Part shown: in pieces, positions 1 through 64,000 of the stretch | How positions within the stretch are numbered: the stretch's first letter is position 1 | Layout of the letters: each line of letters begins with the position of its first letter | From: Chlorogloea sp. CCALA 695 | GTDB taxonomy: Bacteria; Cyanobacteriota; Cyanobacteriia; Cyanobacteriales; Chroococcidiopsidaceae | Reading direction: 5' to 3' | Assembly (NCBI RefSeq): GCF_003003885.1 | Contig: NZ_PVWN01000024.1 | Coordinates: 1 to 64,000, forward strand | DNA length: 64,000 bases | Made by a program: the position numbers and the translations under genes | The notes under the pieces: model-generated | The model's input: the letters and a program-made list of their open reading frames with translations, nothing else | What the model was told of the DNA's origin: nothing | The model's database searches: none

Positions 1-98
1 CTTTTGCAGGCATCCCTCCCTCCAGACTCTTGTAATTCAAGTTTTCATTTTATACTTTCTAAAGGTCTATTAGCTTAGACCATGGTTATCATCCCCAG

Positions 99-367
99 AG
101 CATCTGCCGAACACTGGAAAAACTTTATCCCCAAATCATGACCAAAATTCGGTTTGAACGCTCCCCAAAACCTTCAAAGGCTGAAAAGGCTGCTCAGGGC
201 AAATCTGGATTTGTTCCTGTCGCCACCCGATGGGTCGTTGAACGCTCAAATGCCTGGGTAGAACGTTGCAAAAGTTTGGTAAAAAACGAAGAAGCGTACT
301 TTGGACAATGCTAGAGCAAAACCTCTGCTTTATCAGACTGATGCTCAAGCGCTTAACCGCAGCCTAA
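99..367 (+). pseudogene. IS5-type transposase C-terminal relic
   Basis: The plus strand reads as the C-terminal end of a cyanobacterial IS5/IS4-type DDE transposase. From the ATG at 138 it gives the family-typical segment GFVPVATRWVVERSNAWVER followed by CKSLVKN. The frame is then lost, and the terminal segment (NLCFIRLMLKRLTAA, stop at 365-367) lies in another frame. At least one frameshift is therefore present and no catalytic N-terminal part is visible, although upstream sequence is outside the window. I infer a dead insertion-sequence fragment. A minus-strand reading frame over the same bases has no recognisable content. Confidence 0.75.
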
Positions 368-776
368 CAAGATATCAAATGAGTTCTATAGCTTTAATCT
401 TTCAGTAAGCAATTTTATTACTGGTGTCTTTTTTATCTACTATCAGTATAAACTCCAAATGATCAATAAATTACGGTGAAAATTTCAGTATCCTAAGACA
501 TTAAAAGTCGTAATTTTACTGACGATGGCACTAGAGTTTGACAGTTATAATCAACGCAGCTAAATAGTTATTAAGTTTGTTTTTTTGCTTTTTAAGCGCG
601 CCGCTAAACCTGTTTAGTTGGTTGTTTTTTAAGAATTTTGACAATATTATATTTCTTTTTAAACCTTCTTTACTGGATGACAAGAAGGTTCAAAGTTTTT
701 GTGACATAAGTGAAAATGCACAAATTCTTATTGCTTAAATTACTTCCAGCTTACTTTTATTACCGCACTACAAACA
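368..776. other. intergenic region with hairpin
   Basis: No gene is seen in these roughly 400 AT-rich bases. A perfect 9-bp inverted repeat (AACCTTCTT at 662-670, AAGAAGGTT at 682-690, 11-nt loop) lies about 87 bases before the beta-helix gene. It could be a leader hairpin or a terminator for upstream transcription; a U-tract directly after it is weak. Confidence 0.4.
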
Positions 777-2642
777 ATGATAAAGAGCAGAATAAAATTG
801 CCACAAATAATGTTGCAATGTGTAGCAGCAACGATACTTATTTATGGGGGAATGGCTGGTTCGAATGCTGTTGCACAGCCACTACCTACTAATTCAGGAG
901 CTATTAATGTCAAAGATTATGGTGCAAAAGGTGACGGTATCACTGATGATACGCAAGCAATTCAAAAAGCAATTCAATTAGTGCCTCGTAGTAATTCCAA
1001 ACACGTTACAATCTATTTTCCCAAGGGCACTTATTCCGTTAGCAATTCAATAAAATGGTTAGACGGTCAAGGAAATTGGTTTCCCTATCTTAGTTTTGAA
1101 GGGGAGAGTCGAACGCAGACAATCATCAAATTAAAGGATTACACCTCTGGGTACAATGATTCGAATAATCCTAAAGCTGTAATCGTGACTGGTTCGCAAA
1201 ACCCTAAATCCGATGGTAGTGGTAATGAGGCATTTCGTAATTCAATCTACGACCTCACTGTAGACACTGGTGTTGGCAATTCAGGCTCAGTTGGGATTGA
1301 TTATATTGCTAACAATAAGGGCGCGATTCGTAATGTAATGATTCGAGGTCAGGGTAAATACGGTCTAAATTTTTCTAGAGCTTGGCCGGGACCGAACTTA
1401 ATTAAAAATGTCAGTATCGATGGCTTTGACTATGGTATTGCCTCCCTAAATCATTACCAGTATGGAATTACCTTTGAACACATTAGCTTGACAAATCAAA
1501 AACTGGCTGGAATTACTAATAAAAATAACGTACTGTCCATCCGGGGCTTAACAAGCATCAACTCTGTGCCAGTAATTCAAAATACAGCTACATCTGGTTT
1601 TGTAACGCTACTCGATGGTAACTTTAGTGGTGGTTCGTCGGCGGTTAGTGCAGTAGAAAACACTGGGAGGCTCTATGCACGGAACATTATAACTGCTGGT
1701 TATCAATCAGCCATCAAGAATAAAGGCGTTGCCATTGCTGGGACAACTGTTTCTGAATTTGCTTCTACTTCTTTCAAAAGCTTGTTTTCATCACCGCAAA
1801 CATCCTTAAATCTCCCGATCGCAGATCCACCAGAATTTCATGAGGATGTCAGTCAGTGGGTAAGCGTAACAGCATTTGGAGCAAAACCAGATGACAATAG
1901 TGATGATACTGCGGCAATTCAAAAAGCAATAGATTCAGGTAAATCAACTATCTACTTCCCTACAGGGGTCTATAACATCAACAGTACTATTCTCATGCGC
2001 GGTAACGTCAGAAAGATTATTGGTATGGAATCTTTTATCAAGCCGAGAGCAGGGTATACAATGCCCAGCCCTGCTATCCGATTTGAGCCAGGTAACTATG
2101 ACAGTGTAATTGTTGAGAGACTTAATGTTAAAGGGTTATGGGAGCATAATTCCCCTCAAACATTAGTTCTTCGAGACTGCGCTTACGGTAACTATCAAGG
2201 CATTAAAGGTGCTGGTTCTCTTTTTGGTGAAAATGTCATGATTGGGAAGTGGCAGTTCTCGCCAGGTCAAAAAGTTTGGCTGCGACAATTGAATACAGAA
2301 TTTACAAATGCTACTCGGTTAGTCAATAACGGAGCCAAGTTGTGGATACTAGGTATCAAAACAGAAGATCCATATACTGTTATCGAAACTACAGGAGGCG
2401 GTCAAACCGAAGTATTAGGCGGTCTGCTATATCCTGGTCATGGCAATCAAGTTCCTACTACTGATGTAGCGATCATTAACAATGAATCTCAAACTTCGCT
2501 TGTTTATGTAACCGCAGCTGATGGTGCAGGTCAAGATTACACAATCCATGTCCGAGCGACACGAAATGGTACGACTAAGACGTTGACAAAAAGTGCTGTT
2601 CCTGGGCGTGGCAATGGCTCTATTGTGTTGTATCGTGACTGA
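777..2642 (+). CDS. double beta-helix (pectate lyase 3-like) secreted protein
   Basis: This 621-residue protein contains two copies of the Pectate_lyase_3 / GH28-GH55-related N-terminal motif. The first is at residues 43-66 (INVKDYGAKGDGITDDTQAI) and the second at about 361-388 (VTAFGAKPDDNSDDTAAIQK). Each is followed by repetitive beta-strand sequence expected of a right-handed beta-helix. Residues 1-34 look like a signal peptide ending near AVA-QP, so export is likely. Proteins of this fold bind or cleave polysaccharides; no catalytic residues can be assigned here. It is convergent with a 675-residue paralogue of the same architecture and lies near a large exopolysaccharide cluster, which suggests a role at the cell surface or in sheath modification. 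The substrate is unknown. Confidence 0.8.
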   Translation: MIKSRIKLPQIMLQCVAATILIYGGMAGSNAVAQPLPTNSGAINVKDYGAKGDGITDDTQAIQKAIQLVPRSNSKHVTIYFPKGTYSVSNSIKWLDGQGNWFPYLSFEGESRTQTIIKLKDYTSGYNDSNNPKAVIVTGSQNPKSDGSGNEAFRNSIYDLTVDTGVGNSGSVGIDYIANNKGAIRNVMIRGQGKYGLNFSRAWPGPNLIKNVSIDGFDYGIASLNHYQYGITFEHISLTNQKLAGITNKNNVLSIRGLTSINSVPVIQNTATSGFVTLLDGNFSGGSSAVSAVENTGRLYARNIITAGYQSAIKNKGVAIAGTTVSEFASTSFKSLFSSPQTSLNLPIADPPEFHEDVSQWVSVTAFGAKPDDNSDDTAAIQKAIDSGKSTIYFPTGVYNINSTILMRGNVRKIIGMESFIKPRAGYTMPSPAIRFEPGNYDSVIVERLNVKGLWEHNSPQTLVLRDCAYGNYQGIKGAGSLFGENVMIGKWQFSPGQKVWLRQLNTEFTNATRLVNNGAKLWILGIKTEDPYTVIETTGGGQTEVLGGLLYPGHGNQVPTTDVAIINNESQTSLVYVTAADGAGQDYTIHVRATRNGTTKTLTKSAVPGRGNGSIVLYRD

Positions 2643-2850
2643 AATTATGTGAAGAAGCCGATTATTTGAGTTCCTCAGTTGTCGGTGAATCACGTGAACT
2701 ATAGGTGGTTTGATTTCCAGGAGCTACATGGCTCAGTAATTAGCAGCCTATCAAACACTCTTAGCTTCTAGCTAAGGTTATAGACTCGAATTTACGAACC
2801 TGTAGTTTTTCCTGGAATTTTTTCGATCTCATAAATCAACTTATTTGAAT

Positions 2851-4878
2851 TCACGATTTTTTACAGCATTCATCTCCATTATGTGATGATTGCTCTAAGC
2901 CCACATATAATGGTACGTTGGAGCCGTGACCTCGGCTAGGAACGTTCTTATTAGAAAGTGCGCGCCACTGACCGCCTCGACGCTCCTTGATTTGTGATAA
3001 GTATTGTTGCCCACTGACAGCATAACTTAAGGTTACACGCCCCTCGTCATTGATAAATGCAGGTATACTCATAGGTACATTATGCAGAGGGTACAGTAAT
3101 GCTCCAATCAACTCCGTCGTGCCACGTACAGTTTCGATCGCCGTAACTCTGCCCTCGGTCTTCATCCCAAGAATCCAGACAGTTCCACCCTTGTTTTTAA
3201 TCAGCGAAACCTTGCCGAACTCAGCATTAAGCTGGCGAGCCCAGACTTTTTGAGGTCCTTTAATTTGATAAGAAGCCCCAATTACGTCTTCTATGAACAA
3301 CTTACCTTTACCGCTAGTGGTGTTGCGGTAGCCACCGATATCAGCGTGCCGGATAGCTAGACTTTTGGAAGAGGCGTGTTCGATGATGCCACCAAGTCGC
3401 AGATGTTCTAGAATAGTCCCTTCAGGGCTGCCGCCCTCAAAGCGGATTAATTCATTGCCTTTAAAGCCTTTCTGCTTCTGGATTGCTGATTGCATACCAA
3501 TTATCTTACGGACATTACTTCGGACAACAATAGTTTGACTGACGTGGTACACGCCTCTAGGCAGATAAATAATAGGCTTACCAGCGTCGATAGCAGCTTG
3601 GATAGCATCTGTGTCATCATCAGAGCGCTTGTCGGGTGTAGCACCGTGAGAAACAACGTTCTCCCATTGGTTGAAGTCGTTAGTATGAAATTCAGGTGTC
3701 TCTTCGATTGGTAAGTTTAGAGAATGTTGCGGGCTGTCAAACAAGCTTTGGATATTGTGTGAGACATATTCCTTTACCTTGATTGCTGAAGCTCCACCCT
3801 TAATATCGCGATCAGCTTTTGTGCGCTCGTCAACAATCTTTCCATATCCTACGCTAGTAACATTGCGGATAAACATTTTGCCCTTGTTGACGATCGCTGC
3901 ATTATCAAGGGAGCCATTAGACAAGTTACCATCTATGAGCGTAATCTGACCGTTGCTACTGACCATTTCGATTGCTGGTACAGAGTTGATGCTAACTAAG
4001 TCTCGGATGAACAAAACGTTGTCTTTATTATAAATACCAGCAACTTTCTGATTGTTTAGCATTAAATGTTCAAACGTCATGCTGTACTCATAGTTGCTAA
4101 TCCACACGCCGTAATCAAAACCTTCAACGATCGCATTTTTAATTAGTGCGGGACCAGTACCATAACGTTTCATCAAAAACCCGGCAAATCCTTCACCGTT
4201 ACTAGAGCGGATGGTAATGTCTTCAATAGCGCCACGGTTATTAGCTAAATAATCAATACCTACTGCGCCGGAGTTACCACGACCTACGTCAATAGTCATG
4301 TTATAGATTGAATGGCGGAAAGCTCGGTTGCCTGAGCCACTAGGGTTTGATTTTGTATCTTGCTCAGAACCCGTTTTTATTACTGCTCTAGGATTGTTTG
4401 GATCGGAAAAAGGAGCAAGGTTATCTGATAGCTTTAACACTGTTTTGTGCTGGCTTTCCCCCACTAAAATCATTCCCGCTCGCCAACCATCGCTCCAACC
4501 ACCACGACCAGTACGGCTTTCTAGTTGTTCGCTAACATTGTAGGTGCCTTTGGGAAAATAGATAAACGGCATAGCCGAGTAGCGCGATTTGGACTTAAGC
4601 GCTGAACTGATTGCTAATTGGAGCTTTGCCGTGTCATCGATACCATCGTCAGGATTAGCTCCATAGTCAGTAACGTTGAAGATACCAGCATCAGCAGGAA
4701 AACGGAGGTCTGCCTTTAGCGGGTTGGCAATCTTGCTATCGGCTTTTATTATTTGTCCAGGTGCATTAGCGTAGTGGACGGGCTTGGTCTTGTTGCCCTC
4801 TTGCTCAACTCCATACTGCGTTAACAAAAAAACACTTACTAGCAATAGGATAAAGATTAGCAAACGGGACTTGAACAT
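2851..4878 (-). CDS. double beta-helix (pectate lyase 3-like) secreted protein, paralogue
   Basis: This 675-residue protein is a paralogue of the convergent neighbour, with the same two-domain layout. Motif FNVTDYGANPDDGIDDTAKL follows an N-terminal hydrophobic segment (residues 4-22, signal peptide or anchor). A second motif (VVSHGATPDKRSDDDTDAIQ) lies near residue 408 and is followed by AGKPIIYLPRGVYHVSQTIV. Long stretches align by eye, for example RKIIGM, QKVWARQLNAEF and WILGMKTE, each present in both proteins. The C-terminus ends in a short Cys-Cys-Lys-Lys tail. The fold implies polysaccharide binding or lyase/hydrolase activity, but the enzymatic function cannot be set from sequence. 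The convergent arrangement suggests a local inverted duplication. Confidence 0.8.
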   Translation of the reverse strand: MFKSRLLIFILLLVSVFLLTQYGVEQEGNKTKPVHYANAPGQIIKADSKIANPLKADLRFPADAGIFNVTDYGANPDDGIDDTAKLQLAISSALKSKSRYSAMPFIYFPKGTYNVSEQLESRTGRGGWSDGWRAGMILVGESQHKTVLKLSDNLAPFSDPNNPRAVIKTGSEQDTKSNPSGSGNRAFRHSIYNMTIDVGRGNSGAVGIDYLANNRGAIEDITIRSSNGEGFAGFLMKRYGTGPALIKNAIVEGFDYGVWISNYEYSMTFEHLMLNNQKVAGIYNKDNVLFIRDLVSINSVPAIEMVSSNGQITLIDGNLSNGSLDNAAIVNKGKMFIRNVTSVGYGKIVDERTKADRDIKGGASAIKVKEYVSHNIQSLFDSPQHSLNLPIEETPEFHTNDFNQWENVVSHGATPDKRSDDDTDAIQAAIDAGKPIIYLPRGVYHVSQTIVVRSNVRKIIGMQSAIQKQKGFKGNELIRFEGGSPEGTILEHLRLGGIIEHASSKSLAIRHADIGGYRNTTSGKGKLFIEDVIGASYQIKGPQKVWARQLNAEFGKVSLIKNKGGTVWILGMKTEGRVTAIETVRGTTELIGALLYPLHNVPMSIPAFINDEGRVTLSYAVSGQQYLSQIKERRGGQWRALSNKNVPSRGHGSNVPLYVGLEQSSHNGDECCKKS

Positions 4879-5234
4879 ATTTAAACTCTAATTTTCTATT
4901 GCCTGAAAGCTACAACAGAATTTTGCTCGGCACAATGGTTTCTATTTTATCAATTTATTAATCTCATCAAAGCGATCGCTTTCCATAGATGTACTTTATC
5001 TATTACCAAAACCACTTATAAATTTTTCATAAAATGTGTACAAGTTGACATACAATACAACTACTTTTATAGTATTAACCATACAGTTGAGCAGTTAATT
5101 ACAGATAATACTCAAAAGTTTTATTGTATTTTTTAGATGATAGTACCAATTAGTTATAGTTTATTATGTTAAATGGTTAGTAGTTGTAACAACCGCTTCA
5201 AGTCATAAATTTAATTGAGTATCTAATCATTCAT
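4879..5234. other. divergent intergenic region
   Basis: This stretch separates the minus-strand beta-helix gene from the plus-strand SUMF1 pair. It is AT-rich and non-coding. It holds a HIP1-type GCGATCGC (4972-4979) and a good sigma70-type promoter, listed separately. Confidence 0.5.
5045..5073 (+). promoter_or_regulatory. sigma70-type promoter for the SUMF1 genes
   Basis: A perfect -35 hexamer TTGACA (5045-5050) is followed after exactly 17 bases by TATAGT (5068-5073). It points towards the gene at 5235 and would leave a leader of about 155 bases. This is prediction from hexamers only. Confidence 0.55.
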
Positions 5235-6110
5235 ATGGAATTCGCACTTATTGAAAATCCTGGGAATATTCCAGATCCGCTTACAAAGTCAGGTAAAGTA
5301 GATTACGTTTTTGAAATAGGCAAATATCAAATTACTAATAATCAATACGCTAGATTTTTGAATGCCACTGCTACCCACTTTGATCCCTATGGTTTATATA
5401 GCATAAATATGGGAAATGGTTTGTTTGGTGGGATTGAGCGGGTCAAAAAAAATGGACATTATTTTTATGAGCCATTAGAAGAATATCTCGATCTACCAGT
5501 AGTTTATGTTTCTTGGTTTGATGCTGCACGTTTCTGTAATTGGTTGCACTTTGGAGAACCAGAGACTGGAGAAGCTGTGTTAGGCACGACTGAAGGAAAT
5601 TTTCAAGTAGGAGCCTACAATACATCGACATTTTCTGCGGGGCGTGACGTTCAAAAAGTTGAAGCACATAATTCTGGAGCAAAATACTGGATTCCCACAT
5701 TAGATGAATGGAATAAAGCGGCATATTTTGATCCTTTGAAAGATGGGATAGGAGGATACTGGTTGTACCCAACGCAAAGCGATACTAAACCTCACGCTGT
5801 ACCACCACCAGGCGATCGCTTTTCAGCTAATTATTACGATTTCCAATGGGCTGCTCCAGCACCATACTTAACACCAGTTGGTAGTTATAAGTATGCTAAA
5901 AGTTATTATGGGACATTAGATCAAGGCGGTAATGTATGGGAATGGGTAGAAACTTTACGTAATAAAGGAAAGCACCGATGGGTTAGAGGTGGAGGTGCAA
6001 CAAACTTTGATCACGCACTCTCTCGCATCAATGTTGATTCTGAATATAGCGATCATGAGTTGTACATTTTCGGGTTTAGGGTGGCTAGATGCTGTCCCTC
6101 TAATTCATAA
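5235..6110 (+). CDS. SUMF1/FGE-sulfatase-fold protein (first of pair)
   Basis: This 291-residue protein has the formylglycine-generating-enzyme/SUMF1 (C-type-lectin-like) fold. Visible elements are the N-terminal EIGKYQITNNQYARFLNA strand, VVYVSWFDAARFCNWL, YWIPTLDEWNKAAYFDP, YGTLDQGGNVWEWVETL and a C-terminal GFRVARCC. True FGEs use two spaced cysteines in a C-terminal motif to oxidise sulfatase cysteine; only a terminal CC pair is present here and no sulfatase gene is nearby, so genuine FGE activity is doubtful. The family also includes EgtB-like and structural members. No signal peptide is visible. A paralogue follows after 50 bases in the same orientation and probably in the same transcript. 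Confidence 0.8.
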   Translation: MEFALIENPGNIPDPLTKSGKVDYVFEIGKYQITNNQYARFLNATATHFDPYGLYSINMGNGLFGGIERVKKNGHYFYEPLEEYLDLPVVYVSWFDAARFCNWLHFGEPETGEAVLGTTEGNFQVGAYNTSTFSAGRDVQKVEAHNSGAKYWIPTLDEWNKAAYFDPLKDGIGGYWLYPTQSDTKPHAVPPPGDRFSANYYDFQWAAPAPYLTPVGSYKYAKSYYGTLDQGGNVWEWVETLRNKGKHRWVRGGGATNFDHALSRINVDSEYSDHELYIFGFRVARCCPSNS

Positions 6111-6160
6111 ATTTGTTCAACATAAATTTATATATTTGCAAAAACTAATTTAAAGTAATA

Positions 6161-7210
6161 ATGGAATTTGTAGTTATAGGCGATCAGGGAAATCACAACG
6201 ATCCTGTCTACGGTTTTGGTTATGTTCCTTATATTTACGAGATTGGTAAATATGAAATAACCAACGATGAATATGCAGAGTTTTTGAATGCTGTTGCCAA
6301 ATTCAACGATTTATATTCACTGTATAGTCTTAGTCTGTCCCAAGGGTTGTTTGGTGGGATTGACAGAACTGGTCAACAAGGTTCTTTCGCATACTGCTCG
6401 AAATCAAACTATGGCAAAAAGCCAGTTGTATATATCTCTTGGTATGACTTAGCTCGTATGGCTAATTGGTATCATTACGGTAAACCTTGTAGTGGGCGCT
6501 CGGAGCTAGGTACAACTGAAGGTACGAATAAACAAGGCGCTTATGATACTCGCTATTTCCCCAAAAATCATCAAGATCTAGTTGATTACAAGAAACTGCC
6601 ATTTGGCAGAAACAAAAAAGCCCTCTACTGGATTCCTAACGAGTATGAATGGTATAAGGCTGCACATTACGATCCAACTCGACAAGGGCAACGGAAATAT
6701 TGGAATTATCCTGTAAGAACTGACGATTTACCAAATAATATAGCCCCACCAGGAAACCAGTATTCTGTAAATTATTTCAATAATACATTTTCTATAGGCA
6801 AACCAGACTTTCTTACTAATGTAGGAGATTATATATATGCGTCTAGCTATTACGGAACCTACGATCAAGGTGGTAACGTATGGGAATGGTTAGAAAACTG
6901 GCGGTTCAAAGATCGAGGTTCTGAAAAAGTACGCGGAGTGCGCGGTGGGTCTGCTACATATACTGAGATAGGATTGCATGCATACAATACAGATCCAGGC
7001 AACCCTGCTCATGAAAAATTTATATGGGGTGGAAGGCTTGCTAAAGCGCATATAAATACAACTGGTCAGATTGTGTATTCCAACATTTCGTATACACTTT
7101 TTGCTAAATTTTGGCAAGAGCTAAAGCTGGCAATTAAACTAATCTTAAAAAAAAGTAAGAAAAAGCTTTACTTCCCATTTAAAGCAGTATCTTTAATTAA
7201 AAGTAAATGA
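6161..7210 (+). CDS. SUMF1/FGE-sulfatase-fold protein (second of pair)
   Basis: A 349-residue paralogue of the preceding protein. It has the same ordered motifs: YEIGKYEITNDEYAEFLNA, VVYISWYDLARMANWYHYG, YWIPNEYEWYKAAHYDP, YGTYDQGGNVWEWLENW and VRGVRGGSATY. It differs in a roughly 60-residue C-terminal extension that is rich in lysine and hydrophobic residues (KLAIKLILKKSKKKLYFPFK), which could associate with membrane. The typical FGE catalytic cysteine pair is absent, so the enzyme assignment stays at fold level. The next gene downstream is a glycosyltransferase-like protein, suggesting that the trio modifies a surface polymer or protein; that is inference. Confidence 0.78.
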   Translation: MEFVVIGDQGNHNDPVYGFGYVPYIYEIGKYEITNDEYAEFLNAVAKFNDLYSLYSLSLSQGLFGGIDRTGQQGSFAYCSKSNYGKKPVVYISWYDLARMANWYHYGKPCSGRSELGTTEGTNKQGAYDTRYFPKNHQDLVDYKKLPFGRNKKALYWIPNEYEWYKAAHYDPTRQGQRKYWNYPVRTDDLPNNIAPPGNQYSVNYFNNTFSIGKPDFLTNVGDYIYASSYYGTYDQGGNVWEWLENWRFKDRGSEKVRGVRGGSATYTEIGLHAYNTDPGNPAHEKFIWGGRLAKAHINTTGQIVYSNISYTLFAKFWQELKLAIKLILKKSKKKLYFPFKAVSLIKSK

Positions 7211-7317
7211 ATTTATGAATTAATGGAGCTAACGTTAAAACTTTAATATCAATGATATGACCAGAAAGTAGATAAAGATGACTGTAGAAAAAAAATCTTT
7301 ACTTTTAAAAGAAAAAT

Positions 7318-8487
7318 ATGGTAGATCAATTGTTTTTTACTATTAAGTTTGTTGGGGTTAACGCTGGTCTGTCTGATATGCTAGTTCGTTTATATTCCAT
7401 GTACAGAGTTGGTAAAGTTTTATCATATACATATATTCATACACCCTTCATTTGCAAAAGAAGTTATCCCTTAAATTATATAGACCGGATAGTAAAAAAA
7501 ATAATTGGAGATAAAATTTATCAGCCTCTTAGCAAATTTATTGGGCTTGAAAAATCTGACCTTAACATATTTGACAAGGATTTCTTACACCATAATATAG
7601 TTGAGCTAAATATAGAAGATATTTTAGAGAACGAGCATATTTCTAGCATATCTGATTTGAAGAACATAATTGAAAGCAATAAGCATAAAACAGAACCTAC
7701 TATTTATTCATTTTTAACAACTGGAAATTTTTACAAGTTTGATACACAATCAAAAATTAATAATTTATTGCAAGATACAGTTAGTATAGAAGATATTAGA
7801 AATTTAGTAACTAAAAGATACTGGCAAGCTAGAGAGAGATGGCCAATATCTATTCCTTTCGACGAAACAAAGACTAAAATTTTAATACATGTCCGACGGG
7901 GAGACCGTGCCTGTATTAATTTAGGTGAGAGAGTAATATGCTTGCATGGAAATAAAGTTGCTATTGCGAATGACGTTGATGATATTGTTGAACAAGCAAA
8001 AGAATTACTAGGAACAGAAAATTTTAAAAGACCAAGTGCAGCATCAAAAATCGCTCTTATCCTCCAAAAAATTTTTGATACTCATGGGGAAAGTAACTTT
8101 TCTATTATTATTGTTTCTGATGGATATGACAGAACATTTAAGGTAATAAAGTCTAATATAAATAAAGGTTATTTGAATCTGAGTAAATCTGAGCTAAATC
8201 AGTTAGCTATTGCTAAGAAAGTGTGCCGTAAAGAATTTTTAGGTCTATCTGCGGAGCGGAATGTGTCTACTATTATAGGTGAATCAAAAATCAATTTTTT
8301 TAAGAGCGTCCATGTGATCGCTTCGGCTGATGTTGTAATTAAGACATCAGGAGGGTTTGCATCAGTGCTACATAAGTTTTTCAAAAAGTCCGATTTACCT
8401 CCAATTGTAATTGATACTGAGCAGTATGATCCGCAAAGTTTTCAACAGGTTTTAAATGACATTGGGCAACTAATTAATAAAAATTAA
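7318..8487 (+). CDS. HxRRGD fucosyltransferase-like glycosyltransferase
   Basis: This 389-residue protein carries HVRRGD at residues 191-196, the hallmark of the GT23/GT65/GT68-like fucosyltransferase superfamily (NodZ, POFUT, alpha-1,2-FucT), where the Arg residues contact GDP-fucose. A C-terminal segment (ASADVVIKTSGGFASVLHKF) resembles the loop of these enzymes that closes the donor site. The N-terminal half is AT-rich and not recognisable. No signal peptide or membrane segment is seen, so a cytosolic role in fucosylating a surface glycan is plausible. It lies 107 bases after the SUMF1-fold pair on the same strand. The acceptor and even the fucose donor are inferred from the motif only. 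Confidence 0.6.
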   Translation: MVDQLFFTIKFVGVNAGLSDMLVRLYSMYRVGKVLSYTYIHTPFICKRSYPLNYIDRIVKKIIGDKIYQPLSKFIGLEKSDLNIFDKDFLHHNIVELNIEDILENEHISSISDLKNIIESNKHKTEPTIYSFLTTGNFYKFDTQSKINNLLQDTVSIEDIRNLVTKRYWQARERWPISIPFDETKTKILIHVRRGDRACINLGERVICLHGNKVAIANDVDDIVEQAKELLGTENFKRPSAASKIALILQKIFDTHGESNFSIIIVSDGYDRTFKVIKSNINKGYLNLSKSELNQLAIAKKVCRKEFLGLSAERNVSTIIGESKINFFKSVHVIASADVVIKTSGGFASVLHKFFKKSDLPPIVIDTEQYDPQSFQQVLNDIGQLINKN

Positions 8488-9106
8488 ATCAAAAGTCTTG
8501 CTGTAAATAATTATTTATTAGTAAACATATTTTAGAAAGCATATCAAACAATTAAATACTTGCAGCAATAAGTATTTAATGCAATATTCAAGCAATATAT
8601 ATTGTTACTGAATCAAAGCCTTAATAGAGAAACTTGAAGAAAATTTAAGATAATATTTGCTTTAAGAAAAGTAAAAAGAAGGTTTCAATCTAGCTGGCTT
8701 AGTATGGTCAAGATAGAGGCTATCAGATTCTCCATAAGCTAGAGAATTGCAAATAGCACGTAAATTACGCTTTCATAAGCACTGTAGTGATTTTGCTCTT
8801 TTCGTTTTGATACGGAAAGCTAAAATTATCCTTTTTTTACGTATATTTACGTAAATATATTTACTTAGTTATAAAACGTTGAAGTATAAAGGCTATACTA
8901 ATTTATTAGTAAAATTACGCTTGGATGTATAGCCGAAGTAGGATATTTTTTTTATATGTCGTTTAGTTGTGTAATACGCCATACAACATATATGAGTAGT
9001 TGATTTTTAGAAATCAAGAATTTGTATTTGTGATTTTACAACTTGTCCATACTTAATTACACAATTATTTGTTACAAAAAGCGTTTATTTTTAGGACTAT
9101 CACGTA
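8488..9106. other. AT-rich intergenic region with palindrome
   Basis: No coding potential is visible over about 620 bases. It contains a perfect 18-bp palindrome, TATATTTACGTAAATATA, at 8842-8859, which could be a repressor site for the beta-propeller gene downstream. No tRNA or riboswitch-like fold is recognised. Confidence 0.4.
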
Positions 9107-10444
9107 ATGAACAAGCACACACTAAGAATACTGTTAATACTAGGTGTAATGAGTTTCTCATTATGCGCACAAAGAACGCAGCCAGTAGAGGCAAAAGCTG
9201 AACCAGGTACTGTAGCCAAACTTCCAGTTAAGTTGGTATCGTCAGAGAAAGTATGCACGACGAAGCGGGTTAACCTACAAACTGTTGCTGTTGCTCCATC
9301 TGGCGAAAATGTATTTCGTGCTAGTAGCCAGCCTATAATCTCGGCTGAGGGTCAGTCGATTGCCTATGAGTCGTCGGCGCTAATAAGCTCCGACGACAAT
9401 CCTTGGTACAGTTCTATGGTATTTGTCACAGAGCCATTAACTGGGATAGTGGAACAGGTAGATGTGAATAACCAGGAACAGCCAGCAAACAACATTAGCA
9501 ATCTTGCGGATATGTCGCTGAACGGGCGCTACGTTGCATTTGTATCTTATGCTACTAACTTGGTTGATGGGATACCTCAAGGAAATCTATTTATTCGCGA
9601 TCGCCTCAATCGCAGCACCGAATTAGTCCCGCTTGCAGAGAATTTGCGTTTAGGATTGTTAGCCAACCCCAGTGTATCGCTCTCAATGAATGGTCGATAC
9701 GTTGCGTTCGGCAACCTTGACTTGGCGAACGTATATGTTCATGATCGAAAACTCAATACGACAGAACTGATTAGTAAAGAGCCAGAGAATATTAGCCGAT
9801 ACAGTTTCGATCCTGCTATTTCTGCCGATGGGCAGTACGTCGCTTTCACCTCTGGTTTGTACGGACAAGCATCTAATAATGTCTACGTTCGCGATCTCCA
9901 GACTGGTAGTACCGAACTTGTCAGTATTGGGTTAGATGGGGAGCCAGCAGAAGGCTCTACACCTGCTATTTCTGCTGATGGACGCTATGTTACTTTTGCT
10001 TCTAGTGCTAGCAATCTTGTCAAAGCAGATACAAATGAAGTGGATGATATATTTGTCCGCGACCTAGTTAAGAAGTCTACAGAACGAGTCAGCGTTAGTT
10101 CTACAGGTAAGCAAGCAAATGGCTTTAGTTCCGAACCTGCTATTATTCTTGGTAGTGATCATGTTGTCTTCAAATCTGAAGCTAGTAACCTTGTAAAAAA
10201 TGATACGAACAATGTTGAAGATATATTTGCGCGTGATCTAAATCAGAAAAGTACAGAACGAGTCAGCATTAGTTCTACAGATCGGCAGGTGAACGATGTA
10301 AGTTCTCAACCAACTCTGGCAATTACTGATCGTGCCGTTGCCTTCACTTCAAATGCTACTAATTTGGTTGAGGCAGATACGAATGGTGTGTCTGATGTGT
10401 TCGTCCGCAGGTGCAGTAATAAGCGTGAACAAAACGCGGGGTAA
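9107..10444 (+). CDS. PD40/TolB-like beta-propeller, secreted
   Basis: A 445-residue protein with an N-terminal signal peptide (hydrophobic core LRILLILGVMSFSLC). About six or seven repeats of the PD40/WD40-like type follow, with recurring units such as GRYVAFVSYATNLV, NVYVRDLQTGSTELVS and DIFVRDLVKKSTERVS. The units are about 45-55 residues long and typical of TolB-like propellers found alone in cyanobacteria. A cysteine follows FSL in the leader but the canonical lipobox is not met. Such propellers are periplasmic or extracellular binding modules; no catalytic domain is attached. The function is unknown. Confidence 0.75.
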   Translation: MNKHTLRILLILGVMSFSLCAQRTQPVEAKAEPGTVAKLPVKLVSSEKVCTTKRVNLQTVAVAPSGENVFRASSQPIISAEGQSIAYESSALISSDDNPWYSSMVFVTEPLTGIVEQVDVNNQEQPANNISNLADMSLNGRYVAFVSYATNLVDGIPQGNLFIRDRLNRSTELVPLAENLRLGLLANPSVSLSMNGRYVAFGNLDLANVYVHDRKLNTTELISKEPENISRYSFDPAISADGQYVAFTSGLYGQASNNVYVRDLQTGSTELVSIGLDGEPAEGSTPAISADGRYVTFASSASNLVKADTNEVDDIFVRDLVKKSTERVSVSSTGKQANGFSSEPAIILGSDHVVFKSEASNLVKNDTNNVEDIFARDLNQKSTERVSISSTDRQVNDVSSQPTLAITDRAVAFTSNATNLVEADTNGVSDVFVRRCSNKREQNAG

Positions 10445-10543
10445 TCGCAGCCTTAAAACCGAATAATAAATTTTAACCGTCAAGTCTTTAACGTATCAAG
10501 CACCTGATAATCATGTGAACCACGTCAATAACTATCCTTAGTT

Positions 10544-10585
10544 GTTAATTTAAGCATAGCCTTTATTTCTCATGCTTAAATTAAC
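10544..10585. terminator. hairpin between convergent genes
   Basis: A perfect 14-bp inverted repeat (GTTAATTTAAGCAT at 10544-10557, ATGCTTAAATTAAC at 10572-10585, 14-nt loop) sits between the convergent propeller gene and the exopolysaccharide cluster. It probably terminates transcription from both sides. The stem is AT-rich, so strength is uncertain. Confidence 0.5.
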
Positions 10586-10636
10586 ACTATTAGTTAAGAC
10601 TGGAGCGTACTTAAAAATGTTACTAATTATCAATAT

Positions 10637-11893
10637 TCACGTCTTGAAAGTGCCGATTTGAGCTTTTTGCCATTGAATGCCAATTAGACTAATCATAAAT
10701 AGCATATAACCTGGTTCCTCCATCCAGGAAAAAATTGCCCCATGAACAAGTATTGTAATCAGAAACAGTTGAGAGAGAGTATCTGGACAAGTTTTCCACA
10801 CTAAAAGCCAGAGGTAAAGATAAACTCCAAGTCCGACAATCCCTAAATCCCCCCATACACCAGCCCAGGAAAAGGTTAAGGAGAACATACTACTACCTGT
10901 AAATTTGTTACTTAAAGGATTTGTATTGTTTACAGAAAAGATGGTTTCTGTAACAGCAGAATATGAAGTGATGCCTAATGGTTGCAAATATTGCTGATAA
11001 TCTGGAATTAACCAAGCTAAACGTCCAATAGAATGTCCAGGGCCAACACCAAATAACCAATTTAGAGGCGAACTGTAATAAGAATTAATAATAGAAAATA
11101 CTGAGAATTTTACTCCTAGCCCCCGAATAATTCTATCGTCTTTACCCCAGAAAGACAAAGATGAAGAAAACGCAATTTGGGCAAACCAATACGTTAAGCA
11201 AATGATAACTATAGTAATTGCTAGGTATTTCAGTATTTCTCCTAAATTTTTGAGTTTTGTAATTACTATAATTACAAAAGAAAGTACAAATACAACTAAA
11301 ACTTGTTTGGAGTCAGAGAAGCTAATGTCGGCAGCAAAAATGATGGCTACTAACGTACGCAGCCATAATGACAACTTTGGATAAGTCATAAAAAAATATA
11401 TAGCTATAGCTAAGGCGATCGCACCACCGACATGATGACCTGCTCCTTGTCCAATGAAAACACCTTGCACATCATCGGGATCTGGAGAACGAACAATAAA
11501 AAATTGGTAATAAATAATAGCAATGTGAACAAAACTAAAAATCATTAACCATGATTTAACTTGCTCAATACTTGCGTCAAGGATAGGGTTACTTGTCATT
11601 AACATTATGAGCAAGAAGGGTTCGGCAAGAAGCAAAAAACTTAAAATTATGTTGAGAAAACCAGCATTATTTACAGCAGCACTAGCAGTAATAGTAGTAA
11701 ATAAAATAAATAATCCCACAAAAAATTGTTTCGAGGTCGAAGTTCTAATTTTAGGAATGATCGAGCCAGCAAGAAATAATGCGAAAGGAAAGTGCAAAAA
11801 GTTAATGAGTGGCGGCGCTCCCATCGCCGTCAAAATTCGTGGAAAGAAGACAACAGCTATAAATATTATTGTTAGATTAGAAATCTTAATCAT
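10637..11893 (-). CDS. O-antigen ligase/Wzy-type polymerase membrane protein
   Basis: A 418-residue polytopic membrane protein with about ten to twelve predicted hydrophobic segments. A large loop around residues 225-335 holds the pattern seen in O-antigen ligase/polymerase (WaaL/Wzy) proteins, including a GVGPGHSIGRLAWLIPDYQQ segment and then the FTGSSMFSLTFSWAGVWGDL region. The family polymerises or ligates undecaprenyl-linked glycans at the periplasmic face. It is the last gene of a long minus-strand cluster of glycosyltransferases, which supports a polymerase role for the exopolysaccharide made there. Sequence identity within this family is low, so ligase and polymerase cannot be separated. 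Confidence 0.7.
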   Translation of the reverse strand: MIKISNLTIIFIAVVFFPRILTAMGAPPLINFLHFPFALFLAGSIIPKIRTSTSKQFFVGLFILFTTITASAAVNNAGFLNIILSFLLLAEPFLLIMLMTSNPILDASIEQVKSWLMIFSFVHIAIIYYQFFIVRSPDPDDVQGVFIGQGAGHHVGGAIALAIAIYFFMTYPKLSLWLRTLVAIIFAADISFSDSKQVLVVFVLSFVIIVITKLKNLGEILKYLAITIVIICLTYWFAQIAFSSSLSFWGKDDRIIRGLGVKFSVFSIINSYYSSPLNWLFGVGPGHSIGRLAWLIPDYQQYLQPLGITSYSAVTETIFSVNNTNPLSNKFTGSSMFSLTFSWAGVWGDLGIVGLGVYLYLWLLVWKTCPDTLSQLFLITILVHGAIFSWMEEPGYMLFMISLIGIQWQKAQIGTFKT

Positions 11894-12020
11894 TTTTTGG
11901 CAGATACTCTTACATCATTTATCTGTCGTTTTAGAGCTAAATAATTCAACAATTTACAACTATCAATAGCTTGCTAAGGTGTTAGCAAAGATACATTTTA
12001 ATAGAAATTGTTATAGTTAT

Positions 12021-13181
12021 TTACGTGCGAACTGTGGCATATATCTCCATTATTCTCTTATAGTTTTCCTTAGCAGTATACTTGGTTTCAAATTCACTTC
12101 GAGCCTCTAGTCGCATCTGCGCCATCTCCTGCGGATGCGTTAAAGCCCACTCTACTTTAATTGCTAGATCCTCTGGATTGCCTGGACGAAAATGTAATCC
12201 ATTGCGGTTAGATTCTACCAATTCAGCGATCGCACCTACTTGAGATGCAATGACTGGAGTTCCCTTAGCAAAAGCCTCAATCGCTACACGTCCAAAGGTT
12301 TCATAGCCTATAGTCGGAAACACTAAAAACGCTGCATTGCCGATTAGTTCGTAGACTTCGGGCAAAGACCTTCGTCCCAGCCACTCTATGCCTCGATCTA
12401 AACTTACCGCTTCAGCTACCTGCGGAGCTAGTGGCCCCTCGCCGACAATTTTGAGCGGCACTTTTTTACCCAACTGTTGCCAAGCTGTCAATAATGTACT
12501 TATCCCCTTTTCCGGCGATAAGCGCCCGACAAAAAGAGCATACCCCCCTAGTCCTTCACCAGGGTTAGGATCGGGGTAGACAAAATTAGGCTTAACAACA
12601 ATCTTTTGCGCCGGAAAACCAGCTTGAATAAACTTATCGCGGGCAAACTCGCTGAGGGTAATGTACTTATCTACCATTTCATTCCAAGTAGGCAGAATTC
12701 TGTGAGTTGTTAGCATTGTTGTTAGTACCCCAGTAGCGGCGCGGCTACCTCGGTAACAGGAATGCAATAGTGCAGGCCAAGGAACAAACTTGCCCAAACA
12801 GTCTTCACAAACGCGATCGTCGCGAAAAAAGAAGCCATTGGCACACAGAAGGCGGTAGTTCCGTAGAGTTTGAATTACTGGGACTCCTTCAGCATGAGCG
12901 GCGTAGTGAACGGATGGGGAAATTAACGGAAAAAAATTCTGGACGTGGACTAGATCGTAAACCTGCGCTTTAAGCTGATGTCTAAGTGTTTTGTAAGCTT
13001 CCATAGACCAGACTGTTTTTATTGCCGTGCGAACTGCACCTAAATCGGCTATGCGATCGTTGTTTTCCTCATAGGTTTCAACCTCATGACCCATTTGTTG
13101 TAAAAGCCGCTCTTCAGCCTCACGGGATTCATCTTCTCCTCCACGAATCTGATAGCGATTATGTACGCTTAGGATACGCAT
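12021..13181 (-). CDS. GT4 family glycosyltransferase
   Basis: A 386-residue GT-B glycosyltransferase. The N-terminal acceptor domain begins MRILSVHNRYQIRGGEDES. The C-terminal donor domain has LFVGRLSPEKGISTLL and the EX7E signature in ETFGRVAIEAFAKGTPVIAS, both typical of retaining GT4 enzymes using nucleotide-sugar donors. It is cytosolic, with no signal peptide. It lies 59 bases downstream of the next GT4 gene in the cluster and is likely cotranscribed. The sugar transferred cannot be predicted. Confidence 0.85.
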   Translation of the reverse strand: MRILSVHNRYQIRGGEDESREAEERLLQQMGHEVETYEENNDRIADLGAVRTAIKTVWSMEAYKTLRHQLKAQVYDLVHVQNFFPLISPSVHYAAHAEGVPVIQTLRNYRLLCANGFFFRDDRVCEDCLGKFVPWPALLHSCYRGSRAATGVLTTMLTTHRILPTWNEMVDKYITLSEFARDKFIQAGFPAQKIVVKPNFVYPDPNPGEGLGGYALFVGRLSPEKGISTLLTAWQQLGKKVPLKIVGEGPLAPQVAEAVSLDRGIEWLGRRSLPEVYELIGNAAFLVFPTIGYETFGRVAIEAFAKGTPVIASQVGAIAELVESNRNGLHFRPGNPEDLAIKVEWALTHPQEMAQMRLEARSEFETKYTAKENYKRIMEIYATVRT

Positions 13182-13240
13182 TTTCTTTTATCCCCTTTTA
13201 GGACTGATATTACTTTTACCGACACCGAACTAAATAAAAG

Positions 13241-14524
13241 TCAAGTAGACACTTTAACTTTGTCCAAATTGAGGATATCTTCGTAGAGGTTGACTAAAAA
13301 CTGTCCCTTGACTTCCCAGCTATAAATTTCACTGATTCGCTTCTGTCCTGCTTTACCCATCCGTTCCCGCATATCGGCATTCTGGGCTAAATGAGTCATT
13401 GCTTCTGCCAAACCTTGTACTGCTTGGTCAGGAGTATAAGCAGGAATTCTCAAGCCAGCATCTTGACTGACCTGAGTAGCCGGCCCTCCCAAATCCAGAC
13501 AAATTACTGGTCGCCCTGCGGCCATAGCTTCCAAACAGATAGTAGGTGAAAAGTCGTGCAAACTAGGATGAACTAAAGCACAACACTGTCCTAGAGCAGA
13601 TAATGCTTCCTCGCGGGGCAGTTGTCCCCAAAAACGCACTCGCTCGGCAATGCCAAGGTCGTTAGCTAGAGATTCTAAATGCCTGCGTTCAGGCCCGTTG
13701 CCAATAATCCAGTATTCGCTCTGCTCCAAATTAGCTTGGGCAAAAGCACGTAAACCTAAGTGAAATCCTTTCCAATGCAGTAGACGACCTGTACTTACAA
13801 ATCGGATGGGGGTATTTAAAGGTGATTGAGAAAACTGCTTTAGTTGGCTAAGTTCTTGTTGATTGATACCAGTTTGCCCAAAGATAGTTTCAATTCTTTT
13901 TACTCCCAATTTACTGAGACGAGCAGAGGTTTCTGAGGTGGCAACTATGGCAACAGCGCTGCGTTTGGCAGTAAGACGCACAAAGGGGTCGCGTTCTCCT
14001 ACCCAACAACTCAAGTCACGCAGCGACTCATAAATCTTGCCACGTAAGCTAAAATCTTGCCAAAATGCTTTTGGGGCAGATTCTCCACCGCCTAACGGGC
14101 CCCAAATAAACGGTATTGGCAGTAACGCTAGGAAACTAGGAACGCAGTATCTACCATAAGTTACATGGTGGACTAAATCGAAATTTTTTTCTTGATAAAG
14201 AGCTTGAGCTAGAGAATAAATGCCAATTTGCCAGAGGTAGTAGTGGAGATGTACGCCTCGTTCTCCCTGCTTCCACCAGCGCAGCCACAAAGGCAAGTCG
14301 TAAAATACAAAGTTGAGTCCAGGAACGGGTCTAATAGCTAATTCAGCTTCAATTGCTGCCTGATTTTCTGTACGGGTAATAACCCACACTTCGTAGCGCT
14401 TGACTAGCTCCCGTGCCATGTTCCAGCCTACCCCTGGTTCAGAACCCTTATCTGGTCGGCAAGCATAAGCAGAAATTAGCACTCTCAAGCGTTTTGGCTC
14501 ATTATGGGTTTGGATAACTTGCAT
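13241..14524 (-). CDS. GT4 family glycosyltransferase
   Basis: A 427-residue GT-B protein. The N-terminus contains LRVLISAYACRPDKGSEPGV, typical of a GT4 subgroup in cyanobacterial and proteobacterial polysaccharide clusters. The donor domain shows FVSTGRLLHWKGFHLGLRAF and DFSPTICLEAMAAGRPVICL, where the first acidic residue of the usual EX7E is replaced (a D/S-containing DFSPTICLE). Otherwise the fold is intact. It sits 42 bases after the next upstream gene of the same strand. Role: addition of one sugar to a lipid-linked repeat unit (inferred). Confidence 0.83.
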   Translation of the reverse strand: MQVIQTHNEPKRLRVLISAYACRPDKGSEPGVGWNMARELVKRYEVWVITRTENQAAIEAELAIRPVPGLNFVFYDLPLWLRWWKQGERGVHLHYYLWQIGIYSLAQALYQEKNFDLVHHVTYGRYCVPSFLALLPIPFIWGPLGGGESAPKAFWQDFSLRGKIYESLRDLSCWVGERDPFVRLTAKRSAVAIVATSETSARLSKLGVKRIETIFGQTGINQQELSQLKQFSQSPLNTPIRFVSTGRLLHWKGFHLGLRAFAQANLEQSEYWIIGNGPERRHLESLANDLGIAERVRFWGQLPREEALSALGQCCALVHPSLHDFSPTICLEAMAAGRPVICLDLGGPATQVSQDAGLRIPAYTPDQAVQGLAEAMTHLAQNADMRERMGKAGQKRISEIYSWEVKGQFLVNLYEDILNLDKVKVST

Positions 14525-14566
14525 TTTATAGATTACCTCTAGCGATCGCCAGATGTGATTGTTGCT

Positions 14567-15712
14567 TTAATTGAATTTAGATATCTCTGCTTTTTGGGCA
14601 ATCAATTTTTCGTACTCCGTAGCTAACAACTTTGCTGTTGCTTCCCATGTAAAGAGTTTTGCTCTATTTAAGCCTTTTTCTCTCAATGATTGACGGTAGT
14701 TAGAGTCCTGATAAAGATGCCATACTACCTCTACCATTGCTTGAACATCTGTTGGTTTAAGCAACACTCCTGCGTCTCCAACCACTTCCGGTAATGATGT
14801 AACATTTGCAGCGACGACTGGCGTACCACAGGCCATTGCTTCAATGACGGTCATACCAAAGCCTTCATAATGCGAGGGCGACATTAGCACGTCAGCAGCA
14901 TTATATATCTCAACTAAAGTTTGTTTATCTGGCTTACCTAAATAAGTGACAGATGTTTCCAAAGAGTGAGTTTGAATGAATATTTTTTGTTCGTTAGTAA
15001 AATCTGCACCTACTTTCCACAAATGAATAGATAACCCTTGGGTTTTTAAAGCATCTAGGACTTTTAAAACAGTAGAAACATTCTTGCGTGGATGGTTAGA
15101 TCCCACGTGAAGCAAGCACATTGTCTCTGCCAAAATACGGTGTTGAGAGCGAAAAAATGCAACTTTATCTGGTACAAGAGGATGAAATAAAGACTCAACC
15201 GCATCAGGCACAATTATTATTTGCTCTTTTTTTATATGCAATTGTTGGACTATATCTTTTGCTGTGTGAGCAGAGACGGCCACGATTCGATCTGCTTTTT
15301 TCAAACCTCGTACTGCATATTTCCAAACTGCCATACTAATAGCAGGAATACGTGCTTGGTTGTCAAGATTTTCTGGGTTAACAAGGTTAATTAAATCGTG
15401 GCAAGTTACTGCTATCGGTCGATTTGTTTTTTTTAACCAATAAACTAAGTGACCGTCGCTATGGTCGATGACATGAAATAAGTCTGCTTTTTCTTGCTTA
15501 ACAGTAAGGGGGTAGCGCCAATAACGCTCGTAATATTTCCACAACCCCGTTGACCAAGAACTATTCTTTTGCTCTGGCAGATAAGGCTTCGGTGCTAGTT
15601 CAACAATTTCCCATTCGGGCCTTGCAACCTTGAGTCCAGCAACTAAACCATCCGCATAAACATCCATGCTGAAAGAAGCTCCCAAGCTTCTACGTAAAAT
15701 TACCACCCGCAT
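14567..15712 (-). CDS. GT4 family glycosyltransferase
   Basis: I place the start at the ATG whose first base is the last base of the upstream gene's TAA (TAATG at 15714-15710). This gives 381 residues beginning MRVVILRRSLGASFSMDVY. A longer frame reaching 15760 would overlap the upstream gene. The one-base overlap suggests translational coupling. The GT-B donor domain includes LLHVGSNHPRKNVSTVLKVL and YEGFGMTVIEAMACGTPVVA with EX7E. Substrate not predictable. Confidence 0.85.
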   Translation of the reverse strand: MRVVILRRSLGASFSMDVYADGLVAGLKVARPEWEIVELAPKPYLPEQKNSSWSTGLWKYYERYWRYPLTVKQEKADLFHVIDHSDGHLVYWLKKTNRPIAVTCHDLINLVNPENLDNQARIPAISMAVWKYAVRGLKKADRIVAVSAHTAKDIVQQLHIKKEQIIIVPDAVESLFHPLVPDKVAFFRSQHRILAETMCLLHVGSNHPRKNVSTVLKVLDALKTQGLSIHLWKVGADFTNEQKIFIQTHSLETSVTYLGKPDKQTLVEIYNAADVLMSPSHYEGFGMTVIEAMACGTPVVAANVTSLPEVVGDAGVLLKPTDVQAMVEVVWHLYQDSNYRQSLREKGLNRAKLFTWEATAKLLATEYEKLIAQKAEISKFN

Positions 15713-16920
15713 TATTGTCGCCCCCCAGAAATCTTTTTCTGCTCTATAGCTTTGCGCCATAAGTCAAGCGATCGCTCGGCAATTCGCTCGTGAGTATAGT
15801 GTTGCCTAGCTCTATCGAGGCTGTCTTGTTCTAGTTCTTGCCGCCAAGCTAAGTCGCAAATCATCCGCTCTAAGATAGCTGCGAGTTGCCTAGCATCTCC
15901 TTCAGAAAACACTAAGTCAGGTCGTCCAATTACGTTGGGAATTTCGCCGCAATTAGAGCCTATTGCTGGTATACCCATAGCCATAGCTTCAATTAGCACA
16001 TGACCAAATTGCTCTTTCCAGTCTGGGACACTGCGTGAAGGCAAAACTAAGACATCAAACTTGCTCATTTCTTGTGGCACTTCGTCATGGCGCACTCCTC
16101 CTCTCCAAACAATTAAGTCAGCTACGTTGTGCTTTTGCGCCTCTTGACGCAGCAGTTCCTCATCGGGCCCTGATCCACACAACACAACTTGGCACTCATG
16201 ACCGCGATCGCGTAGTTGACTTACAGCAGCAATCAATACGTCAATACCTTTATGGTGTGCTAGTCTGCCGACAAATCCGATGATTAACTGCTGATGGTTT
16301 TTCGGCTGACGCAGCCCAGGATTGAATAAGGCTGTATCTACACCCATTTGCGGCATCACTTCAATTAGTCCGGTATAACCCCATCGGCGTAATAGTTCCT
16401 CACCTTCAAGATTGCCAGCGACGATTAGTTGTGCTGTATTTAAGACAAATTGACGCAGCCTATTACGAAAGTTTGATAATTTTCGCTCTCTATTCTCCCA
16501 ACAAAAAAGCACTAAGGGCTTACCTGTAAACCTAGCCCAAAGTGCGAGTTCAAAAGCAGATACAGAGAATACCTCTTGCTCAACTTGGATAATATCAGGA
16601 CAAAAATCAGCGATCGCCTGCTGAATTACCCAAGGTGGATAAATGTATGCTCCAACTTTTCCTTCAAACCATACTTTTGCTGGGTATATCTGAATGTTTG
16701 GATAGGGTTTTTCAATCTCAAATCGCTTTCCCCATGCTAAAGCCTGCCACTTTGCCGGGACGAGCAACCCGACGGTTGCTTGCCCCGTTGCGGCGATCGC
16801 ATTTAATTTGCCTTGATTTACGCCAACTACATAAGTATGGCTAACAAAGAGAACCCGCAAGCAGGAATTAGTCACGCTACTTGTTTGACTTGCATTCTTA
16901 CTGATATCAATACTGTTCAT
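15712..16920 (-). CDS. GT4 family glycosyltransferase
   Basis: The chosen start is the ATG at 16920 (MNSIDISKN), which has GGAAAG a few bases upstream; an upstream TTG at 16944 would add eight residues. With this start the gene overlaps the end of the upstream glycosyltransferase by 14 bases, and its own stop overlaps the next start by one base. The 402-residue product has IIGFVGRLAHHKGIDVLIAA and EQFGHVLIEAMAMGIPAIGS, the GT4 donor site with EX7E. It is cytosolic and likely builds the exopolysaccharide repeat. Confidence 0.85.
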   Translation of the reverse strand: MNSIDISKNASQTSSVTNSCLRVLFVSHTYVVGVNQGKLNAIAATGQATVGLLVPAKWQALAWGKRFEIEKPYPNIQIYPAKVWFEGKVGAYIYPPWVIQQAIADFCPDIIQVEQEVFSVSAFELALWARFTGKPLVLFCWENRERKLSNFRNRLRQFVLNTAQLIVAGNLEGEELLRRWGYTGLIEVMPQMGVDTALFNPGLRQPKNHQQLIIGFVGRLAHHKGIDVLIAAVSQLRDRGHECQVVLCGSGPDEELLRQEAQKHNVADLIVWRGGVRHDEVPQEMSKFDVLVLPSRSVPDWKEQFGHVLIEAMAMGIPAIGSNCGEIPNVIGRPDLVFSEGDARQLAAILERMICDLAWRQELEQDSLDRARQHYTHERIAERSLDLWRKAIEQKKISGGRQ

Positions 16921-18052
16921 ATCGCTTTCCTTTTGCTTCTTCAATACCTTTAAGTATTGCTATTGCAGTCTGCTCCCAGGAGAACAATCGGGCTACTCGT
17001 TCTCGACCAGCTAAACCCATCGCGAAGGTTTTTTCTGGGTCTTGCATTGCCATAATAATAGCCTGTGCAAGTAAATCTACACGATCAAGCGGCACTAGCC
17101 ACCCTGTAACTTCTTTTTCAACTATTTCCGGTACTGAACCAACATCGTAGGAGACAACTGGTAGCCCAGCCACTTGCGCCTCAGCGATCGCTCTACCAAA
17201 AGACTCAGCATGAGAAGGCAAGACAGCTAGGTCTGCTTGTTCCAATTCGCGGGCTAGGGTTTCGCTATCCAAGCGCCCTAGTAAAACAACTTTGTCATCA
17301 ATCCCGCGATCGCGTGCTGCTTGCTGTACTAATTCTTCATTACCCCAACCTGCTATTTTGAGCGTCCAGTTGTGTTGACCTTGGGCTGCTATATACCCCA
17401 ATGCTTCAATTACATCAAAAACTCCTTTCAAAGGGGCTAAAGAGCCATAGAAAATTAGCCCAGATACTTCTCCCCTAAATGTTCGTTGAATTTTGCCAAA
17501 TACCGTATCTATCCCGCGATGAATAGTTTTTATCCGCTCTGGCGCTACTTGAAATAAAGTTATTAGTTCTTGGCGAGTGAAATTTGAGGACACAAACACC
17601 ACGTCCGCAGATTTTAAGGGTCGCCAACGAAACCATGCATCAGTTGCAGCTTTAAGTAGGGTCAGCCTAGTCTTTCTCTTTACCCAAATCTCATAAGATG
17701 GGGAGGAGGCGATCATGCCTACTACAACTCCTTTTGCTTTGAGGGTATTGGGGAGAAAGGCTGCCTCATAATCCCAACTTAAGACTGCCTCTACATTTCT
17801 TTGAGCAACTAGCTTTTGCACTCTTTTTGCTACTGCAAGACCATCGAATAAATAATGTATTCGGCTAGGTGGGGCAGGGATAACTTGAACTGAGCTAGCT
17901 TTTAATTCTACTGTTGGTTCGTTCGATATTGGTATCAGAAGTACCTCTACCCCCAGTTTTCGCAAATTTTGAGCAATTTGTAGGCAACTTAACGTTCCAC
18001 CACCTGGACTACTAAGGGAATGTTGATGGGTAATAATAATGCACTTGCTCAT
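16907..18052 (-). CDS. GT4 family glycosyltransferase
   Basis: A 381-residue GT-B glycosyltransferase. The N-terminus has the glycine-rich SSPGGGTLSCLQIAQNL loop used by many GT4 enzymes to hold the acceptor or donor phosphate. The C-terminal domain shows LIFYGSLAPLKGVFDVIEAL and AESFGRAIAEAQVAGLPVVS (EX7E form). Its 3' end overlaps the next gene by 14 bases, so the four genes 18052 to 14567 form a tight translationally linked group. About 190 non-coding bases separate it from the GT2 gene upstream. Confidence 0.85.
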   Translation of the reverse strand: MSKCIIITHQHSLSSPGGGTLSCLQIAQNLRKLGVEVLLIPISNEPTVELKASSVQVIPAPPSRIHYLFDGLAVAKRVQKLVAQRNVEAVLSWDYEAAFLPNTLKAKGVVVGMIASSPSYEIWVKRKTRLTLLKAATDAWFRWRPLKSADVVFVSSNFTRQELITLFQVAPERIKTIHRGIDTVFGKIQRTFRGEVSGLIFYGSLAPLKGVFDVIEALGYIAAQGQHNWTLKIAGWGNEELVQQAARDRGIDDKVVLLGRLDSETLARELEQADLAVLPSHAESFGRAIAEAQVAGLPVVSYDVGSVPEIVEKEVTGWLVPLDRVDLLAQAIIMAMQDPEKTFAMGLAGRERVARLFSWEQTAIAILKGIEEAKGKRYEQY

Positions 18053-18243
18053 TAATTTTCAATCACTCTAACGATGTAATCCTCAGCTAGTTTGCTAATC
18101 AAGTCCTACTTTGTAGGGATATCTTAATATAAATTTCATTATTTATGCTGATTATTTACCATGTTGATTGATTAATTAAGTCTGTAATTATACATTACCG
18201 ATATCTTTATATAGGAGTAACTAATATAAATAATTACCGTAGT

Positions 18244-19185
18244 TTACGTTCTAGGTTGATTGATCTTCTTCAAGAAGTGGTAGCAGGCTCTAGCATAAAT
18301 CTCTAATTTTTCTAGTGGAGAGATAGTAGATAAATAATCCTTAATAGTGCCTTGATATTTAATATCAACTCCTCCATTTGCCCAATATAAACCAATTCCC
18401 ATGCCAAGCATTTTGTTTGCAAGCTTTACTAAAACTGGAAACTTAACTCTTACGCAATAACCTGTAAAAACTAAGGACTTAGCTGTTTCCCATTGGTTCC
18501 CTTCTCTAAAAGTGTAAGCATTATTACCATGTATTCTATGTAGTGCCAATACCTTCCCCAAGAAAAATCCTCTATCTAAGGCTACAGCTACATATTTAAG
18601 ATAGCGATCATCGGAAGTACCTTCCAATTCAATCATTGGCAAAATTTGCTGGAGAAGCGATCTTTTGAAGCATAGAGCAGACGTTGCAGGTAAAGGAGGA
18701 GGCAGTTTCCCCGAACTCATCAATGCTCTAAAATCACATTCGCGCGACGAGCGCTGAGTGCTACTTTTCGGAAGCGGCTGAATGTTTTCGTCTACCCATT
18801 TTTGATTGTGAAAACACCAACCAATGTCTTTATGAGCCAAAAATGCATTGACCACTTCGGCAACTTTCTCCGGGAGAAAAACATCATCTGAATCTAAAAA
18901 GCAAATAATTTCTCCCTGACTAGCTGCAAATCCAGCATTAAATGTCGATGCTTGACCGCCATTTTCCTTCAATATAGGTAAGATTTTATCGCCGTATTTA
19001 GCAATAATTTCCTGTGATTTATCAGTGGAGCCATCGTCTACAACAATAACTTCGATTCTGGGATAAGTTTGGCTTAGGCTGCTATCTATAGCTTGACTAA
19101 TAAAGCGATCATAGTTGTAGTTATTAATCACAATACTAACTAGAGGCTCAGTCTTAAATGTATTTGATTCTGCATTAATAGTCAT
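18244..19185 (-). CDS. GT2 family glycosyltransferase
   Basis: A GT-A fold glycosyltransferase. I prefer the ATG at 19185 (MTINAESNTF, 313 residues); a TTG at 19230 would add 15 residues. Features are VSIVINNYNYDRFISQAIDS, EVIVVDDGSTDKSQEIIAKY and the metal-binding region CFLDSDDVFLPEKV. These place it among inverting GT2 enzymes (GlcNAc, rhamnosyl or galactosyl transferases). A C-terminal hydrophobic stretch around LANKMLGMGIGLYW may touch the membrane. It is part of the minus-strand exopolysaccharide cluster, 70 bases from the next GT2 gene. Confidence 0.82.
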   Translation of the reverse strand: MTINAESNTFKTEPLVSIVINNYNYDRFISQAIDSSLSQTYPRIEVIVVDDGSTDKSQEIIAKYGDKILPILKENGGQASTFNAGFAASQGEIICFLDSDDVFLPEKVAEVVNAFLAHKDIGWCFHNQKWVDENIQPLPKSSTQRSSRECDFRALMSSGKLPPPLPATSALCFKRSLLQQILPMIELEGTSDDRYLKYVAVALDRGFFLGKVLALHRIHGNNAYTFREGNQWETAKSLVFTGYCVRVKFPVLVKLANKMLGMGIGLYWANGGVDIKYQGTIKDYLSTISPLEKLEIYARACYHFLKKINQPRT

Positions 19186-19257
19186 GCTAATCTTACTAAA
19201 TAGATAAAGAACTTTGATCTTCGCTTGCAAACGTTAACTACTTGTACCGTTTTAGAG

Positions 19258-20163
19258 CTAACCTCTTGTTGATCTACCTCCTATTTGTAACCTTATTCTT
19301 TCCCAACCACTTACATATTTCACGAGTAATCTAACAAAAACAACTTTGATTTTTTTACTGGTGTTTAAATTTTTATCTACAAAAATAGATAGGGTAAATT
19401 CAATTGGAGGCGCGAAATCTTTAACTATATCTCTAGCAAAATTTTTAAGCGAGTAGCCCTTTTTTCTCCGAACGTCTTGGTGTCCCCCAGTTATTCTAAT
19501 CACCTTTTTATATAACTGTTTCAAAGAGTCTCTAGCAGGATGGGCTACGCAAGTATCTTCTGCATATATCTGTTTATAACCAGCATCAAAGACACGCTGA
19601 CCCCAATTACTATCACCACTTGACTTGAGGGTATCGTCAAAATAACCTACTTTATTAATAACACTGCTAAAAGTAAAAAGATTTGCTGTTGCCCCGTATC
19701 TACTTTCCTCGATATATCTTTTTTGGGGAATACCCATCCTAATAGCATCATAGAGTTCCACGGCGGAAGGCTGACTGGGATTTTTAAAAAAAAGTTCTAC
19801 TTTACCAGCAACTAACCCACAATTAGGTACACGCAGTAAATTTTCTACCCCTTTCTCAATCCAATCGGAAGCTGGAATACAATCTGCGTCAGTAAAAGCT
19901 ATAACCTCTCCTTTAGCAATTGAAATTCCTTTATTTCGAGCGGCATAGGATCCGGGGCGACTTTCACGGGTAGTAAATGCTTGACTAAATTGACTAACTA
20001 CCCCATTTATGTCTTCATCGGAGTCATTATCGACAACAATAACCTGATAAAAACTTTTTGGGTAGGTTTGATTTTCTAGCGCCTCTAAGCAAGTTTTTAG
20101 ACGTACAGCATCATTAAAAACTGGAATTATTACGGAGACAAATGGTCTAGATAGGTGATTCAT
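19258..20163 (-). CDS. GT2 family glycosyltransferase
   Basis: A 301-residue GT-A glycosyltransferase. VSVIIPVFNDAVRLKTCLEA, YQVIVVDNDSDEDINGVV, RNKGISIAKGEVIAFTDADC (DAD metal site) and a late GDSNWGQRVFDAGYK motif (the acceptor-side ED/GD region) are all present. A family member of this type transfers one sugar in the cytosol. The neighbour on one side is another GT2; on the other a 213-base gap separates a GT4 gene. Confidence 0.83.
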   Translation of the reverse strand: MNHLSRPFVSVIIPVFNDAVRLKTCLEALENQTYPKSFYQVIVVDNDSDEDINGVVSQFSQAFTTRESRPGSYAARNKGISIAKGEVIAFTDADCIPASDWIEKGVENLLRVPNCGLVAGKVELFFKNPSQPSAVELYDAIRMGIPQKRYIEESRYGATANLFTFSSVINKVGYFDDTLKSSGDSNWGQRVFDAGYKQIYAEDTCVAHPARDSLKQLYKKVIRITGGHQDVRRKKGYSLKNFARDIVKDFAPPIEFTLSIFVDKNLNTSKKIKVVFVRLLVKYVSGWERIRLQIGGRSTRG

Positions 20164-20376
20164 AATCTTATCCAGCTTTTTTCAGACTCAGATAGTTTTA
20201 ATGAAGCTTGACACTAATATATTTAAGTTTCAAGCTAAATATATTATGGCTTTATTTTAAGTAATTAATATCAAGAATATTGTCTCCTATAAATAAGATT
20301 TGGTTAAACGTTCATCTTTCAAAGAGAACAGATACTGAATGTACAATTTAGTTAAGTTGAATGCAAGGTCAATCAC

Positions 20377-21474
20377 TCATTTTAAAGAATAGCTTTCAAT
20401 AGAATGAATAAAGTTTTCGACTTGGTAATTAGGGTCAAACTCAGTCCGTTCGCTATTTTGAACGGCAAGAGTTGATAGATGGGCATATAAACTTTCGTCA
20501 TCGTGTAGCTTATGTAACGCATCCACATAAACCTGTGCATCGTCTTTCGGTTCAACTAAAATACCACCTTGCCCAAGTGTATAAGGAATACCACCTACAT
20601 TAGCTGCGATTACTGGAATACCATTTACTTGAGCCTCGATAATTACCCTACCAAAAGTCTCAGTAAATTGGGAGGGAACAAGTAATATATCGGTTACTGC
20701 ATAAACCTGACGCATATCCCATTGATATTCCCAAACATCAACATTAGGTAAGCTATAAACATTTTTCATAAAAGCTTTACGCTGATTATCGTTGTAACGC
20801 GCCCACTTACCTTCTACAAAGAGAAAACGTTTTTGAGGCATACGACGGGCTATTTCAATGGCTACATCAATGCCCTTCTGGGGAATGGGATTGATGAAAG
20901 AGATATACTTGCGCTCGCGATTTGTAACCCGGTAAGAATCTAGATCTAAGAACGGTAAAACTACTGGAACTTCTTTACCAGTAACCTGAGAAGTTACTGA
21001 TGCAGCGAATGGTGAATTAGCAATTGCATGAATTTTCTCGGGAATAACAGCACCATTTTCAATAGAAGTTAAGCTCCTAACAAAATAGAAACTTGGGTAG
21101 CCCTGACAAGCTGCAAACTTAAGGAGCAAGCAGTCAGGGCTATTATGACCAAGCACGACATCAGGCTTATACTCGCGTAAATGTCGATCGAGCCAATCAA
21201 GCCAATGGTGTTCTTTACTGAACTTCCTAACTCTTCGCCAACAGGGATAACCCAAGTCCTCATCCATCATTACAAAGGACGGCTTTTGAAAACGCTTAAA
21301 AGCCTGCCACCAGGTGCGTCGGAAATAGGTTGAACGGAGCGAGCAACCGCAGACTACTTCAACTTGCCAGCCTAATTTTCGCAAGCTATTAAATAGATAC
21401 AGTGAAGACTGTTGGGCCCCCCCCGACGAATCAGGATAGAAAGGCATTGTAGTTACAAATAGAAGTTTTGGCAT
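20377..21474 (-). CDS. GT4 family glycosyltransferase
   Basis: A 365-residue GT-B protein. MPKLLFVTTMPFYPDSSGGA begins the acceptor domain with the glycine loop. The donor domain contains YISFINPIPQKGIDVAIEIA and TETFGRVIIEAQVNGIPVIA (EX7E). The first start codon is supported because the N-terminal strand begins directly. No membrane segment. Cluster position implies exopolysaccharide synthesis. Confidence 0.85.
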   Translation of the reverse strand: MPKLLFVTTMPFYPDSSGGAQQSSLYLFNSLRKLGWQVEVVCGCSLRSTYFRRTWWQAFKRFQKPSFVMMDEDLGYPCWRRVRKFSKEHHWLDWLDRHLREYKPDVVLGHNSPDCLLLKFAACQGYPSFYFVRSLTSIENGAVIPEKIHAIANSPFAASVTSQVTGKEVPVVLPFLDLDSYRVTNRERKYISFINPIPQKGIDVAIEIARRMPQKRFLFVEGKWARYNDNQRKAFMKNVYSLPNVDVWEYQWDMRQVYAVTDILLVPSQFTETFGRVIIEAQVNGIPVIAANVGGIPYTLGQGGILVEPKDDAQVYVDALHKLHDDESLYAHLSTLAVQNSERTEFDPNYQVENFIHSIESYSLK

Positions 21475-21761
21475 ATTATTTACGTTGTCTTGGGTTTCCC
21501 AAGCTAAAACTTTTTAAAGAGTGGGGCTATCATGTCTAAATCAGAAGCACAGTAGAATGTTTTAAAAACGCTAGTAGTCGTGATTTAGTAGAGCTTTTAA
21601 ATAATTAAATCTATGTGAATTACTTTAAGTTTAACTATCTTTTTTTATGTTTATTATCTAGATTACGTATCTGAGTATAATGTTGAGAATAAAATTCATA
21701 TTTTAAAAAGCTTGATTTGGATATAATTACATAAAAATTATATTTTAATAGCTAATAGTTG

Positions 21762-22820
21762 TTAACAGGATTGATACACTTGAAGCGTTTTCTCTGCAAC
21801 ATAATTCCAATTCCATTTTTCAACTACCTGCCGATTATACTTGCCCATATCTGACAAACTAGAATGGTTTTGCATAGCAAAACTCATTGCGCGCAACAAG
21901 TCTCCTTCTATATCTGGGTTATATAGAAAAGCTCCTAAATCATCTAATGTTTCTCCAATACAGCCTTTATTTAATGCAATACATGGACGGCTAAATGACA
22001 TTGCTAAAAGAACTGCGCCTGATGTTAAAACATCTTGATATGGAAACACAACAGCATCACAAGCATTCATGTAAACTTGAATTTCATTATCTGGAACAAA
22101 ACCAGGTATAAATTTAATGTTGCTATAATGTAGTGCCTCCTGCTTAATCAACTCAGTCAATTCATTATCTCCTGCTTTACCAGCAATTACTAGATGTGCT
22201 GCATCATGATTCAACTGTTTAAATATTTTAATTAATTCAAGTACGCCTTTGTAAGGTCTAATTTCTCCAAGAAATAAAAAAACAAGGTTTGAATTTGGAA
22301 TATCTAGAGTTTTCCGTGCCTCTGTAAAACTAATTTTGTTTTCGTAGCACTCAATATAGTTTCCATGGGGGACTACAAAGAATTTATCTGTATTTTTTAA
22401 CCCTAATACTGAAACTAACTCGCATTCTGCTGCCTGACAGTGCACAATGATTGCATGAGCAATGTTAGCAACAAAAGTTGTACAAAATCGGTCTAATAAT
22501 AAATTATTGTTATCATGAGCTTTAATATTATGTACAGTCCAGACAATTTTGATACCAAGTATTTTTATAATTAATAGATTGCAGATAAATTTAATCATTT
22601 TACCGAGAGACTTCGCCATACCTTGCCGTATAAAAAATGGGTGCAGCCAGTGAAGATGGATAATGTCTATTTTAGATTTCATCGCTGTCATTATCAAAGA
22701 AAAGTTTATATCTCTAGCTTCTTCTACCTGTACTCCTAGATTTCTTAATGGTTCAGCCAATAACTTCTGGTAAGGATTTCTAGTAAAAAAGGGTACTATA
22801 ACTACCTTTGTCTGCCTCAT
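21762..22820 (-). CDS. GT4-like glycosyltransferase lacking the EX7E glutamate
   Basis: A 352-residue GT-B protein. NLVFLFLGEIRPYKGVLELI and FIPGFVPDNEIQVYMNACDA mark the donor domain. In place of the canonical EX7E motif it has VLTSGAVLLAMSFSRPCIAL, where the first Glu is substituted, as in a known GT4 subgroup with TSG at this place. The N-terminal part contains HLHWLHPFFIRQGMAKS followed by a hydrophobic stretch that may associate with membrane. It is 51 bases downstream of another glycosyltransferase gene. Confidence 0.78.
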   Translation of the reverse strand: MRQTKVVIVPFFTRNPYQKLLAEPLRNLGVQVEEARDINFSLIMTAMKSKIDIIHLHWLHPFFIRQGMAKSLGKMIKFICNLLIIKILGIKIVWTVHNIKAHDNNNLLLDRFCTTFVANIAHAIIVHCQAAECELVSVLGLKNTDKFFVVPHGNYIECYENKISFTEARKTLDIPNSNLVFLFLGEIRPYKGVLELIKIFKQLNHDAAHLVIAGKAGDNELTELIKQEALHYSNIKFIPGFVPDNEIQVYMNACDAVVFPYQDVLTSGAVLLAMSFSRPCIALNKGCIGETLDDLGAFLYNPDIEGDLLRAMSFAMQNHSSLSDMGKYNRQVVEKWNWNYVAEKTLQVYQSC

Positions 22821-22871
22821 ATTTCCTCTTTTTAGCCAATTAGTATCTATTTACTCTAAGTTCTAAAAATT

Positions 22872-24092
22872 TTAATTAGATTCATGCTTTCGTTTTTCCA
22901 AGCGTGCTAGGAGCGTCTCTAGCTGAAATTTAAGACTTGCTTCATAATCATCAAAGCAAGATTGAGATGCCTCTTGATAAAGAGATAAAGAAGTTCGACT
23001 TAGATAAAGTTTATCAAGCTGATCTACTAATTGCTCAAGATTAGGATAATTGTGAAATTCAAAATTACTGCCTGTACCAACACAACCAATTTTCGTTGAC
23101 AGGAGGGGGACACCATAAGAGAATGCTTCTATTGATTTAATCTTAATTCCAGTTCCTGCAATCATTGGATTTACATATAAATCTGCAATATTGTAAAAAT
23201 AATCTAAGCTGTCTATCTGCCCTAGAATTGTCACGTTTGGCGAGGAAGAAGAAATTTTTAGAGAACCCTTACCAGCAATATAGATTTTTAGTGAACTTAG
23301 AGTTTCTTTCTCTGATATTAAATCTAAAAATATTTGAATTGAACGAACATTAATATCATTAGAGCTAGCAATAAGTCCGATAGAATTTAAACAAGTATAC
23401 TTTTTGTCTATGTTTTTTCTTTCTTCTATGTGTGTTAGTTCAATAACTTCTGAATCAATTTGTTTTTGAAAGTAAGTTTTTTCTTTTTCTTGTATAGCTA
23501 TAACTAAATCTGCCCGATTAAGTCCTTTGATTTCTTCCTTAGCTGAGGTAGTAAAAAACTTTGAATTAATTGCGTTTTTAGATAGATCGATATGCCTATT
23601 AGCAAATACATCATGAGTATCTATGATTTTAAGAATATCTTTAGGTAAAGATACAAGAACTTTACTTAAGAATACATACTCTACAAAAATTGTAGAGATG
23701 AAAAATTTACTACACTTCCAATTTATAAAGTTCACTAAAGAATCACTACACCAGTCATCAATTTTGTATTGGATGGGTAAATAAAGACCTGTGGAAAGTA
23801 TTGCTGAATACTGAGAAGAGCGAATAAATTTCGTTTTTAATTTTTGCAAAACGCTAGGAAAGTCAGAACTAGGTAAAACAATATCGAAGTAATCCCATTC
23901 TTCTCTCATGGCATCATAGTTTGACTTATCGCAAATAGAGTTACTGTGAGAAACATTGTATAAGACGTAATGGATTTTGAAGGAGTTAGCTTGAAGGTAT
24001 TTGAACAGACTGTATATACGCTTGCGGTTTCCTGCATCTTTTGGATGAGAAGGAGTTGGAGCGACTACAAGTAAGTCTCTAGAATGAACCAT
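22872..24092 (-). CDS. GT4-like (Glyco_trans_1_4) glycosyltransferase
   Basis: A 406-residue GT-B protein. It starts VHSRDLLVVAPTPSHPKDAG with RKRIYSLFKYLQ, a form seen in sugar transferases of exopolysaccharide clusters. The C-terminal donor region has LKIYIAGKGSLKI and ADLYVNPMIAGTGIKIKSIE followed by AFSYGVPLLST, the GTGIKxKxxEA pattern of the Glyco_trans_1_4 group. Codon use is more AT-rich than in the neighbouring GT4 genes, as in the adjacent 21762-22820 gene, possibly a sign of separate acquisition. Substrate unknown. Confidence 0.75.
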   Translation of the reverse strand: MVHSRDLLVVAPTPSHPKDAGNRKRIYSLFKYLQANSFKIHYVLYNVSHSNSICDKSNYDAMREEWDYFDIVLPSSDFPSVLQKLKTKFIRSSQYSAILSTGLYLPIQYKIDDWCSDSLVNFINWKCSKFFISTIFVEYVFLSKVLVSLPKDILKIIDTHDVFANRHIDLSKNAINSKFFTTSAKEEIKGLNRADLVIAIQEKEKTYFQKQIDSEVIELTHIEERKNIDKKYTCLNSIGLIASSNDINVRSIQIFLDLISEKETLSSLKIYIAGKGSLKISSSSPNVTILGQIDSLDYFYNIADLYVNPMIAGTGIKIKSIEAFSYGVPLLSTKIGCVGTGSNFEFHNYPNLEQLVDQLDKLYLSRTSLSLYQEASQSCFDDYEASLKFQLETLLARLEKRKHESN

Positions 24093-24114
24093 TTTAATAA
24101 CATTAATAAGGGGT

Positions 24115-25395
24115 TTAAAAATTTAAACTTGACAAAGCTTGGACTTTTGCCAACTTAACTTGAATCTGTTGACGTATATCCTCCCGCTTGGCAATTATAC
24201 CTGCTAAAAAATCAGCTAGAGCGCCAGGTTGAAAGGCTTTCTCTGGCGCAATAGTCATTCCTTGCAGGGCGAAGTGATTAAACAAACCTTCAAACTTGCC
24301 TTGGTAAGTAACACCCGCTACAGGCACTCCTTGACCCAGGCAAGCGATCGCTAAATGCATCCTACCAGTAAAAACCAAGTTTAAATCGGCACACATAAAC
24401 TTAATTTCTGCGGCGCTACAGGGGGTTGGAACCTTCATGCAGTAAGAATTCATAGGTATTGGTAATCTTTCTAAAATAGCGGATGCCAGCGATACATCAC
24501 TTTCTTTCCCGCGAAAGTCATGAGGAATCATGAGAAAGCTAATTGTTGGATGGCTAGAGAAAAGCTCGACTAAGGCATCTGCGTAAAGTCGAATTAAGTC
24601 ATCGAATCCAAATTGGGGCAGACTTTTTAAATGCAATGAATTAGCGTTGACTCCAACGACCATTCGTCCTAATTCTTGCTGTTGGCGAACCCATTTAGAT
24701 ACACCTGTAGCTAGTTCTGAATCTTCTTGAGCAGGCTCTAACAGAAATGCAACATCAGCTACTAAGTCAACACGACGTTGAAGATGGTGCGTTAGTCGCT
24801 GGTGAGAGACAGGATCGCGGCTGCAAAGTCTTACGCTTGCGGGTAGATTGGCAAGCGCCTGAACAGAATTTGGTGTCGGCTGTTCGTTAAAGCTGAAGCC
24901 GAGAATAGTTGCACTAGCCCCGGTTTTAGCTGCCAGTGCCACAAGTTCGATGAAACGGAGCGTTCTACTATCTGAGTAAAAACCATCCATGACATCAGCC
25001 CCAATGCAATAAAAGCGATCGTAGCGACTGACCATCTGCACAAAGCGAAACCGATCTTTCCAGGAGTGATAGGCAAAATGACCCCGCAGATTAATCGTCT
25101 CTGTAACGAGATCCAAATTCTCCCAGCGAACGTTGGATTTTAAATTGACTATACCTATGCGCTTAATACCTTGCTCGGCAAGACGTTTCATGCCTGCTGC
25201 TAGCATAGCTTCATCTCCCAGACTACCGGGATCGTCAGGTGGCAAAAATAGTGCTGATGCGGACTTATTGCCAGCTGTATTCTGCTTTAAAACTCTTAAC
25301 GTATTAGCGTAAGTATTTAGTAATTGAGACAAGATTTGCTCTTTAATAATTGATTTTTGCATAACCCCAAATCTCAACTCTCCTTTAAAAAACAT
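24115..25395 (-). CDS. polysaccharide pyruvyl transferase family protein (CsaB-like)
   Basis: A 426-residue protein of the polysaccharide pyruvyl transferase family, which puts ketal-linked pyruvate from phosphoenolpyruvate onto glycans. Visible motifs are FLPPDDPGSLGDEAMLAAG near the N-terminus and FTGRMHLAIACLGQGVPVAG then GKFEGLFNHFAL near the C-terminus (the conserved GRMH box). A later ATG at 25362 (MQKSIIKEQ) is an alternative start. Pyruvylation would give the exopolysaccharide negative charge. The gene lies directly downstream of the exporter gene and 22 bases before the next glycosyltransferase. Confidence 0.82.
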   Translation of the reverse strand: MFFKGELRFGVMQKSIIKEQILSQLLNTYANTLRVLKQNTAGNKSASALFLPPDDPGSLGDEAMLAAGMKRLAEQGIKRIGIVNLKSNVRWENLDLVTETINLRGHFAYHSWKDRFRFVQMVSRYDRFYCIGADVMDGFYSDSRTLRFIELVALAAKTGASATILGFSFNEQPTPNSVQALANLPASVRLCSRDPVSHQRLTHHLQRRVDLVADVAFLLEPAQEDSELATGVSKWVRQQQELGRMVVGVNANSLHLKSLPQFGFDDLIRLYADALVELFSSHPTISFLMIPHDFRGKESDVSLASAILERLPIPMNSYCMKVPTPCSAAEIKFMCADLNLVFTGRMHLAIACLGQGVPVAGVTYQGKFEGLFNHFALQGMTIAPEKAFQPGALADFLAGIIAKREDIRQQIQVKLAKVQALSSLNF

Positions 25396-25466
25396 CTAAC
25401 TCTTAAGCAATTAAGCGATTAAATGCTCTGAACACCTGATTCTACCAGTGGCAGCTTTAATTGTAA

Positions 25467-27317
25467 TTAACTTACTTGACCTGATTCGTACTGCATTTGA
25501 TGATACATCCACAGCTTGCCACGCTGTTCTAATAGCTCTTGATACTTGCCCTGTTCTACAATACATCCTTGTTCAAGCACTACCACTTTATCCGCTCGAA
25601 TAATAGTGGATAGTCTATGAGCGATCGCAATTACTGTTCGACCTACAGCTAGCTTTTCTAACGATTCTTGGATCAACCGTTCTGACAGAGAATCTAGCGC
25701 ACTCGTTGCCTCATCCAATATAAGAATTTCTGGATTGCGTAACAAAGCGCGGGCAATGGCAATCCGTTGGCGCTGACCTCCAGATAACCGCACCCCCCGA
25801 TCGCCTAGTTGGGTTTCAAAACCATTCGGCATATCTAAAATAAATTCCAGCGCGTTAGCTAGTTGGGCTGCTTCTATAATTGCCGCTTCATCAGCATCCT
25901 CCGAACCGTAAGCAATATTATTTTTGACCGATGTATTGAAAATAAATGTATCCTGACTAACAATAGCCAGCTTTCGACGCAGTGATTTGATATTTAAATC
26001 CCGTAGATCCACTCCATCAATGAGAAGTTTACCTTTTACAGGCTCGTAGAATCGTGGAATTAAGTCTACTAAAGTTGTTTTGCCAGCACCAGAAGCTCCA
26101 ACTAAAGCTGTCATTTCTCCTTGATTAATGGTTAGCGTGATATTGTGCAGTACCAAATTTTCAGCATCATAACCAAAATCTACAGCAACAAAATCAATTG
26201 CTTGCTTCAATCCATCAAAGTCAATGCGACCATTTTCTAAATAAGTTTTGTCATCAGTTCTAAGGATGCTCTTAATATTATCTAAAGAACCTTGAAAGCT
26301 ATTAAGTCTCGACCAAGCTCCATTTATTTGCGATACCAACGGACCTAAACGCAATAACACAAATAAAAACGTTAGCAAAGATGCTATTTGTAGTCTGCCA
26401 TTTTCTCCAGAAATTGTTACTGCTACTACAACTATGAGCAATAAAATTGTGGCAGACACTCCTTCAGTAAGAGGTTGAACTACCGAGCTAGCTGCTGCCG
26501 CTTTAGTATTAGCACTCTCGACCTGTTCGCAAGCTTGATAAAATTTTCTCCGCTCGAAATCTTCAGTTGCAAATGCTTGCACTGTGCGAATGCCACTAAT
26601 AAATTCCATTGCCACAGAACTGAAATTACTACCAGCTTTGGATATTTCAAAGCTAACTTCCCGCACCCATTTCACTAAATTAGAAAGACTTGCTGTTAAC
26701 AAACTAAATAGTAGTACAGATATAACAGTTAGCTGCCAAGACAGCCAAAACATTGCTGTTACGTACACTATTAATGTAAATCCCTTGGCAATAAAAGCAG
26801 CAGCTACGTTACAAGCTATTTTGATTTGGTAGACTTCATTATTAATGCTATAAAACAACTCGGCAGAACGTTTTTTGGCAAAGTAGCTTAAGCTTAGTTT
26901 CAGAAATTGTTTAAATAAACTTTTACGTAGTCCATCTCCTAAATGCAATTCGGATAGTTTGATATAGAGATTTCCTAAATAAACGAAGCTAGAACGCAAC
27001 CAAACTGTTAAAAATACGAGCGTACCTATTCGGTATAGCCGACCAACAAAAGATGCATTTGTTCCCAAAAACCAAATATCAAACCAACTAATTCCTGTCT
27101 GTAAAGGTGGGGTATCAGGATTAGTAAAACTTCTCAGAAAAACTGAAATTAAACCAATTGTAAAACCTTCAAAAATTGCTGCAAGCAATGAAAATATTAT
27201 AGCTAAGATAGCAATTTTACGAAAATTTTTAAACTCTCGCAAAATTAGGTAGTTATCTCGCCAGAAACTCGTAGCCTTCATTAGGTTGTAGAGCGGAATG
27301 GGGAGTTTGAGACGCAT
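25467..27317 (-). CDS. hepA: HepA-like ABC exporter (permease-ATPase fusion)
   Basis: A type IV (MsbA-like) half-transporter of 616 residues from the ATG at 27317; a TTG at 27332 is a less likely start. The N-terminal half has about six membrane segments. The ATPase half has Walker A GASGAGKTT, signature LSGGQRQRIAIARALL and Walker B ILILDEATSALD. The N-terminal sequence (KATSFWRDNYLILREFKNFR, then TGISWFDIWFLGTN) closely resembles Anabaena HepA as I remember it, the exporter needed for the heterocyst envelope polysaccharide. Here it heads an exopolysaccharide cluster, consistent with export of a lipid-linked glycan. HepA homologues also occur in non-heterocystous strains, so it does not prove heterocysts. 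Confidence 0.75.
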   Translation of the reverse strand: MRLKLPIPLYNLMKATSFWRDNYLILREFKNFRKIAILAIIFSLLAAIFEGFTIGLISVFLRSFTNPDTPPLQTGISWFDIWFLGTNASFVGRLYRIGTLVFLTVWLRSSFVYLGNLYIKLSELHLGDGLRKSLFKQFLKLSLSYFAKKRSAELFYSINNEVYQIKIACNVAAAFIAKGFTLIVYVTAMFWLSWQLTVISVLLFSLLTASLSNLVKWVREVSFEISKAGSNFSSVAMEFISGIRTVQAFATEDFERRKFYQACEQVESANTKAAAASSVVQPLTEGVSATILLLIVVVAVTISGENGRLQIASLLTFLFVLLRLGPLVSQINGAWSRLNSFQGSLDNIKSILRTDDKTYLENGRIDFDGLKQAIDFVAVDFGYDAENLVLHNITLTINQGEMTALVGASGAGKTTLVDLIPRFYEPVKGKLLIDGVDLRDLNIKSLRRKLAIVSQDTFIFNTSVKNNIAYGSEDADEAAIIEAAQLANALEFILDMPNGFETQLGDRGVRLSGGQRQRIAIARALLRNPEILILDEATSALDSLSERLIQESLEKLAVGRTVIAIAHRLSTIIRADKVVVLEQGCIVEQGKYQELLEQRGKLWMYHQMQYESGQVS

Positions 27318-27332
27318 GCAGTTTTCCAGCAA

Positions 27333-27679
27333 AAGTTGTAATTTAATCAGCGCTAAATCTGAGACAGCTTTGAAGCGCGGCAGTGGATGCTAATTTTAAC
27401 AGGATTTATTTTTTCACTTAGCTTCGCCAAAGGCGAATTCTGATTTATCTTTATTAACAAAAGCTGATTTTAATTTATAGAGACTAGCTTCAGTAAGCAA
27501 GCATCTACAGATGCGATCGCTATATCTTTCATATAACACTCGTTGATGCCAGTGAATGGGATACGGGAGCTTGTAACAAAACAGCCTATCTTAGGTACTC
27601 TAAAATGTCTAGTCTTTTAAAATTATCACAGCAATAACATCGATATTTCCATCACCGTAAATTTCCTGGCTCTCTACAG
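27333..27679. other. intergenic region upstream of the polysaccharide cluster
   Basis: No gene seen. A short hairpin, TTCGCC-AAA-GGCGAA (27423-27437), and a HIP1-like GCGATCGC (27514-27521) are present. The promoter of the minus-strand cluster should lie here but I cannot pick hexamers with confidence. Confidence 0.4.
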
Positions 27680-28543
27680 GTTATGTTGCAAAAATGGCAG
27701 GCTGAAATAATTTCCTTAGAAAAAATAATTCTGCCTGCTGCTGATGAATTCTAAATCCCCTTCTAGTAGCGGCAGTATCAGTCCGAAATCATCCTGCGTT
27801 GTGTACACTGGCTTAGTTATCCGCTTTCCGTTTCCAACAAGTAGCACGGCATTTTCGGGGAGAAGGATTCTTCCCGAAAGATGCCTAGAAATGGTGAACG
27901 AGAGGGGAATGGAAGTAGACTACATAACAATTCCCCATTGGGTACAAGAGTATAGTCTAGAATTAAATAAGCGCTTTATGGCGCATTTGCGTTCGTCGAC
28001 AAATGACTCGTGGTGGGTAGACGAAACCTATATCGCGCGTTAAAAGCAAGCAGAAATATTTGTACCGAGCCGTTGATGAGCAGGGAAATACCCTAGGCTT
28101 TCTCTTGACAGCACAGGACGCTCTGGCAGCAAAACGCTTTTTCCCTAAGACTTTAAAAAGCTTTTATAATCAAACCCACAAGTTATTACTGTGGATAAGA
28201 ATCCTGCTGAACTAAAAGCCATCAAGGAACTGATTGCTGCCAAAAAGTTACCCGAAATAGTGAAGTTGATGCAGATAAAATATCTCAATAATATTGTTGA
28301 GAAAGACCACCCTTGGCTAAAACGATAGTCATCCAGGAATGCATTTGGCTCATTCAACATGGCACAGCGAATCATTAGAGGGGATGAACTTATCAACCTG
28401 ATATGGAAAGGATAGGTTTTAGGAGTTTCTAAGCAGCCGTCAAAGAGTGGATTTTCTGCATCAACCGACTCGTTGGAGTGGTTGCATAGAAACACGCCTG
28501 TAACAACGGTTTTTTATCTTTACAAAGTTTTTACAACACAACC
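27680..28543 (+). mobile_element. IS6-family element, decayed, with both terminal inverted repeats
   Basis: The element is bounded by GGTTATGTTGCAAAAA at 27680-27695 and its inverted partner TTTTTACAACACAACC at 28527-28542, matching the ends of cyanobacterial IS6-family elements. Between them lies a frameshifted DDE transposase. Length of about 860 bases is normal for an IS6 member, so decay is mainly by point mutations and small indels rather than truncation. Confidence 0.75.
27744..28490 (+). pseudogene. IS6-family transposase pseudogene
   Basis: Pieces of an IS6/IS240-type transposase can be read in changing frames: QYQSEIILRCVHWLSYPLS, then ERGMEVDYITIPHWVQEYSL and DSWWVDETYI (first catalytic Asp), then KYLYRAVDEQGNTLGFLLTA, then VITVDKNPAELKAIKELIAA (second Asp) and IKYLNNIVEKDHPWLKR (with the EKDH form of the conserved EQDH). 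Internal stops and several frameshifts make it non-functional. Confidence 0.8.
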
Positions 28544-28840
28544 CTTTTTACTAACTATGAAAAACTCAACTTAAAGGAGAAATCTGTAACTTTAGCGAAA
28601 TAAACTTTTATACATCTCTATCAAAATACTGAAAAATTACTCAGAGAAGCTTGATTAGCAAATAATTTTAATGCTTGACTTTTAAACTCCTAAAGCTTAG
28701 TGTGAAAGCATAGAAAATTGTTTTCATTAAATTAAAAATCAACTATGAGAGACATTAAGCAAAGTTAATAATTAAGTATCAGGATTACTGTTTATGTTCT
28801 TACAGGCAGAGTCACAGGGGAGTAATATATCATTAGATTT

Positions 28841-28911
28841 AGTCGTTTATTGCTAACAGCAACAACAAATATGAACAATAAAGCTAGTCGTTTATTGCTA
28901 ACAGCAACAAC
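28841..28911 (+). repeat. 45-bp-period direct duplication at a gene start
   Basis: The 26-base segment beginning AGTCGTTTATTGCTAACAGC at 28841 recurs exactly at 28886, a spacing of 45 bases or 15 codons. The second copy encodes residues just after the start of the copper oxidase gene and the first lies in its leader. It looks like a recent tandem duplication that extended the open frame upstream. Confidence 0.7.
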
Positions 28912-30799
28912 TCTCATTGCCTTTGAGAACTTTTATTTTATTCTTCCGCTCAAAGCCCATAATGTTGATGCTTGTATAGATGTCCTGCAAGAAGAAGCCC
29001 AGATAGTTGCTACTGGAACTAGCAAGCGCGAAATAAAACGGAAGCTTAAGGACGAGTACAAGGAACTTGAGAAAGAGTGCGATCATGGGCTTGAAGAGGC
29101 AGGATTAATTACACTTAAGCAAGTCAGAAAAGACAAAGCGATCGCAAATCTCGTCCTTAGTGGTCAAATTGCTCAAGACGATTTGAGTTCAACCAAAAAG
29201 AAATCAAAGCAAGATGATTTGGCAGAGCGCGAAGCTAGAATGCAGCGAATTCGGAAGGAAATCTGCGCTACCCCTGCTCCAGAGGAAGAATACGCTTGCC
29301 CAAAAAGCAAGCAAGAAACTTTAAATTCTCAGGCTCCCGCTTCTAAAGCTTTAGCCGGAAAATTAGCCCAATTAACTGACCCAATAGCAGCAGGAGAATG
29401 GCAAGATTCTTTGGATTGGCCGCTCGTTGCAGTTCATATGGCTGTCGGTCCCAATGGCAAGGTGTTAGCCTGGACACGCCCTAAGTTGTCTTTAGGCAAT
29501 CCCCCACAATATACTTTGTGGAATCCGGATACACACACATTTACCAATTCACCGCCCTTTGGACAACCTGGCGCTTTACTAACTGACATTTTCTGTGCCG
29601 GTCACGATTTTGCTCCAAGTGGCAAATTATTGGTGGCTGGAGGACACTCAACCGGCACGGCTGGTGATGGCTCACGAGATATTAACGTTTATGATTTCAT
29701 TACCAACACATGGAATTCATACCCCAATAAGATGAACTCAGGTCGCTGGTATCCTACCGTCACTTATAACGGGAGTGGAGAAGGAGTGATAGTTGGCGGA
29801 AGTATTACTGGGAGTACCTTGAACACAATTTCTCAAGTTTGGGAAGCTGGCGGCACTCAGAGTTTAAGAACTTTAAGTAGTGCGGTACTTGGCCTACCTG
29901 TCAACCCCTATGCTTGGAATTTTGTCGCTCCCAGTGGTAGAATTTTTAACTCTGGTCCCACTCAGACCACACGCGCCCTAGACACTACAGGAACTGGCAA
30001 ATGGAGTACGATATCTAACAGTAAATTCGGTAACCGCTATTATGGATCGTCACTAATGTACGGCGATGGTAAGGTATTAATTGTCGGTGGCAGTCATGAT
30101 AAGTATGGTCCACCTACTAAAACTTCTGAGGTTGTTGAACTGTTCACGTCTAGTAATTGGATACCTGTATTTCCTATGCAATTTGCGCGGCGACACCATA
30201 ACGCTACACTTTTGCCGGATGAAAAAGTACTTGTAACAGGTGGTACTAGTTCGGGCAGTTTCAATAATACTACTGGCGCTGTACTTGCTGCGGAGATGTG
30301 GGACCCACAAACAACGCAGTGGACAACAGTTGCTAGTATGAAAAAGCGGCGAACCTACCACTCGACGGCAGTATTGTTGCCAGATGGGCGGGTAGTTTTA
30401 GCAGGTGGAGGTCTACCAATAGGAAGTGGTGCAGCAGACGATCCCCTTACCAAACAAGGTAACTACGATGCAGAAATCTACTCGCCGCCCTATCTATTTA
30501 AGGGTACGCGCCCTGTAATTACTTCTGCTCCCGCAAATGTCAGTTACAATCAAACATTTACTATACAGACACCAGATGCAGCAAGTATCTCCAAAGTAAC
30601 GTGGATACGGCTCTCATCGACGACTCATCAGTTTAATGCAGGTCAGAGGATCAGCCGCTTAAACTTTACTCCTGCAGCAGGTGGCCTTTTCATTGAAACC
30701 CCGACAAAAATCAACTTGAATCCACCAGGCTATTATATGTTATTTATCTTAAATGGCGAAGGTGTACCCTCAGTAGCAAAAATTATCCAGATTACTTGA
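28871..30799 (+). CDS. galactose/glyoxal oxidase-like copper radical oxidase
   Basis: A 642-residue protein from the ATG at 28871; a TTG at 28850 belongs to a duplicated leader. It has a signal peptide (LLLTATTLIAF region), then a charged helical segment of about 130 residues (many Glu/Lys), then kelch-type propeller repeats and a C-terminal galactose-oxidase early-set (DUF1929) domain from PPYLFKGTRPVITSAP. Copper-radical residues can be matched: Cys in FCAGHDFAPSGKLLVAGG, Tyr in GRWYPT, Tyr-His in RTYHSTAVLLPDGRV and the C-terminal His in SSTTHQFN. Such enzymes oxidise alcohols or aldehydes to give hydrogen peroxide outside the cell. It stands alone, flanked by insertion-sequence relics, so horizontal gain is plausible. 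Confidence 0.78.
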   Translation: MNNKASRLLLTATTLIAFENFYFILPLKAHNVDACIDVLQEEAQIVATGTSKREIKRKLKDEYKELEKECDHGLEEAGLITLKQVRKDKAIANLVLSGQIAQDDLSSTKKKSKQDDLAEREARMQRIRKEICATPAPEEEYACPKSKQETLNSQAPASKALAGKLAQLTDPIAAGEWQDSLDWPLVAVHMAVGPNGKVLAWTRPKLSLGNPPQYTLWNPDTHTFTNSPPFGQPGALLTDIFCAGHDFAPSGKLLVAGGHSTGTAGDGSRDINVYDFITNTWNSYPNKMNSGRWYPTVTYNGSGEGVIVGGSITGSTLNTISQVWEAGGTQSLRTLSSAVLGLPVNPYAWNFVAPSGRIFNSGPTQTTRALDTTGTGKWSTISNSKFGNRYYGSSLMYGDGKVLIVGGSHDKYGPPTKTSEVVELFTSSNWIPVFPMQFARRHHNATLLPDEKVLVTGGTSSGSFNNTTGAVLAAEMWDPQTTQWTTVASMKKRRTYHSTAVLLPDGRVVLAGGGLPIGSGAADDPLTKQGNYDAEIYSPPYLFKGTRPVITSAPANVSYNQTFTIQTPDAASISKVTWIRLSSTTHQFNAGQRISRLNFTPAAGGLFIETPTKINLNPPGYYMLFILNGEGVPSVAKIIQIT

Positions 30800-30860
30800 G
30801 TTAGCTTACCTGTATGGTGGTCGCCGAGATACGTGCAGAAGGGGACACGTTGTAAAGTTG

Positions 30861-30877
30861 TAGGTTGTGTTGTAAAA
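30861..30877 (+). repeat. solo IS6-type terminal repeat
   Basis: AGGTTGTGTTGTAAAAAA here matches the outer end of the IS6 element at 27680-28543 (GGGTTGTGTTGTAAAAA on the reverse strand). No transposase fragment adjoins it. It is probably an end left behind by a deleted copy. Confidence 0.5.
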
Positions 30878-30917
30878 AAGGGTAGGGTAAAATAATGCCT
30901 GTACGAGAAAATCATTA

Positions 30918-31312
30918 GACCTCTTGCGTAAATCAGGAAGTGAGGGCAAGTTCAAAGTTAAGGATTGCTGCAATCAAGTTAAAGCGCAAGCCAAAGTGCT
31001 TACGACGGTTACGATAGCGCTCCGCTAAAATGCGGAAAATCTTTAGCCGTCGATTAACGTGTTCAGCCATCACCCGTAATTGAGCTAACAAACGGTTGTA
31101 TTGACGCTCGAACTTATCAAGCTTTGCTTTACGGGTTTTTTTGTTAGGGTGCAACTGCTTGAATGGAGTTTGGCAATGCCTTGATATCCCTTGTCAGCTA
31201 AACATAACTGCGACGGTAACATTGGTAATCGAACTTGTTTGAGCAAGCGAAAATCATGTACTCGTCCTTTGTCAAAAGCAGTACAAATAATTTGTCCTGA
31301 TATTCCTCTTCT
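30918..31312 (-). pseudogene. IS5-type transposase relic
   Basis: On the minus strand the C-terminal half of an IS5-family DDE transposase can be read: IICTAFDKGRVHDFRLLKQV and LCLADKGYQGIAKLHSSS in one frame, then, after a frameshift near 31155, EHVNRRLKIFRILAERYRNR with RKHFGLRFNLIAAI and a stop at 30933. The bases AGACCTCTTGC at 30918-30928 look like the outer end of such elements. The N-terminal half is missing, replaced at about 31306 by a sequence resembling the terminal repeat of the small element at 49383. Confidence 0.78.
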
Positions 31313-31460
31313 GTCACTTTCCGATGATTATGAATAAAAGAATTGAAAGAAAAAACTCTGGAAGGTTAGCAGGGCTATTTTTTCTGACCCGCCTGACAGT
31401 TTAGCTGCTCCTGACTCCTACAATCTCTACACACTCTTTACACTTATCCTTACATATTTT

Positions 31461-31839
31461 GCACTACCGGAATTGGCAGCTATTGCTGGTATTCATTTAC
31501 AAAGCGTGGGGAAAATCGAACGTGGGCTGACAGCAAAACTGAGTTCTTACAGTAAAAGTAGTTTAGCGAGTGCTTTGCAAGTTCCGGTGGAATATTTAGA
31601 GGCGGTCTGTCGTGGTACTCCGATTGTAATTCAACTCAAATTTTGTGCGCCGTGCTGGACTCCTGGAACGCCTCCAGATCCACTCTGGATGGAAGTGAGG
31701 GCTAAATAACTGCTTTCTGTGTGGTTCTGCGCTCCGAGATCGTTGTAGTCATTGTCAGGAAACGATTGCTTCTCTCAAGCATCGGTTCTGTCCTTTTTGT
31801 GGTGCTGCTTATAAGGCTGAATCTGATTTTCAAAGCTAG
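31461..31839 (+). pseudogene. HTH plus double zinc-ribbon protein, frameshifted and 5'-truncated
   Basis: The frame from 31461 encodes ELAAIAGIHLQSVGKIERGL, the end of an XRE-type helix-turn-helix, followed by LQVPVEYLEAVCRG. It stops at 31709. In the next frame, starting right after the stop, NCFLCGSALRDRCSHCQETI and RFCPFCGAAYKAESDF form two zinc ribbons of four CxxC knuckles, ending at 31839. One extra A near 31705 explains the break. The N-terminal part of the HTH is also lost. HTH fused to a double zinc ribbon is a known small regulator type; this copy is probably inactive unless frameshifting occurs. Confidence 0.65.
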
Positions 31840-31967
31840 TCTAGACAACGCTTAGAGGTCTATCTTGCAGGTTTTTACACGTATCCTGTAGCAATTCCGG
31901 CTTCAGTCTCTTCCTATTCCCAACTAAGCTGTGACAATTAGTGGGAGGTTGTTCACAAATTTCTAAC

Positions 31968-32180
31968 TTACTTCTTAGTCTTTAAACGACTATTCCACTT
32001 CAATGTTGCTTCATCCTCGGTTTTTGCTGCTGGACCTTGTGCGCCACACACGCAATAAACCACAAGTTCATAACAATCATTGCTGTCCTCAAATAGTGAT
32101 TCAACGATTTCCATCTCTGAGTCACCACAAAATGGACAGGGTAAAAAGTAATCTTTAGCTTCTATTATTTTGCTGTTCAC
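31968..32180 (-). CDS. Lar-like restriction alleviation / zinc-finger protein
   Basis: A 70-residue protein with LPCPFCGDSEMEIVES and YCVCGAQGPAAKTEDEATLK then WNSR. This is the layout of the Lar family (CPFCG knuckle, second CxCG knuckle, then A-x(n)-W-N-R), phage and plasmid proteins that lessen type I restriction. Family members occur singly in bacterial islands and their function outside Rac/lambda is unproven. It sits in a stretch of decayed mobile elements, which fits a mobile origin. Confidence 0.7.
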   Translation of the reverse strand: MNSKIIEAKDYFLPCPFCGDSEMEIVESLFEDSNDCYELVVYCVCGAQGPAAKTEDEATLKWNSRLKTKK

Positions 32181-32722
32181 GCTACGGGTAATTCAAACTG
32201 ACTAAGCAAGTATACAACGGAACAGAAAAAATTGATTGTTCTTCTTCCCTAAAAAATAAGCTTGAACAAACAGCGCACTCCCAAATAAATAATTTCGCGT
32301 TTTGAAGAGTGACTTCTATTTTAAAATCAGTGCCGACTATAACTGCTGCTTTGGTCTAATTTTCCCTGGCGAAACCCAATGGTAATGACTTTATTATAAT
32401 TATGCCTTCTCATAGTTTTCCTAACTAACTACAAAACTACGATGATAAGAGGAGTCAATGCCTTGGGCAGACAGGTACTTCTGCTTCTTCTGCTCATCAT
32501 GCCAGTCTCTGAGAACTTTGTATAACAATATTACAGTTTTTCAATTCTATTAATAAATGTTGCAGATACTTGATCCCGTTGCTAGGGTGTGTTTACCAAG
32601 TTACTTTTGTCAATGATTGTATTTAGGAGATATTCCTTTCATGCTCCGCTTCAATCTAGTTTTTTCCCAGCCTGACACTGGTTAGCAGTCCACTAATAAT
32701 AATGAGCAAGGAGGTTTTAGTC
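32181..32722. other. intergenic region
   Basis: No supported gene. A 37-codon minus-strand frame (stop at 32421-32423) reads plausibly (LRDWHDEQKKQKYLS) but has no start or homologue I recognise; it may be a gene remnant. The last 20 bases hold the ribosome binding site of the SDR gene. Confidence 0.35.
32708..32714 (+). promoter_or_regulatory. ribosome binding site deciding the SDR start
   Basis: AAGGAGG, a near-perfect anti-Shine-Dalgarno match, spaced 8 bases from the ATG at 32723. It argues against the in-frame ATG 21 bases upstream. Confidence 0.7.
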
Positions 32723-33547
32723 ATGGATATTCAAGGAAAGACAGCTTTAATTACTGGAGCCAGTCGTGGCATAGGAAAAGCGATCGCACTGGAATTAGCA
32801 GTTTCAGGAGTAAAACGCCTGTTATTGCTGGCACGGGATCAAGCTAAGTTAGCTGAAGTGGCAACTCTCGTTTGCGAGCTTGGCGTGGAAGTTGAGATTT
32901 TAGCTTTGGATTTGACAAAGCCTGTAGAAGTTAATACTGCGCTGGCACAAGCATGGCGAGATTATGGGCCAATTCATTTGCTTGTCAACTGTGCTGGAGT
33001 TGCACATCAAACTCCTTTCTTGCAATCTCAATTACCGCAAATGCAGGAAGAACTTGCCGTTAATTTAGTCGGGATGTACACTCTTACTCGTATAGTTGCC
33101 CGCCGTATGGCAAGACAAAGAGAAGGAAACATTGTTAACGTTTCTAGTCTAATGGGCAAGATTGCCGCGCCGACAATGGCTACTTATTCCGCCACTAAGT
33201 TTGCAATTTTAGGGTTTACCCAAGCTTTGCGTGGTGAATTAGCCGCACATAATATTCGGGTAACAGCTTTGTTACCATCTTTAACGGACACTGATATGGT
33301 GCGAGAATTAAAGTTATTTCGGTGGGTAGTACCGATGACTTCCAAACAAGTGGCAACTAGGCTAATTGCCGGATTGCGTAAAGACGAACCGGAAATTTTG
33401 GTGGGATGGCAAAGTCATCTAGCCGTATGGTTCAACCGTATTGCTCCCATGTTGGTGGAGAAAGTCTTACTAATGGCTGCGCCTTTATCTCAGGAAAGAC
33501 AAAAGCGTTATCAAAGACTTAGATACGCTAGAAACACCTCACACTAA
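32723..33547 (+). CDS. short-chain dehydrogenase/reductase
   Basis: The start is set at the ATG at 32723 because AAGGAGG (32708-32714) lies 8 bases before it; the earlier ATG at 32702 has no such site. The 274-residue product has the classical SDR pattern: TGASRGIGKAIALELA (cofactor glycine motif), NCAGVAH, a Ser in VNVSSLMG and YSATK (catalytic Tyr and Lys). Cofactor choice (an Arg after the glycine motif's Ser) hints at NADPH, as in classical fatty-acyl or ketoreductase types. A hydrophobic C-terminal segment follows (APMLVEKVLLMAAPL). Substrate unknown. It converges on the photolyase gene with 19 bases between them. Confidence 0.85.
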   Translation: MDIQGKTALITGASRGIGKAIALELAVSGVKRLLLLARDQAKLAEVATLVCELGVEVEILALDLTKPVEVNTALAQAWRDYGPIHLLVNCAGVAHQTPFLQSQLPQMQEELAVNLVGMYTLTRIVARRMARQREGNIVNVSSLMGKIAAPTMATYSATKFAILGFTQALRGELAAHNIRVTALLPSLTDTDMVRELKLFRWVVPMTSKQVATRLIAGLRKDEPEILVGWQSHLAVWFNRIAPMLVEKVLLMAAPLSQERQKRYQRLRYARNTSH

Positions 33548-33566
33548 GCTTTTTGTTAAAGGGGGT

Positions 33567-35186
33567 CTAATTCAAAACTTCCTTTAATAATTCACCAAGA
33601 TGATTCTGTTCTTGTTTGTACTGTTGGTATTGCTTGTCCTTATTCTCCCAATACTTATCTACAGTCTCACGCGCGATCGCTGCTTGCTCTAGCTCCACTC
33701 CCTGCTCGGTTAACAATCGCACTTTCACCCGCTTCCGCAAGTCTGAGACAATTTTGCCGTTAGTCTTTCGAGTCTGCGCCCAGTCTAGTATTGGCTCTGG
33801 GTATGGACTTTCGTTTAAATATGCTCCGTTGAGGATTTCTGACAAATTGTAGCCGCGCAGTTCTTCAACCCAGTGGTAAATAAACTTTAGATCGCCGTCT
33901 TTCTCCTCTAAATTTTTATTAGGATTGTAGATGCGGAAAGTATCTGACAAAGGATTTGTTACCCCTGCTTGCATCTGCCATTGCCAATTGTCTATTGCTA
34001 GATCACCATCGACTAAATACCTCATGTAATGCTCTGCGCCGTGATGCCAAGAAATGCCGCAGTTAATACATAAGAAAGTAGCGCACATCGCCCTCATTCT
34101 AAAGTTCATCCACCCCATTGTTTTGAGTTGTCGCATTGACGCATCAACCAAGGGGAAACCTGTTTGCCCTTCTTTCCAGGCAGTAAATAACTCCTGCTTT
34201 TCCTCATTTAATTCGGCTGGCGAATAATAATCATCAAACTCTGGATAACGGTTGATGTGTACTAATTCTGGGTGAAAATAAAGCCGTTGAGTAAAACTAT
34301 CGTGCCAGCGCAGGCGATCGCGGAATGCTTTGAGAGAAAACTGAGCTTTGGGGTTATTTGCTAATTCGGCGGCTTTAGCTTTGGTACTTTGGTAGACTTG
34401 GCGAACAGAGACAGTACCGAAAGTTAAGTGAGGCGATAAGTGGGATGTAGCACCCTGTTGAGTCAGCCAAGGACGCGATATTTTCCAATGATACCCATGA
34501 AAGCGGGAATCAAGAAACGAGTTTAAGGTAGCGATCGCCTGTGTCTCGCCGCCACTAAAATAGCTATTCTCTGTTCTCTTGAAAAGGTTTTGGGAGGCTG
34601 CTGCCTCCCCAAAACTTTCCGCTTCCCAAAATTGGCTATACTTTTGCTTCAACTCGCTGAAGGTAAGCTGAGGAATGTCTTGCTGCTGGGGCGTATTAAT
34701 GCGTTCTGCTGTTGGATGCAACGGTTGTCGTAAATAGGTGTAGCATTCCTCCATCCACTCATCGCGGCGGTTTTTATCAGTTTGCAAGAAGTTGTTTAGT
34801 CCTTGGTGGTAATCGAGATTGTGTTGGCGGTAAAAATCTATGATTTGGCAATCGCGCTCAATGCCATACTGCACCTGGACATCATGATTGAAAAACAGTT
34901 TAGGGCGATCGCCCTGTTTTAGTAATTGGCGTGTAAGCTCTTGAATTACACTAAGGCTATTACCTTCCAATAAATAGAGTTGACTTCCCCGCGCTTTAAG
35001 ATTAGCATCCAAGTTTTCCAGAGACTCAAATAAGAATTTAACTCTGGCTTTGCCCACTTCTGCTTGCCCGTAGAACCAGGGATCGATGATGAAGCAAGGC
35101 AAAACCTCCGCGTTATCGGCGGTAGATAAAGCAACTATTTCGTTGTCACTCAAACGTAAATCTCGACGGAACCAGAGGATGTGCAT
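33567..35186 (-). CDS. cryptochrome/photolyase family protein
   Basis: A 539-residue photolyase-fold protein. The N-terminal antenna-binding Rossmann domain starts MHILWFRRDLRLSDNEIVAL. The FAD domain contains WKISRPWLTQQGATSHLSPH, RLRWHDSFTQRLYF, GQTGFPLVDASMRQLKTMGW and DGDLAIDNWQWQMQAGVTNP. The order and the conserved Trp/Asp positions fit a class I-type CPD photolyase or closely related cryptochrome that repairs UV dimers with blue light. Some positions (RMRAMCATFLCINCGISWHH) differ from the best known CPD enzymes, so repair versus sensory role is open. Chromophore cannot be predicted. Confidence 0.83.
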   Translation of the reverse strand: MHILWFRRDLRLSDNEIVALSTADNAEVLPCFIIDPWFYGQAEVGKARVKFLFESLENLDANLKARGSQLYLLEGNSLSVIQELTRQLLKQGDRPKLFFNHDVQVQYGIERDCQIIDFYRQHNLDYHQGLNNFLQTDKNRRDEWMEECYTYLRQPLHPTAERINTPQQQDIPQLTFSELKQKYSQFWEAESFGEAAASQNLFKRTENSYFSGGETQAIATLNSFLDSRFHGYHWKISRPWLTQQGATSHLSPHLTFGTVSVRQVYQSTKAKAAELANNPKAQFSLKAFRDRLRWHDSFTQRLYFHPELVHINRYPEFDDYYSPAELNEEKQELFTAWKEGQTGFPLVDASMRQLKTMGWMNFRMRAMCATFLCINCGISWHHGAEHYMRYLVDGDLAIDNWQWQMQAGVTNPLSDTFRIYNPNKNLEEKDGDLKFIYHWVEELRGYNLSEILNGAYLNESPYPEPILDWAQTRKTNGKIVSDLRKRVKVRLLTEQGVELEQAAIARETVDKYWENKDKQYQQYKQEQNHLGELLKEVLN

Positions 35187-35709
35187 TTACCACCTGTACT
35201 ATTTTTGTACTACTATTCTAATTCTTTGCAGGCGATTGCCTACGGCACTGCTGGAAGCGATCGCATTTGAGGGGATTATTTCTGATTGGTACGCCAGTCT
35301 GCATCTACTGCTTCTAAGCAGGCTTGTAGTAGTTCAGAGTCAACTACTCGCGATCGCGCAATGCTACGAATATCTCGGTAAGCTTACTCAATGTCAAAGT
35401 AGCTGGATTTGTGTTCTTGAGTAATCCCTGAAAATCAGCAATCAGCTTGCCTGTAACAGTTCGATACCACTTTAGACACATTTGTGGACTATCTATTAAT
35501 CCCTTCACAAAATCTTCACTTAGTTTCTTTATACTTGCATATAATTACAAGCTATTTATTATGAAAATCCCTTCCAGAAGCAAAACCTAAGTTACACATA
35601 ACAGTTTTGAACTGTATCAGTTCAGCAGCTTAAAATAAGCATTGCAAACTTTCTCAATCTTTAACTATTATCCTTTTTTTTTAAATTTTTAGTGTAGGTA
35701 AGAAAAATC
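35187..35709. other. intergenic region with coding relic and promoter module
   Basis: Minus strand 35276-35383 reads AYRDIRSIARSRVVDSELLQ followed by ACLEAVDADWRTNQK and a stop, with an in-frame stop just before; this may be the tail of a dead gene of unknown family. The 3' half holds the 37-bp promoter module listed separately. Confidence 0.4.
35504..35540 (+). promoter_or_regulatory. PhoB-box-like direct repeat with -10 element (copy 1)
   Basis: TTCACAAAATCTTCAC is an 11-bp-period direct repeat of CTTCAC; TATACT (35529-35534) follows 10 bases after it. A segment of the same 37-bp length with about 35 identities occurs at 45807-45843 ahead of an OmpR-type regulator. The arrangement (two half-sites replacing the -35 box) is that of promoters activated by PhoB/OmpR-family regulators. 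It would drive the small gene at 35710 with a leader of about 160 bases. Confidence 0.55.
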
Positions 35710-36006
35710 ATGAGTAAGTCCTCAAGTTTAATTGAGCTTATAGATCAAGAGCTTGTAACCAAAACAGGTTTTTTCCTTAACCCCAAGACAGGAAGTGTTT
35801 GGGAACTGTCCATACAGGATGGAGAACTAATATTAAAAGTACCTAGGTATATCTTCCAAATTTCTCCCTCAAGTAAAAGTATATTTAGACCAGTGAATAC
35901 ATTAATCAACCTGGAAATTGAATTTGAGAAGTCAAATATGTTTGACTTTCTACATATGCACATTTACGCAAAAGGTATAAAAAGGGCTACTTTCTTCCTA
36001 GTTTAA
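35710..36006 (+). CDS. conserved-looking small protein of unknown function
   Basis: A 98-residue soluble protein, ATG start. It is rich in beta-type alternation, for example FFLNPKTGSVWELSIQDGEL and YIFQISPSSKSIFRPVNTLI, and ends in a basic and hydrophobic tail (KGIKRATFFLV). I do not recognise the family. Its importance comes from position: it lies behind a promoter module shared with a response regulator gene 10 kb away, suggesting two-component control. Confidence 0.55.
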   Translation: MSKSSSLIELIDQELVTKTGFFLNPKTGSVWELSIQDGELILKVPRYIFQISPSSKSIFRPVNTLINLEIEFEKSNMFDFLHMHIYAKGIKRATFFLV

Positions 36007-36092
36007 AAACCTGCGTGTAGTTAGGATAAATAACTTACGCCATCAGCTTATACAAAAGTGAATCAAATTGATAATCTCGGTTTTTAACAATT

Positions 36093-36785
36093 GTGCAAAA
36101 GTGTTTCCAACCTAGTCTAAATCAACTGATTTTCACATATCTCTTTAATAAAAAATGCGTACCGAGCAGTTGTACAATGTTCCCACTTTCACGCCCCCAG
36201 CGACCCAATAAGTTAGGTTCAAAGTTGGAGCAACAGCGATTATTTGAGCAGCCACAGTTGAATGTTGTTGAAAAACCGAATATTTCCAGTGACAGTCAAG
36301 AGCGTGTTGCCATTTTTATAGATGGCTCAAATTTGGTTTCGGCAACAACACACCTCAATATTAAAATTGATTACACTAAACTACTTCACTATTTAACCAA
36401 AAAGCGTAAGCTGCTTCGGGCTTATTTCTACACATCTGTTGATAGCACAAACAAAAGACAGCAGAGCTTTCTGCTCTGGATGCGGCGTAGTGGCTACCGT
36501 GTGGTTGCAAAAGAGCTAATTCAACATCCAGATGGTTCAAAAAAGGCGAATCTAGAAGTCGAGATAGCTATCGATATGCTGACCTTAGCAAAAGATTGCG
36601 ATACTTTTGTTCTCTTAAGTGGAGAGGAGGAGCTTACCTATGCTGTTAATGCTGTTTCTTACCAAGGAATCAGAGTTGAAGTGATCAGTTTAGGCTTAAC
36701 GAGTAGTGACAGCCTGCTCAGTGTTGCTGATTACTATAGCGACCTTAAAGAAATTAAACAAAACATTCAATTAACAGCAGATTAG
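36093..36785 (+). CDS. NYN-domain (LabA/DUF88-like) protein
   Basis: Up to 230 residues; the first start is a GTG and an ATG at 36177 (MFPLSRPQRP) would give 202 residues. The NYN domain spans about residues 71-225: VAIFIDGSNLV (first catalytic Asp), LLRAYFYTSVDS, a VEIAIDMLTLAKDCDT segment and FVLLSGEEELTYAV. NYN domains are PIN-like RNases, and cyanobacterial relatives include LabA of circadian output. Here the usual SGDxDF is SGEEEL, so acidic character is kept but Asp is lost; nuclease activity is uncertain. A minor promoter or the upstream gene's promoter may serve it. Confidence 0.78.
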   Translation: MQKCFQPSLNQLIFTYLFNKKCVPSSCTMFPLSRPQRPNKLGSKLEQQRLFEQPQLNVVEKPNISSDSQERVAIFIDGSNLVSATTHLNIKIDYTKLLHYLTKKRKLLRAYFYTSVDSTNKRQQSFLLWMRRSGYRVVAKELIQHPDGSKKANLEVEIAIDMLTLAKDCDTFVLLSGEEELTYAVNAVSYQGIRVEVISLGLTSSDSLLSVADYYSDLKEIKQNIQLTAD

Positions 36786-36887
36786 ATGATTAAACACCAG
36801 TCTCAGAAAATTAATAGATATTGCTGGAATAGAGGCAATGGTAAACAATAAATTGATTATTTATTAAACTATTTTTGGATGTAAAGA

Positions 36888-37139
36888 GTGAATCAGCAAG
36901 CCAGTACAACGAGGATACGACCTATGACTCCTTCAATATTACGTTACGTCTGGTCTGTGATTGAAGAAACTCATGCCAGTTTTCTTCTAAAACTTAGTGA
37001 TGTGGAACTGTTGGAACATTTACTGGTACAGCTTGCAGACAGCAAGCGGCTTAATGTTGAAGAACTCTGCAATGTTAAAGCTTACATCTATTCCAGAATT
37101 CCACTTATTCGTGAAGATGCCCAAGCACGTTTAGGGTAA
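36888..37139 (+). CDS. small protein of unknown function
   Basis: An 83-residue, mostly helical acidic protein that begins with a GTG preceded by GGATGTAAAGA. Segments ILRYVWSVIEETHASFLLKL and LLVQLADSKRLNVEELCNVK suggest two or three amphipathic helices. The composition and clean frame support a real gene. I recognise it only as a type of small conserved cyanobacterial protein; no function is known to me. Confidence 0.6.
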   Translation: MNQQASTTRIRPMTPSILRYVWSVIEETHASFLLKLSDVELLEHLLVQLADSKRLNVEELCNVKAYIYSRIPLIREDAQARLG

Positions 37140-37372
37140 AAGCGAAAAAAGTTAACCTATTTGTGCAAGTAAATTCAAAACTAAGTCCATCCATTACATT
37201 AACTGCTAATTTTAATAAGAGCGAACTTCTCATAAGTGCGATGATACTTTAAAGAGTAGTTATTTTCCAACGCGGACGAATCTTTATTGATGTGCAAAGG
37301 TTACTGCATAAAAAGGTGAGTAAGCCTTTTAAATGCTTGCGGCTGACATTATTTTTCTTATTTAGCAATGCT

Positions 37373-37480
37373 GGCGTTGCTGATTAGATGTATGAATTTT
37401 GGCAACGAGACGTTGCAACGCAACTACATTGGTTTTGAAATCACGCAAAATCATTTTCGCGCTCTAAATTTAGCAACGCC
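37373..37480. mobile_element. 108-bp MITE with 8-bp target duplication
   Basis: Terminal inverted repeats GGCGTTGCT (37373-37381) and AGCAACGCC (37472-37480) extend imperfectly inward for about 8 more bases (GATTAGAT versus AAATTTAG). The element is flanked on both sides by GCAATGCT (37365-37372 and 37481-37488), an exact 8-bp direct repeat as left by transposition. It encodes nothing. The parent transposase family is not identified. Confidence 0.65.
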
Positions 37481-37589
37481 GCAATGCTCAGAATAAGCTC
37501 AATTTAAAGGCACTCCTCGCTAGCAACATAAAACTTCATAGTTTTCAGGCATAAAGACATATAGCCTTCCCTAACTCACTTAGTTAATA

Positions 37590-37760
37590 TTGACCTCCTC
37601 CCCGGCATGAATGCACGGGGATTCCTAAGACTCACGGCTTAGGTTTCTGTTTCTTTCCGTTACCGGACTTTCGCAACTGCCCTTCAGACTCAAGCCCTTC
37701 AGGTCTTATATTCGCTCCACAGACTGACACGGCAAGCCCTGCCGCCAGAATATTCTTACT
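37590..37760 (-). ncRNA. predicted right-end (omega) guide RNA of TnpB
   Basis: In TnpB systems the RNA is made from the 3' end of tnpB and the right end, and its guide is the DNA just beyond the element. Here two hairpins are visible on the minus strand: CCTAAG...CTTAGG (37643-37624) overlapping the tnpB stop, and CCCCG...CGGGG (37620-37600). The scaffold should end at TCAA (37593-37590), and the guide would be read from 37589 downwards (TATTAACTAAGTGAG...). The 5' limit is a guess. Confidence 0.5.
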
Positions 37761-38816
37761 TGCGTTAATATCACGATCATGGATTACAGAGCATCTAGGA
37801 CACTCCCACTCTCTAATATTCAACGGCATTTTATCTACAATATGCCCACAGTTCCCGCACCTTTTAGAGGAGGGAAACCATCGGTCGATTTTAATCAATT
37901 CACGCCCATACCACTCGCACTTGTAACCAAGTTGACGGACAAGTTCGCCCCAACTAGCGTCGCTAATATGCAACGCCAACTTATGGTTTTTGACCATATT
38001 CTTAATTGCCAAATCCTCAACCACGATGGTTTGGTTTTCACGTACCAGTTGAGTTGTCAGCTTATGCAAAAAGTCTTTTCTACTATCAGTTATTCTGCTG
38101 TGTACTTTTGCTATTTTCTGCCTTTGTACGCGCGAGTTGTTCGACCCCTTCTGTTTGCGAGATAACGATTTTTGTACCCGTCTGAGCTTAGAACGCAGCC
38201 GCTTAAAGTGCTTAGGGTTGGCAATTTTGTCTCCGTTACTCGTAGCAATCAAGCTAGTTATCCCCACGTCAAGACCGATAGTTTTATCAGTTTTTGGCAG
38301 TGGTTCAATAACCGTGTCTACGAGCAAAGAAACGTGAAAGCGTCCCGAAGCATCCAATTTAACGGTTATGGTCGATGGTTCGCATCCCTTGGGCAATTGT
38401 CTACACTGGCGGATAGGCAATGCTTCAGCACACTTAGCCAACCAAACGCAGCCATCCTTCCACTTGAAAGCGGATTTAGTAAACTCAGCACTACCGCCGT
38501 TATGCTTTTTCTTGAAGTTCGGGTACTTAGCTGTTCCCGTCCAAAAGTTAGCAAAAGCTTTTTGCAAGTGCCTAAGCCCCTGTTGCAAAGGTACGCTGCT
38601 TACCTCATTGAGAAATTGCAAGTCTTCTTGCTTTTTCCATTGGGTGAGCATCGCAGAAGTCTTTATGTAGTCTATTTTCTCCTGCCGTTCATACCAGCCT
38701 TGATTTCTTGCCGCCAGCGCTCGGTTATAGACCAGTCGCGCGCAACCCATTGTCCGACGCAAGAGAGATTCTTGTTCGGGGGTTGGGTAGACACGATAGC
38801 GGTAGGCTTTTTGCAT
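37632..38816 (-). CDS. tnpB: TnpB RNA-guided nuclease (IS605 family)
   Basis: A 394-residue TnpB of normal length. The N-terminal OrfB_HTH_like region starts KAYRYRVYPTPEQESLLRRT. The split RuvC nuclease is intact: Asp183 (IGLDVGI), Glu267 (VVEDLAIKNM) and Asp349 (HDRDINASKNIL). The zinc ribbon uses Cys320, Cys323, Cys339 and Cys342 (CGNCGH and CPRC). The family cuts double-stranded DNA next to a transposon-associated motif, guided by RNA from the element's right end. All catalytic residues are present, so it is probably active. A long plus-strand frame opposite it is a shadow. Confidence 0.92.
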   Translation of the reverse strand: MQKAYRYRVYPTPEQESLLRRTMGCARLVYNRALAARNQGWYERQEKIDYIKTSAMLTQWKKQEDLQFLNEVSSVPLQQGLRHLQKAFANFWTGTAKYPNFKKKHNGGSAEFTKSAFKWKDGCVWLAKCAEALPIRQCRQLPKGCEPSTITVKLDASGRFHVSLLVDTVIEPLPKTDKTIGLDVGITSLIATSNGDKIANPKHFKRLRSKLRRVQKSLSRKQKGSNNSRVQRQKIAKVHSRITDSRKDFLHKLTTQLVRENQTIVVEDLAIKNMVKNHKLALHISDASWGELVRQLGYKCEWYGRELIKIDRWFPSSKRCGNCGHIVDKMPLNIREWECPRCSVIHDRDINASKNILAAGLAVSVCGANIRPEGLESEGQLRKSGNGKKQKPKP

Positions 38817-39011
38817 CCTTACATTTTAACATATAGTTATGTAAGATTGTATTTAGGTAGGATAAATCCCACTATAAGCTTTCATCCCTTGGCTAAAGCC
38901 GAAGGGTTTTCAGCATATTCCTTATAATAAAAAGAGAGAATATCTCATAAAAACTTTGTAGAATTTGTAGAAGTTGAAGCTCAGGTTTAAAAGCGTGATG
39001 CCTACCAAAAT

Positions 39012-42000
39012 ATGAATTCTAGCCCGTCTGATAATCAATCTGAATCCACTGCAAAGGAAGAAGCAATCGAGGAGCAGGACAAAAATCAGGAACTATTCCC
39101 TATCGTCGGGATAGGAGCTTCTGCGGGTGGATTAGAGGCATACAGCCAGTTGCTTAAGTATTTGCCAACTGATACTGGGATGGGATTTGTGCTGATTCAG
39201 CATTTGAGTCCAAATCACAAAAGTCAGTTGAGCGAGATTCTGGCTAGAACAACCCAGATGCCAGTCATTGAGGTTCAAGATGGCATGATGGTGGAACCTA
39301 ACCATATTTACATTATTCCACCGAATAGCAAGATGACTCTTGCCAAAAACCTGCTTAAACTCGCGCCCCGCGAGTTTAAGCAGGGGAAGGATATGTCCGT
39401 CGATGCCTTCTTTGAATCTTTGGCACAGGAGCGGGGAAGTAAAGCGATCGCAGTTGTACTGTCGGGAGCAGACGGGGACGGGGCGCTTGGGCTGAAAGCA
39501 ATTAAGGTGGCTGGCGGGATTACCTTTGCTCAATGTGCAGGGTCAGCACAAGTAAGTAGTATGCCGAATACTGCGGCGGCTACGGGTCACGTAGACTTCA
39601 TTTTGTCCCCGGAAGCGATCGCCTCTGAGATAGCAAAAATCAGCCTTCATCCCTATATCACTTACCCCGAACCAGAAGAAGCGTTTAAGGTACTCGCTCA
39701 AAACCAGGAGCCTCTAAAAACCATCTTTACGTTGCTACAGGCTGATACAAAAATTGACTTTACTAGCTATAAGCACAGCACTCTCAAGCGGCGAATTCTG
39801 CGGCGAATGGTTCTCTACAAGTTTGACGTATTGGAAGATTACGTTAAATATCTCCAATCCAGCCCTAAAGAAGTGGAAGCTCTGTCCCAAGAATTCCTGA
39901 TCCACGTCACAAGTTTTTTCCGAGACCCAGCAGTATTTCAAGTCTTAACTGAGCAGGTATTCCCCAGCATGATGCGGGGTAGAGTGCCTAATGATCCAAT
40001 CCGGATCTGGGTAGCGGGGTGTTCAACAGGTGAAGAAGTCTACTCCATTGCCATTTGCTTACTGGAGTTTTTGGATACTCAGGAAACCGTACCAAAAATC
40101 ATGATTTTTGGTACAGATATCAGTGAACTAGCAATTGAGAAAGCCCGTTTAGGCACATACATCCCCAGCCTGGTAGAACATATTTCACCCGAACGTCTGC
40201 GACGCTTCTTTGTCAAAGTAGAAGGTGGATACGAGATATGCAAGCCTATTCGCCAGCTATGTATCTTTGCCAAACAAAACCTACTCGCTGACCCACCTTT
40301 TTCCTCTCTAGACCTGATTAGTTGTCGAAACGTCCTAATTTATTTTGGAACTACTTTGCAAAAGCAGGTACTCCCGATGTTCCATTACAGCCTCAAACCA
40401 ACAGGCTTCCTGCTGCTGGGAACTTCCGAAACTACGGGCGAGAGTTCAGATTTATTTACTCCGGTAGACAAAAAGCAGAGAATTTACGTCCGTAAGTTGA
40501 CAGCCACGCGGCTAAATACTGAATACTTCAATACCAACTATCTTGAAGCGAAAGTAAATGACGCTCAAATGAACTCCGGTGCTGAGTCAGATTTTGACTT
40601 GTTCAAAGAGGCTGACCGGATTGTTTGGAATAAATATGTTCCAGCAGGTGTGATAATCGACAGCGAGCTAGAAATTATCCAATTTCGAGGAGACACCAGT
40701 TCTTACCTGAGTTCTGCACCTGGAAAGCCAAGTTTCAACTTGCTTTCTATGGCTGGGGCAAACTTGCGCTTAGAACTACGTACAGCGCTTTTGGAGGCGA
40801 AACAGTTACGTGTCCCGGTGAGAAAGTCAAACATACCGCTCTCAGGCAAAGAGCCTTCAAAGGAAGTCGCAATTGAAATTATCCCTTTAAAGGCTCCCAA
40901 TCCAAGAGAAAGCTACTTTTTAGTTTTGTTTGAAGAAGTTCCCTCGTTAGCAAGCCCTCAATTATTTAAAGACAACCGTAAAGTAAAGCTGACACCAGAA
41001 AAGCAGACAGCAAATTTACAAGAATCTACTCAGCTAAAGTCCGAACTTACTGCCACTAAACGGGAGCTTGCGGCGACTAAAGAGTATCTGCAATCCGTTA
41101 TTCAGGAGCAGGAGAGTGTTACCCAAGAACTCACTACTGCCAACGAGGAGATTCTTTCAAGCAACGAAGAGTTACGCAGCACAAACGAGGAGTTGCAAAC
41201 AGCCCAAGAAGAAATTCAAGCGACTAATGAGGAATTAAATACGACTAATGACGAATTGGAAAGTCGGATACTCTATTCAAGCAAGGTCAACAGCGACTTG
41301 CGTAATCTTCTTAGCAGTGTCAATATTCCGATTGTGATGTTAGGAAGCGATTTAAGCATCCGACGTTTTACCCCGATGGCAGAAAAAATCTTCAACCTGA
41401 TCCCAACTGATGTGGGGCGACCAATTAGTCATATTAACTCCAATATTAATGTCCCTAACTTAGAACAATTAATTATTGAAGTAATAGACACCTTAGTCAT
41501 TAAGAAACAAGAGGTTCAAGACAACGATGGTCACTGGTATGACTTACTCATCCGTCCGTACAAGACGCTGGAAAATAAAATTGATGGCGCGGTAGTGATG
41601 TTAGTCGATATTGATTCTCTAAAATCTAGTAGCGAGCAGATTAAAGTATCCCGTGATTATGCCGAAGCGATTATAAAGACGATACCGGAGCCTCTAATCG
41701 TGCTGGATAATGATTTGCGAGTAAACACAGCAAACCGTTCTTTCTATCAAACTTTCCAGGTTGTACAAGCTCAAACAGAAGATATAAGTATTTTCGCTCT
41801 TGGCAACGGTCAATGGGAGATTCCCCAGTTGCGAGTTTTGTTAGAAAAAGTTCTGCCTGAAAGTAACCAGATTAATAATTTTGAGGTGGAGCATACATTT
41901 GAAAAAATTGGACGCAAAATAATGCTGCTCAATGCTCAGAAAATCCGGCGAACAGACCAGCAAGAAATGATCCTGCTCGTTATTCAGGATATTACTGAAC

Positions 42001-43220
42001 AGAAGTTATTTGAGCGACAACGCGAACAGCTACTGACTACTGAGCAGTCGGCTCGTACAGCAGCTGAAGTAGCCAACCAGACTAAGGATGAGTTTTTATC
42101 AATTGTTTCCCACGAACTCCGGAACCCTCTAAACGCCATGCTAGGGTGGACTCATATGCTCCGTAATCGTGAGTTTGATGCAGCCAAGACTGATCGGGCG
42201 CTGGAGGCAATAGAGCGCAGTGCCAAGGCTCAAGCTAAACTGATTGAAGATATCTTAGACACCTCACGGATTACGACAGGCAAGCTCGACCTTGACATCC
42301 AAGAAATCCCTTTAGCACCTGTGATTGAGTCTGCTATTGATGTTGCCCGTCTATCGGCGGGGGCAAAAAATATTCAAATAATAGCCGTACTTGAATCAGA
42401 GACAATAGAGATTTCTGGAGATCCCGATCGCTTACAACAGGTGATCTTGAATTTGCTTTCTAACGCCATCAAGTTCACCCCCGTTGAGGGACGAGTTACA
42501 GTCAAACTTGAGTGCATCGGCTCCCTTGCCAAAATTGAAGTGAGCGACACAGGTCAAGGTATTAGCGCTGACTTTCTCCCTTACGTTTTTGAACGCTTCC
42601 GTCAAGCCAATAGCAGCAGCACTCGCTCACAGGATGGACTTGGACTGGGACTATCGATTGTGGAGCATTTGGTAGAGTTGCACGGTGGCACGGTTAATGC
42701 CGAAAGTCCAGGAATTGGACAGGGATCAACATTCACCGTGCAGTTACCACTTTTAAACAGGGCAAACAGGGAGGAAACAAATCTTACTCCACCGCCCCAT
42801 CACTCCATCAACCCAGCACTCCTGGAGGGGTTGCGGGTACTTGTCGTTGATGATGATGCGGGTTTACGAGAGTTACTAAAAACAATTCTTGAACAGTATG
42901 CAGCGCAAGTAACGGCGGTTAGTTCGGCAAAAGAGGCACTCAACACTCTTTCAGCAAATCCTGGAGAATACGATGTGCTGCTGTCAGACATTGGGATGCC
43001 GGAGGAAGATGGCTATATGCTCATCCGTCAAGTGAGAAAGCTTAGTGCAGAATTAGGGGGGCAGATTCCTGCCGCCGCTCTGACAGCCTATGTGAGAGGA
43101 GAGGAGCAAAGGGAGACTTTCAATGCTGGTTTTCAAAGGCATATTGCTAAACCAGTTGAGCCAGAACAATTAGTATTAGTTATCGCCGAGCTTGCTGGGA
43201 TTAATCAAGTACAGGAGTGA
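39012..43220 (+). CDS. CheB-CheR-PAS hybrid histidine kinase with receiver
   Basis: A 1402-residue fusion. Order: CheB methylesterase (Ser37 in GASAGG, His64 in QHLSPNHK, Asp156 in SGADGDGALG); CheR methyltransferase (ILRRMVLYKFDVLEDYVKYL, VAGCSTGEEVYSIAICLLE, LISCRNVLIYF); a coiled coil of repeated xxNEELxSTNEEL units near residues 670-770; two PAS-like segments; HisKA with His1034 (SIVSHELRNPLNAMLGW); HATPase; and a C-terminal receiver with Asp1326 (LLSDIGMPEEDGY). The CheB triad is complete. No transmembrane region is seen, so it is cytosolic and presumably works with a non-chemotactic sensory pathway. A GGDEF regulator converges on it 17 bases away. Confidence 0.9.
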   Translation: MNSSPSDNQSESTAKEEAIEEQDKNQELFPIVGIGASAGGLEAYSQLLKYLPTDTGMGFVLIQHLSPNHKSQLSEILARTTQMPVIEVQDGMMVEPNHIYIIPPNSKMTLAKNLLKLAPREFKQGKDMSVDAFFESLAQERGSKAIAVVLSGADGDGALGLKAIKVAGGITFAQCAGSAQVSSMPNTAAATGHVDFILSPEAIASEIAKISLHPYITYPEPEEAFKVLAQNQEPLKTIFTLLQADTKIDFTSYKHSTLKRRILRRMVLYKFDVLEDYVKYLQSSPKEVEALSQEFLIHVTSFFRDPAVFQVLTEQVFPSMMRGRVPNDPIRIWVAGCSTGEEVYSIAICLLEFLDTQETVPKIMIFGTDISELAIEKARLGTYIPSLVEHISPERLRRFFVKVEGGYEICKPIRQLCIFAKQNLLADPPFSSLDLISCRNVLIYFGTTLQKQVLPMFHYSLKPTGFLLLGTSETTGESSDLFTPVDKKQRIYVRKLTATRLNTEYFNTNYLEAKVNDAQMNSGAESDFDLFKEADRIVWNKYVPAGVIIDSELEIIQFRGDTSSYLSSAPGKPSFNLLSMAGANLRLELRTALLEAKQLRVPVRKSNIPLSGKEPSKEVAIEIIPLKAPNPRESYFLVLFEEVPSLASPQLFKDNRKVKLTPEKQTANLQESTQLKSELTATKRELAATKEYLQSVIQEQESVTQELTTANEEILSSNEELRSTNEELQTAQEEIQATNEELNTTNDELESRILYSSKVNSDLRNLLSSVNIPIVMLGSDLSIRRFTPMAEKIFNLIPTDVGRPISHINSNINVPNLEQLIIEVIDTLVIKKQEVQDNDGHWYDLLIRPYKTLENKIDGAVVMLVDIDSLKSSSEQIKVSRDYAEAIIKTIPEPLIVLDNDLRVNTANRSFYQTFQVVQAQTEDISIFALGNGQWEIPQLRVLLEKVLPESNQINNFEVEHTFEKIGRKIMLLNAQKIRRTDQQEMILLVIQDITEQKLFERQREQLLTTEQSARTAAEVANQTKDEFLSIVSHELRNPLNAMLGWTHMLRNREFDAAKTDRALEAIERSAKAQAKLIEDILDTSRITTGKLDLDIQEIPLAPVIESAIDVARLSAGAKNIQIIAVLESETIEISGDPDRLQQVILNLLSNAIKFTPVEGRVTVKLECIGSLAKIEVSDTGQGISADFLPYVFERFRQANSSSTRSQDGLGLGLSIVEHLVELHGGTVNAESPGIGQGSTFTVQLPLLNRANREETNLTPPPHHSINPALLEGLRVLVVDDDAGLRELLKTILEQYAAQVTAVSSAKEALNTLSANPGEYDVLLSDIGMPEEDGYMLIRQVRKLSAELGGQIPAAALTAYVRGEEQRETFNAGFQRHIAKPVEPEQLVLVIAELAGINQVQE

Positions 43221-43237
43221 TACTACGACAATATAAC

Positions 43238-45589
43238 TTACGAGCTTACTATTTGATTGCGTCCCTTTGCCTTGGCTGCGTAAAGGGCAACATCAGCAGT
43301 TTGATAAAGCGCTTGCAAATCCCTACCATCTGCTGGGTACTGAGATATCCCGCCACTGAAAGTCACCTGGAACTTCTCACCGCTAACGCTGGTAAACTCC
43401 TGCTGACGCATAATTTCTAGTAATTCTGTCAATCGAGCCTTGCTCTGAAGTCGAGTTGCATTATATAAGCCCACAACAAACTCCTCGCCGCCCCAACGAC
43501 CTACCATATCTTCACTGCGGAAGGTCTGCAATAGCAGCGCCCCAAATCGACTTAGCACGCGATCGCCAGCGTCATGACCGTACTTGTTATTAACTTGATT
43601 AAAGTGGTCAAAATCCAAAATGATAAAGCACATTGGTTGACCTTGGCGCTGGGCTAGATGCAACAGGCGAGTGAGTTCTTGAATAGATTTGCGGCGATTA
43701 GCAATACCAGTTAAAACATCAGTCTCCGCCAGCTTACGGAAAATGAATGTTCGTTCTAGCCTATTTAGGACGCGCGCGATTAATTCTGGTCCTAAAACTG
43801 GCTTACTCACATAGTCATCTGCACCTGCTACGAATACGCCAGTCACAGTTTCTATATCACTGTGAGCAGATAGAAACAGTACGGGTAATTCACTCCAGTG
43901 TGGGTCATTTCGCACTACCCGACACAGGTCAATGCCACTTAGATTAGGCATTTCTATATCTAAAATCAGCAAGTCGGGGTTAGTCACCTCTAACGTAGTC
44001 CAAAAATGTTGGGGATTATCCAGCAGTGTTAATATAAATCCCCAAGGCGCAAGTATTGTGCGGAGAATATCTAGCATCTGAGGATCATCGTCTACGATCA
44101 AAATTTTTGCCTGAACAACTTTAGATTGCTGTAGCATCTGAGTAACTGTTGCCAATACTGAAGCAGGAAGTGCAGGTTTAGACAAAAAAGTTACCCCTAA
44201 ACGAGCGACTTTTACCCGGTTAGCAAAATCTTCAACAGCCGTGAATACCAGCACTGGTAAATTCTGATTCCTAGTCGTCAGTTCTGCTAACAGATTTAGA
44301 CCATTTTGGGCTAAACCATCAAAGCATAGATCGAGTAACACCACATCCGGGCATTTTCGGGCGATCGCATCTCGTGCTTGGGTAATATTTGTAGCTGCAC
44401 GTGCTTGAATTCCCCAGATTGTAGCTTCCTTAATTAACTGTTCGCCCAGTTGAACATCATTATCCACAATTAACATTTGTAGCTGTTGCTTGACAGTAGT
44501 CTTCTTTTCAGCAGGTGGTTCACTTGTTGTAGTCGGTCGTTCTAGTTCTTGCCGCAACGCTACAACCAGTTGCAAAAGATGTTCAAGCTCCTCACTGAAT
44601 TTAGCTTCATCTCGAAAAATCTGTTCAATTTCACGGCATAAACGCGAGGCTTCAGCAAAACCAAAGCTACCTAGCGACCCAACCAGCAAGTGGGCTTCCC
44701 CTACACTCTGTTGTCTCTCTCCTTGGGTTAAAGTACCTGCAACTAGAGATTTTATGGCTGATTCTAAGACTGTGATGCGACTTTCATACTGAGGCTTAAA
44801 TCGCTCCCAAAGGGCAGCTAGTGAAGACGAGATTTGTGGTTGAGTCGAAGTTACAGAATCGCTAGTATCATCTTGGGAGCGAAGCATTACCACTGGCTGA
44901 TGCTTAACTTCATTTTTCCCTAATTTAAGCCGATACCCCAGTCCATACACTGTCTCAATCAATCCATCAGCCCCAGTTTGCTTAAGTTTCTGCCGTAAAG
45001 TTTTAATGTGCGTTCTGACAGTATTCTCTAAAGGGATTTTTTCATCTGATGACCAAAGATACTCAAGCAGGAGACTTTGGCTAAATATCCGGTGACTGTT
45101 ACGCAAAAGTAGCTCCAGTAGCGTATATTCTTTAGCAGTTAGATGCAAAAGCTCTCCATTGCAACTCACCCTACAACTACTGGAGTCAAGCTTGAGATTT
45201 CTTACCTCTATCACTGAGGAGCGAGCAGGACTGCCGCGACGAACCAAAGCCCGAATCCGAGCCAATAATTCATTGGTGTCAAAAGGCTTGACAAGATAAT
45301 CATTAGCTCCAGCATCTAACCCAATGACTTTGCTAGTGCTACTATCCAAAGCTGTCAGCAGCAGAATTGGCGTGTCATTTTTGCCGTAGCGTAACTGTCT
45401 GCAAAATCTTATGCCATCTAGCTTTGGCAACACAACATCTAACAAAATTAGGTCATAAGCAAATGCTTGGGCAAGGGACAGCCCAGCCTGACCGTCCGTT
45501 GCTAAATCTACTAGATAATGATGCTCTGTAAGAGTATTCTTCAATACTGAAGCTGCCCCATCATCATCCTCGACTAGCAGAATTTTCAT
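43238..45589 (-). CDS. multi-receiver response regulator with wHTH, HPt and GGDEF
   Basis: A 783-residue protein. Order: receiver 1 (Asp51 in LILLDVVLPKLDG), an OmpR-type winged helix (about 125-225, HIKTLRQKLKQTG), an HPt-like domain near 260-350 (GEAHLLVGSLGSFGFAEAS), receiver 2 (PDVVLLDLCFDG), receiver 3 (DLLILDIEMPNLSGIDLC) and a C-terminal GGDEF domain. The active site is GGEEF (residues 700-704), and RSED ends five residues before it, forming an RxxD inhibitory site, so active, product-inhibited cyclic-di-GMP synthesis is likely. DNA binding and diguanylate cyclase in one chain suggests a relay ending in both transcription and c-di-GMP output. It is probably linked to the convergent hybrid kinase. 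Confidence 0.88.
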   Translation of the reverse strand: MKILLVEDDDGAASVLKNTLTEHHYLVDLATDGQAGLSLAQAFAYDLILLDVVLPKLDGIRFCRQLRYGKNDTPILLLTALDSSTSKVIGLDAGANDYLVKPFDTNELLARIRALVRRGSPARSSVIEVRNLKLDSSSCRVSCNGELLHLTAKEYTLLELLLRNSHRIFSQSLLLEYLWSSDEKIPLENTVRTHIKTLRQKLKQTGADGLIETVYGLGYRLKLGKNEVKHQPVVMLRSQDDTSDSVTSTQPQISSSLAALWERFKPQYESRITVLESAIKSLVAGTLTQGERQQSVGEAHLLVGSLGSFGFAEASRLCREIEQIFRDEAKFSEELEHLLQLVVALRQELERPTTTSEPPAEKKTTVKQQLQMLIVDNDVQLGEQLIKEATIWGIQARAATNITQARDAIARKCPDVVLLDLCFDGLAQNGLNLLAELTTRNQNLPVLVFTAVEDFANRVKVARLGVTFLSKPALPASVLATVTQMLQQSKVVQAKILIVDDDPQMLDILRTILAPWGFILTLLDNPQHFWTTLEVTNPDLLILDIEMPNLSGIDLCRVVRNDPHWSELPVLFLSAHSDIETVTGVFVAGADDYVSKPVLGPELIARVLNRLERTFIFRKLAETDVLTGIANRRKSIQELTRLLHLAQRQGQPMCFIILDFDHFNQVNNKYGHDAGDRVLSRFGALLLQTFRSEDMVGRWGGEEFVVGLYNATRLQSKARLTELLEIMRQQEFTSVSGEKFQVTFSGGISQYPADGRDLQALYQTADVALYAAKAKGRNQIVSS

Positions 45590-46161
45590 AGATAACTGTT
45601 AATCTTTGCTAGGTAAGTATTACGTTTCTTGACACATCTGTCCCTAGGAATATCCTTAAGCCACTCAGTAATAAGAGTTATAACTTTTCCTACTGAGTAT
45701 CCGTGAAAACAAGCCAACAAGTAAGTTTTTCCAACTCAGATTTTGGTAGCAGTTAACTGAAGTTAAGTGCTACTTCAGATATATTTTAGAATAATCTAGT
45801 CACTCTTTCACAAAATCTTCACCTAGTTTTTTTATACTTGCATTCAAGTCGAGCTAACCAAGAGCTTCTGCTGTAAAACTCTAAGGACTCTTAATTTAGC
45901 TGGAATTGCTTAAGAAAAGCTTGGTAAAAATTACTCCAAGCAGCAGTACAAGGAACTGTTATCTATATTATTAAAAATCTTAATCGGCGATCATCAGGTG
46001 AATATCAGTAAAAATTAGTTTTGGTTTGACAAGTCTGTAAAGAGTTTTTTTTAGGCTCTGTTATTGATGATTTCTCCAACTATATTTTCTGTTTTTGTAT
46101 CAAAATTACCAATCAAATTGAAGCTTTTTAAAATATATCTGCCACAAGAGAGTTAATCACC
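45590..46161. other. divergent regulatory region
   Basis: About 570 bases between the divergent GGDEF regulator and the OmpR-type gene with no coding signal. It contains promoter module copy 2 (45807-45843). The remaining 320-base leader of the OmpR-type gene has no recognised riboswitch. Confidence 0.45.
45807..45843 (+). promoter_or_regulatory. PhoB-box-like direct repeat with -10 element (copy 2)
   Basis: Same module as at 35504-35540, with two mismatches over 37 bases: TTCACAAAATCTTCAC then TATACT 10 bases on. It lies about 320 bases before the OmpR-type response regulator, so autoregulation by that protein is a reasonable inference. Confidence 0.55.
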
Positions 46162-46890
46162 TTGAACAACAAAATATCAAAAATCTTAGTCGTCGATGAT
46201 GAAACCAGCATTCGTCGCATCTTGGCAACTAGCTTGTCAATGGCTGGCTACGAAGTTGTAACTGCGGCCAATGGACTTGAGGCACTAGATATCTTCCATC
46301 AGGAAATTCCCGACCTTGTCGTTTTAGATGTGATGCTGCCCAAGCTTGATGGCTACGGTGTCTGTCAACACCTGCGCCAAGAGTCAAATATTCCAATTAT
46401 TATGCTTACAGCGTTAGGAGATGTAGCAGACAAACTGATAGGACTAGAAATAGGGGCTGATGACTACGTTAGTAAGCCTTTCTCACTCAAGGAACTCGAA
46501 GCGAGAATCTGTGCCTTACTACGGCGAGTCGAAAAATCTGACACCTCTAGTATGCCAAAATCTGGAGTTGTCAACGTTGGCACACTGCAAATTGACACCA
46601 ATAAGCGCCAAGTTTACAAGGAGAATGAGCGTATTCGCCTGACAGGCAGAGAATTTAGTTTGCTGGAAATGTTAGTTAATTGCTGCGGTAGAATAGTCTC
46701 CCGCTCTGAGATTATAGAAGAAGTCTGGGGTTATAACAAAGCTTATAATGTCGATACGCGGATTGTTGATGTTCATATCTCCCGCCTGCGCTTCAACTTG
46801 GAAAAAGATCCAAAAAACCCAGAGTTAATTCTTACAGCGCGAGGCATAGGCTACTTTTTTCCACGCCTTGTCCAATTAACGCACGCGTAA
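46162..46890 (+). CDS. OmpR/PhoB-family response regulator
   Basis: A 242-residue two-domain regulator that begins with a TTG (no better in-frame ATG precedes the first beta strand). The receiver has the acidic pair in LVVDDETSIRR, phospho-acceptor Asp56 (VVLDVMLPKLDGYG), Thr in MLTALGD and Lys in VSKPFS. The C-terminal winged helix contains REFSLLEMLVNCCGRIVSRS and VDVHISRLRFNLE. The protein binds direct repeats as a dimer. A matching 11-bp repeat module lies in its own upstream region. No partner kinase gene adjoins it apart from the hybrid kinase 3 kb away. Confidence 0.88.
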   Translation: MNNKISKILVVDDETSIRRILATSLSMAGYEVVTAANGLEALDIFHQEIPDLVVLDVMLPKLDGYGVCQHLRQESNIPIIMLTALGDVADKLIGLEIGADDYVSKPFSLKELEARICALLRRVEKSDTSSMPKSGVVNVGTLQIDTNKRQVYKENERIRLTGREFSLLEMLVNCCGRIVSRSEIIEEVWGYNKAYNVDTRIVDVHISRLRFNLEKDPKNPELILTARGIGYFFPRLVQLTHA

Positions 46891-46914
46891 ATAACACTAA
46901 GTTATCAAAGATTA

Positions 46915-47723
46915 ATGACTTTAAAATCAAATGTCCTTGAGGACAAACAGCCACTTGCTCTCAATTAAACTACCGTAGCGTTCTTCGGTACAGTTCACGC
47001 CTTAGCAATGTTTGCTCCCTGGTTTTTTTTTCAGCTTTGGGCGTAATGATATTTTTCCACTGGTTATTTGGCAGTATTGGTATGTGCTTAGGGTATCACC
47101 GACTATTAACTCATCGCAGTTTTTCTGTGCCAAAGTGGTTGGAATATATTGTTACTCCTTGCAGGGCAAGAGTAACAATTTTTTGGGTTGCCACGCACCG
47201 GATAGATCACGCCTATACCGAGGATGAAGATAACGACCCTTATTCGGCGCGGCGGGGTTTTTGGTGGAGTCATAGGCTGTGGCTTTTTTACGTGCGTGAC
47301 GAGTTTTTCAACTACTCTTGTTACAAAAAGTTTGCACCGGATTTAGACCGCGATTTCTATCACCGTTGGCTGAATCGTAACTATTTACTGCTGCAAATTC
47401 TCTTCGGAGTGCTGTTATATGGTTTAGGTGGGTGGGATTTTGTCATTTATGGGCTGTTTTTGCGATCGGTATTGCTCTGGCATAGCACTTGGTTGATTAA
47501 TTCGGCAAGTCACCTGCGCGGATATCGTAACTTTTCTGTTGCTGATGGCTCCCGTAACCTATGGTGGGCTGCGCTCTTAACTTATAGAGAAGGTTGGCAT
47601 AATAATCACCATGCTTGCCCAAATGTGGCGACCGGATAGAAGTGGTGGGAAATTGACATGACTTGGTGGGCAATTCAAGTTTTAAATATTTTTGGTTTAG
47701 CTAAAAAAATTGTATCTTTCTAA
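46915..47723 (+). pseudogene. acyl-lipid/acyl-CoA delta-9 desaturase pseudogene
   Basis: From an ATG at 46915 the frame reads MTLKSNVLEDKQPLALN, stop (TAA where the family has Trp), then TTVAFFGTVHALAMFAPWFF. A frameshift at a run of nine T (47023-47031) moves the rest to another frame: LGYHRLLTHRSFSVPKWLEY (first histidine box intact), a damaged VATHRIDHAYTEDEDND (second box HRIHH changed to HRIDH, with a short deletion before it), and EGWHNNHHACPNVATG (third box intact). A TAG at 47637-47639 then interrupts the last segment, KWWEIDMTWWAIQVLNIFG, which ends at 47723. Several independent lesions show a dead gene. Confidence 0.85.
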
Positions 47724-47877
47724 AGCTAAAGTAGCCACTGTCAAACAAGACTCTTAAGACTCAATTAACCTCTCAAATTGCGGACACTAGGAAAGAGCAG
47801 GAAGCGTAATGCGTCAGATAGACTTGTACTGGCAAAGGTAGAATTAGCGAAGCACATATAAATTATCAAAGGAATTC

Positions 47878-48918
47878 ATGCCAGGACACGACATCATCGT
47901 TATCGGGACTTCGGCCGGCGGACTCAGAGCATTGGGTGCGATTTTTAGCAATCTACACACCCAAATCAATGCTGTCTTCTTTGTTGTTCAACATCTTGCC
48001 GCAGATCAGCCGAGTATTCTGCCGCAGATTCTTGAAGATGTGGGCTGCTTACCTGCCTCTCACCCAGCAGACGGAGAGAAAATCCAAACAGGGCGAATTT
48101 ACATTGCTCCACCTGATCATCATTTGTTAGTCAATAGTGGGTTTATGCGTGTAGTGCGTGGGCCGCAAGAGAACCGATTTAGACCCGCCATTGATGCCTT
48201 ATTCCGTTCCGCCGCTCGCACTTATGGTACAAGAGTTGTGGGTATAATTCTCACTGGCTATCTAGACGATGGCACCGTAGGGTTACAGGCGGTCAAGAAA
48301 CGGGGCGGAGTTGCTGTAGTTCAAGACCCAAATGAAGCAGAGTACCCAAGTATGGCAAAAAGCGCACTGCGATATGTCAAGGTAGATCACTGCCTTCCAC
48401 TTGCAGAAATTCCAGACCTCTTAGTACGTTTGGCGAAGATTCCCCCAGCAAAGGAGGAGTTGTACCCAGTGACTAAAGAGATAGAAATTGAATCAAATAT
48501 TACTGAACAGGCAATAAACACAAAGGAGTTTTTGGAGAACGTAGAACAGATTGGGACTCGGACAACTTATGGCTGTCCTGAGTGTGGTGGTAGCATTTGG
48601 CAAATTGGTACCGAAGAACCGCTCCGCTTTCGCTGTCATATAGGGCATTCTTTTACTGCTGATATTTTCCTATCAGAGCAAACGCAGAATGTAGAGAATG
48701 CCTTGTGGTCAGCTGTTCGAGCGATGGAGGAAAAAGTAACGTTTTCGCGTCAAATGGCAGAGCGAATGAAAAATTACAATCTACAGCAAGCGGCAACAAA
48801 ATATGAAGATCACGCGCAGAGCTTGGATGAAGAGGTATCGCTGATTCGGGAAATAATTCTTAACGGCTTTGCCACCAAACGTACCATTGCCGAAGACTAT
48901 CAAGAGCCACAGGAGTAA
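47878..48918 (+). CDS. stand-alone CheB-type methylesterase with C-terminal zinc-knuckle domain
   Basis: A 346-residue protein. The CheB catalytic domain (residues 1-190) has Ser12 (GTSAGG), His39 (VQHLAADQPS) and Asp131 (ILTGYLDDGTVG). No receiver domain precedes it, so phosphorylation control of the usual kind is absent. The C-terminal part has CPECGG and RFRCHIGHSF, a likely metal-binding module found in many cyanobacterial orphan CheB proteins, followed by a helical segment. It demethylates or deamidates glutamyl groups of a chemoreceptor-like protein (family knowledge). It lies near the hybrid kinase carrying its own CheB. Confidence 0.85.
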   Translation: MPGHDIIVIGTSAGGLRALGAIFSNLHTQINAVFFVVQHLAADQPSILPQILEDVGCLPASHPADGEKIQTGRIYIAPPDHHLLVNSGFMRVVRGPQENRFRPAIDALFRSAARTYGTRVVGIILTGYLDDGTVGLQAVKKRGGVAVVQDPNEAEYPSMAKSALRYVKVDHCLPLAEIPDLLVRLAKIPPAKEELYPVTKEIEIESNITEQAINTKEFLENVEQIGTRTTYGCPECGGSIWQIGTEEPLRFRCHIGHSFTADIFLSEQTQNVENALWSAVRAMEEKVTFSRQMAERMKNYNLQQAATKYEDHAQSLDEEVSLIREIILNGFATKRTIAEDYQEPQE

Positions 48919-48986
48919 AAACTCAGGTAACAAATTAATTATTTTATTTAAGTTAGCAGTTAGGTGGCATAATTTGAACTCCTACA

Positions 48987-49029
48987 ACAGGGGTTTTCTG
49001 TCCTCACAAAGTTTTGCAACATAACCCGA
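48987..49029 (-). repeat. solo IS6-type right end
   Basis: The bases TTTTGCAACATAACCC (49012-49027) preceded by a CTTTGT-containing segment match the right end of the IS6 element at 28495-28543 when aligned (both read GGGTTxTGTTGxAAAA, then ACTTTGT, on the minus strand). No transposase remains. Confidence 0.55.
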
Positions 49030-49073
49030 TATTATGATTGGAATATTTATCAATAGGTATGAGTTTGGAGTAT

Positions 49074-49196
49074 TCATCTAATATTACCAACACTTGCTTG
49101 GGCAGATTGTTGGAGCAACAATTTGTGAGTCAGAATCACGCCAGTGCTGGTAACACCAAAAGCTAGAAAAGAACGCCTTGTTAACTTGTAAGACAT
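49074..49196 (-). pseudogene. Tat signal-peptide gene fragment
   Basis: A 40-codon minus-strand frame reads MSYKLTRRSFLAFGVTSTGV followed by ILTHKLLLQQSAQASVGNIR. The pattern RRSFLAFG, then a hydrophobic core and an AQA-type cleavage site, is a textbook twin-arginine signal peptide. The frame stops at 49074 close to the solo IS6 end, so the mature part of the protein (family unknown) has been lost. It is a relic of an exported, probably cofactor-containing enzyme. Confidence 0.6.
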
Positions 49197-49382
49197 AAAG
49201 AAGTTTGATAAGTTTTGTAGTTAGCTTAAAGTCTCAACGTAAATTTCAGATAAAGCCTTGGTTAAAAAATGGAGAGAGCTTTGCAAGTGATATTAAATTC
49301 AAGCTCTTTGCCATATTTTGCGAACTTTGAGTTTAAGAAGGAGAAGGTTATTATGTTTTGCGAAAGATAGGCAACTGTTATT

Positions 49383-49552
49383 CCTCTTTTGTCACTCTGA
49401 GTAAAAAAAAACAAACTAAAACTTGAAAAAGCTTGTATTGTATATCTTTTACCCTTTGTTTTCTAACATCGGAGTTGATTTGTAGCCGTTTTGCCCAAAG
49501 CCTTATCTAACGCAGGTTCTAAATTTTACTCTCCTGAAAGTGACAAAAGAGG
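49383..49552. mobile_element. 170-bp MITE with 14-bp inverted repeats and 6-bp target duplication
   Basis: CCTCTTTTGTCACT (49383-49396) and its perfect inverse AGTGACAAAAGAGG (49539-49552) bound the element, and further inside AGTAAAA is repeated in inverse on both sides. GTTATT flanks it directly on both sides (49377-49382 and 49553-49558). A near-copy of the terminal repeat (CCTCTTCTGTCACTTTC) occurs at 31306, so the parent element once inserted there too. No coding capacity. Confidence 0.65.
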
Positions 49553-49851
49553 GTTATTTGTCTCAAACAAGCACTAAGTGAATTGATCCTTTCTCTGCGG
49601 GTAGCTGCCACTGTAGAGGGTATATTTCTGGCAGGAGATGGCTATTCCTGCTCTTGATAGTAATTCAGCTTAAGTATTTTTTCAAAGTCTTGCTTAGTCA
49701 TTTATGAACTCCCCTCTTCCACTTTATGGTCTTTTGATTTAAATGTCTTTACTGGCTAAAATCTAAACTTCTTTTGTGAGATTACTGTAACGAAAAAAAA
49801 CTATATGTAGAAATAAGTTAAATAGCATTTGACAAATAATCTTCGCCTGAT

Positions 49852-50742
49852 GTGCAACTATTATCTTTAGATAATTTCAGAAAGATTCAACTAATGTTAG
49901 CAAAAAAGAAAAGAAGAAAGAGCCTATTTGTTCTACTTGCCATCACTGTTAGCCTTTGTTTATTGATACTGTATGCTTTTGTTATTGAGCCAAATCGTTT
50001 TGTTGTTACACGTTATCAACTTAATCAACAATTTGCTTCTAAAGACAATGTTTTTAAGATTGTCCAAATCAGTGACCTCCACCTCAAAAAATTTAATAAT
50101 CGGACTCAACATATTGCCGAGCAAATTAATAAACTTAACCCAAATGTTGTACTGTTTACCGGAGACTCGATTGATAAAGTCGAGCAGCTTGATGGATTTG
50201 AGCGCTTTTTGTCGTTCCTTAACAAGCAAACAGCTAAGTATGCAATTATGGGTAATTGGGAATACTGGGCAGGTGTTGATTTAAAACGTTTGACCCAAAT
50301 CTATGCTAATCATAATTGCCGCTTATTAATTAATGAAAGCATTTTACATAATTATAGCGATCGCTCTATATTGATTACAGGATTAGACGATTTAGTTAGC
50401 AAACCCGATTTAATCAAATCACTCCAAGGTGTTCTCCCTCAACAAAACCATTTATTACTTGCTCACTCACCAGCATATCGAGATTCATTTTCAAGGGATG
50501 AGTTAGCAAAAATAGCACAATACAAACCACAATATATGCTATCAGGGCATACCCATGGCGGACAATTATCATTATTTGGCTTCGCTCCTTTACGTCCCAA
50601 TGGTAGCGGGCGTTATGTCAGTGGTTGGTATCGAGATGGTGCGATCGCCCTGTATGTATCGCGTGGGCTAGGAGTTTCGATCTTACCAGTGCGAATAGGT
50701 GTAGTTCCAGAAATTAGCTATTTTGAGTGGTTTCTAAAATAA
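49852..50742 (+). CDS. membrane-anchored metallophosphoesterase (YkuE-like)
   Basis: A 296-residue protein with an N-terminal membrane segment (SLFVLLAITVSLCLLILYAF), preceded by a basic stretch (KKKRRK). The calcineurin-like phosphoesterase core is recognisable: IVQISDLHLKKF, VLFTGDSID, AIMGNWEYW, LLLAHSP and YMLSGHTHGGQL. The usual GNH[DE] motif reads GNWE, losing the histidine that normally aids phosphate chemistry; other metal ligands remain. Such proteins act on UDP-diacylglucosamine-like or other phosphoesters at the membrane. The start is a GTG at 49852; an ATG at 49894 (MLAKKKRRK) is equally possible. Confidence 0.8.
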   Translation: MQLLSLDNFRKIQLMLAKKKRRKSLFVLLAITVSLCLLILYAFVIEPNRFVVTRYQLNQQFASKDNVFKIVQISDLHLKKFNNRTQHIAEQINKLNPNVVLFTGDSIDKVEQLDGFERFLSFLNKQTAKYAIMGNWEYWAGVDLKRLTQIYANHNCRLLINESILHNYSDRSILITGLDDLVSKPDLIKSLQGVLPQQNHLLLAHSPAYRDSFSRDELAKIAQYKPQYMLSGHTHGGQLSLFGFAPLRPNGSGRYVSGWYRDGAIALYVSRGLGVSILPVRIGVVPEISYFEWFLK

Positions 50743-51079
50743 TTATTACCAAATATTGATTTAGGAAACAGGGTTGTATTGTAAGAAAATGAAAACTACC
50801 TGTATATGCAATTATTCTTCCTTGTAATTTCAAAACATAATTTATTTTATAGCTTTATTTTTTTGAAAATTAAAAGGCGCTCACTTTTTCGATTTTGAAA
50901 TATAAATATTTTGCGGATTATTTTAACTAACAGCTAATAAAATGAAAAACTTAGTACATAATTAAACTCTACATTTAGCGTTTGATTGTCTATTGTTACA
51001 AATTATTGAAAACAATTTTTTTTGCAGTGCAACTGGGTTTAAGGATTTATCAGATGCAGTAAAAGTGTTTTTGAAGGAA
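50743..51079. other. intergenic region
   Basis: AT-rich, no gene or RNA recognised. It separates the phosphoesterase gene from a convergent hypothetical gene. Confidence 0.4.
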
Positions 51080-51580
51080 TTATTTTAGCCTATCATTTCT
51101 TTCACCACAATCCTTAGAAAATCCTATTGCACTAAAACTGAGCGAATTATAGCAGATCCTTGAAACTTTTTCGTTATATTCCCCAGATTGAGACGGATAA
51201 ATCCCAGCAAAATCTTGATTTGGAGCAATTGGCTGAAACAGCAATTTTTCAGCAGGTCGATTAGCAAATTTTACTTGTTCTCTAGATTCATTTTGAGTGT
51301 TGTATGCTAAGGTCGCTTCTCCGTAAACTGCCTCTGATTGTTTCAAAGAGATTCCTGGGTCAACTCCTTCAACTGTGCGAAAATTAGAATTTTCGGTAAG
51401 CAACAATTCAATGGAGTCTGAATTAGCAAAAGTTGTCTTTGCAGGATAAAGAATGTAGTATGGTATTTTTCCAGATTGGCTGATTGAGATAGCATCAAAA
51501 TCTACTATAAAAGGCGAGACTAAGTAGGCGGCTGCAATAAAATGTAAGATAAAAGGGATGTGTTTTCTGTACTGAGACAA
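51080..51580 (-). CDS. protein of unknown function next to IS630 relic
   Basis: The longest frame reaches 51637, but its first 19 codons lie antisense to the IS630 transposase. I therefore prefer the TTG at 51580, which has TAGGAAAA just upstream, giving 166 residues. The N-terminus has one hydrophobic segment (FILHFIAAAYLVSPFIV), a signal anchor. The rest is soluble, with two cysteines near the C-terminus (SRICYNSLSFSA, FSKDCG). I recognise no family. Whether the insertion sequence disrupted its natural 5' end or promoter is open. Confidence 0.45.
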   Translation of the reverse strand: MSQYRKHIPFILHFIAAAYLVSPFIVDFDAISISQSGKIPYYILYPAKTTFANSDSIELLLTENSNFRTVEGVDPGISLKQSEAVYGEATLAYNTQNESREQVKFANRPAEKLLFQPIAPNQDFAGIYPSQSGEYNEKVSRICYNSLSFSAIGFSKDCGERNDRLK

Positions 51581-51588
51581 TTTTCCTA

Positions 51589-52652
51589 ATGCCTGCTCCC
51601 ATCCGGATAGTTTTAACAGAGGAAGAAGACCGTACATTATTGGAATTGCGAGTAGCTACCAGTGTGCCACAGAGGACAAGAGATCGCGCCCATATGTTGC
51701 GCCTAAACGCGCAGGGGTGGAATACGCCTGCAATTGCAGAAATTTTTGAGTGTCATGAGCATACCGTAAGAGCCACAATTCGGCGCTGGCAAGCAGATGG
51801 GTTAAGTGGTTTGTGGGAAGCGCCAGGGGGCGGAGCAAAGTGTAAATGGTCAGAAACCGACTTACAATACCTAGAGCAGTGTTTGGAGAAAGAAGGGCGC
51901 ACATATAACAGTCTCCAACTAGCGCACAAGTTATCCCAGGAGCGACAGGTAAAATTAAGTCCTGACCGCTTGCGACAAAAGTTGCAAAAAAGGGCAATAA
52001 GTGGAAACGCACACGGCACAGTCATCGAGCCAAGCAAAATCCTGAGTACAAACTACTCAAACAAGCGCAGTTAGATGCGCTTCTGTCAGGTGGAACAATT
52101 AGGCGGTGTTGAACTGATGTATCTTGACGAGTCCGGTTGTTGCCTCTGGAGTCCAGTCAGTTACAGTTATAGCCGCAAAGGCGAACAAAAGCGAACCCTT
52201 GCAGACTGACCGACGTAACGGACGTATCAGCATTTTAGGTTTATGGCAACCAGATAAAAGCTTTAAGTATGCCTTAGCTTGTGGGAGTTTCAAAGTAAGA
52301 AAGTTACATCAAATTCATTGATTGGATTGCAGAACTGGCTCTTGAAACTTTTAGAACCACCGGACGGATGACCGTAATCGTACAAGATAATGGTTCACTA
52401 CATAAAAGCAACAAAACTTGCCAACAGTGGCAACGCTGGCAAGCACAGGGTTTGTTTCTGTTTTTCCTGTCTCCTTATTGCTCCGAAATGAATCGAATTG
52501 AAGAACAATGGCATCAACTCAAAACTCACGAAATTGTCGGGCGGATGTTTGAGGATGAATATGATTTAGCCCTTGCCATCATGGATGGAATGGAAGCTCG
52601 GAGTGTTAAAGGTGGTTATACACTGGAACGTTTTAAGTTTAATTCCGCCTGA
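51589..52652 (+). pseudogene. IS630-family transposase pseudogene
   Basis: The N-terminal HTH part (MPAPIRIVLTEEEDRTLLEL ... HTVRATIRRWQADGLSGLWE) is in one frame and ends at 52074. The DDE domain continues in other frames: VEQLGGVELMYLDESGCCLW (first Asp), NGRISILGLWQPDKSFKYAL, MTVIVQDNGSLHKSNKTCQQ (second Asp) and FFLSPYCSEMNRIEEQWHQL (Glu), ending at 52652. At least three frameshifts break it. The ends carry weak inverted repeats (GTGTTTTCTGTACTGAG near 51559 and CTACTTAAACAC near 52653). Confidence 0.85.
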
Positions 52653-52688
52653 CTACTTAAACACTTAAACCGATGATTGCAGCTACCC

Positions 52689-53189
52689 TTAATTCAATAT
52701 GCTAGACCACCCCAAAGTTAACAGCATGAACAAATTGCTGCACCAAAATAATCCTAAAAGCCACAGTAACGAACTCATTAATTTCGGACTCGATAAATTT
52801 ACAGCCGCTTTATGTATGAGTTTTTGTCCTTGCCAAAGTTGCCAAAGGCGAAACACGGTATAAACTGTGCCAATTGTTACTACTAAACTTGGCGCTCCTG
52901 TACTGCTAGATACTTGCTCCGTTATAATTTGAACGAGCAGTACAAACAAGTAAAAACCTAAAATCTTTCGATCCTGGGGATTTTTGAACCATCTTAACCA
53001 AGCTATGGTAGGGATAATCAAACCGAGAGCGATCGCTAATCCTAGCCAAACTCGAATAAAGTTGCCTTCAGTATTGCTGTACTGAATGTTTTGCTGAATG
53101 GGCAACACTCCAGTCATTGTCAGCCAGCCCACAGAAATTGTTAGCAATGTGACAGCTAGGACAAAGGAAAGCGTTATTTTCCAGTTCAT
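52689..53189 (-). CDS. small integral membrane protein of unknown function
   Basis: I take the ATG at 53189 (MNWKITLSFVLAVTLLTISV); a TTG at 53234 would add 15 residues. The 166-residue product has four hydrophobic segments: residues 6-24, about 46-66, about 78-95 and about 142-160. A polar loop between the first two contains QNIQYSNTEGNF. No family is recognised. It is between an IS630 relic and the Ro gene, on the same strand as the latter but 200 bases away. Confidence 0.55.
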   Translation of the reverse strand: MNWKITLSFVLAVTLLTISVGWLTMTGVLPIQQNIQYSNTEGNFIRVWLGLAIALGLIIPTIAWLRWFKNPQDRKILGFYLFVLLVQIITEQVSSSTGAPSLVVTIGTVYTVFRLWQLWQGQKLIHKAAVNLSSPKLMSSLLWLLGLFWCSNLFMLLTLGWSSILN

Positions 53190-53394
53190 ATTCAGAGAAC
53201 ATACTGCACCGCTTACCCTAAAACTTTTAAGCAAAAGTTACGTCTGTCAAAAGAATGAGATAAGTTGTGAATATCAAAGTAGCAAGAGCGGATGCGAATT
53301 CATCCGCAAACCCCCAATGAGGGAGTTATCGATAACCCTACATTCTTCGTCCCCCAAGGGCAAAATTGAATCAGGATTTCCCGCCACAATTCGA

Positions 53395-54999
53395 CTATAG
53401 CTCACCACTTGCCACCATTTGAATAATGCGAGGAATTCCCGGATCGAAACCTCCCATATCCCAAGACAAAGGATCGGTTGGATCTACCAAGGTTAATTGG
53501 TAAGGTGCAAGAGTGACATACACCGCTTTGATATCTGGGTTAATCTTCTTACGGTACTGCGCTAAAGCTTCCGAGGGGTGCTTATTTCCTGCCCAACTTT
53601 CTGAATCTGTCCAAAAGCAAATTACATCGGCTTTGAACTTATTTTTAATCATCCAGTCGTAAGCAATAGAAGCATCTGTTCCACCGAAGTTTTGATTAGT
53701 AGACTTTTTCAACGCCGAACCAAACGTATCTTTGGCGGTAATTCCCAAGTAACGAAAGTCGTTAGCAAAACCACGAATTTCGTAGTTTTCCTCAGCTTTA
53801 GCCGTTACTAAAGCCATCGCTGTAGCAATCTCGCAGCAACTCAAACCGACGGAATCTACTACCCCCGAAGACATCGAACCCGAAACATCTACAGCGTGCA
53901 TAAACACTTTACCAGTAGGTTCTACAACCTCAAAAGACATTTCTAACGCCTTTTCTAAAATGTCTACAATCCGAGCTACAGGTTGCCAAGTTTTTTGACT
54001 GCGTCCAAGTTTTCCCCCAGACTTGTAGGTTTTTAGCGCTTTGAGAACATCAATAGGGTGGATGCGCCCACTTCGCAGACGATCTTTACTATTTAACGTT
54101 GCTTCGAGACGCTTTAAGTTAGCAACTCCATCGGTTCGCAATACGTCTAATTGCGTTAACGAACCCAAGTTACGCAACATTGCACCAATGGGCATTTCTT
54201 CAAACAACAATTGCCATGCAGCTTTATTCATTTTGCCTACAGGTGCAGCCATTTCATGAGTCAAGTGTCCTTGAGAAATAGCTTGCTGAGTTTGTTCGGG
54301 ATTGCGTTTTAGCCATTCATACCACCAAATCTGAGCAAGAGCAGGTGTAGGAATTTCTTTAGGCAATTCTGTCCATCCTTTTACTACCCACTCAAACAAC
54401 TGGCGGTGTTCCTCCGTAGGTGGCTTGACGTGAAATAATCGTAAAGCATCTCGGTGAGTAAAACCTTGACGTTGTTGATACTTCAATAGCTGGTAAGCCA
54501 AGCCTTTGACATCTTCCCGCGATAGCCAAGTTTTGCCCGATTCTCGCACCACTTTACCAAAGCCGCGCATAGATTTTGTATAGCTCAACCATTCGTAGAA
54601 ATGGCTACCAGTACGGATAACTGTAGAAAATATTTCTTGAAAAGCTTGTTTTGCTTCAGAGCTTTCGCCCATAGAGAGCAGCACCAAAGCCAAAATAGGA
54701 GCGCTGTTATTAATTGAGCGACCATCACTAGCATAGACAATTTCTTCAGCTACGCGGGTGGGATTAGACGCGATCGCACTAATCAACACATTAACAAAAT
54801 CATCAGTCAATTCTTTTTTCCCAGCGTAGTAAGTGCTTTTCGCCGTACCAATCAGCAAGCAGCGACGCAACATACCCCAAATGCCAGTATCAAACGCATA
54901 GCCGCCAGAACGTCCTTTAATCATCTCTATTTCCCGTCCAGGAATAGGTTGATTTTGGGGATTTCCCGACTTTTTCTTGGTAAAAAAGTTGTAATTCAT
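53395..54999 (-). CDS. rsr: Ro60-like TROVE-domain RNA-binding protein
   Basis: A 534-residue Ro ortholog, the usual bacterial length. The N-terminal TROVE HEAT-repeat ring spans about residues 15-345 (FDTGIWGMLRRCLLIGTAKS; FYEWLSYTKSMRGFGKVVRE; ALRLFHVKPPTEEHRQLFEW; MPIGAMLRNLGSLTQLDVLR). The C-terminal von Willebrand A domain holds the MIDAS motif DVSGS at 371-375, with the later Thr/Asp in FGGTDAS and CFWTDSESW. Ro proteins bind Y RNAs on the outside of the ring and misfolded or structured RNA ends in the hole; in Deinococcus Rsr feeds RNA to PNPase. Three tRNA-like RNAs with Y-type stems lie just upstream on the same strand, so the RNA partner is encoded in the locus. Confidence 0.93.
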   Translation of the reverse strand: MNYNFFTKKKSGNPQNQPIPGREIEMIKGRSGGYAFDTGIWGMLRRCLLIGTAKSTYYAGKKELTDDFVNVLISAIASNPTRVAEEIVYASDGRSINNSAPILALVLLSMGESSEAKQAFQEIFSTVIRTGSHFYEWLSYTKSMRGFGKVVRESGKTWLSREDVKGLAYQLLKYQQRQGFTHRDALRLFHVKPPTEEHRQLFEWVVKGWTELPKEIPTPALAQIWWYEWLKRNPEQTQQAISQGHLTHEMAAPVGKMNKAAWQLLFEEMPIGAMLRNLGSLTQLDVLRTDGVANLKRLEATLNSKDRLRSGRIHPIDVLKALKTYKSGGKLGRSQKTWQPVARIVDILEKALEMSFEVVEPTGKVFMHAVDVSGSMSSGVVDSVGLSCCEIATAMALVTAKAEENYEIRGFANDFRYLGITAKDTFGSALKKSTNQNFGGTDASIAYDWMIKNKFKADVICFWTDSESWAGNKHPSEALAQYRKKINPDIKAVYVTLAPYQLTLVDPTDPLSWDMGGFDPGIPRIIQMVASGEL

Positions 55000-55036
55000 T
55001 GTGTATTCTCAGCCTTTGCAGGCAAAATATAGTCGG

Positions 55037-55158
55037 CTGGCGGTACGGGAGTTGAACCCGCAATCTTCCGGCTTACAATAACCCTCAATTTTCGGTCTTA
55101 AAAGACAAGTTATTAATCAAGGATTGCCGGATGCTCTGCCAATTGAGCTAACCGCCAG
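55037..55158 (-). ncRNA. tRNA-like Y RNA candidate 1 (proximal to Ro)
   Basis: The minus strand folds as a tRNA without an anticodon arm. The acceptor is 8 perfect pairs (CTGGCGGT with ACCGCCAG), the D arm is AGCTCAATTGGCAGAGC and the T arm is GCGGGTTCAACTCCCGT. A stem TCCGGC/GCCGGA stands where the anticodon stem would be. Its loop carries AATAACTTGTCTTTTAAGAC and then CGAAAATTGAGGGTTATT: AATAAC pairs with GTTATT, GTCTT with AAGAC, and between them CUU faces a bulged C followed by GA, as in the Y RNA Ro site. It ends about 38 bases before the Ro start codon. It is not a decoding tRNA. Confidence 0.75.
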
Positions 55159-55191
55159 ATATAGTTTTATAAAATGTCTTTAAGTGATTTT

Positions 55192-55370
55192 TGGTGTAGC
55201 AGAGCAGGATTTGAACCCGCGACTTCAAGGTTGCGATAATCCTCAATTCTTCGGTCTTTACAGACAAGTTATGAATAGCGAAAAGTCTGTGGGGAAAGTT
55301 TCCTTCCACAGAGCTTTTTAAGAGAAGGCTGTTTTATGCTTGCGCTCTACCAAACTGAGCTACCTGCCAC
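55192..55370 (-). ncRNA. tRNA-like Y RNA candidate 2
   Basis: Acceptor GTGGCAG pairs with CTGCTAC (one G-U) and is followed by an encoded ACCA. The D arm is AGCTCAGTTTGGTAGAGC and the T arm is GCGGGTTCAAATCCTGC. The 179-base RNA has two inserts in the anticodon place. One is a strong hairpin (AAAAGCTCTGTGG... CCACAGACTTTT, minus strand of 55280-55317). The other is the Y-type stem ATAACTTGTCT-GTAA-AGACCGAAG then AATTGAGGATTATC. The latter part, CCGAAG...TGAG...TTATC, also resembles the 5' strand of vertebrate Y1. This is the best match to the Y consensus of the three. Confidence 0.75.
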
Positions 55371-55410
55371 AAGTTTTTGTGAATTTGTCATAGTTATGAT
55401 GTTTGTTTTT

Positions 55411-55539
55411 TGGTGTAGCAGAGCGGGAATTGAACCCGCACCCCCGGCGAATTAAGGTGTTTATTTTTCAACGATAACCCTCGATTCTGCGTCCTTTTCA
55501 GGCAAAAGTTGGCGCTCTACCAATTGAGCTACCCGCCAC
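55411..55539 (-). ncRNA. tRNA-like Y RNA candidate 3 (promoter proximal)
   Basis: Acceptor GTGGCGG pairs with CTGCTAC allowing G-U pairs, followed by ACCA. The D arm is AGCTCAATTGGTAGAGC and the T arm is a perfect GCGGG-TTCAATT-CCCGC. The insert (CAACTTTTGCCTGAAAAGGA then CGCAGAATCGAGGGTTATCG) aligns base by base with the inserts of copies 1 and 2 over about 30 bases, but the bulged-C region is altered, so Ro binding may be weaker. An extra 25-base AT-rich tail (AAAAATAAACACCTTAATTC) precedes the T arm side. The shared acceptor and ACCA with copy 2 point to local duplication. Confidence 0.68.
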
Positions 55540-55621
55540 AAGTAATTAAATCCTCATCCCTAGATATCAATCGTTTCGCCAAAAACACTTGTGATGATTC
55601 GGTGAAACGCTTTGTATTACA

Positions 55622-55650
55622 AATGTAGTATAAATGTTCTTAATTGTCAA
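55622..55650 (-). promoter_or_regulatory. sigma70-type promoter for the Y RNA-Ro locus
   Basis: On the minus strand TTGACA (55650-55645) is followed after 17 bases by TACATT (55627-55622). It lies about 80 bases before tRNA-like RNA 3 and reads through all three RNAs towards the Ro gene. Confidence 0.5.
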
Positions 55651-55788
55651 GAGTTGGGGAAATAATTTTAGGTATTTGGCTTAAAATCGCTACGTAGATT
55701 AAAATTCTGGGTATGAGACAAGAAGTCGCCCTGACTAGGACAATTACTTAGGAAACTTCTCTACCGCAGCGATTGTAGCGACCAAAAC

Positions 55789-57252
55789 TTAGCCGAATGC
55801 CCGCAACAACTGAAACACCTTTGCTAATAATTTTTGCAGTCTGGGGCTTTTTTCATAGTTTTGCTGAGTTAGAGCAAAAGCTGCATTACTGTTTAATTCT
55901 GACAAAGTAGGGTAGATATGAATGCCGCTTAGAGCGGATATTTTGAGGTTGTGAGACATGGCTAAAACAATTTCAGCAATTAACTCCCCCGCCGACTCTC
56001 CCACCAAGTGAGCGCCCAGAATTTGACCGTTACGCCGGACAATAATTTTGGCAAATCCCATCGTTGCAGCTTCAGCTTGAGCGCGGTCTACATCAGCATA
56101 TTCTTGTTTAACTACTTGCACATCATCCCCGTAATGCTCTCTTGCTTGTTGCTCGGTTAATCCCACCCGCGCCAATTCTGGGTCAGTGAAGGTCGCCCAA
56201 GGAATTACCCGGTAATCAGCTTTAATTACAGGTAAAAACAACGCATTTTTTAAAACAATATTGGCTTCGTAGGCAGCAACATGAGTAAATTGATAGCCGC
56301 CGATTACATCACCACAGGCATAAATGCAGGGATTAGTAGTTTGAAGGAGGGCATTGACGCGGATACCTTTTTTACTACCAGAATTACCATACCCAGCTTC
56401 GCCTTTTTGTCGCATTTCTACCCCTGCAACTTCAAGGTTAAGGGATTCAATATTAGGTTGTCTTCCCGCAGCAACTAATATTTGGTCTACTTCTGCTATT
56501 TTTTCTCCTGCCGCCCATAGTACCTTTTTACCGTTAATAACTTCTACTCGTTCAACGCGCGTTTTGGTGAGGACGCGGATATTTTCAGCAGCAAATTGAG
56601 TTGCAACTACTTGAGCAACTTCGGGGTCTTCTTGGGGTAAAAGGCGATCGCTCCCTGCAATAATAATAACTTCAGAACCTAGTCTAGAAAGGGCTTGACC
56701 CAATTCGCAACCAATTGGGCCGCCACCAATTACCGCTAAAGTTTCTGGACGATCAGTAATTGAGAAAACTTCTTCGTTGGTAATATATCCTGCTTCTTTA
56801 AGCCCAGCAATAGCAGGAATGGCGGGCCTTGAGCCTGTCGAAATGACAAAGGCTCTAGCTTTAATACTTCTGCCATTAATTTTAAAAGTATGACGATCTA
56901 TAAATTCTCCATCACCAAAAATTACCTCTGCGCCCAATCCTTCAAAGCGTTCTGGGGAATCGTGGGGTTCAATATTTGAGATGACCTTTTGCACATGGGC
57001 GATCGCTTTACTAAAATCAATAGATATATCATTGCTATAAATGCCAAATTTTCCGGCGTTTTTCACCTGGTAAGCCAAACGAGAAGCATGAATCAAAGAT
57101 TTACTCGGAACGCAGCCGTACCACAAGCAATCGCCGCCCAAACGATCCTTTTCTACTAACGCTACCTTAGCTTTGAGGGCGGCGGCGACCCCTGCAACCA
57201 CTAATCCACCAGAACCGCCACCAATAACTACTAAATCGTATTCCACAGCCAT
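55789..57252 (-). CDS. mercuric reductase-like pyridine nucleotide-disulfide oxidoreductase
   Basis: A 487-residue flavoprotein of the class I disulfide oxidoreductase family. FAD motif GGGSGG (11-16), redox pair Cys42/Cys47 in GGDCLWYGCVPSK, NAD(P)H motif VIGGGPIGCELGQALSRLGS, FAD ribityl motif YACGDVIGG and the C-terminal dimer domain HLVGESAGELIAEIV with HIYPTLSEL are all present. It resembles cyanobacterial proteins annotated as mercuric reductase. It lacks the N-terminal heavy-metal domain and the C-terminal Cys-Cys of true MerA, and the usual catalytic His-Pro is His-Ile-Tyr-Pro here. The electron acceptor is therefore uncertain. Its 5' end is copied at 58221-58340. Confidence 0.85.
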   Translation of the reverse strand: MAVEYDLVVIGGGSGGLVVAGVAAALKAKVALVEKDRLGGDCLWYGCVPSKSLIHASRLAYQVKNAGKFGIYSNDISIDFSKAIAHVQKVISNIEPHDSPERFEGLGAEVIFGDGEFIDRHTFKINGRSIKARAFVISTGSRPAIPAIAGLKEAGYITNEEVFSITDRPETLAVIGGGPIGCELGQALSRLGSEVIIIAGSDRLLPQEDPEVAQVVATQFAAENIRVLTKTRVERVEVINGKKVLWAAGEKIAEVDQILVAAGRQPNIESLNLEVAGVEMRQKGEAGYGNSGSKKGIRVNALLQTTNPCIYACGDVIGGYQFTHVAAYEANIVLKNALFLPVIKADYRVIPWATFTDPELARVGLTEQQAREHYGDDVQVVKQEYADVDRAQAEAATMGFAKIIVRRNGQILGAHLVGESAGELIAEIVLAMSHNLKISALSGIHIYPTLSELNSNAAFALTQQNYEKSPRLQKLLAKVFQLLRAFG

Positions 57253-57524
57253 GATGTTACCTAATACATCTTCTTTATTCCTAGCTTATTCCCAGGCGAA
57301 GTCGCATTAAGCTACTCTCTGCAAGTATTAGCCTTTCCTTAAAGTTCCTTTATCCTGCATTTAAAGAGATTGCCGTAATTTGGGGGTTAAAGCCTGACTT
57401 AATGATTTATGCAAAGCAACAGACCATCGCCAAAAAAGACCCCAATATTAAATGACAACATCTCTCGATTGCTTAGAAGTGGGGATTTTGTACCTAAAAA
57501 GTTTGAAGGTAGCGATCACTTTTA
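57130..57524. repeat. direct repeat, copy A (about 390 bp)
   Basis: This stretch, comprising the start of the flavoprotein gene, the intergenic region and a truncated copy of the start of the EEP nuclease gene (57411-57524), recurs in the same order at 58221-58604 with scattered mismatches. The YefM-YoeB module lies exactly between the two copies. Confidence 0.8.
57411..57524 (+). pseudogene. duplicated 5' fragment of the EEP nuclease gene
   Basis: The bases read as a copy of the first 37 or so codons of the gene at 58488: QQTIAKKDPNIK then DNISRLLRSGDFVPKKFEGS, with point changes and a frame break near the start. It ends abruptly at the boundary to the toxin gene. Non-functional. Confidence 0.7.
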
Positions 57525-57547
57525 GCACTGCCACAGGCGATCGCTCT

Positions 57548-57856
57548 CTAATAATGATAACGAGCCTGTAGAAAGTCTACTCTATCCTGTTTTACCCGAT
57601 AGATAAGCCTATGTTCTAAATCGATTCGCCGCGACCAAGTATCAGCGTCCAAGTGCTTAAGTGGTTCCGGCTTGCCTATTCCCTCAAATGGATGCTGCAT
57701 CACATCCGTAACTAAAGCAAAAATTTTGTCCGCTTTGTTAGGATTAGTTTTGTACCACCAACCTAAGTCATCCTTGAATTGCGGACTGAAATCCGGAAAT
57801 CTTACAGGTAATGCAGGTGGTGGTGGAAGATCAACCTTCTTCTTTTTCTGCGCCAA
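57548..57856 (-). CDS. yoeB: YoeB-family mRNA interferase toxin
   Basis: A 102-residue RelE-superfamily toxin. The family core is clear: PFEGIGKPEPLKHLDADTWS, RRIDLEHRLIYRV and QARYHY at the C-terminus. These keep the Glu, Arg and His residues YoeB uses to cut mRNA in the ribosomal A site. YoeB is usually about 84 residues; here an N-terminal extension of about 25 residues, lysine- and proline-rich (MAQKKKKVDLPPPPALPVRF), is added. The gene overlaps the antitoxin by 26 bases, in the usual antitoxin-first order. Confidence 0.88.
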   Translation of the reverse strand: MAQKKKKVDLPPPPALPVRFPDFSPQFKDDLGWWYKTNPNKADKIFALVTDVMQHPFEGIGKPEPLKHLDADTWSRRIDLEHRLIYRVKQDRVDFLQARYHY

Positions 57857-58142
57857 TCCCTAACTCCTGTTTTAAGGACGCGATCGCCTGTTCAATGGTT
57901 ACTGGTGCTAAAATTTCCTCATCTCTTGATCTAGACCATTGCAAAGCATTAAGCAGACGCGCAGCATTTTGAGGACTTCGCAAAAGATAAGCCGTCTCTC
58001 TTAGACTTGTAAGCTCATCTTCGGCAATCAATGCCACATTTGGCTTATTACGACGCTCAATAATAATAATTTCTCGCTCATCCACAACCTGGTCTAAAAG
58101 ATGTGCCAAATTTTCACGGGCTTTAGTATAGGTAGTTTGCAT
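57831..58142 (-). CDS. yefM: YefM/Phd-family antitoxin
   Basis: A 103-residue antitoxin. Its N-terminal Phd/YefM DNA-binding domain starts MQTTYTKARENLAHLLDQVV and contains EREIIIIERRNKPNVALIAE with DELTSLRETAYLLRSPQNAA, all family hallmarks. The C-terminal acidic tail (LKQELGIGAEKEEG) would wrap the toxin. It overlaps the toxin gene by 26 bases. A TGTACA palindrome immediately upstream (58155-58179) is the likely operator. Confidence 0.88.
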   Translation of the reverse strand: MQTTYTKARENLAHLLDQVVDEREIIIIERRNKPNVALIAEDELTSLRETAYLLRSPQNAARLLNALQWSRSRDEEILAPVTIEQAIASLKQELGIGAEKEEG

Positions 58143-58154
58143 AATTACTTTAAT

Positions 58155-58179
58155 ATATGTACAGACTTACTGTACATAT
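58155..58179. promoter_or_regulatory. YefM operator palindrome
   Basis: Two 10-bp arms, ATATGTACAG (58155-58164) and CTGTACATAT (58170-58179), are separated by 5 bases, with a TGTACA core in each. YefM-YoeB operators in E. coli have TGTACA cores. It lies 13 to 37 bases before the antitoxin ATG, suiting autorepression. Confidence 0.7.
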
Positions 58180-58220
58180 TATCACAAAAGGGGCGTATTA
58201 AAGATTTTGCTAAGTTTACT

Positions 58221-58337
58221 ATCGCCTAAACGATGCTTTTCTATTAACGCCACCTTAGTTAAGGGCGGCGACTCCCGCAACTACTAATCCCCTAGAACCA
58301 CCGCCAATAACTACTAAATCGTATTCAACGGCCATAG
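58221..58337 (-). pseudogene. duplicated 5' fragment of the flavoprotein gene
   Basis: On the minus strand this reads AVEYDLVVIGGGSRGLVVAG and then loses frame, a degenerate copy of residues 2-40 of the flavoprotein at 55789-57252. It ends near 58221, where unrelated sequence of the toxin-antitoxin segment begins. Confidence 0.72.
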
Positions 58338-58604
58338 TTATCACCTTCGATCACAATACTTTTATTTTTAGCTCATTCCAAGATGCGATCGCACTTGTTA
58401 GCAAGTATTAGCCTTTCCTTAAAGTTCCTTTATCGTGCATTTAAAGAGATTGCCGTAACTTGGCGTTAAAGCTTTATTGAGTGACTTATGCAAAGCAATA
58501 GACCCAATCGAAAAAATCCCCCAATATTAAACGACAACATCTCTCGATTGCTTAGAAGTGGGGATTTTGTACCTAAAAAATTTGAAGGTAGCGATCGCTT
58601 TTTA
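58221..58604. repeat. direct repeat, copy B (about 385 bp)
   Basis: Second copy of the segment at 57130-57524. It begins with a dead 5' fragment of the flavoprotein gene (minus strand, start codon equivalent at 58335, with small deletions) and continues through the intergenic region into the intact EEP nuclease gene. Confidence 0.8.
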
Positions 58605-59444
58605 GACATAATCTCTTGGAACATCAAGTTTTTCAACGACAGAGATCCCAGGCGCGTCGAAAATATCCGGATTATTATGCAGGAGTTGAACGCTGATGTT
58701 TTTGTCTTGCAAGAGATTGAAGATGGCGCTCTTGATGTAATTGCTGATATGCTGACCACTTCCGGCGCAGGACTGTATAAAACTGCTTACGGGACAACAG
58801 GCGGCGATCAAAGAGTTGCTTTTGTCTACGATATGGAGTGGGTGAAAGCTTCCACAGATATAGAAGAACTTTTTGCCTTAGAAGACTTAATGGTGCAAGT
58901 TGGCGATACAGAAAAAGTTGTATTTCCCAGGCTACCGCTATCTGCTACTTTCACCGCCTACAAAGAAGACGAGCCTTTCGATTTCAACTTGGTAGGAGTG
59001 CATTTAAAATCTCAGCGTGGTGGCGGTCAAGAACAGCGCATCGCCGCCGCTAATCGTTTAGCTGAATGGATACAAGAGGAAGCTACGGACGAAGATGTAA
59101 TTATTGCTGGAGATTGGAATGCTCCCCCCGAAAGACCAGAATGGGAACCACTGCGGCAATTAGAAGCTGAGGGAGAGCTTAAGTTTATAAGTTTTAACAA
59201 AAGTGGGGATGCTGAACCAAGCTACTTATCGGTAGGTAATAGGCGATCGCGTTTAGATTTGATTGTAGTGTCTTCTAGCGTTCCCGAAGCTGATATTCAA
59301 CAAACTGCGGCGGTAGTCAATTGGAATGTTTTGTTAGAAAAAGGCAGTTCAGCGCAAACAAAAGCCACGTTAGAAAGCTTAATTGAAAATATTAGCGATC
59401 ATCTTCCCATACTAGCCCGGTTTTATTTTAGCGATACTGATTGA
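58488..59444 (+). CDS. endonuclease/exonuclease/phosphatase (EEP) family protein
   Basis: A 318-residue EEP-fold enzyme (DNase I/exonuclease III superfamily). Core motifs: LDIISWNIKFF, VFVLQEIE (metal-binding Glu), NLVGVHLKSQRGGGQEQR (His near the phosphate), VIIAGDWNAPPE (Asp/Asn), SRLDLIVVSS and ENISDHLPILARF (terminal Asp-His). It lacks a signal peptide and is probably cytosolic. The family cleaves phosphodiesters in DNA, RNA or lipids; the substrate here is unknown. Its first 37 codons are copied at 57411-57524. The start ATG is in a stretch conserved between both copies, and lies well placed after the duplicated promoter region. Confidence 0.82.
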   Translation: MQSNRPNRKNPPILNDNISRLLRSGDFVPKKFEGSDRFLDIISWNIKFFNDRDPRRVENIRIIMQELNADVFVLQEIEDGALDVIADMLTTSGAGLYKTAYGTTGGDQRVAFVYDMEWVKASTDIEELFALEDLMVQVGDTEKVVFPRLPLSATFTAYKEDEPFDFNLVGVHLKSQRGGGQEQRIAAANRLAEWIQEEATDEDVIIAGDWNAPPERPEWEPLRQLEAEGELKFISFNKSGDAEPSYLSVGNRRSRLDLIVVSSSVPEADIQQTAAVVNWNVLLEKGSSAQTKATLESLIENISDHLPILARFYFSDTD

Positions 59445-59996
59445 GGAGTTGTCCAAAAATTTTCAGCCTCATTTCATCTAAAAGTAATCGCAGAGGTCGC
59501 CGACAAGTGCTGAGACACTGTAGGCGATCGCAGTAATAATACCTAGACTCATTAGTTAAAACCTTTTATTTGAGCTAAAACTGTCTATATAGCCCTCAGT
59601 ACCCTTATTTCCAACTATTAGCAAAGAATTTAACATAAAGATAATTTGCCTAGAGCTTTGCCGCAGATACCCGCAATCTAAATTACTTCAAATTAGCTAT
59701 ATTACTTTTTGCTTTTATTAGTTGAAAATACTTAGCGTAAAAACACAAATAAATTATTTATAAGTATTGTTTATGTATATCTACTTACAAGTAAATAAGT
59801 TATTTTGCAAAGCTGTTGAATACTGGCGTTTCTACACCTAAATTGAAGTGCAACATAAATTTTTTGCTGTTATATAGGCAAACAATAATTTTAAGGTTAA
59901 AGTTTATAGGGAACTTAAATATCAAGCTTATTTGATTTTAGATTTTTAGGAAAGAATCTAAAATTAACTTCTCAGTAAAAAATACAGGATTTAGTA
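59445..59996. other. intergenic region
   Basis: About 550 AT-rich bases with one HIP1 site (59523-59531). No gene, hairpin or RNA recognised. The promoter of the dynamin region should lie in the last 200 bases. Confidence 0.4.
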
Positions 59997-60527
59997 ATGA
60001 TAAATTGGTCGTCCCGGATTCCTTATCCTCGGTCATGGATAAGTGCAATCTTTTTATGTTTAATTTTATCTGGTTTAGTAAAAGGAGCAGATAAAGTTTT
60101 GAAAATCGGCTATTATTTGACTCGGCATCTGCCGAGATTAGATGCCATGTTTGGACTAATTACTATATTATCGCCTATTTTATTTATTGCAATTATTCAC
60201 CACTTTCTTAACTTATTACTAGATGTTCTCTTGCCAAATAACGAATTATTAAAACTAGATAAAGTCCAAGGTTGGAATCCTGGTTTAATTAGCTGGTGGA
60301 AAGGCTTGTACAGTTGGCTAGTTATATTTCTAGCAACAATAATCACCATTGGAGTTTTAGATTTTCTTGTTATTGATGTTAGTTCAGTTAGGTATTTGTA
60401 TCACGGCAGTCGCGATAATTTGCTAGTTTCAATAATAGTGATTATTTGGGTTACTACTGCCGCTTATCTTTATCATTTTGAACATTTAGTAAAGCGTTCG
60501 GTAATTGCTACTGCTAAAAGCCAGTAA
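59997..60527 (+). CDS. integral membrane protein near dynamin genes
   Basis: A 176-residue protein with four hydrophobic segments: residues 14-30 (WISAIFLCLILSGLVKG), about 50-72 (FGLITILSPILFIAIIHHFL), about 105-128 (LYSWLVIFLATIITIGVLDF) and about 145-163 (LLVSIIVIIWVTTAAYLYHF). No known domain. It precedes the two dynamin-like genes by 72 bases on the same strand and could be a membrane partner, by position only. Confidence 0.6.
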   Translation: MINWSSRIPYPRSWISAIFLCLILSGLVKGADKVLKIGYYLTRHLPRLDAMFGLITILSPILFIAIIHHFLNLLLDVLLPNNELLKLDKVQGWNPGLISWWKGLYSWLVIFLATIITIGVLDFLVIDVSSVRYLYHGSRDNLLVSIIVIIWVTTAAYLYHFEHLVKRSVIATAKSQ

Positions 60528-60599
60528 AAATAGCAAAGTCAGAAAGACAAAGTAGGATGCGCTTTATATAACTTGATATTTATATAGGAAAGTAATAAC

Positions 60600-62669
60600 A
60601 TGAGTGCTAAAATTGCGCCGACAAATTTTATAAATGACTTAGATCGAGTATCTCAATCGCGTTTGCAGGTATCGCAAAGCCTTTATGCAATCGCCCAAAC
60701 TCTAGAAAAAGCAGAATTAGAGGGCGAAAAACAATCGGGAAAGCTAGAATTATCTAGAGATATAGAAGATATAGCTAAAGCAAGTATTGCCTTGCGTAAT
60801 GGGGTTTTTAGGCTGTTAGTATTGGGCGATATGAAGCGAGGTAAAAGTACATTTTTAAATGCTTTAATTGGCGAAAATTTATTACCTAGTGATGTTAATC
60901 CTTGTACGGCAATATTAACGATTTTGCGGTACGGGTTAGAAAAAAAAGTAACGGTTCACTTTAATAATGGTACTAGCCCAGAAAACTTAGATTTTAAAAC
61001 TTTTAAGCAGCGCTATACTATTGATGGGTCAGAAGCAAAAGAACTAGAACAACAAAAAAAACTTGCTTTTCCTGAAGTTAGTCATGCGGTAGTTGAGTAT
61101 CCTTTATCATTACTAGAAAAAGGCGTAGAAATTATTGATAGTCCTGGCTTAAATGATACAGAAGCCCGAAACGAATTATCTTTAGGTTACGTTAATAATT
61201 GCCATGCTATTTTGTTTGTAATGCGTGCTTCTCAGCCTTGTACGCTTGGAGAACGCCGTTATTTAGAAAACTATATCAAAAGTCGAGGTTTAACAGTTTT
61301 CTTTTTAATTAATGCTTGGGATCAAGTAAAAGAAAGCTTAATCGATCCTGACGATAAGGAAGAATTAGCGGAATCTGAAGAAAAATTACGCCGAGTTTTC
61401 AAAGCAAACTTAGCTGAATATTGCCAAATAGACGGATACGATGTTTATGACGAGCGAGTGTTTGAAGTTTCTTCAATTCAGGCATTACGGCGACGATTAA
61501 AAAATCCTGATGCTTCCTTAGAAGGTACTGGATTTACTGAATTTATGAGTGCTATTAGCACTTTTTTAACTAAAGAAAGAGCAGTTTCGGAACTCAGACA
61601 AGCAAGAACTTTAGCACGGCTTGCTTACCAACACGTCAACGAAGCAATCGAACGCCGCGTACCTTTGTTAGAACAAGATATTGAGGAGTTAAAACGGCGG
61701 ATTGATTCGGTAGAACCAGAATTTGATAAGTTGACAGATATTAGCAACCAATTTCAAACCGAAATTAGAACAGTTAAGCAACAAAAAGCACGAGAAGTTG
61801 CTGATGCTTTTCGCACTTATGTTCTCAATTTAGGCGATACTTTTGAGTCAGACTTTCTGCGCTATCAGCCCGAATTGAAATTTATGGACTTTTTAGATAG
61901 AGGTAAACGAGAAGCTTTTGAAATGGCGCTTAAACAGGCTTTTGAAAAATATCTTCATGACAAGTTAGCAGCATTTAGCGTTATTGGCGAACAACAAATG
62001 AATGCGGCTTTTGGGCAATTATCGCAAAGTGCGGCTCATTATGGCGCTTCTTACAGCAAAGTTACCGACAAAATTACCGAAAAACTTACTGGGCAAAAAG
62101 TTCAAATAGGTAGCGCTGCAACAGAAGATAATTCCCCAAGTTGGGCAAAATGGGCAATGGGTTTAATTTCCCTAGCTTCTGGTAATGTAGCAGGAGTCGC
62201 CCTTGCTGGGGTAGGTATGGATTGGAAAAATATCATGCTCAATTTAGTTGCGGTAATTGGGATTGGTGGTGCGATCGCAACTTTTTCGGGAATTATTTTA
62301 GGCCCAATTAGTTTAGCACTTCTGGCTTTGGGAATTGGAGCTATGCAAGCCGATAGCGCTCGTCAGCAATTGGTTAAAGCCACAAAAAAAGAGTTAATCA
62401 AATACTTGCCCCAAGTAGCACAAGAGCAATGGCAACCCGTTTATGATGCCGTGCAAGAGTGTTTTGAAGCTTACGAAACAGAAGTGAATGCAAGAATCAA
62501 TGATGATATTAAAGCGCGCAAGTCTGAGTTAGAAAACTTGAGCGTTCAAAAAGCATCCCACGAAATTGATCGCGTTGCAGAGTTAGCACGGTTGAGAATG
62601 TTGGAAAATAACATCTCTGACGAAGTTAAGAGCGTTGAGAGCGCTTATCAACATCTTTTGTCAGCCTAA
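60600..62669 (+). CDS. bacterial dynamin-like GTPase (first of pair)
   Basis: A 689-residue dynamin-like protein. Start at ATG 60600 with AGGAAAG upstream. GTPase motifs: G1 GDMKRGKST (76-84), a G2 Thr in PCTAIL, G3 DSPGLND and G4 NAWD. A helical stalk of about 300 residues follows (ERRVPLLEQDIEELKRRIDS; KQQKAREVADAFRTYVLNLG). A hydrophobic paddle near residues 515-585 (LISLASGNVAGVALAGVG, NLVAVIGIGGAIATF, GIILGPISLALLALGIG) should insert in membrane. Such proteins reshape or fuse membranes; cyanobacterial BDLP is a well-known homologue. The second dynamin gene starts 6 bases after its stop. Confidence 0.9.
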   Translation: MSAKIAPTNFINDLDRVSQSRLQVSQSLYAIAQTLEKAELEGEKQSGKLELSRDIEDIAKASIALRNGVFRLLVLGDMKRGKSTFLNALIGENLLPSDVNPCTAILTILRYGLEKKVTVHFNNGTSPENLDFKTFKQRYTIDGSEAKELEQQKKLAFPEVSHAVVEYPLSLLEKGVEIIDSPGLNDTEARNELSLGYVNNCHAILFVMRASQPCTLGERRYLENYIKSRGLTVFFLINAWDQVKESLIDPDDKEELAESEEKLRRVFKANLAEYCQIDGYDVYDERVFEVSSIQALRRRLKNPDASLEGTGFTEFMSAISTFLTKERAVSELRQARTLARLAYQHVNEAIERRVPLLEQDIEELKRRIDSVEPEFDKLTDISNQFQTEIRTVKQQKAREVADAFRTYVLNLGDTFESDFLRYQPELKFMDFLDRGKREAFEMALKQAFEKYLHDKLAAFSVIGEQQMNAAFGQLSQSAAHYGASYSKVTDKITEKLTGQKVQIGSAATEDNSPSWAKWAMGLISLASGNVAGVALAGVGMDWKNIMLNLVAVIGIGGAIATFSGIILGPISLALLALGIGAMQADSARQQLVKATKKELIKYLPQVAQEQWQPVYDAVQECFEAYETEVNARINDDIKARKSELENLSVQKASHEIDRVAELARLRMLENNISDEVKSVESAYQHLLSA

Positions 62670-62675
62670 AACTGT

Positions 62676-64000
62676 ATGCAAGAAGTTAATGTTACACAGG
62701 CTTTAAAAGCAGCGATTGGATTGTTAGACAAGGAGCAGTATTCGCAGTTGCGTAAAGATGCAATTTCTATTTGCGACTATGTGGCAAATCCTGTCTATCA
62801 AATTGCTGTATTCGCCCCTTTTAACTACGGTAAGTCAACGCTGCTAAATGCTATGCTTGGTAGCCGTACTTTGCCAATCGATCTAATTCCGACAACGGGT
62901 GCGGCAATTCGTGTTGGTTATGGAGAGGAGTTGCAGACGCGGATTATTCTAACTGATGGTACAGAAATAAGCAGTCGCGGTACGCAGATTTTACAAGAAT
63001 ACGCCTTATTAGACGAGCAACGATGTATGCGGAGCGATGTTGCATCAATAGATGTTTTTTATCCTCATCCTTTCTTGCAAACCGGGGTAGAATTGCTTGA
63101 TTTGCCTGGTACAAACGATCGCCAAGTTCAAGACGATCTAGTACGCGATCGCTTATTAACCGCCGATTTGGTAGTACAGGTACTAGATGCGCGTAAGCTG
63201 ATGACTTTGGGAGAGCGAGAAAACTTGCGCGATTGGTTGCTGGATCGAGGAATTACAACAGTAGTTTTTGTCGTTAATTTTCTCAATTTATTAGAATCTG
63301 ACGAGCAAAAAGAAGTATTCCACCGCTTGCGATTTGTGGCTGAAAGTTTCCGCTCTCAGCTACCGCCAGGAATTAGTAACTTGTATCGCGTTGATGCTTT
63401 ACCTGCTTTAAGATCCAGGCTCAAAGGAGATGTAGCGGCGGCTCAAATTAGCGGGCTTTCTACCTTTGAATCGGCTTTGCAAAGTATAGTAGCGGTGCAA
63501 AAAGAGCAGATCGATCATCGTTTATCGCGTGTAGAAGAAATTGCCTCTCAAGTAAAAACTGCTCTAGAAGCTAAGAAACAAGCGATTTTAGTAGAAATAG
63601 CCGCCGCCAAAGCAAATCATCAATCAAAAATTGACATCAAACAAAAAGCCGAAACTTTAATTAAACAAGGTTTTCAAGCAAGTAGCAGCAAGTTTCAAAG
63701 CTGGCTATATTTACCAAGCTTATTAGAGCGCCATCAAGGGGAATTTGTTTTAGCTTTACAACAAGGCAACTTTGATAATTGGCAAGAACAATTTAAGTTA
63801 GCAGTTTTAGAACATCAAAAGGCAATTAGTCAATGGATTGATCAAGCTTGCGATTTTTTTAATACCAAGCATCCTGACAAACTAGCAATTTCTTTTCCTG
63901 TTGCTCCTCAACTCTCTATCCTGCAACCGCCAGCAACTAAAGCAAGTAGTAACGATATTACACCAGTTGCGATCGCAACTGGTTTTGGCTGGCTATTAGG
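62676..64000 (+). CDS. bacterial dynamin-like GTPase (second of pair), cut by window end
   Basis: The frame from ATG 62676 stays open to the window end (441 codons seen, 3' part missing). The GTPase motifs are FAPFNYGKSTLLN (G1), a G2-like Thr in LIPTTGAAI, DLPGTND (G3), and VNFLN where G4 N[KQ]xD would be, so nucleotide specificity may be loosened. The stalk begins with DHRLSRVEEIASQVKTALEA. It starts 6 bases after the first dynamin gene, so the two are cotranscribed. Paired dynamins often act together (as in LeoA/B or DynA-type systems) in membrane maintenance; here the pairing is by position. Confidence 0.85.
   Translation, partial: MQEVNVTQALKAAIGLLDKEQYSQLRKDAISICDYVANPVYQIAVFAPFNYGKSTLLNAMLGSRTLPIDLIPTTGAAIRVGYGEELQTRIILTDGTEISSRGTQILQEYALLDEQRCMRSDVASIDVFYPHPFLQTGVELLDLPGTNDRQVQDDLVRDRLLTADLVVQVLDARKLMTLGERENLRDWLLDRGITTVVFVVNFLNLLESDEQKEVFHRLRFVAESFRSQLPPGISNLYRVDALPALRSRLKGDVAAAQISGLSTFESALQSIVAVQKEQIDHRLSRVEEIASQVKTALEAKKQAILVEIAAAKANHQSKIDIKQKAETLIKQGFQASSSKFQSWLYLPSLLERHQGEFVLALQQGNFDNWQEQFKLAVLEHQKAISQWIDQACDFFNTKHPDKLAISFPVAPQLSILQPPATKASSNDITPVAIATGFGWLL

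Follow-up and report, generated by a model that had tools for sequence, protein, structure and literature searches.

In human Y RNAs, a bulged C is followed by GA and faced by CUU on the opposite strand. tmRNA (RF00023) has a tRNA-like body in which a functional module replaces the anticodon region, and the RNAs described here resemble it as tRNA-like chimeras but differ in being linked to Ro60. The Ro-binding stem of vertebrate Y RNAs consists of a helix and a bulged C that faces a bulge of three bases (PMC4726728, excerpt), and the bulged C is conserved in bacterial Y RNAs (PMC4030889, excerpt). Our RNAs share with YrlA (Salmonella YrlA, PDB 6CU1) the encoding together with Ro60/Rsr, the tRNA-like D, T, and acceptor parts, and a Y stem with a bulged C; it is already known that YrlA, as a circular permutation, can be superposed on tRNA (PMC11472068, excerpt). 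Unlike YrlA, they would, judging from their pairing, end in the acceptor and have a Y stem closed by a loop; their CCA may be encoded, and many relatives have an anticodon arm. From animal Y RNAs (RF00019), with which they share the helix, the bulged C, and the three-base bulge opposite (PMC4726728, excerpt), they are set apart by permuted ends and the fusion to a tRNA, and from tRNAs by an anticodon arm that is interrupted by the Y arm and by a triplet that varies among orthologues. In RYPER, the Rsr-Y RNA-PNPase complex of Deinococcus, the Y RNA is bound by Ro60 while another part of it contacts PNPase (PMC8394870, excerpt); our RNAs differ from it in topology.

None of the literature titles that we went through dealt with cyanobacterial Y RNAs or with Y RNA anticodon loops, the primary papers on bacterial Y RNAs being outside the scope of that search. 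The 2014 survey of bacterial Y RNAs by Chen et al. may cover cyanobacteria as well. Here, we argue from comparative sequence analysis that three RNAs encoded beside a cyanobacterial Ro60 gene are probably the Y RNAs of this bacterium's Ro60, with the ends of a tRNA and a Ro60-docking arm set into the anticodon arm.

The Ro60 locus and its RNA array

The window, i.e., the whole stretch of DNA that we analyzed, comprises 64,000 nucleotides of Chlorogloea sp. CCALA 695 (contig NZ_PVWN01000024.1) and belongs to a genome of 5.2 Mb. On its minus strand, a Ro60/Rsr gene (53395 to 54999) encodes a protein of 534 aa with TROVE and vWA_Ro60 domains, which was identified by Pfam (vWA_Ro60 127 bits, TROVE 56.8 bits) and by relatives of solved structure, namely D. 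radiodurans Rsr (2nvo, E 1.7e-70), human RO60 (9nen, E 5.4e-69), and the 60-kDa SS-A/Ro protein (1yvp). Its closest named record among the matches listed comes from an uncultured Aliterella sp. (98% identity). The protein keeps the histidine that aligns with human H187 (RLFHVKP; counted on the alignment), a residue that contacts Y RNA (PMC4030889, excerpt).

Along the minus strand in the direction of transcription, the order is RNA A (55411 to 55539), RNA B (55192 to 55370), RNA C (55037 to 55158), and then the Ro60 gene. In a local scan with the Rfam tRNA model (RF00005; gathering score 29), copy C reached 50.3, copy A 39.0, and copy B 35.4 bits, and their scores with model R1 were 94, 57.5 to 57.8, and 58.7 bits, respectively; without filters, the last of these is divided between two matches of 53.1 and 9.4 bits. 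The initial annotation had proposed three minus-strand tRNA-like RNAs 5' of a Ro60 gene, two of them with an encoded ACCA, and this observation is confirmed: Copies A and B carry CACCA, and the Ro60-proximal copy C has no encoded CCA. A promoter-like site (TTGACA-17-TACATT, minus strand, 55622 to 55650), assigned by consensus match only, lies 5' of copy A. The surroundings of the Ro60 locus include a toxin-antitoxin pair, YoeB and Phd/YefM (57548 to 58142, minus strand), a bacterial dynamin-like protein (60600 to 62669, plus strand), and a split transposase whose parts match HTH and DDE_3 (51589 to 52652, plus strand), all recognized by Pfam; we take the transposase to be IS630-like.

The three copies are built differently. 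Copy A, of type II, consists in order of an acceptor with a G-1:C73 pair, D arm, H2 hairpin, H1, T arm, and CACCA, with the H1 strand CCUUAAUUC placed after GGUUAUCG. Copy B, of type I, has an acceptor, a D arm, a CAAG/CUUG anticodon-stem remnant (by eye), the Y arm, a T arm, and CACCA; within its Y arm region, at about 55265 to 55335 (minus strand), there is an extra G+C-rich hairpin that is also found in a close relative (L093). In copy C, likewise of type I, the Y arm is set in at the 5' edge of the anticodon loop. Its helix H1 is formed by AAUCCUUGAUU (5' strand, 55115 to 55125) and AAUUGAGGGUU (3' strand, 55080 to 55090) according to fold and family alignment, and fold and sequence place the terminal helix H2 (GUCU/AGAC) with its loop at 55095 to 55106. 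The bulged C lies at 55094, the GA at 55092 to 55093, and the CUU at 55107 to 55109. The minimum-energy fold of copy C is the family structure, including the conserved H1 (z -3.91). Copy A by itself is no more stable than its shuffles (z -0.74; 43 of 200 shuffles were as good); the evidence for these RNAs is comparative.

The stretch that replaces the anticodon loop measures 54 nt in C, 56 nt in A, and 109 nt in B, and because of it ARAGORN without introns is blind to the three RNAs and found no tRNA at their positions; with introns allowed, it made low-quality calls at the locus. The faster whole-window Rfam scan listed only copy A as tRNA, and at gathering score Rfam 15 yielded no family besides tRNA in the window. 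The tmRNA_permuted model matched weakly (17.5 bits; gathering score 47), and animal Y RNA (RF00019) gave no match up to E 10 in 54900 to 55780; a relative with permuted ends would not necessarily match. No Rfam intron family matched the inserts of 54 to 109 nt, and a tRNA with a group I intron was rejected on this ground. The Rfam YrlA model (RF02553) did not reach its gathering score of 69 bits with the window RNAs, but this score is insensitive here, since YrlA-like matches near Ro60 in Nonomuraea and in phages (28.8 to 51 bits) also remain below it. The YrlA matches that do occur in the window span two copies each (31.3 bits for A and B, 26.6 bits for B and C), which gave a first hint that the RNAs could be YrlA with the chain opened elsewhere.

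Association with Ro60 and conservation of the Y arm

We sampled 388 genomes of the class, 65 of them with Ro60. An R1 match of 60 bits or more was found in 60 of the 65 Ro60-positive genomes and in 0 of the 323 Ro60-negative ones; this is a count of co-occurrence per genome rather than of adjacency, made on nine candidates per genome under strict filters. The cut-off was set at 60 bits; beneath it, ordinary 72-nt tRNAs come up. In one genome (G368) the best match lies on a different contig from Ro60, and in another (G083) the best match is off the Ro60 contig and the second one on it. Three of the five Ro60-positive misses (L054, L060, and L069) have weaker copies of more than 100 nt (49 to 53 bits) 5' of Ro60, another (G116) has a Ro60 fragment only, near a contig end, and in the fifth (G336) Ro60 is only 30% identical. 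Around the Ro60 gene of this last genome (L033, Nostocales) there are many ordinary tRNA-like R1 matches in what looks like a phage or mobile tRNA-rich region.

At the level of loci, we compared 60 regions, taken from 58 of the remaining 64 Ro60-positive genomes, and the best 80 of 149 named Ro60 loci, two sets that overlap in organisms. At least one copy was present in 78 of these best 80 named loci, in 74 by the arm finder and in four more (L148, L150, L155, and L165) by R1; in L138 and L163, neither the arm finder nor R1 found a copy. Two finders were employed: The first required D and T arms and a GGUUAU-like core and left acceptor pairing free, while the second required acceptor, D, and T arms and left the core free. 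The first finder gave 174 units in 79 distinct loci, counted after removal of loci with identical acceptor sets, with one copy in 24 loci, two in 28, three in 20, four in 6, and ten in 1. The GGUUAU-like core was present in 242 of 252 units of the second finder, and GGUUAUCG was exact in 206 of 228 middle-length units that had been found without requiring it. We dropped the ten units without the core, two of which (in L039) look like true variants, as well as units with at least 160 nt between the arms (242 to 224) and identical sequences (leaving 212). Three R1 matches lie 5' of Ro60 on plasmid pAQ7 of Picosynechococcus PCC 7002, two genomes (G077 and G242) have two Ro60 genes each with these RNAs near both, and a search of viral contigs with a strict consensus pattern gave 0 matches.

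The structure was analyzed on an alignment of 38 representatives (A1) that were kept of 134 after removing copies more than 90% alike. Its rows had been picked by acceptor, D, T, and 31-39 pairing and by T-loop and GGUUAU-like anchors, and percentages for the acceptor, D, T, and upper anticodon pairs are therefore inflated by partial selection. On A1, the full structure has 97.1% of its cells paired, both partners are substituted in 23 of 34 pairs, and its covariation score is 0.459 compared to 0.204 +/- 0.009 for shuffled and at most 0.112 for slid controls. The parts that were not selected for pairing are nearly as well paired, i.e., the lower anticodon stem in 95.8%, H1 in 93.9%, and H2 in 95.4% of cells, with one H1 pair broken in 10 of 38 rows. 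RNAalifold run unguided on A1 predicted the acceptor, D, and T arms, most of both Y-arm helices, and the upper anticodon stem; the lower anticodon stem was absent from this prediction.

The conserved H1 helix is UCCUUnAUUC paired with GAAUUGAGGG, and the AUAAC/GUUAU inner helix that had been proposed instead is absent from the consensus. The bulged C with GA facing CUU, which had been proposed as a Ro-binding signature, is recovered: The C is present in 38 of 38 rows of A1, and the CUU opposite in 35, 38, and 37 of 38 by position. Similarly, the GTCT..AAGACCGAA..TTGAGG block that had been described as conserved is found in copies B and C. The Ro-binding features of vertebrate Y RNAs (bulged C, three-base bulge opposite, and flanking helices) are all present, and the alignment supports the presence of a tRNA body and a putative Ro-binding arm made of two helices with an invariant bulged C and CUU opposite.

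Taken together, the Ro60 association and the Y-arm covariation, both of which had been named as expectations of the initial annotation, support its proposal that cyanobacteria have a family of Ro60-linked Y RNAs whose ends are tRNA-like and whose Ro-binding stem is permuted. Remnants of decaying tRNAs, or debris of mobile elements, that came to lie beside Ro60 by chance would fit the varying copy number and the split transposase nearby, but this explanation is contradicted by the covariation, by the 60 of 65 versus 0 of 323 association, and by the copies in 78 of the best 80 named loci, so that we consider it exceedingly improbable.

Chain ends and permuted topologies

Where these RNAs begin and end can be judged from their acceptor strands. 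Within copies, 7 of 7 acceptor pairs form in 152 of 174 units, compared to 19 of 95 cases when a 3' acceptor strand is matched with the 5' strand of the next copy (random about 27%); twelve units with at most three within-copy pairs are probably mis-anchored. As a separate observation, some anticodon loops (GGGUUCG) can be taken for T loops. An eighth acceptor pair, between base -1 and base 73, is found in 153 of 174 units. A CCA-like 3' end is encoded in 63 of 95 non-last copies and in 6 of 79 last copies; for comparison, 12 of the 38 ordinary tRNAs of the window genome have an encoded CCA. Because the strands pair within and not across copies, the mature ends most likely lie in the acceptor as in tRNA, which agrees with the permuted topology that had been suggested from the window and would make these RNAs a circular permutation of YrlA. 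Recognition by tRNA enzymes would predict both the encoded CCA and the 8-bp acceptor.

This evidence also bears on whether the array is processed like ordinary YrlA, with cuts in the Y-arm loops that join the T half of one copy to the D half of the next. The Rfam YrlA matches that bridge neighboring copies speak for such processing, as do overlapping YrlA-type and tRNA-type readings in a Nonomuraea array (see below). We nevertheless regard it as very unlikely given the acceptor pairing within rather than across copies, the 24 of 79 loci with a single copy (by the first finder), and the CCA-like ends of non-last copies. Plain YrlA was rejected as an identification on the basis of the sub-gathering Rfam scores and the within-copy acceptor pairing.

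Alternatively, the array could mainly be a 5' leader that regulates Ro60 via tRNA processing, with RNAs that have no job of their own. In the 3 kb 5' of the best 80 of 149 named loci, all 165 units have the same orientation as Ro60, and the last copy mostly lacks an encoded CCA, both of which a leader would explain. The nearly invariant bulged-C element and the covarying helices argue against a leader without functional RNAs, and so do R1 matches 3' of Ro60, and we regard this explanation as very improbable.

In the window, such a 3' match (53286 to 53410) marks a fourth, divergent RNA directly after the Ro60 stop codon (53279 to 53387 by eye, minus strand; R1 26.3 bits, E 0.024 for the whole genome and 1.3e-5 in a local scan). 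By eye, its ends pair like an acceptor over 9 bp, three of them G-U, and it has a Y arm, no D arm, and a different hairpin where the T arm would be. Further R1 matches 3' of Ro60 were found in L105, L126, L127, L139, and L151, and the one in L105 (6660 to 6771) is a downstream relative with a T arm (49.0 bits).

In type II RNAs, including copy A of the window, the H1 strand CCUUnAUUC stands 3' of GGUUAUCG and the anticodon hairpin. As a 12-copy alignment misregistered the second H1 strand in some rows (by eye), we used duplex energies for this helix: Across 21 distinct copies, the mean was -10.2 kcal/mol for a copy's own strands, -4.7 kcal/mol for shuffled, and -6.9 kcal/mol for swapped ones.

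Outside cyanobacteria, we sampled six Ro60 loci (L211 to L216). The Ro60 of Nonomuraea gerenzanensis is 29% identical, and in its array a match of the YrlA type (51 bits) and one of the tRNA type (58.5 bits) overlap; by eye, both readings contain GGUUAUC and a loop with U33 (CUGAUAA and CUCAGGA). The two readings share one D arm (L213, 2350 to 2960). It is possible that this array is a snapshot of permuted forms in the course of interconversion. The other five loci had no R1 match of more than 100 nt above 32 bits, and four of them contain weak YrlA matches.

The anticodon hairpin and possible roles

In many relatives, the anticodon stem holds the Y arm in its 5' strand, and GGUUAU leads into a hairpin whose loop has 7 nt. 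Under a loose rule, this hairpin is present in 156 of 212 distinct copies (type I, 137 of 189; type II, 19 of 23 under a weak version that asks for one closing pair, with U33 in 19 of 19), so that 52 of 189 type I copies lack it. Under a stricter rule, which itself requires U33 and purine 37, it is present in 111 of 165 units, with at least one copy in 65 of 74 named loci with units, and missing in 54. The lack of an anticodon arm that the initial annotation had described for the window RNAs is thus correct for copies A and B, which have no proper hairpin, but not for copy C, where an intact 6-bp anticodon stem (UCCGGC/GCCGGA) adjoins a 7-nt loop remnant that is bulged in the minimum-energy fold (AUUGUAA, 55073 to 55079, minus strand), and it does not extend to the 65 of 74 named loci. 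Since the loop is missing in A, B, and other copies, it would be dispensable for being a Y RNA.

Where the loop is present, it looks like that of a tRNA. Among the 137 type I hairpin copies, which were chosen by pairing with the loop letters free, U33 is found in 136 and purine 37 in 135, while positions 34 to 36 spread over four bases. Without any selection on the arm, a 3-bp stem forms at the expected offset in 88 of 172 units, compared to 0 to 39 units at nine other offsets (39 at +2), and U33 and purine 37 are each present in 87 of these 88. Base 37 follows base 36, with G37 in 13 of 16 distinct loops with G36 and in 3 of 29 others (p 3e-6, uncorrected for kinship). Ten distinct loops, which account for 53 of 156 copies, are identical to the loop of a real tRNA with the same anticodon in the window genome, and the loop flanks match real tRNA loops in 66 of 102 cases compared to 49.4 after shuffling (1 of 2000 shuffles was as high).

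The triplet itself changes fast. In an orthologous group of 31 Ro60-adjacent copies, mostly from Nostocales, the mean pairwise difference is 0.467 at positions 34 to 36 and 0.066 elsewhere, i.e., the triplet is about 7 times more variable than the rest; of the 116 other columns, 8 equal or exceed the least variable triplet column in variability. The group contains ten different loops, with U33 in 30 and purine 37 in 31 of the 31 copies. A variable triplet between a kept U33 and purine 37 indicates that the loop is maintained while its triplet is free or diversifying, and the variability may reflect relaxed constraint.

We weighed whether these RNAs could be tRNAs that use their anticodon for decoding, perhaps with a small spliced insert, the Y arm being either an intron or an arm that is tolerated. 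The loops follow tRNA rules including the 36/37 coupling, excision of the insert from hairpin copies leaves a 5-bp anticodon stem (read from A1), and Ile-GAT and Leu-TAA are missing among the 38 ordinary tRNAs found. These 38 tRNAs already supply 36 anticodons, however, so that the RNAs are probably not needed for decoding. Moreover, the triplet changes among near-identical bodies, and AGG, which is absent from the 36 tRNA anticodons of the window genome, is the commonest triplet under the 3-bp rule without arm selection (18 of 88). GGUUAUCG, exact in more than nine tenths of the middle-length units, extends into the anticodon stem, unlike a tRNA-specific stem, and the window inserts are without an Rfam intron match. 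A decoding role thus appears very unlikely, and a plain or intron-bearing tRNA was rejected on the ARAGORN results, the ordinary tRNA set, and the variable triplet. Instead, a maintained anticodon loop with a fast-changing triplet suggests imitation or baiting of tRNA-handling enzymes rather than translation.

The best reading, from sequence comparison alone, is that these RNAs are Ro60-bound tRNA mimics. Each would be a tRNA with normal termini (8-bp acceptor, often CCA) and a Ro60-docking arm composed of H1, the CUU opposite bulged C-G-A, and H2; compared to YrlA, the Y stem, which is open there, would be closed by a loop, and the acceptor, which is closed there, would be open. The array would be transcribed ahead of Ro60 and the RNAs excised by tRNA-processing enzymes. 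The Y arm would then dock the RNA on the Ro60 rim, so that the tRNA-shaped body is held beside the Ro60 channel and possibly PNPase too, as in RYPER. In many relatives, this body would present a natural-looking anticodon loop with a fast-changing triplet, a mimicry that may be aimed at enzymes that recognize or cleave anticodons.

Baiting or sensing of anticodon-directed enzymes is, in our view, the most likely reason for the changing triplets, though as an explanation it is tentative; next in rank comes a tRNA mimicry of a general kind, in which the triplet is neutral and the mimicry would serve processing, stability, or docking to PNPase. Extended to the whole family, the idea is that the Ro60 proteins of cyanobacteria and of at least one actinobacterium carry arrays of tRNA decoys, anchored by the arm in the anticodon stem, whose triplets diversify fast under a kept U33, purine 37, and 36/37 rule. 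Such decoys would lure or sense enzymes that cleave or hold anticodon loops, such as toxins or phage-triggered anticodon nucleases, which we put forward as speculation. Hughes et al. considered that the tRNA-like domain of YrlA possibly inhibits an anticodon nuclease of which YrlA is not a substrate (PMC7790460, excerpt). In Chlorogloeopsis fritschii PCC 9212, a TROVE gene is strongly upregulated after erythromycin (PMC6424891, excerpt) and goes up together with RtcB in coculture (PMC11423583, excerpt); one of our RNAs is present in C. fritschii PCC 6912 (L131).

These RNAs bear on why bacterial Y RNAs mimic tRNA, and real anticodon loops beside a Ro60-binding arm make the idea of anticodon nuclease inhibition directly testable. 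The natural permutations (tRNA-type, YrlA-type, and type II) suggest a possible route from tandem copies to YrlA. If the decoy reading is true, Ro60 and its partners in RNA repair and decay would be engaged when tRNAs are attacked.
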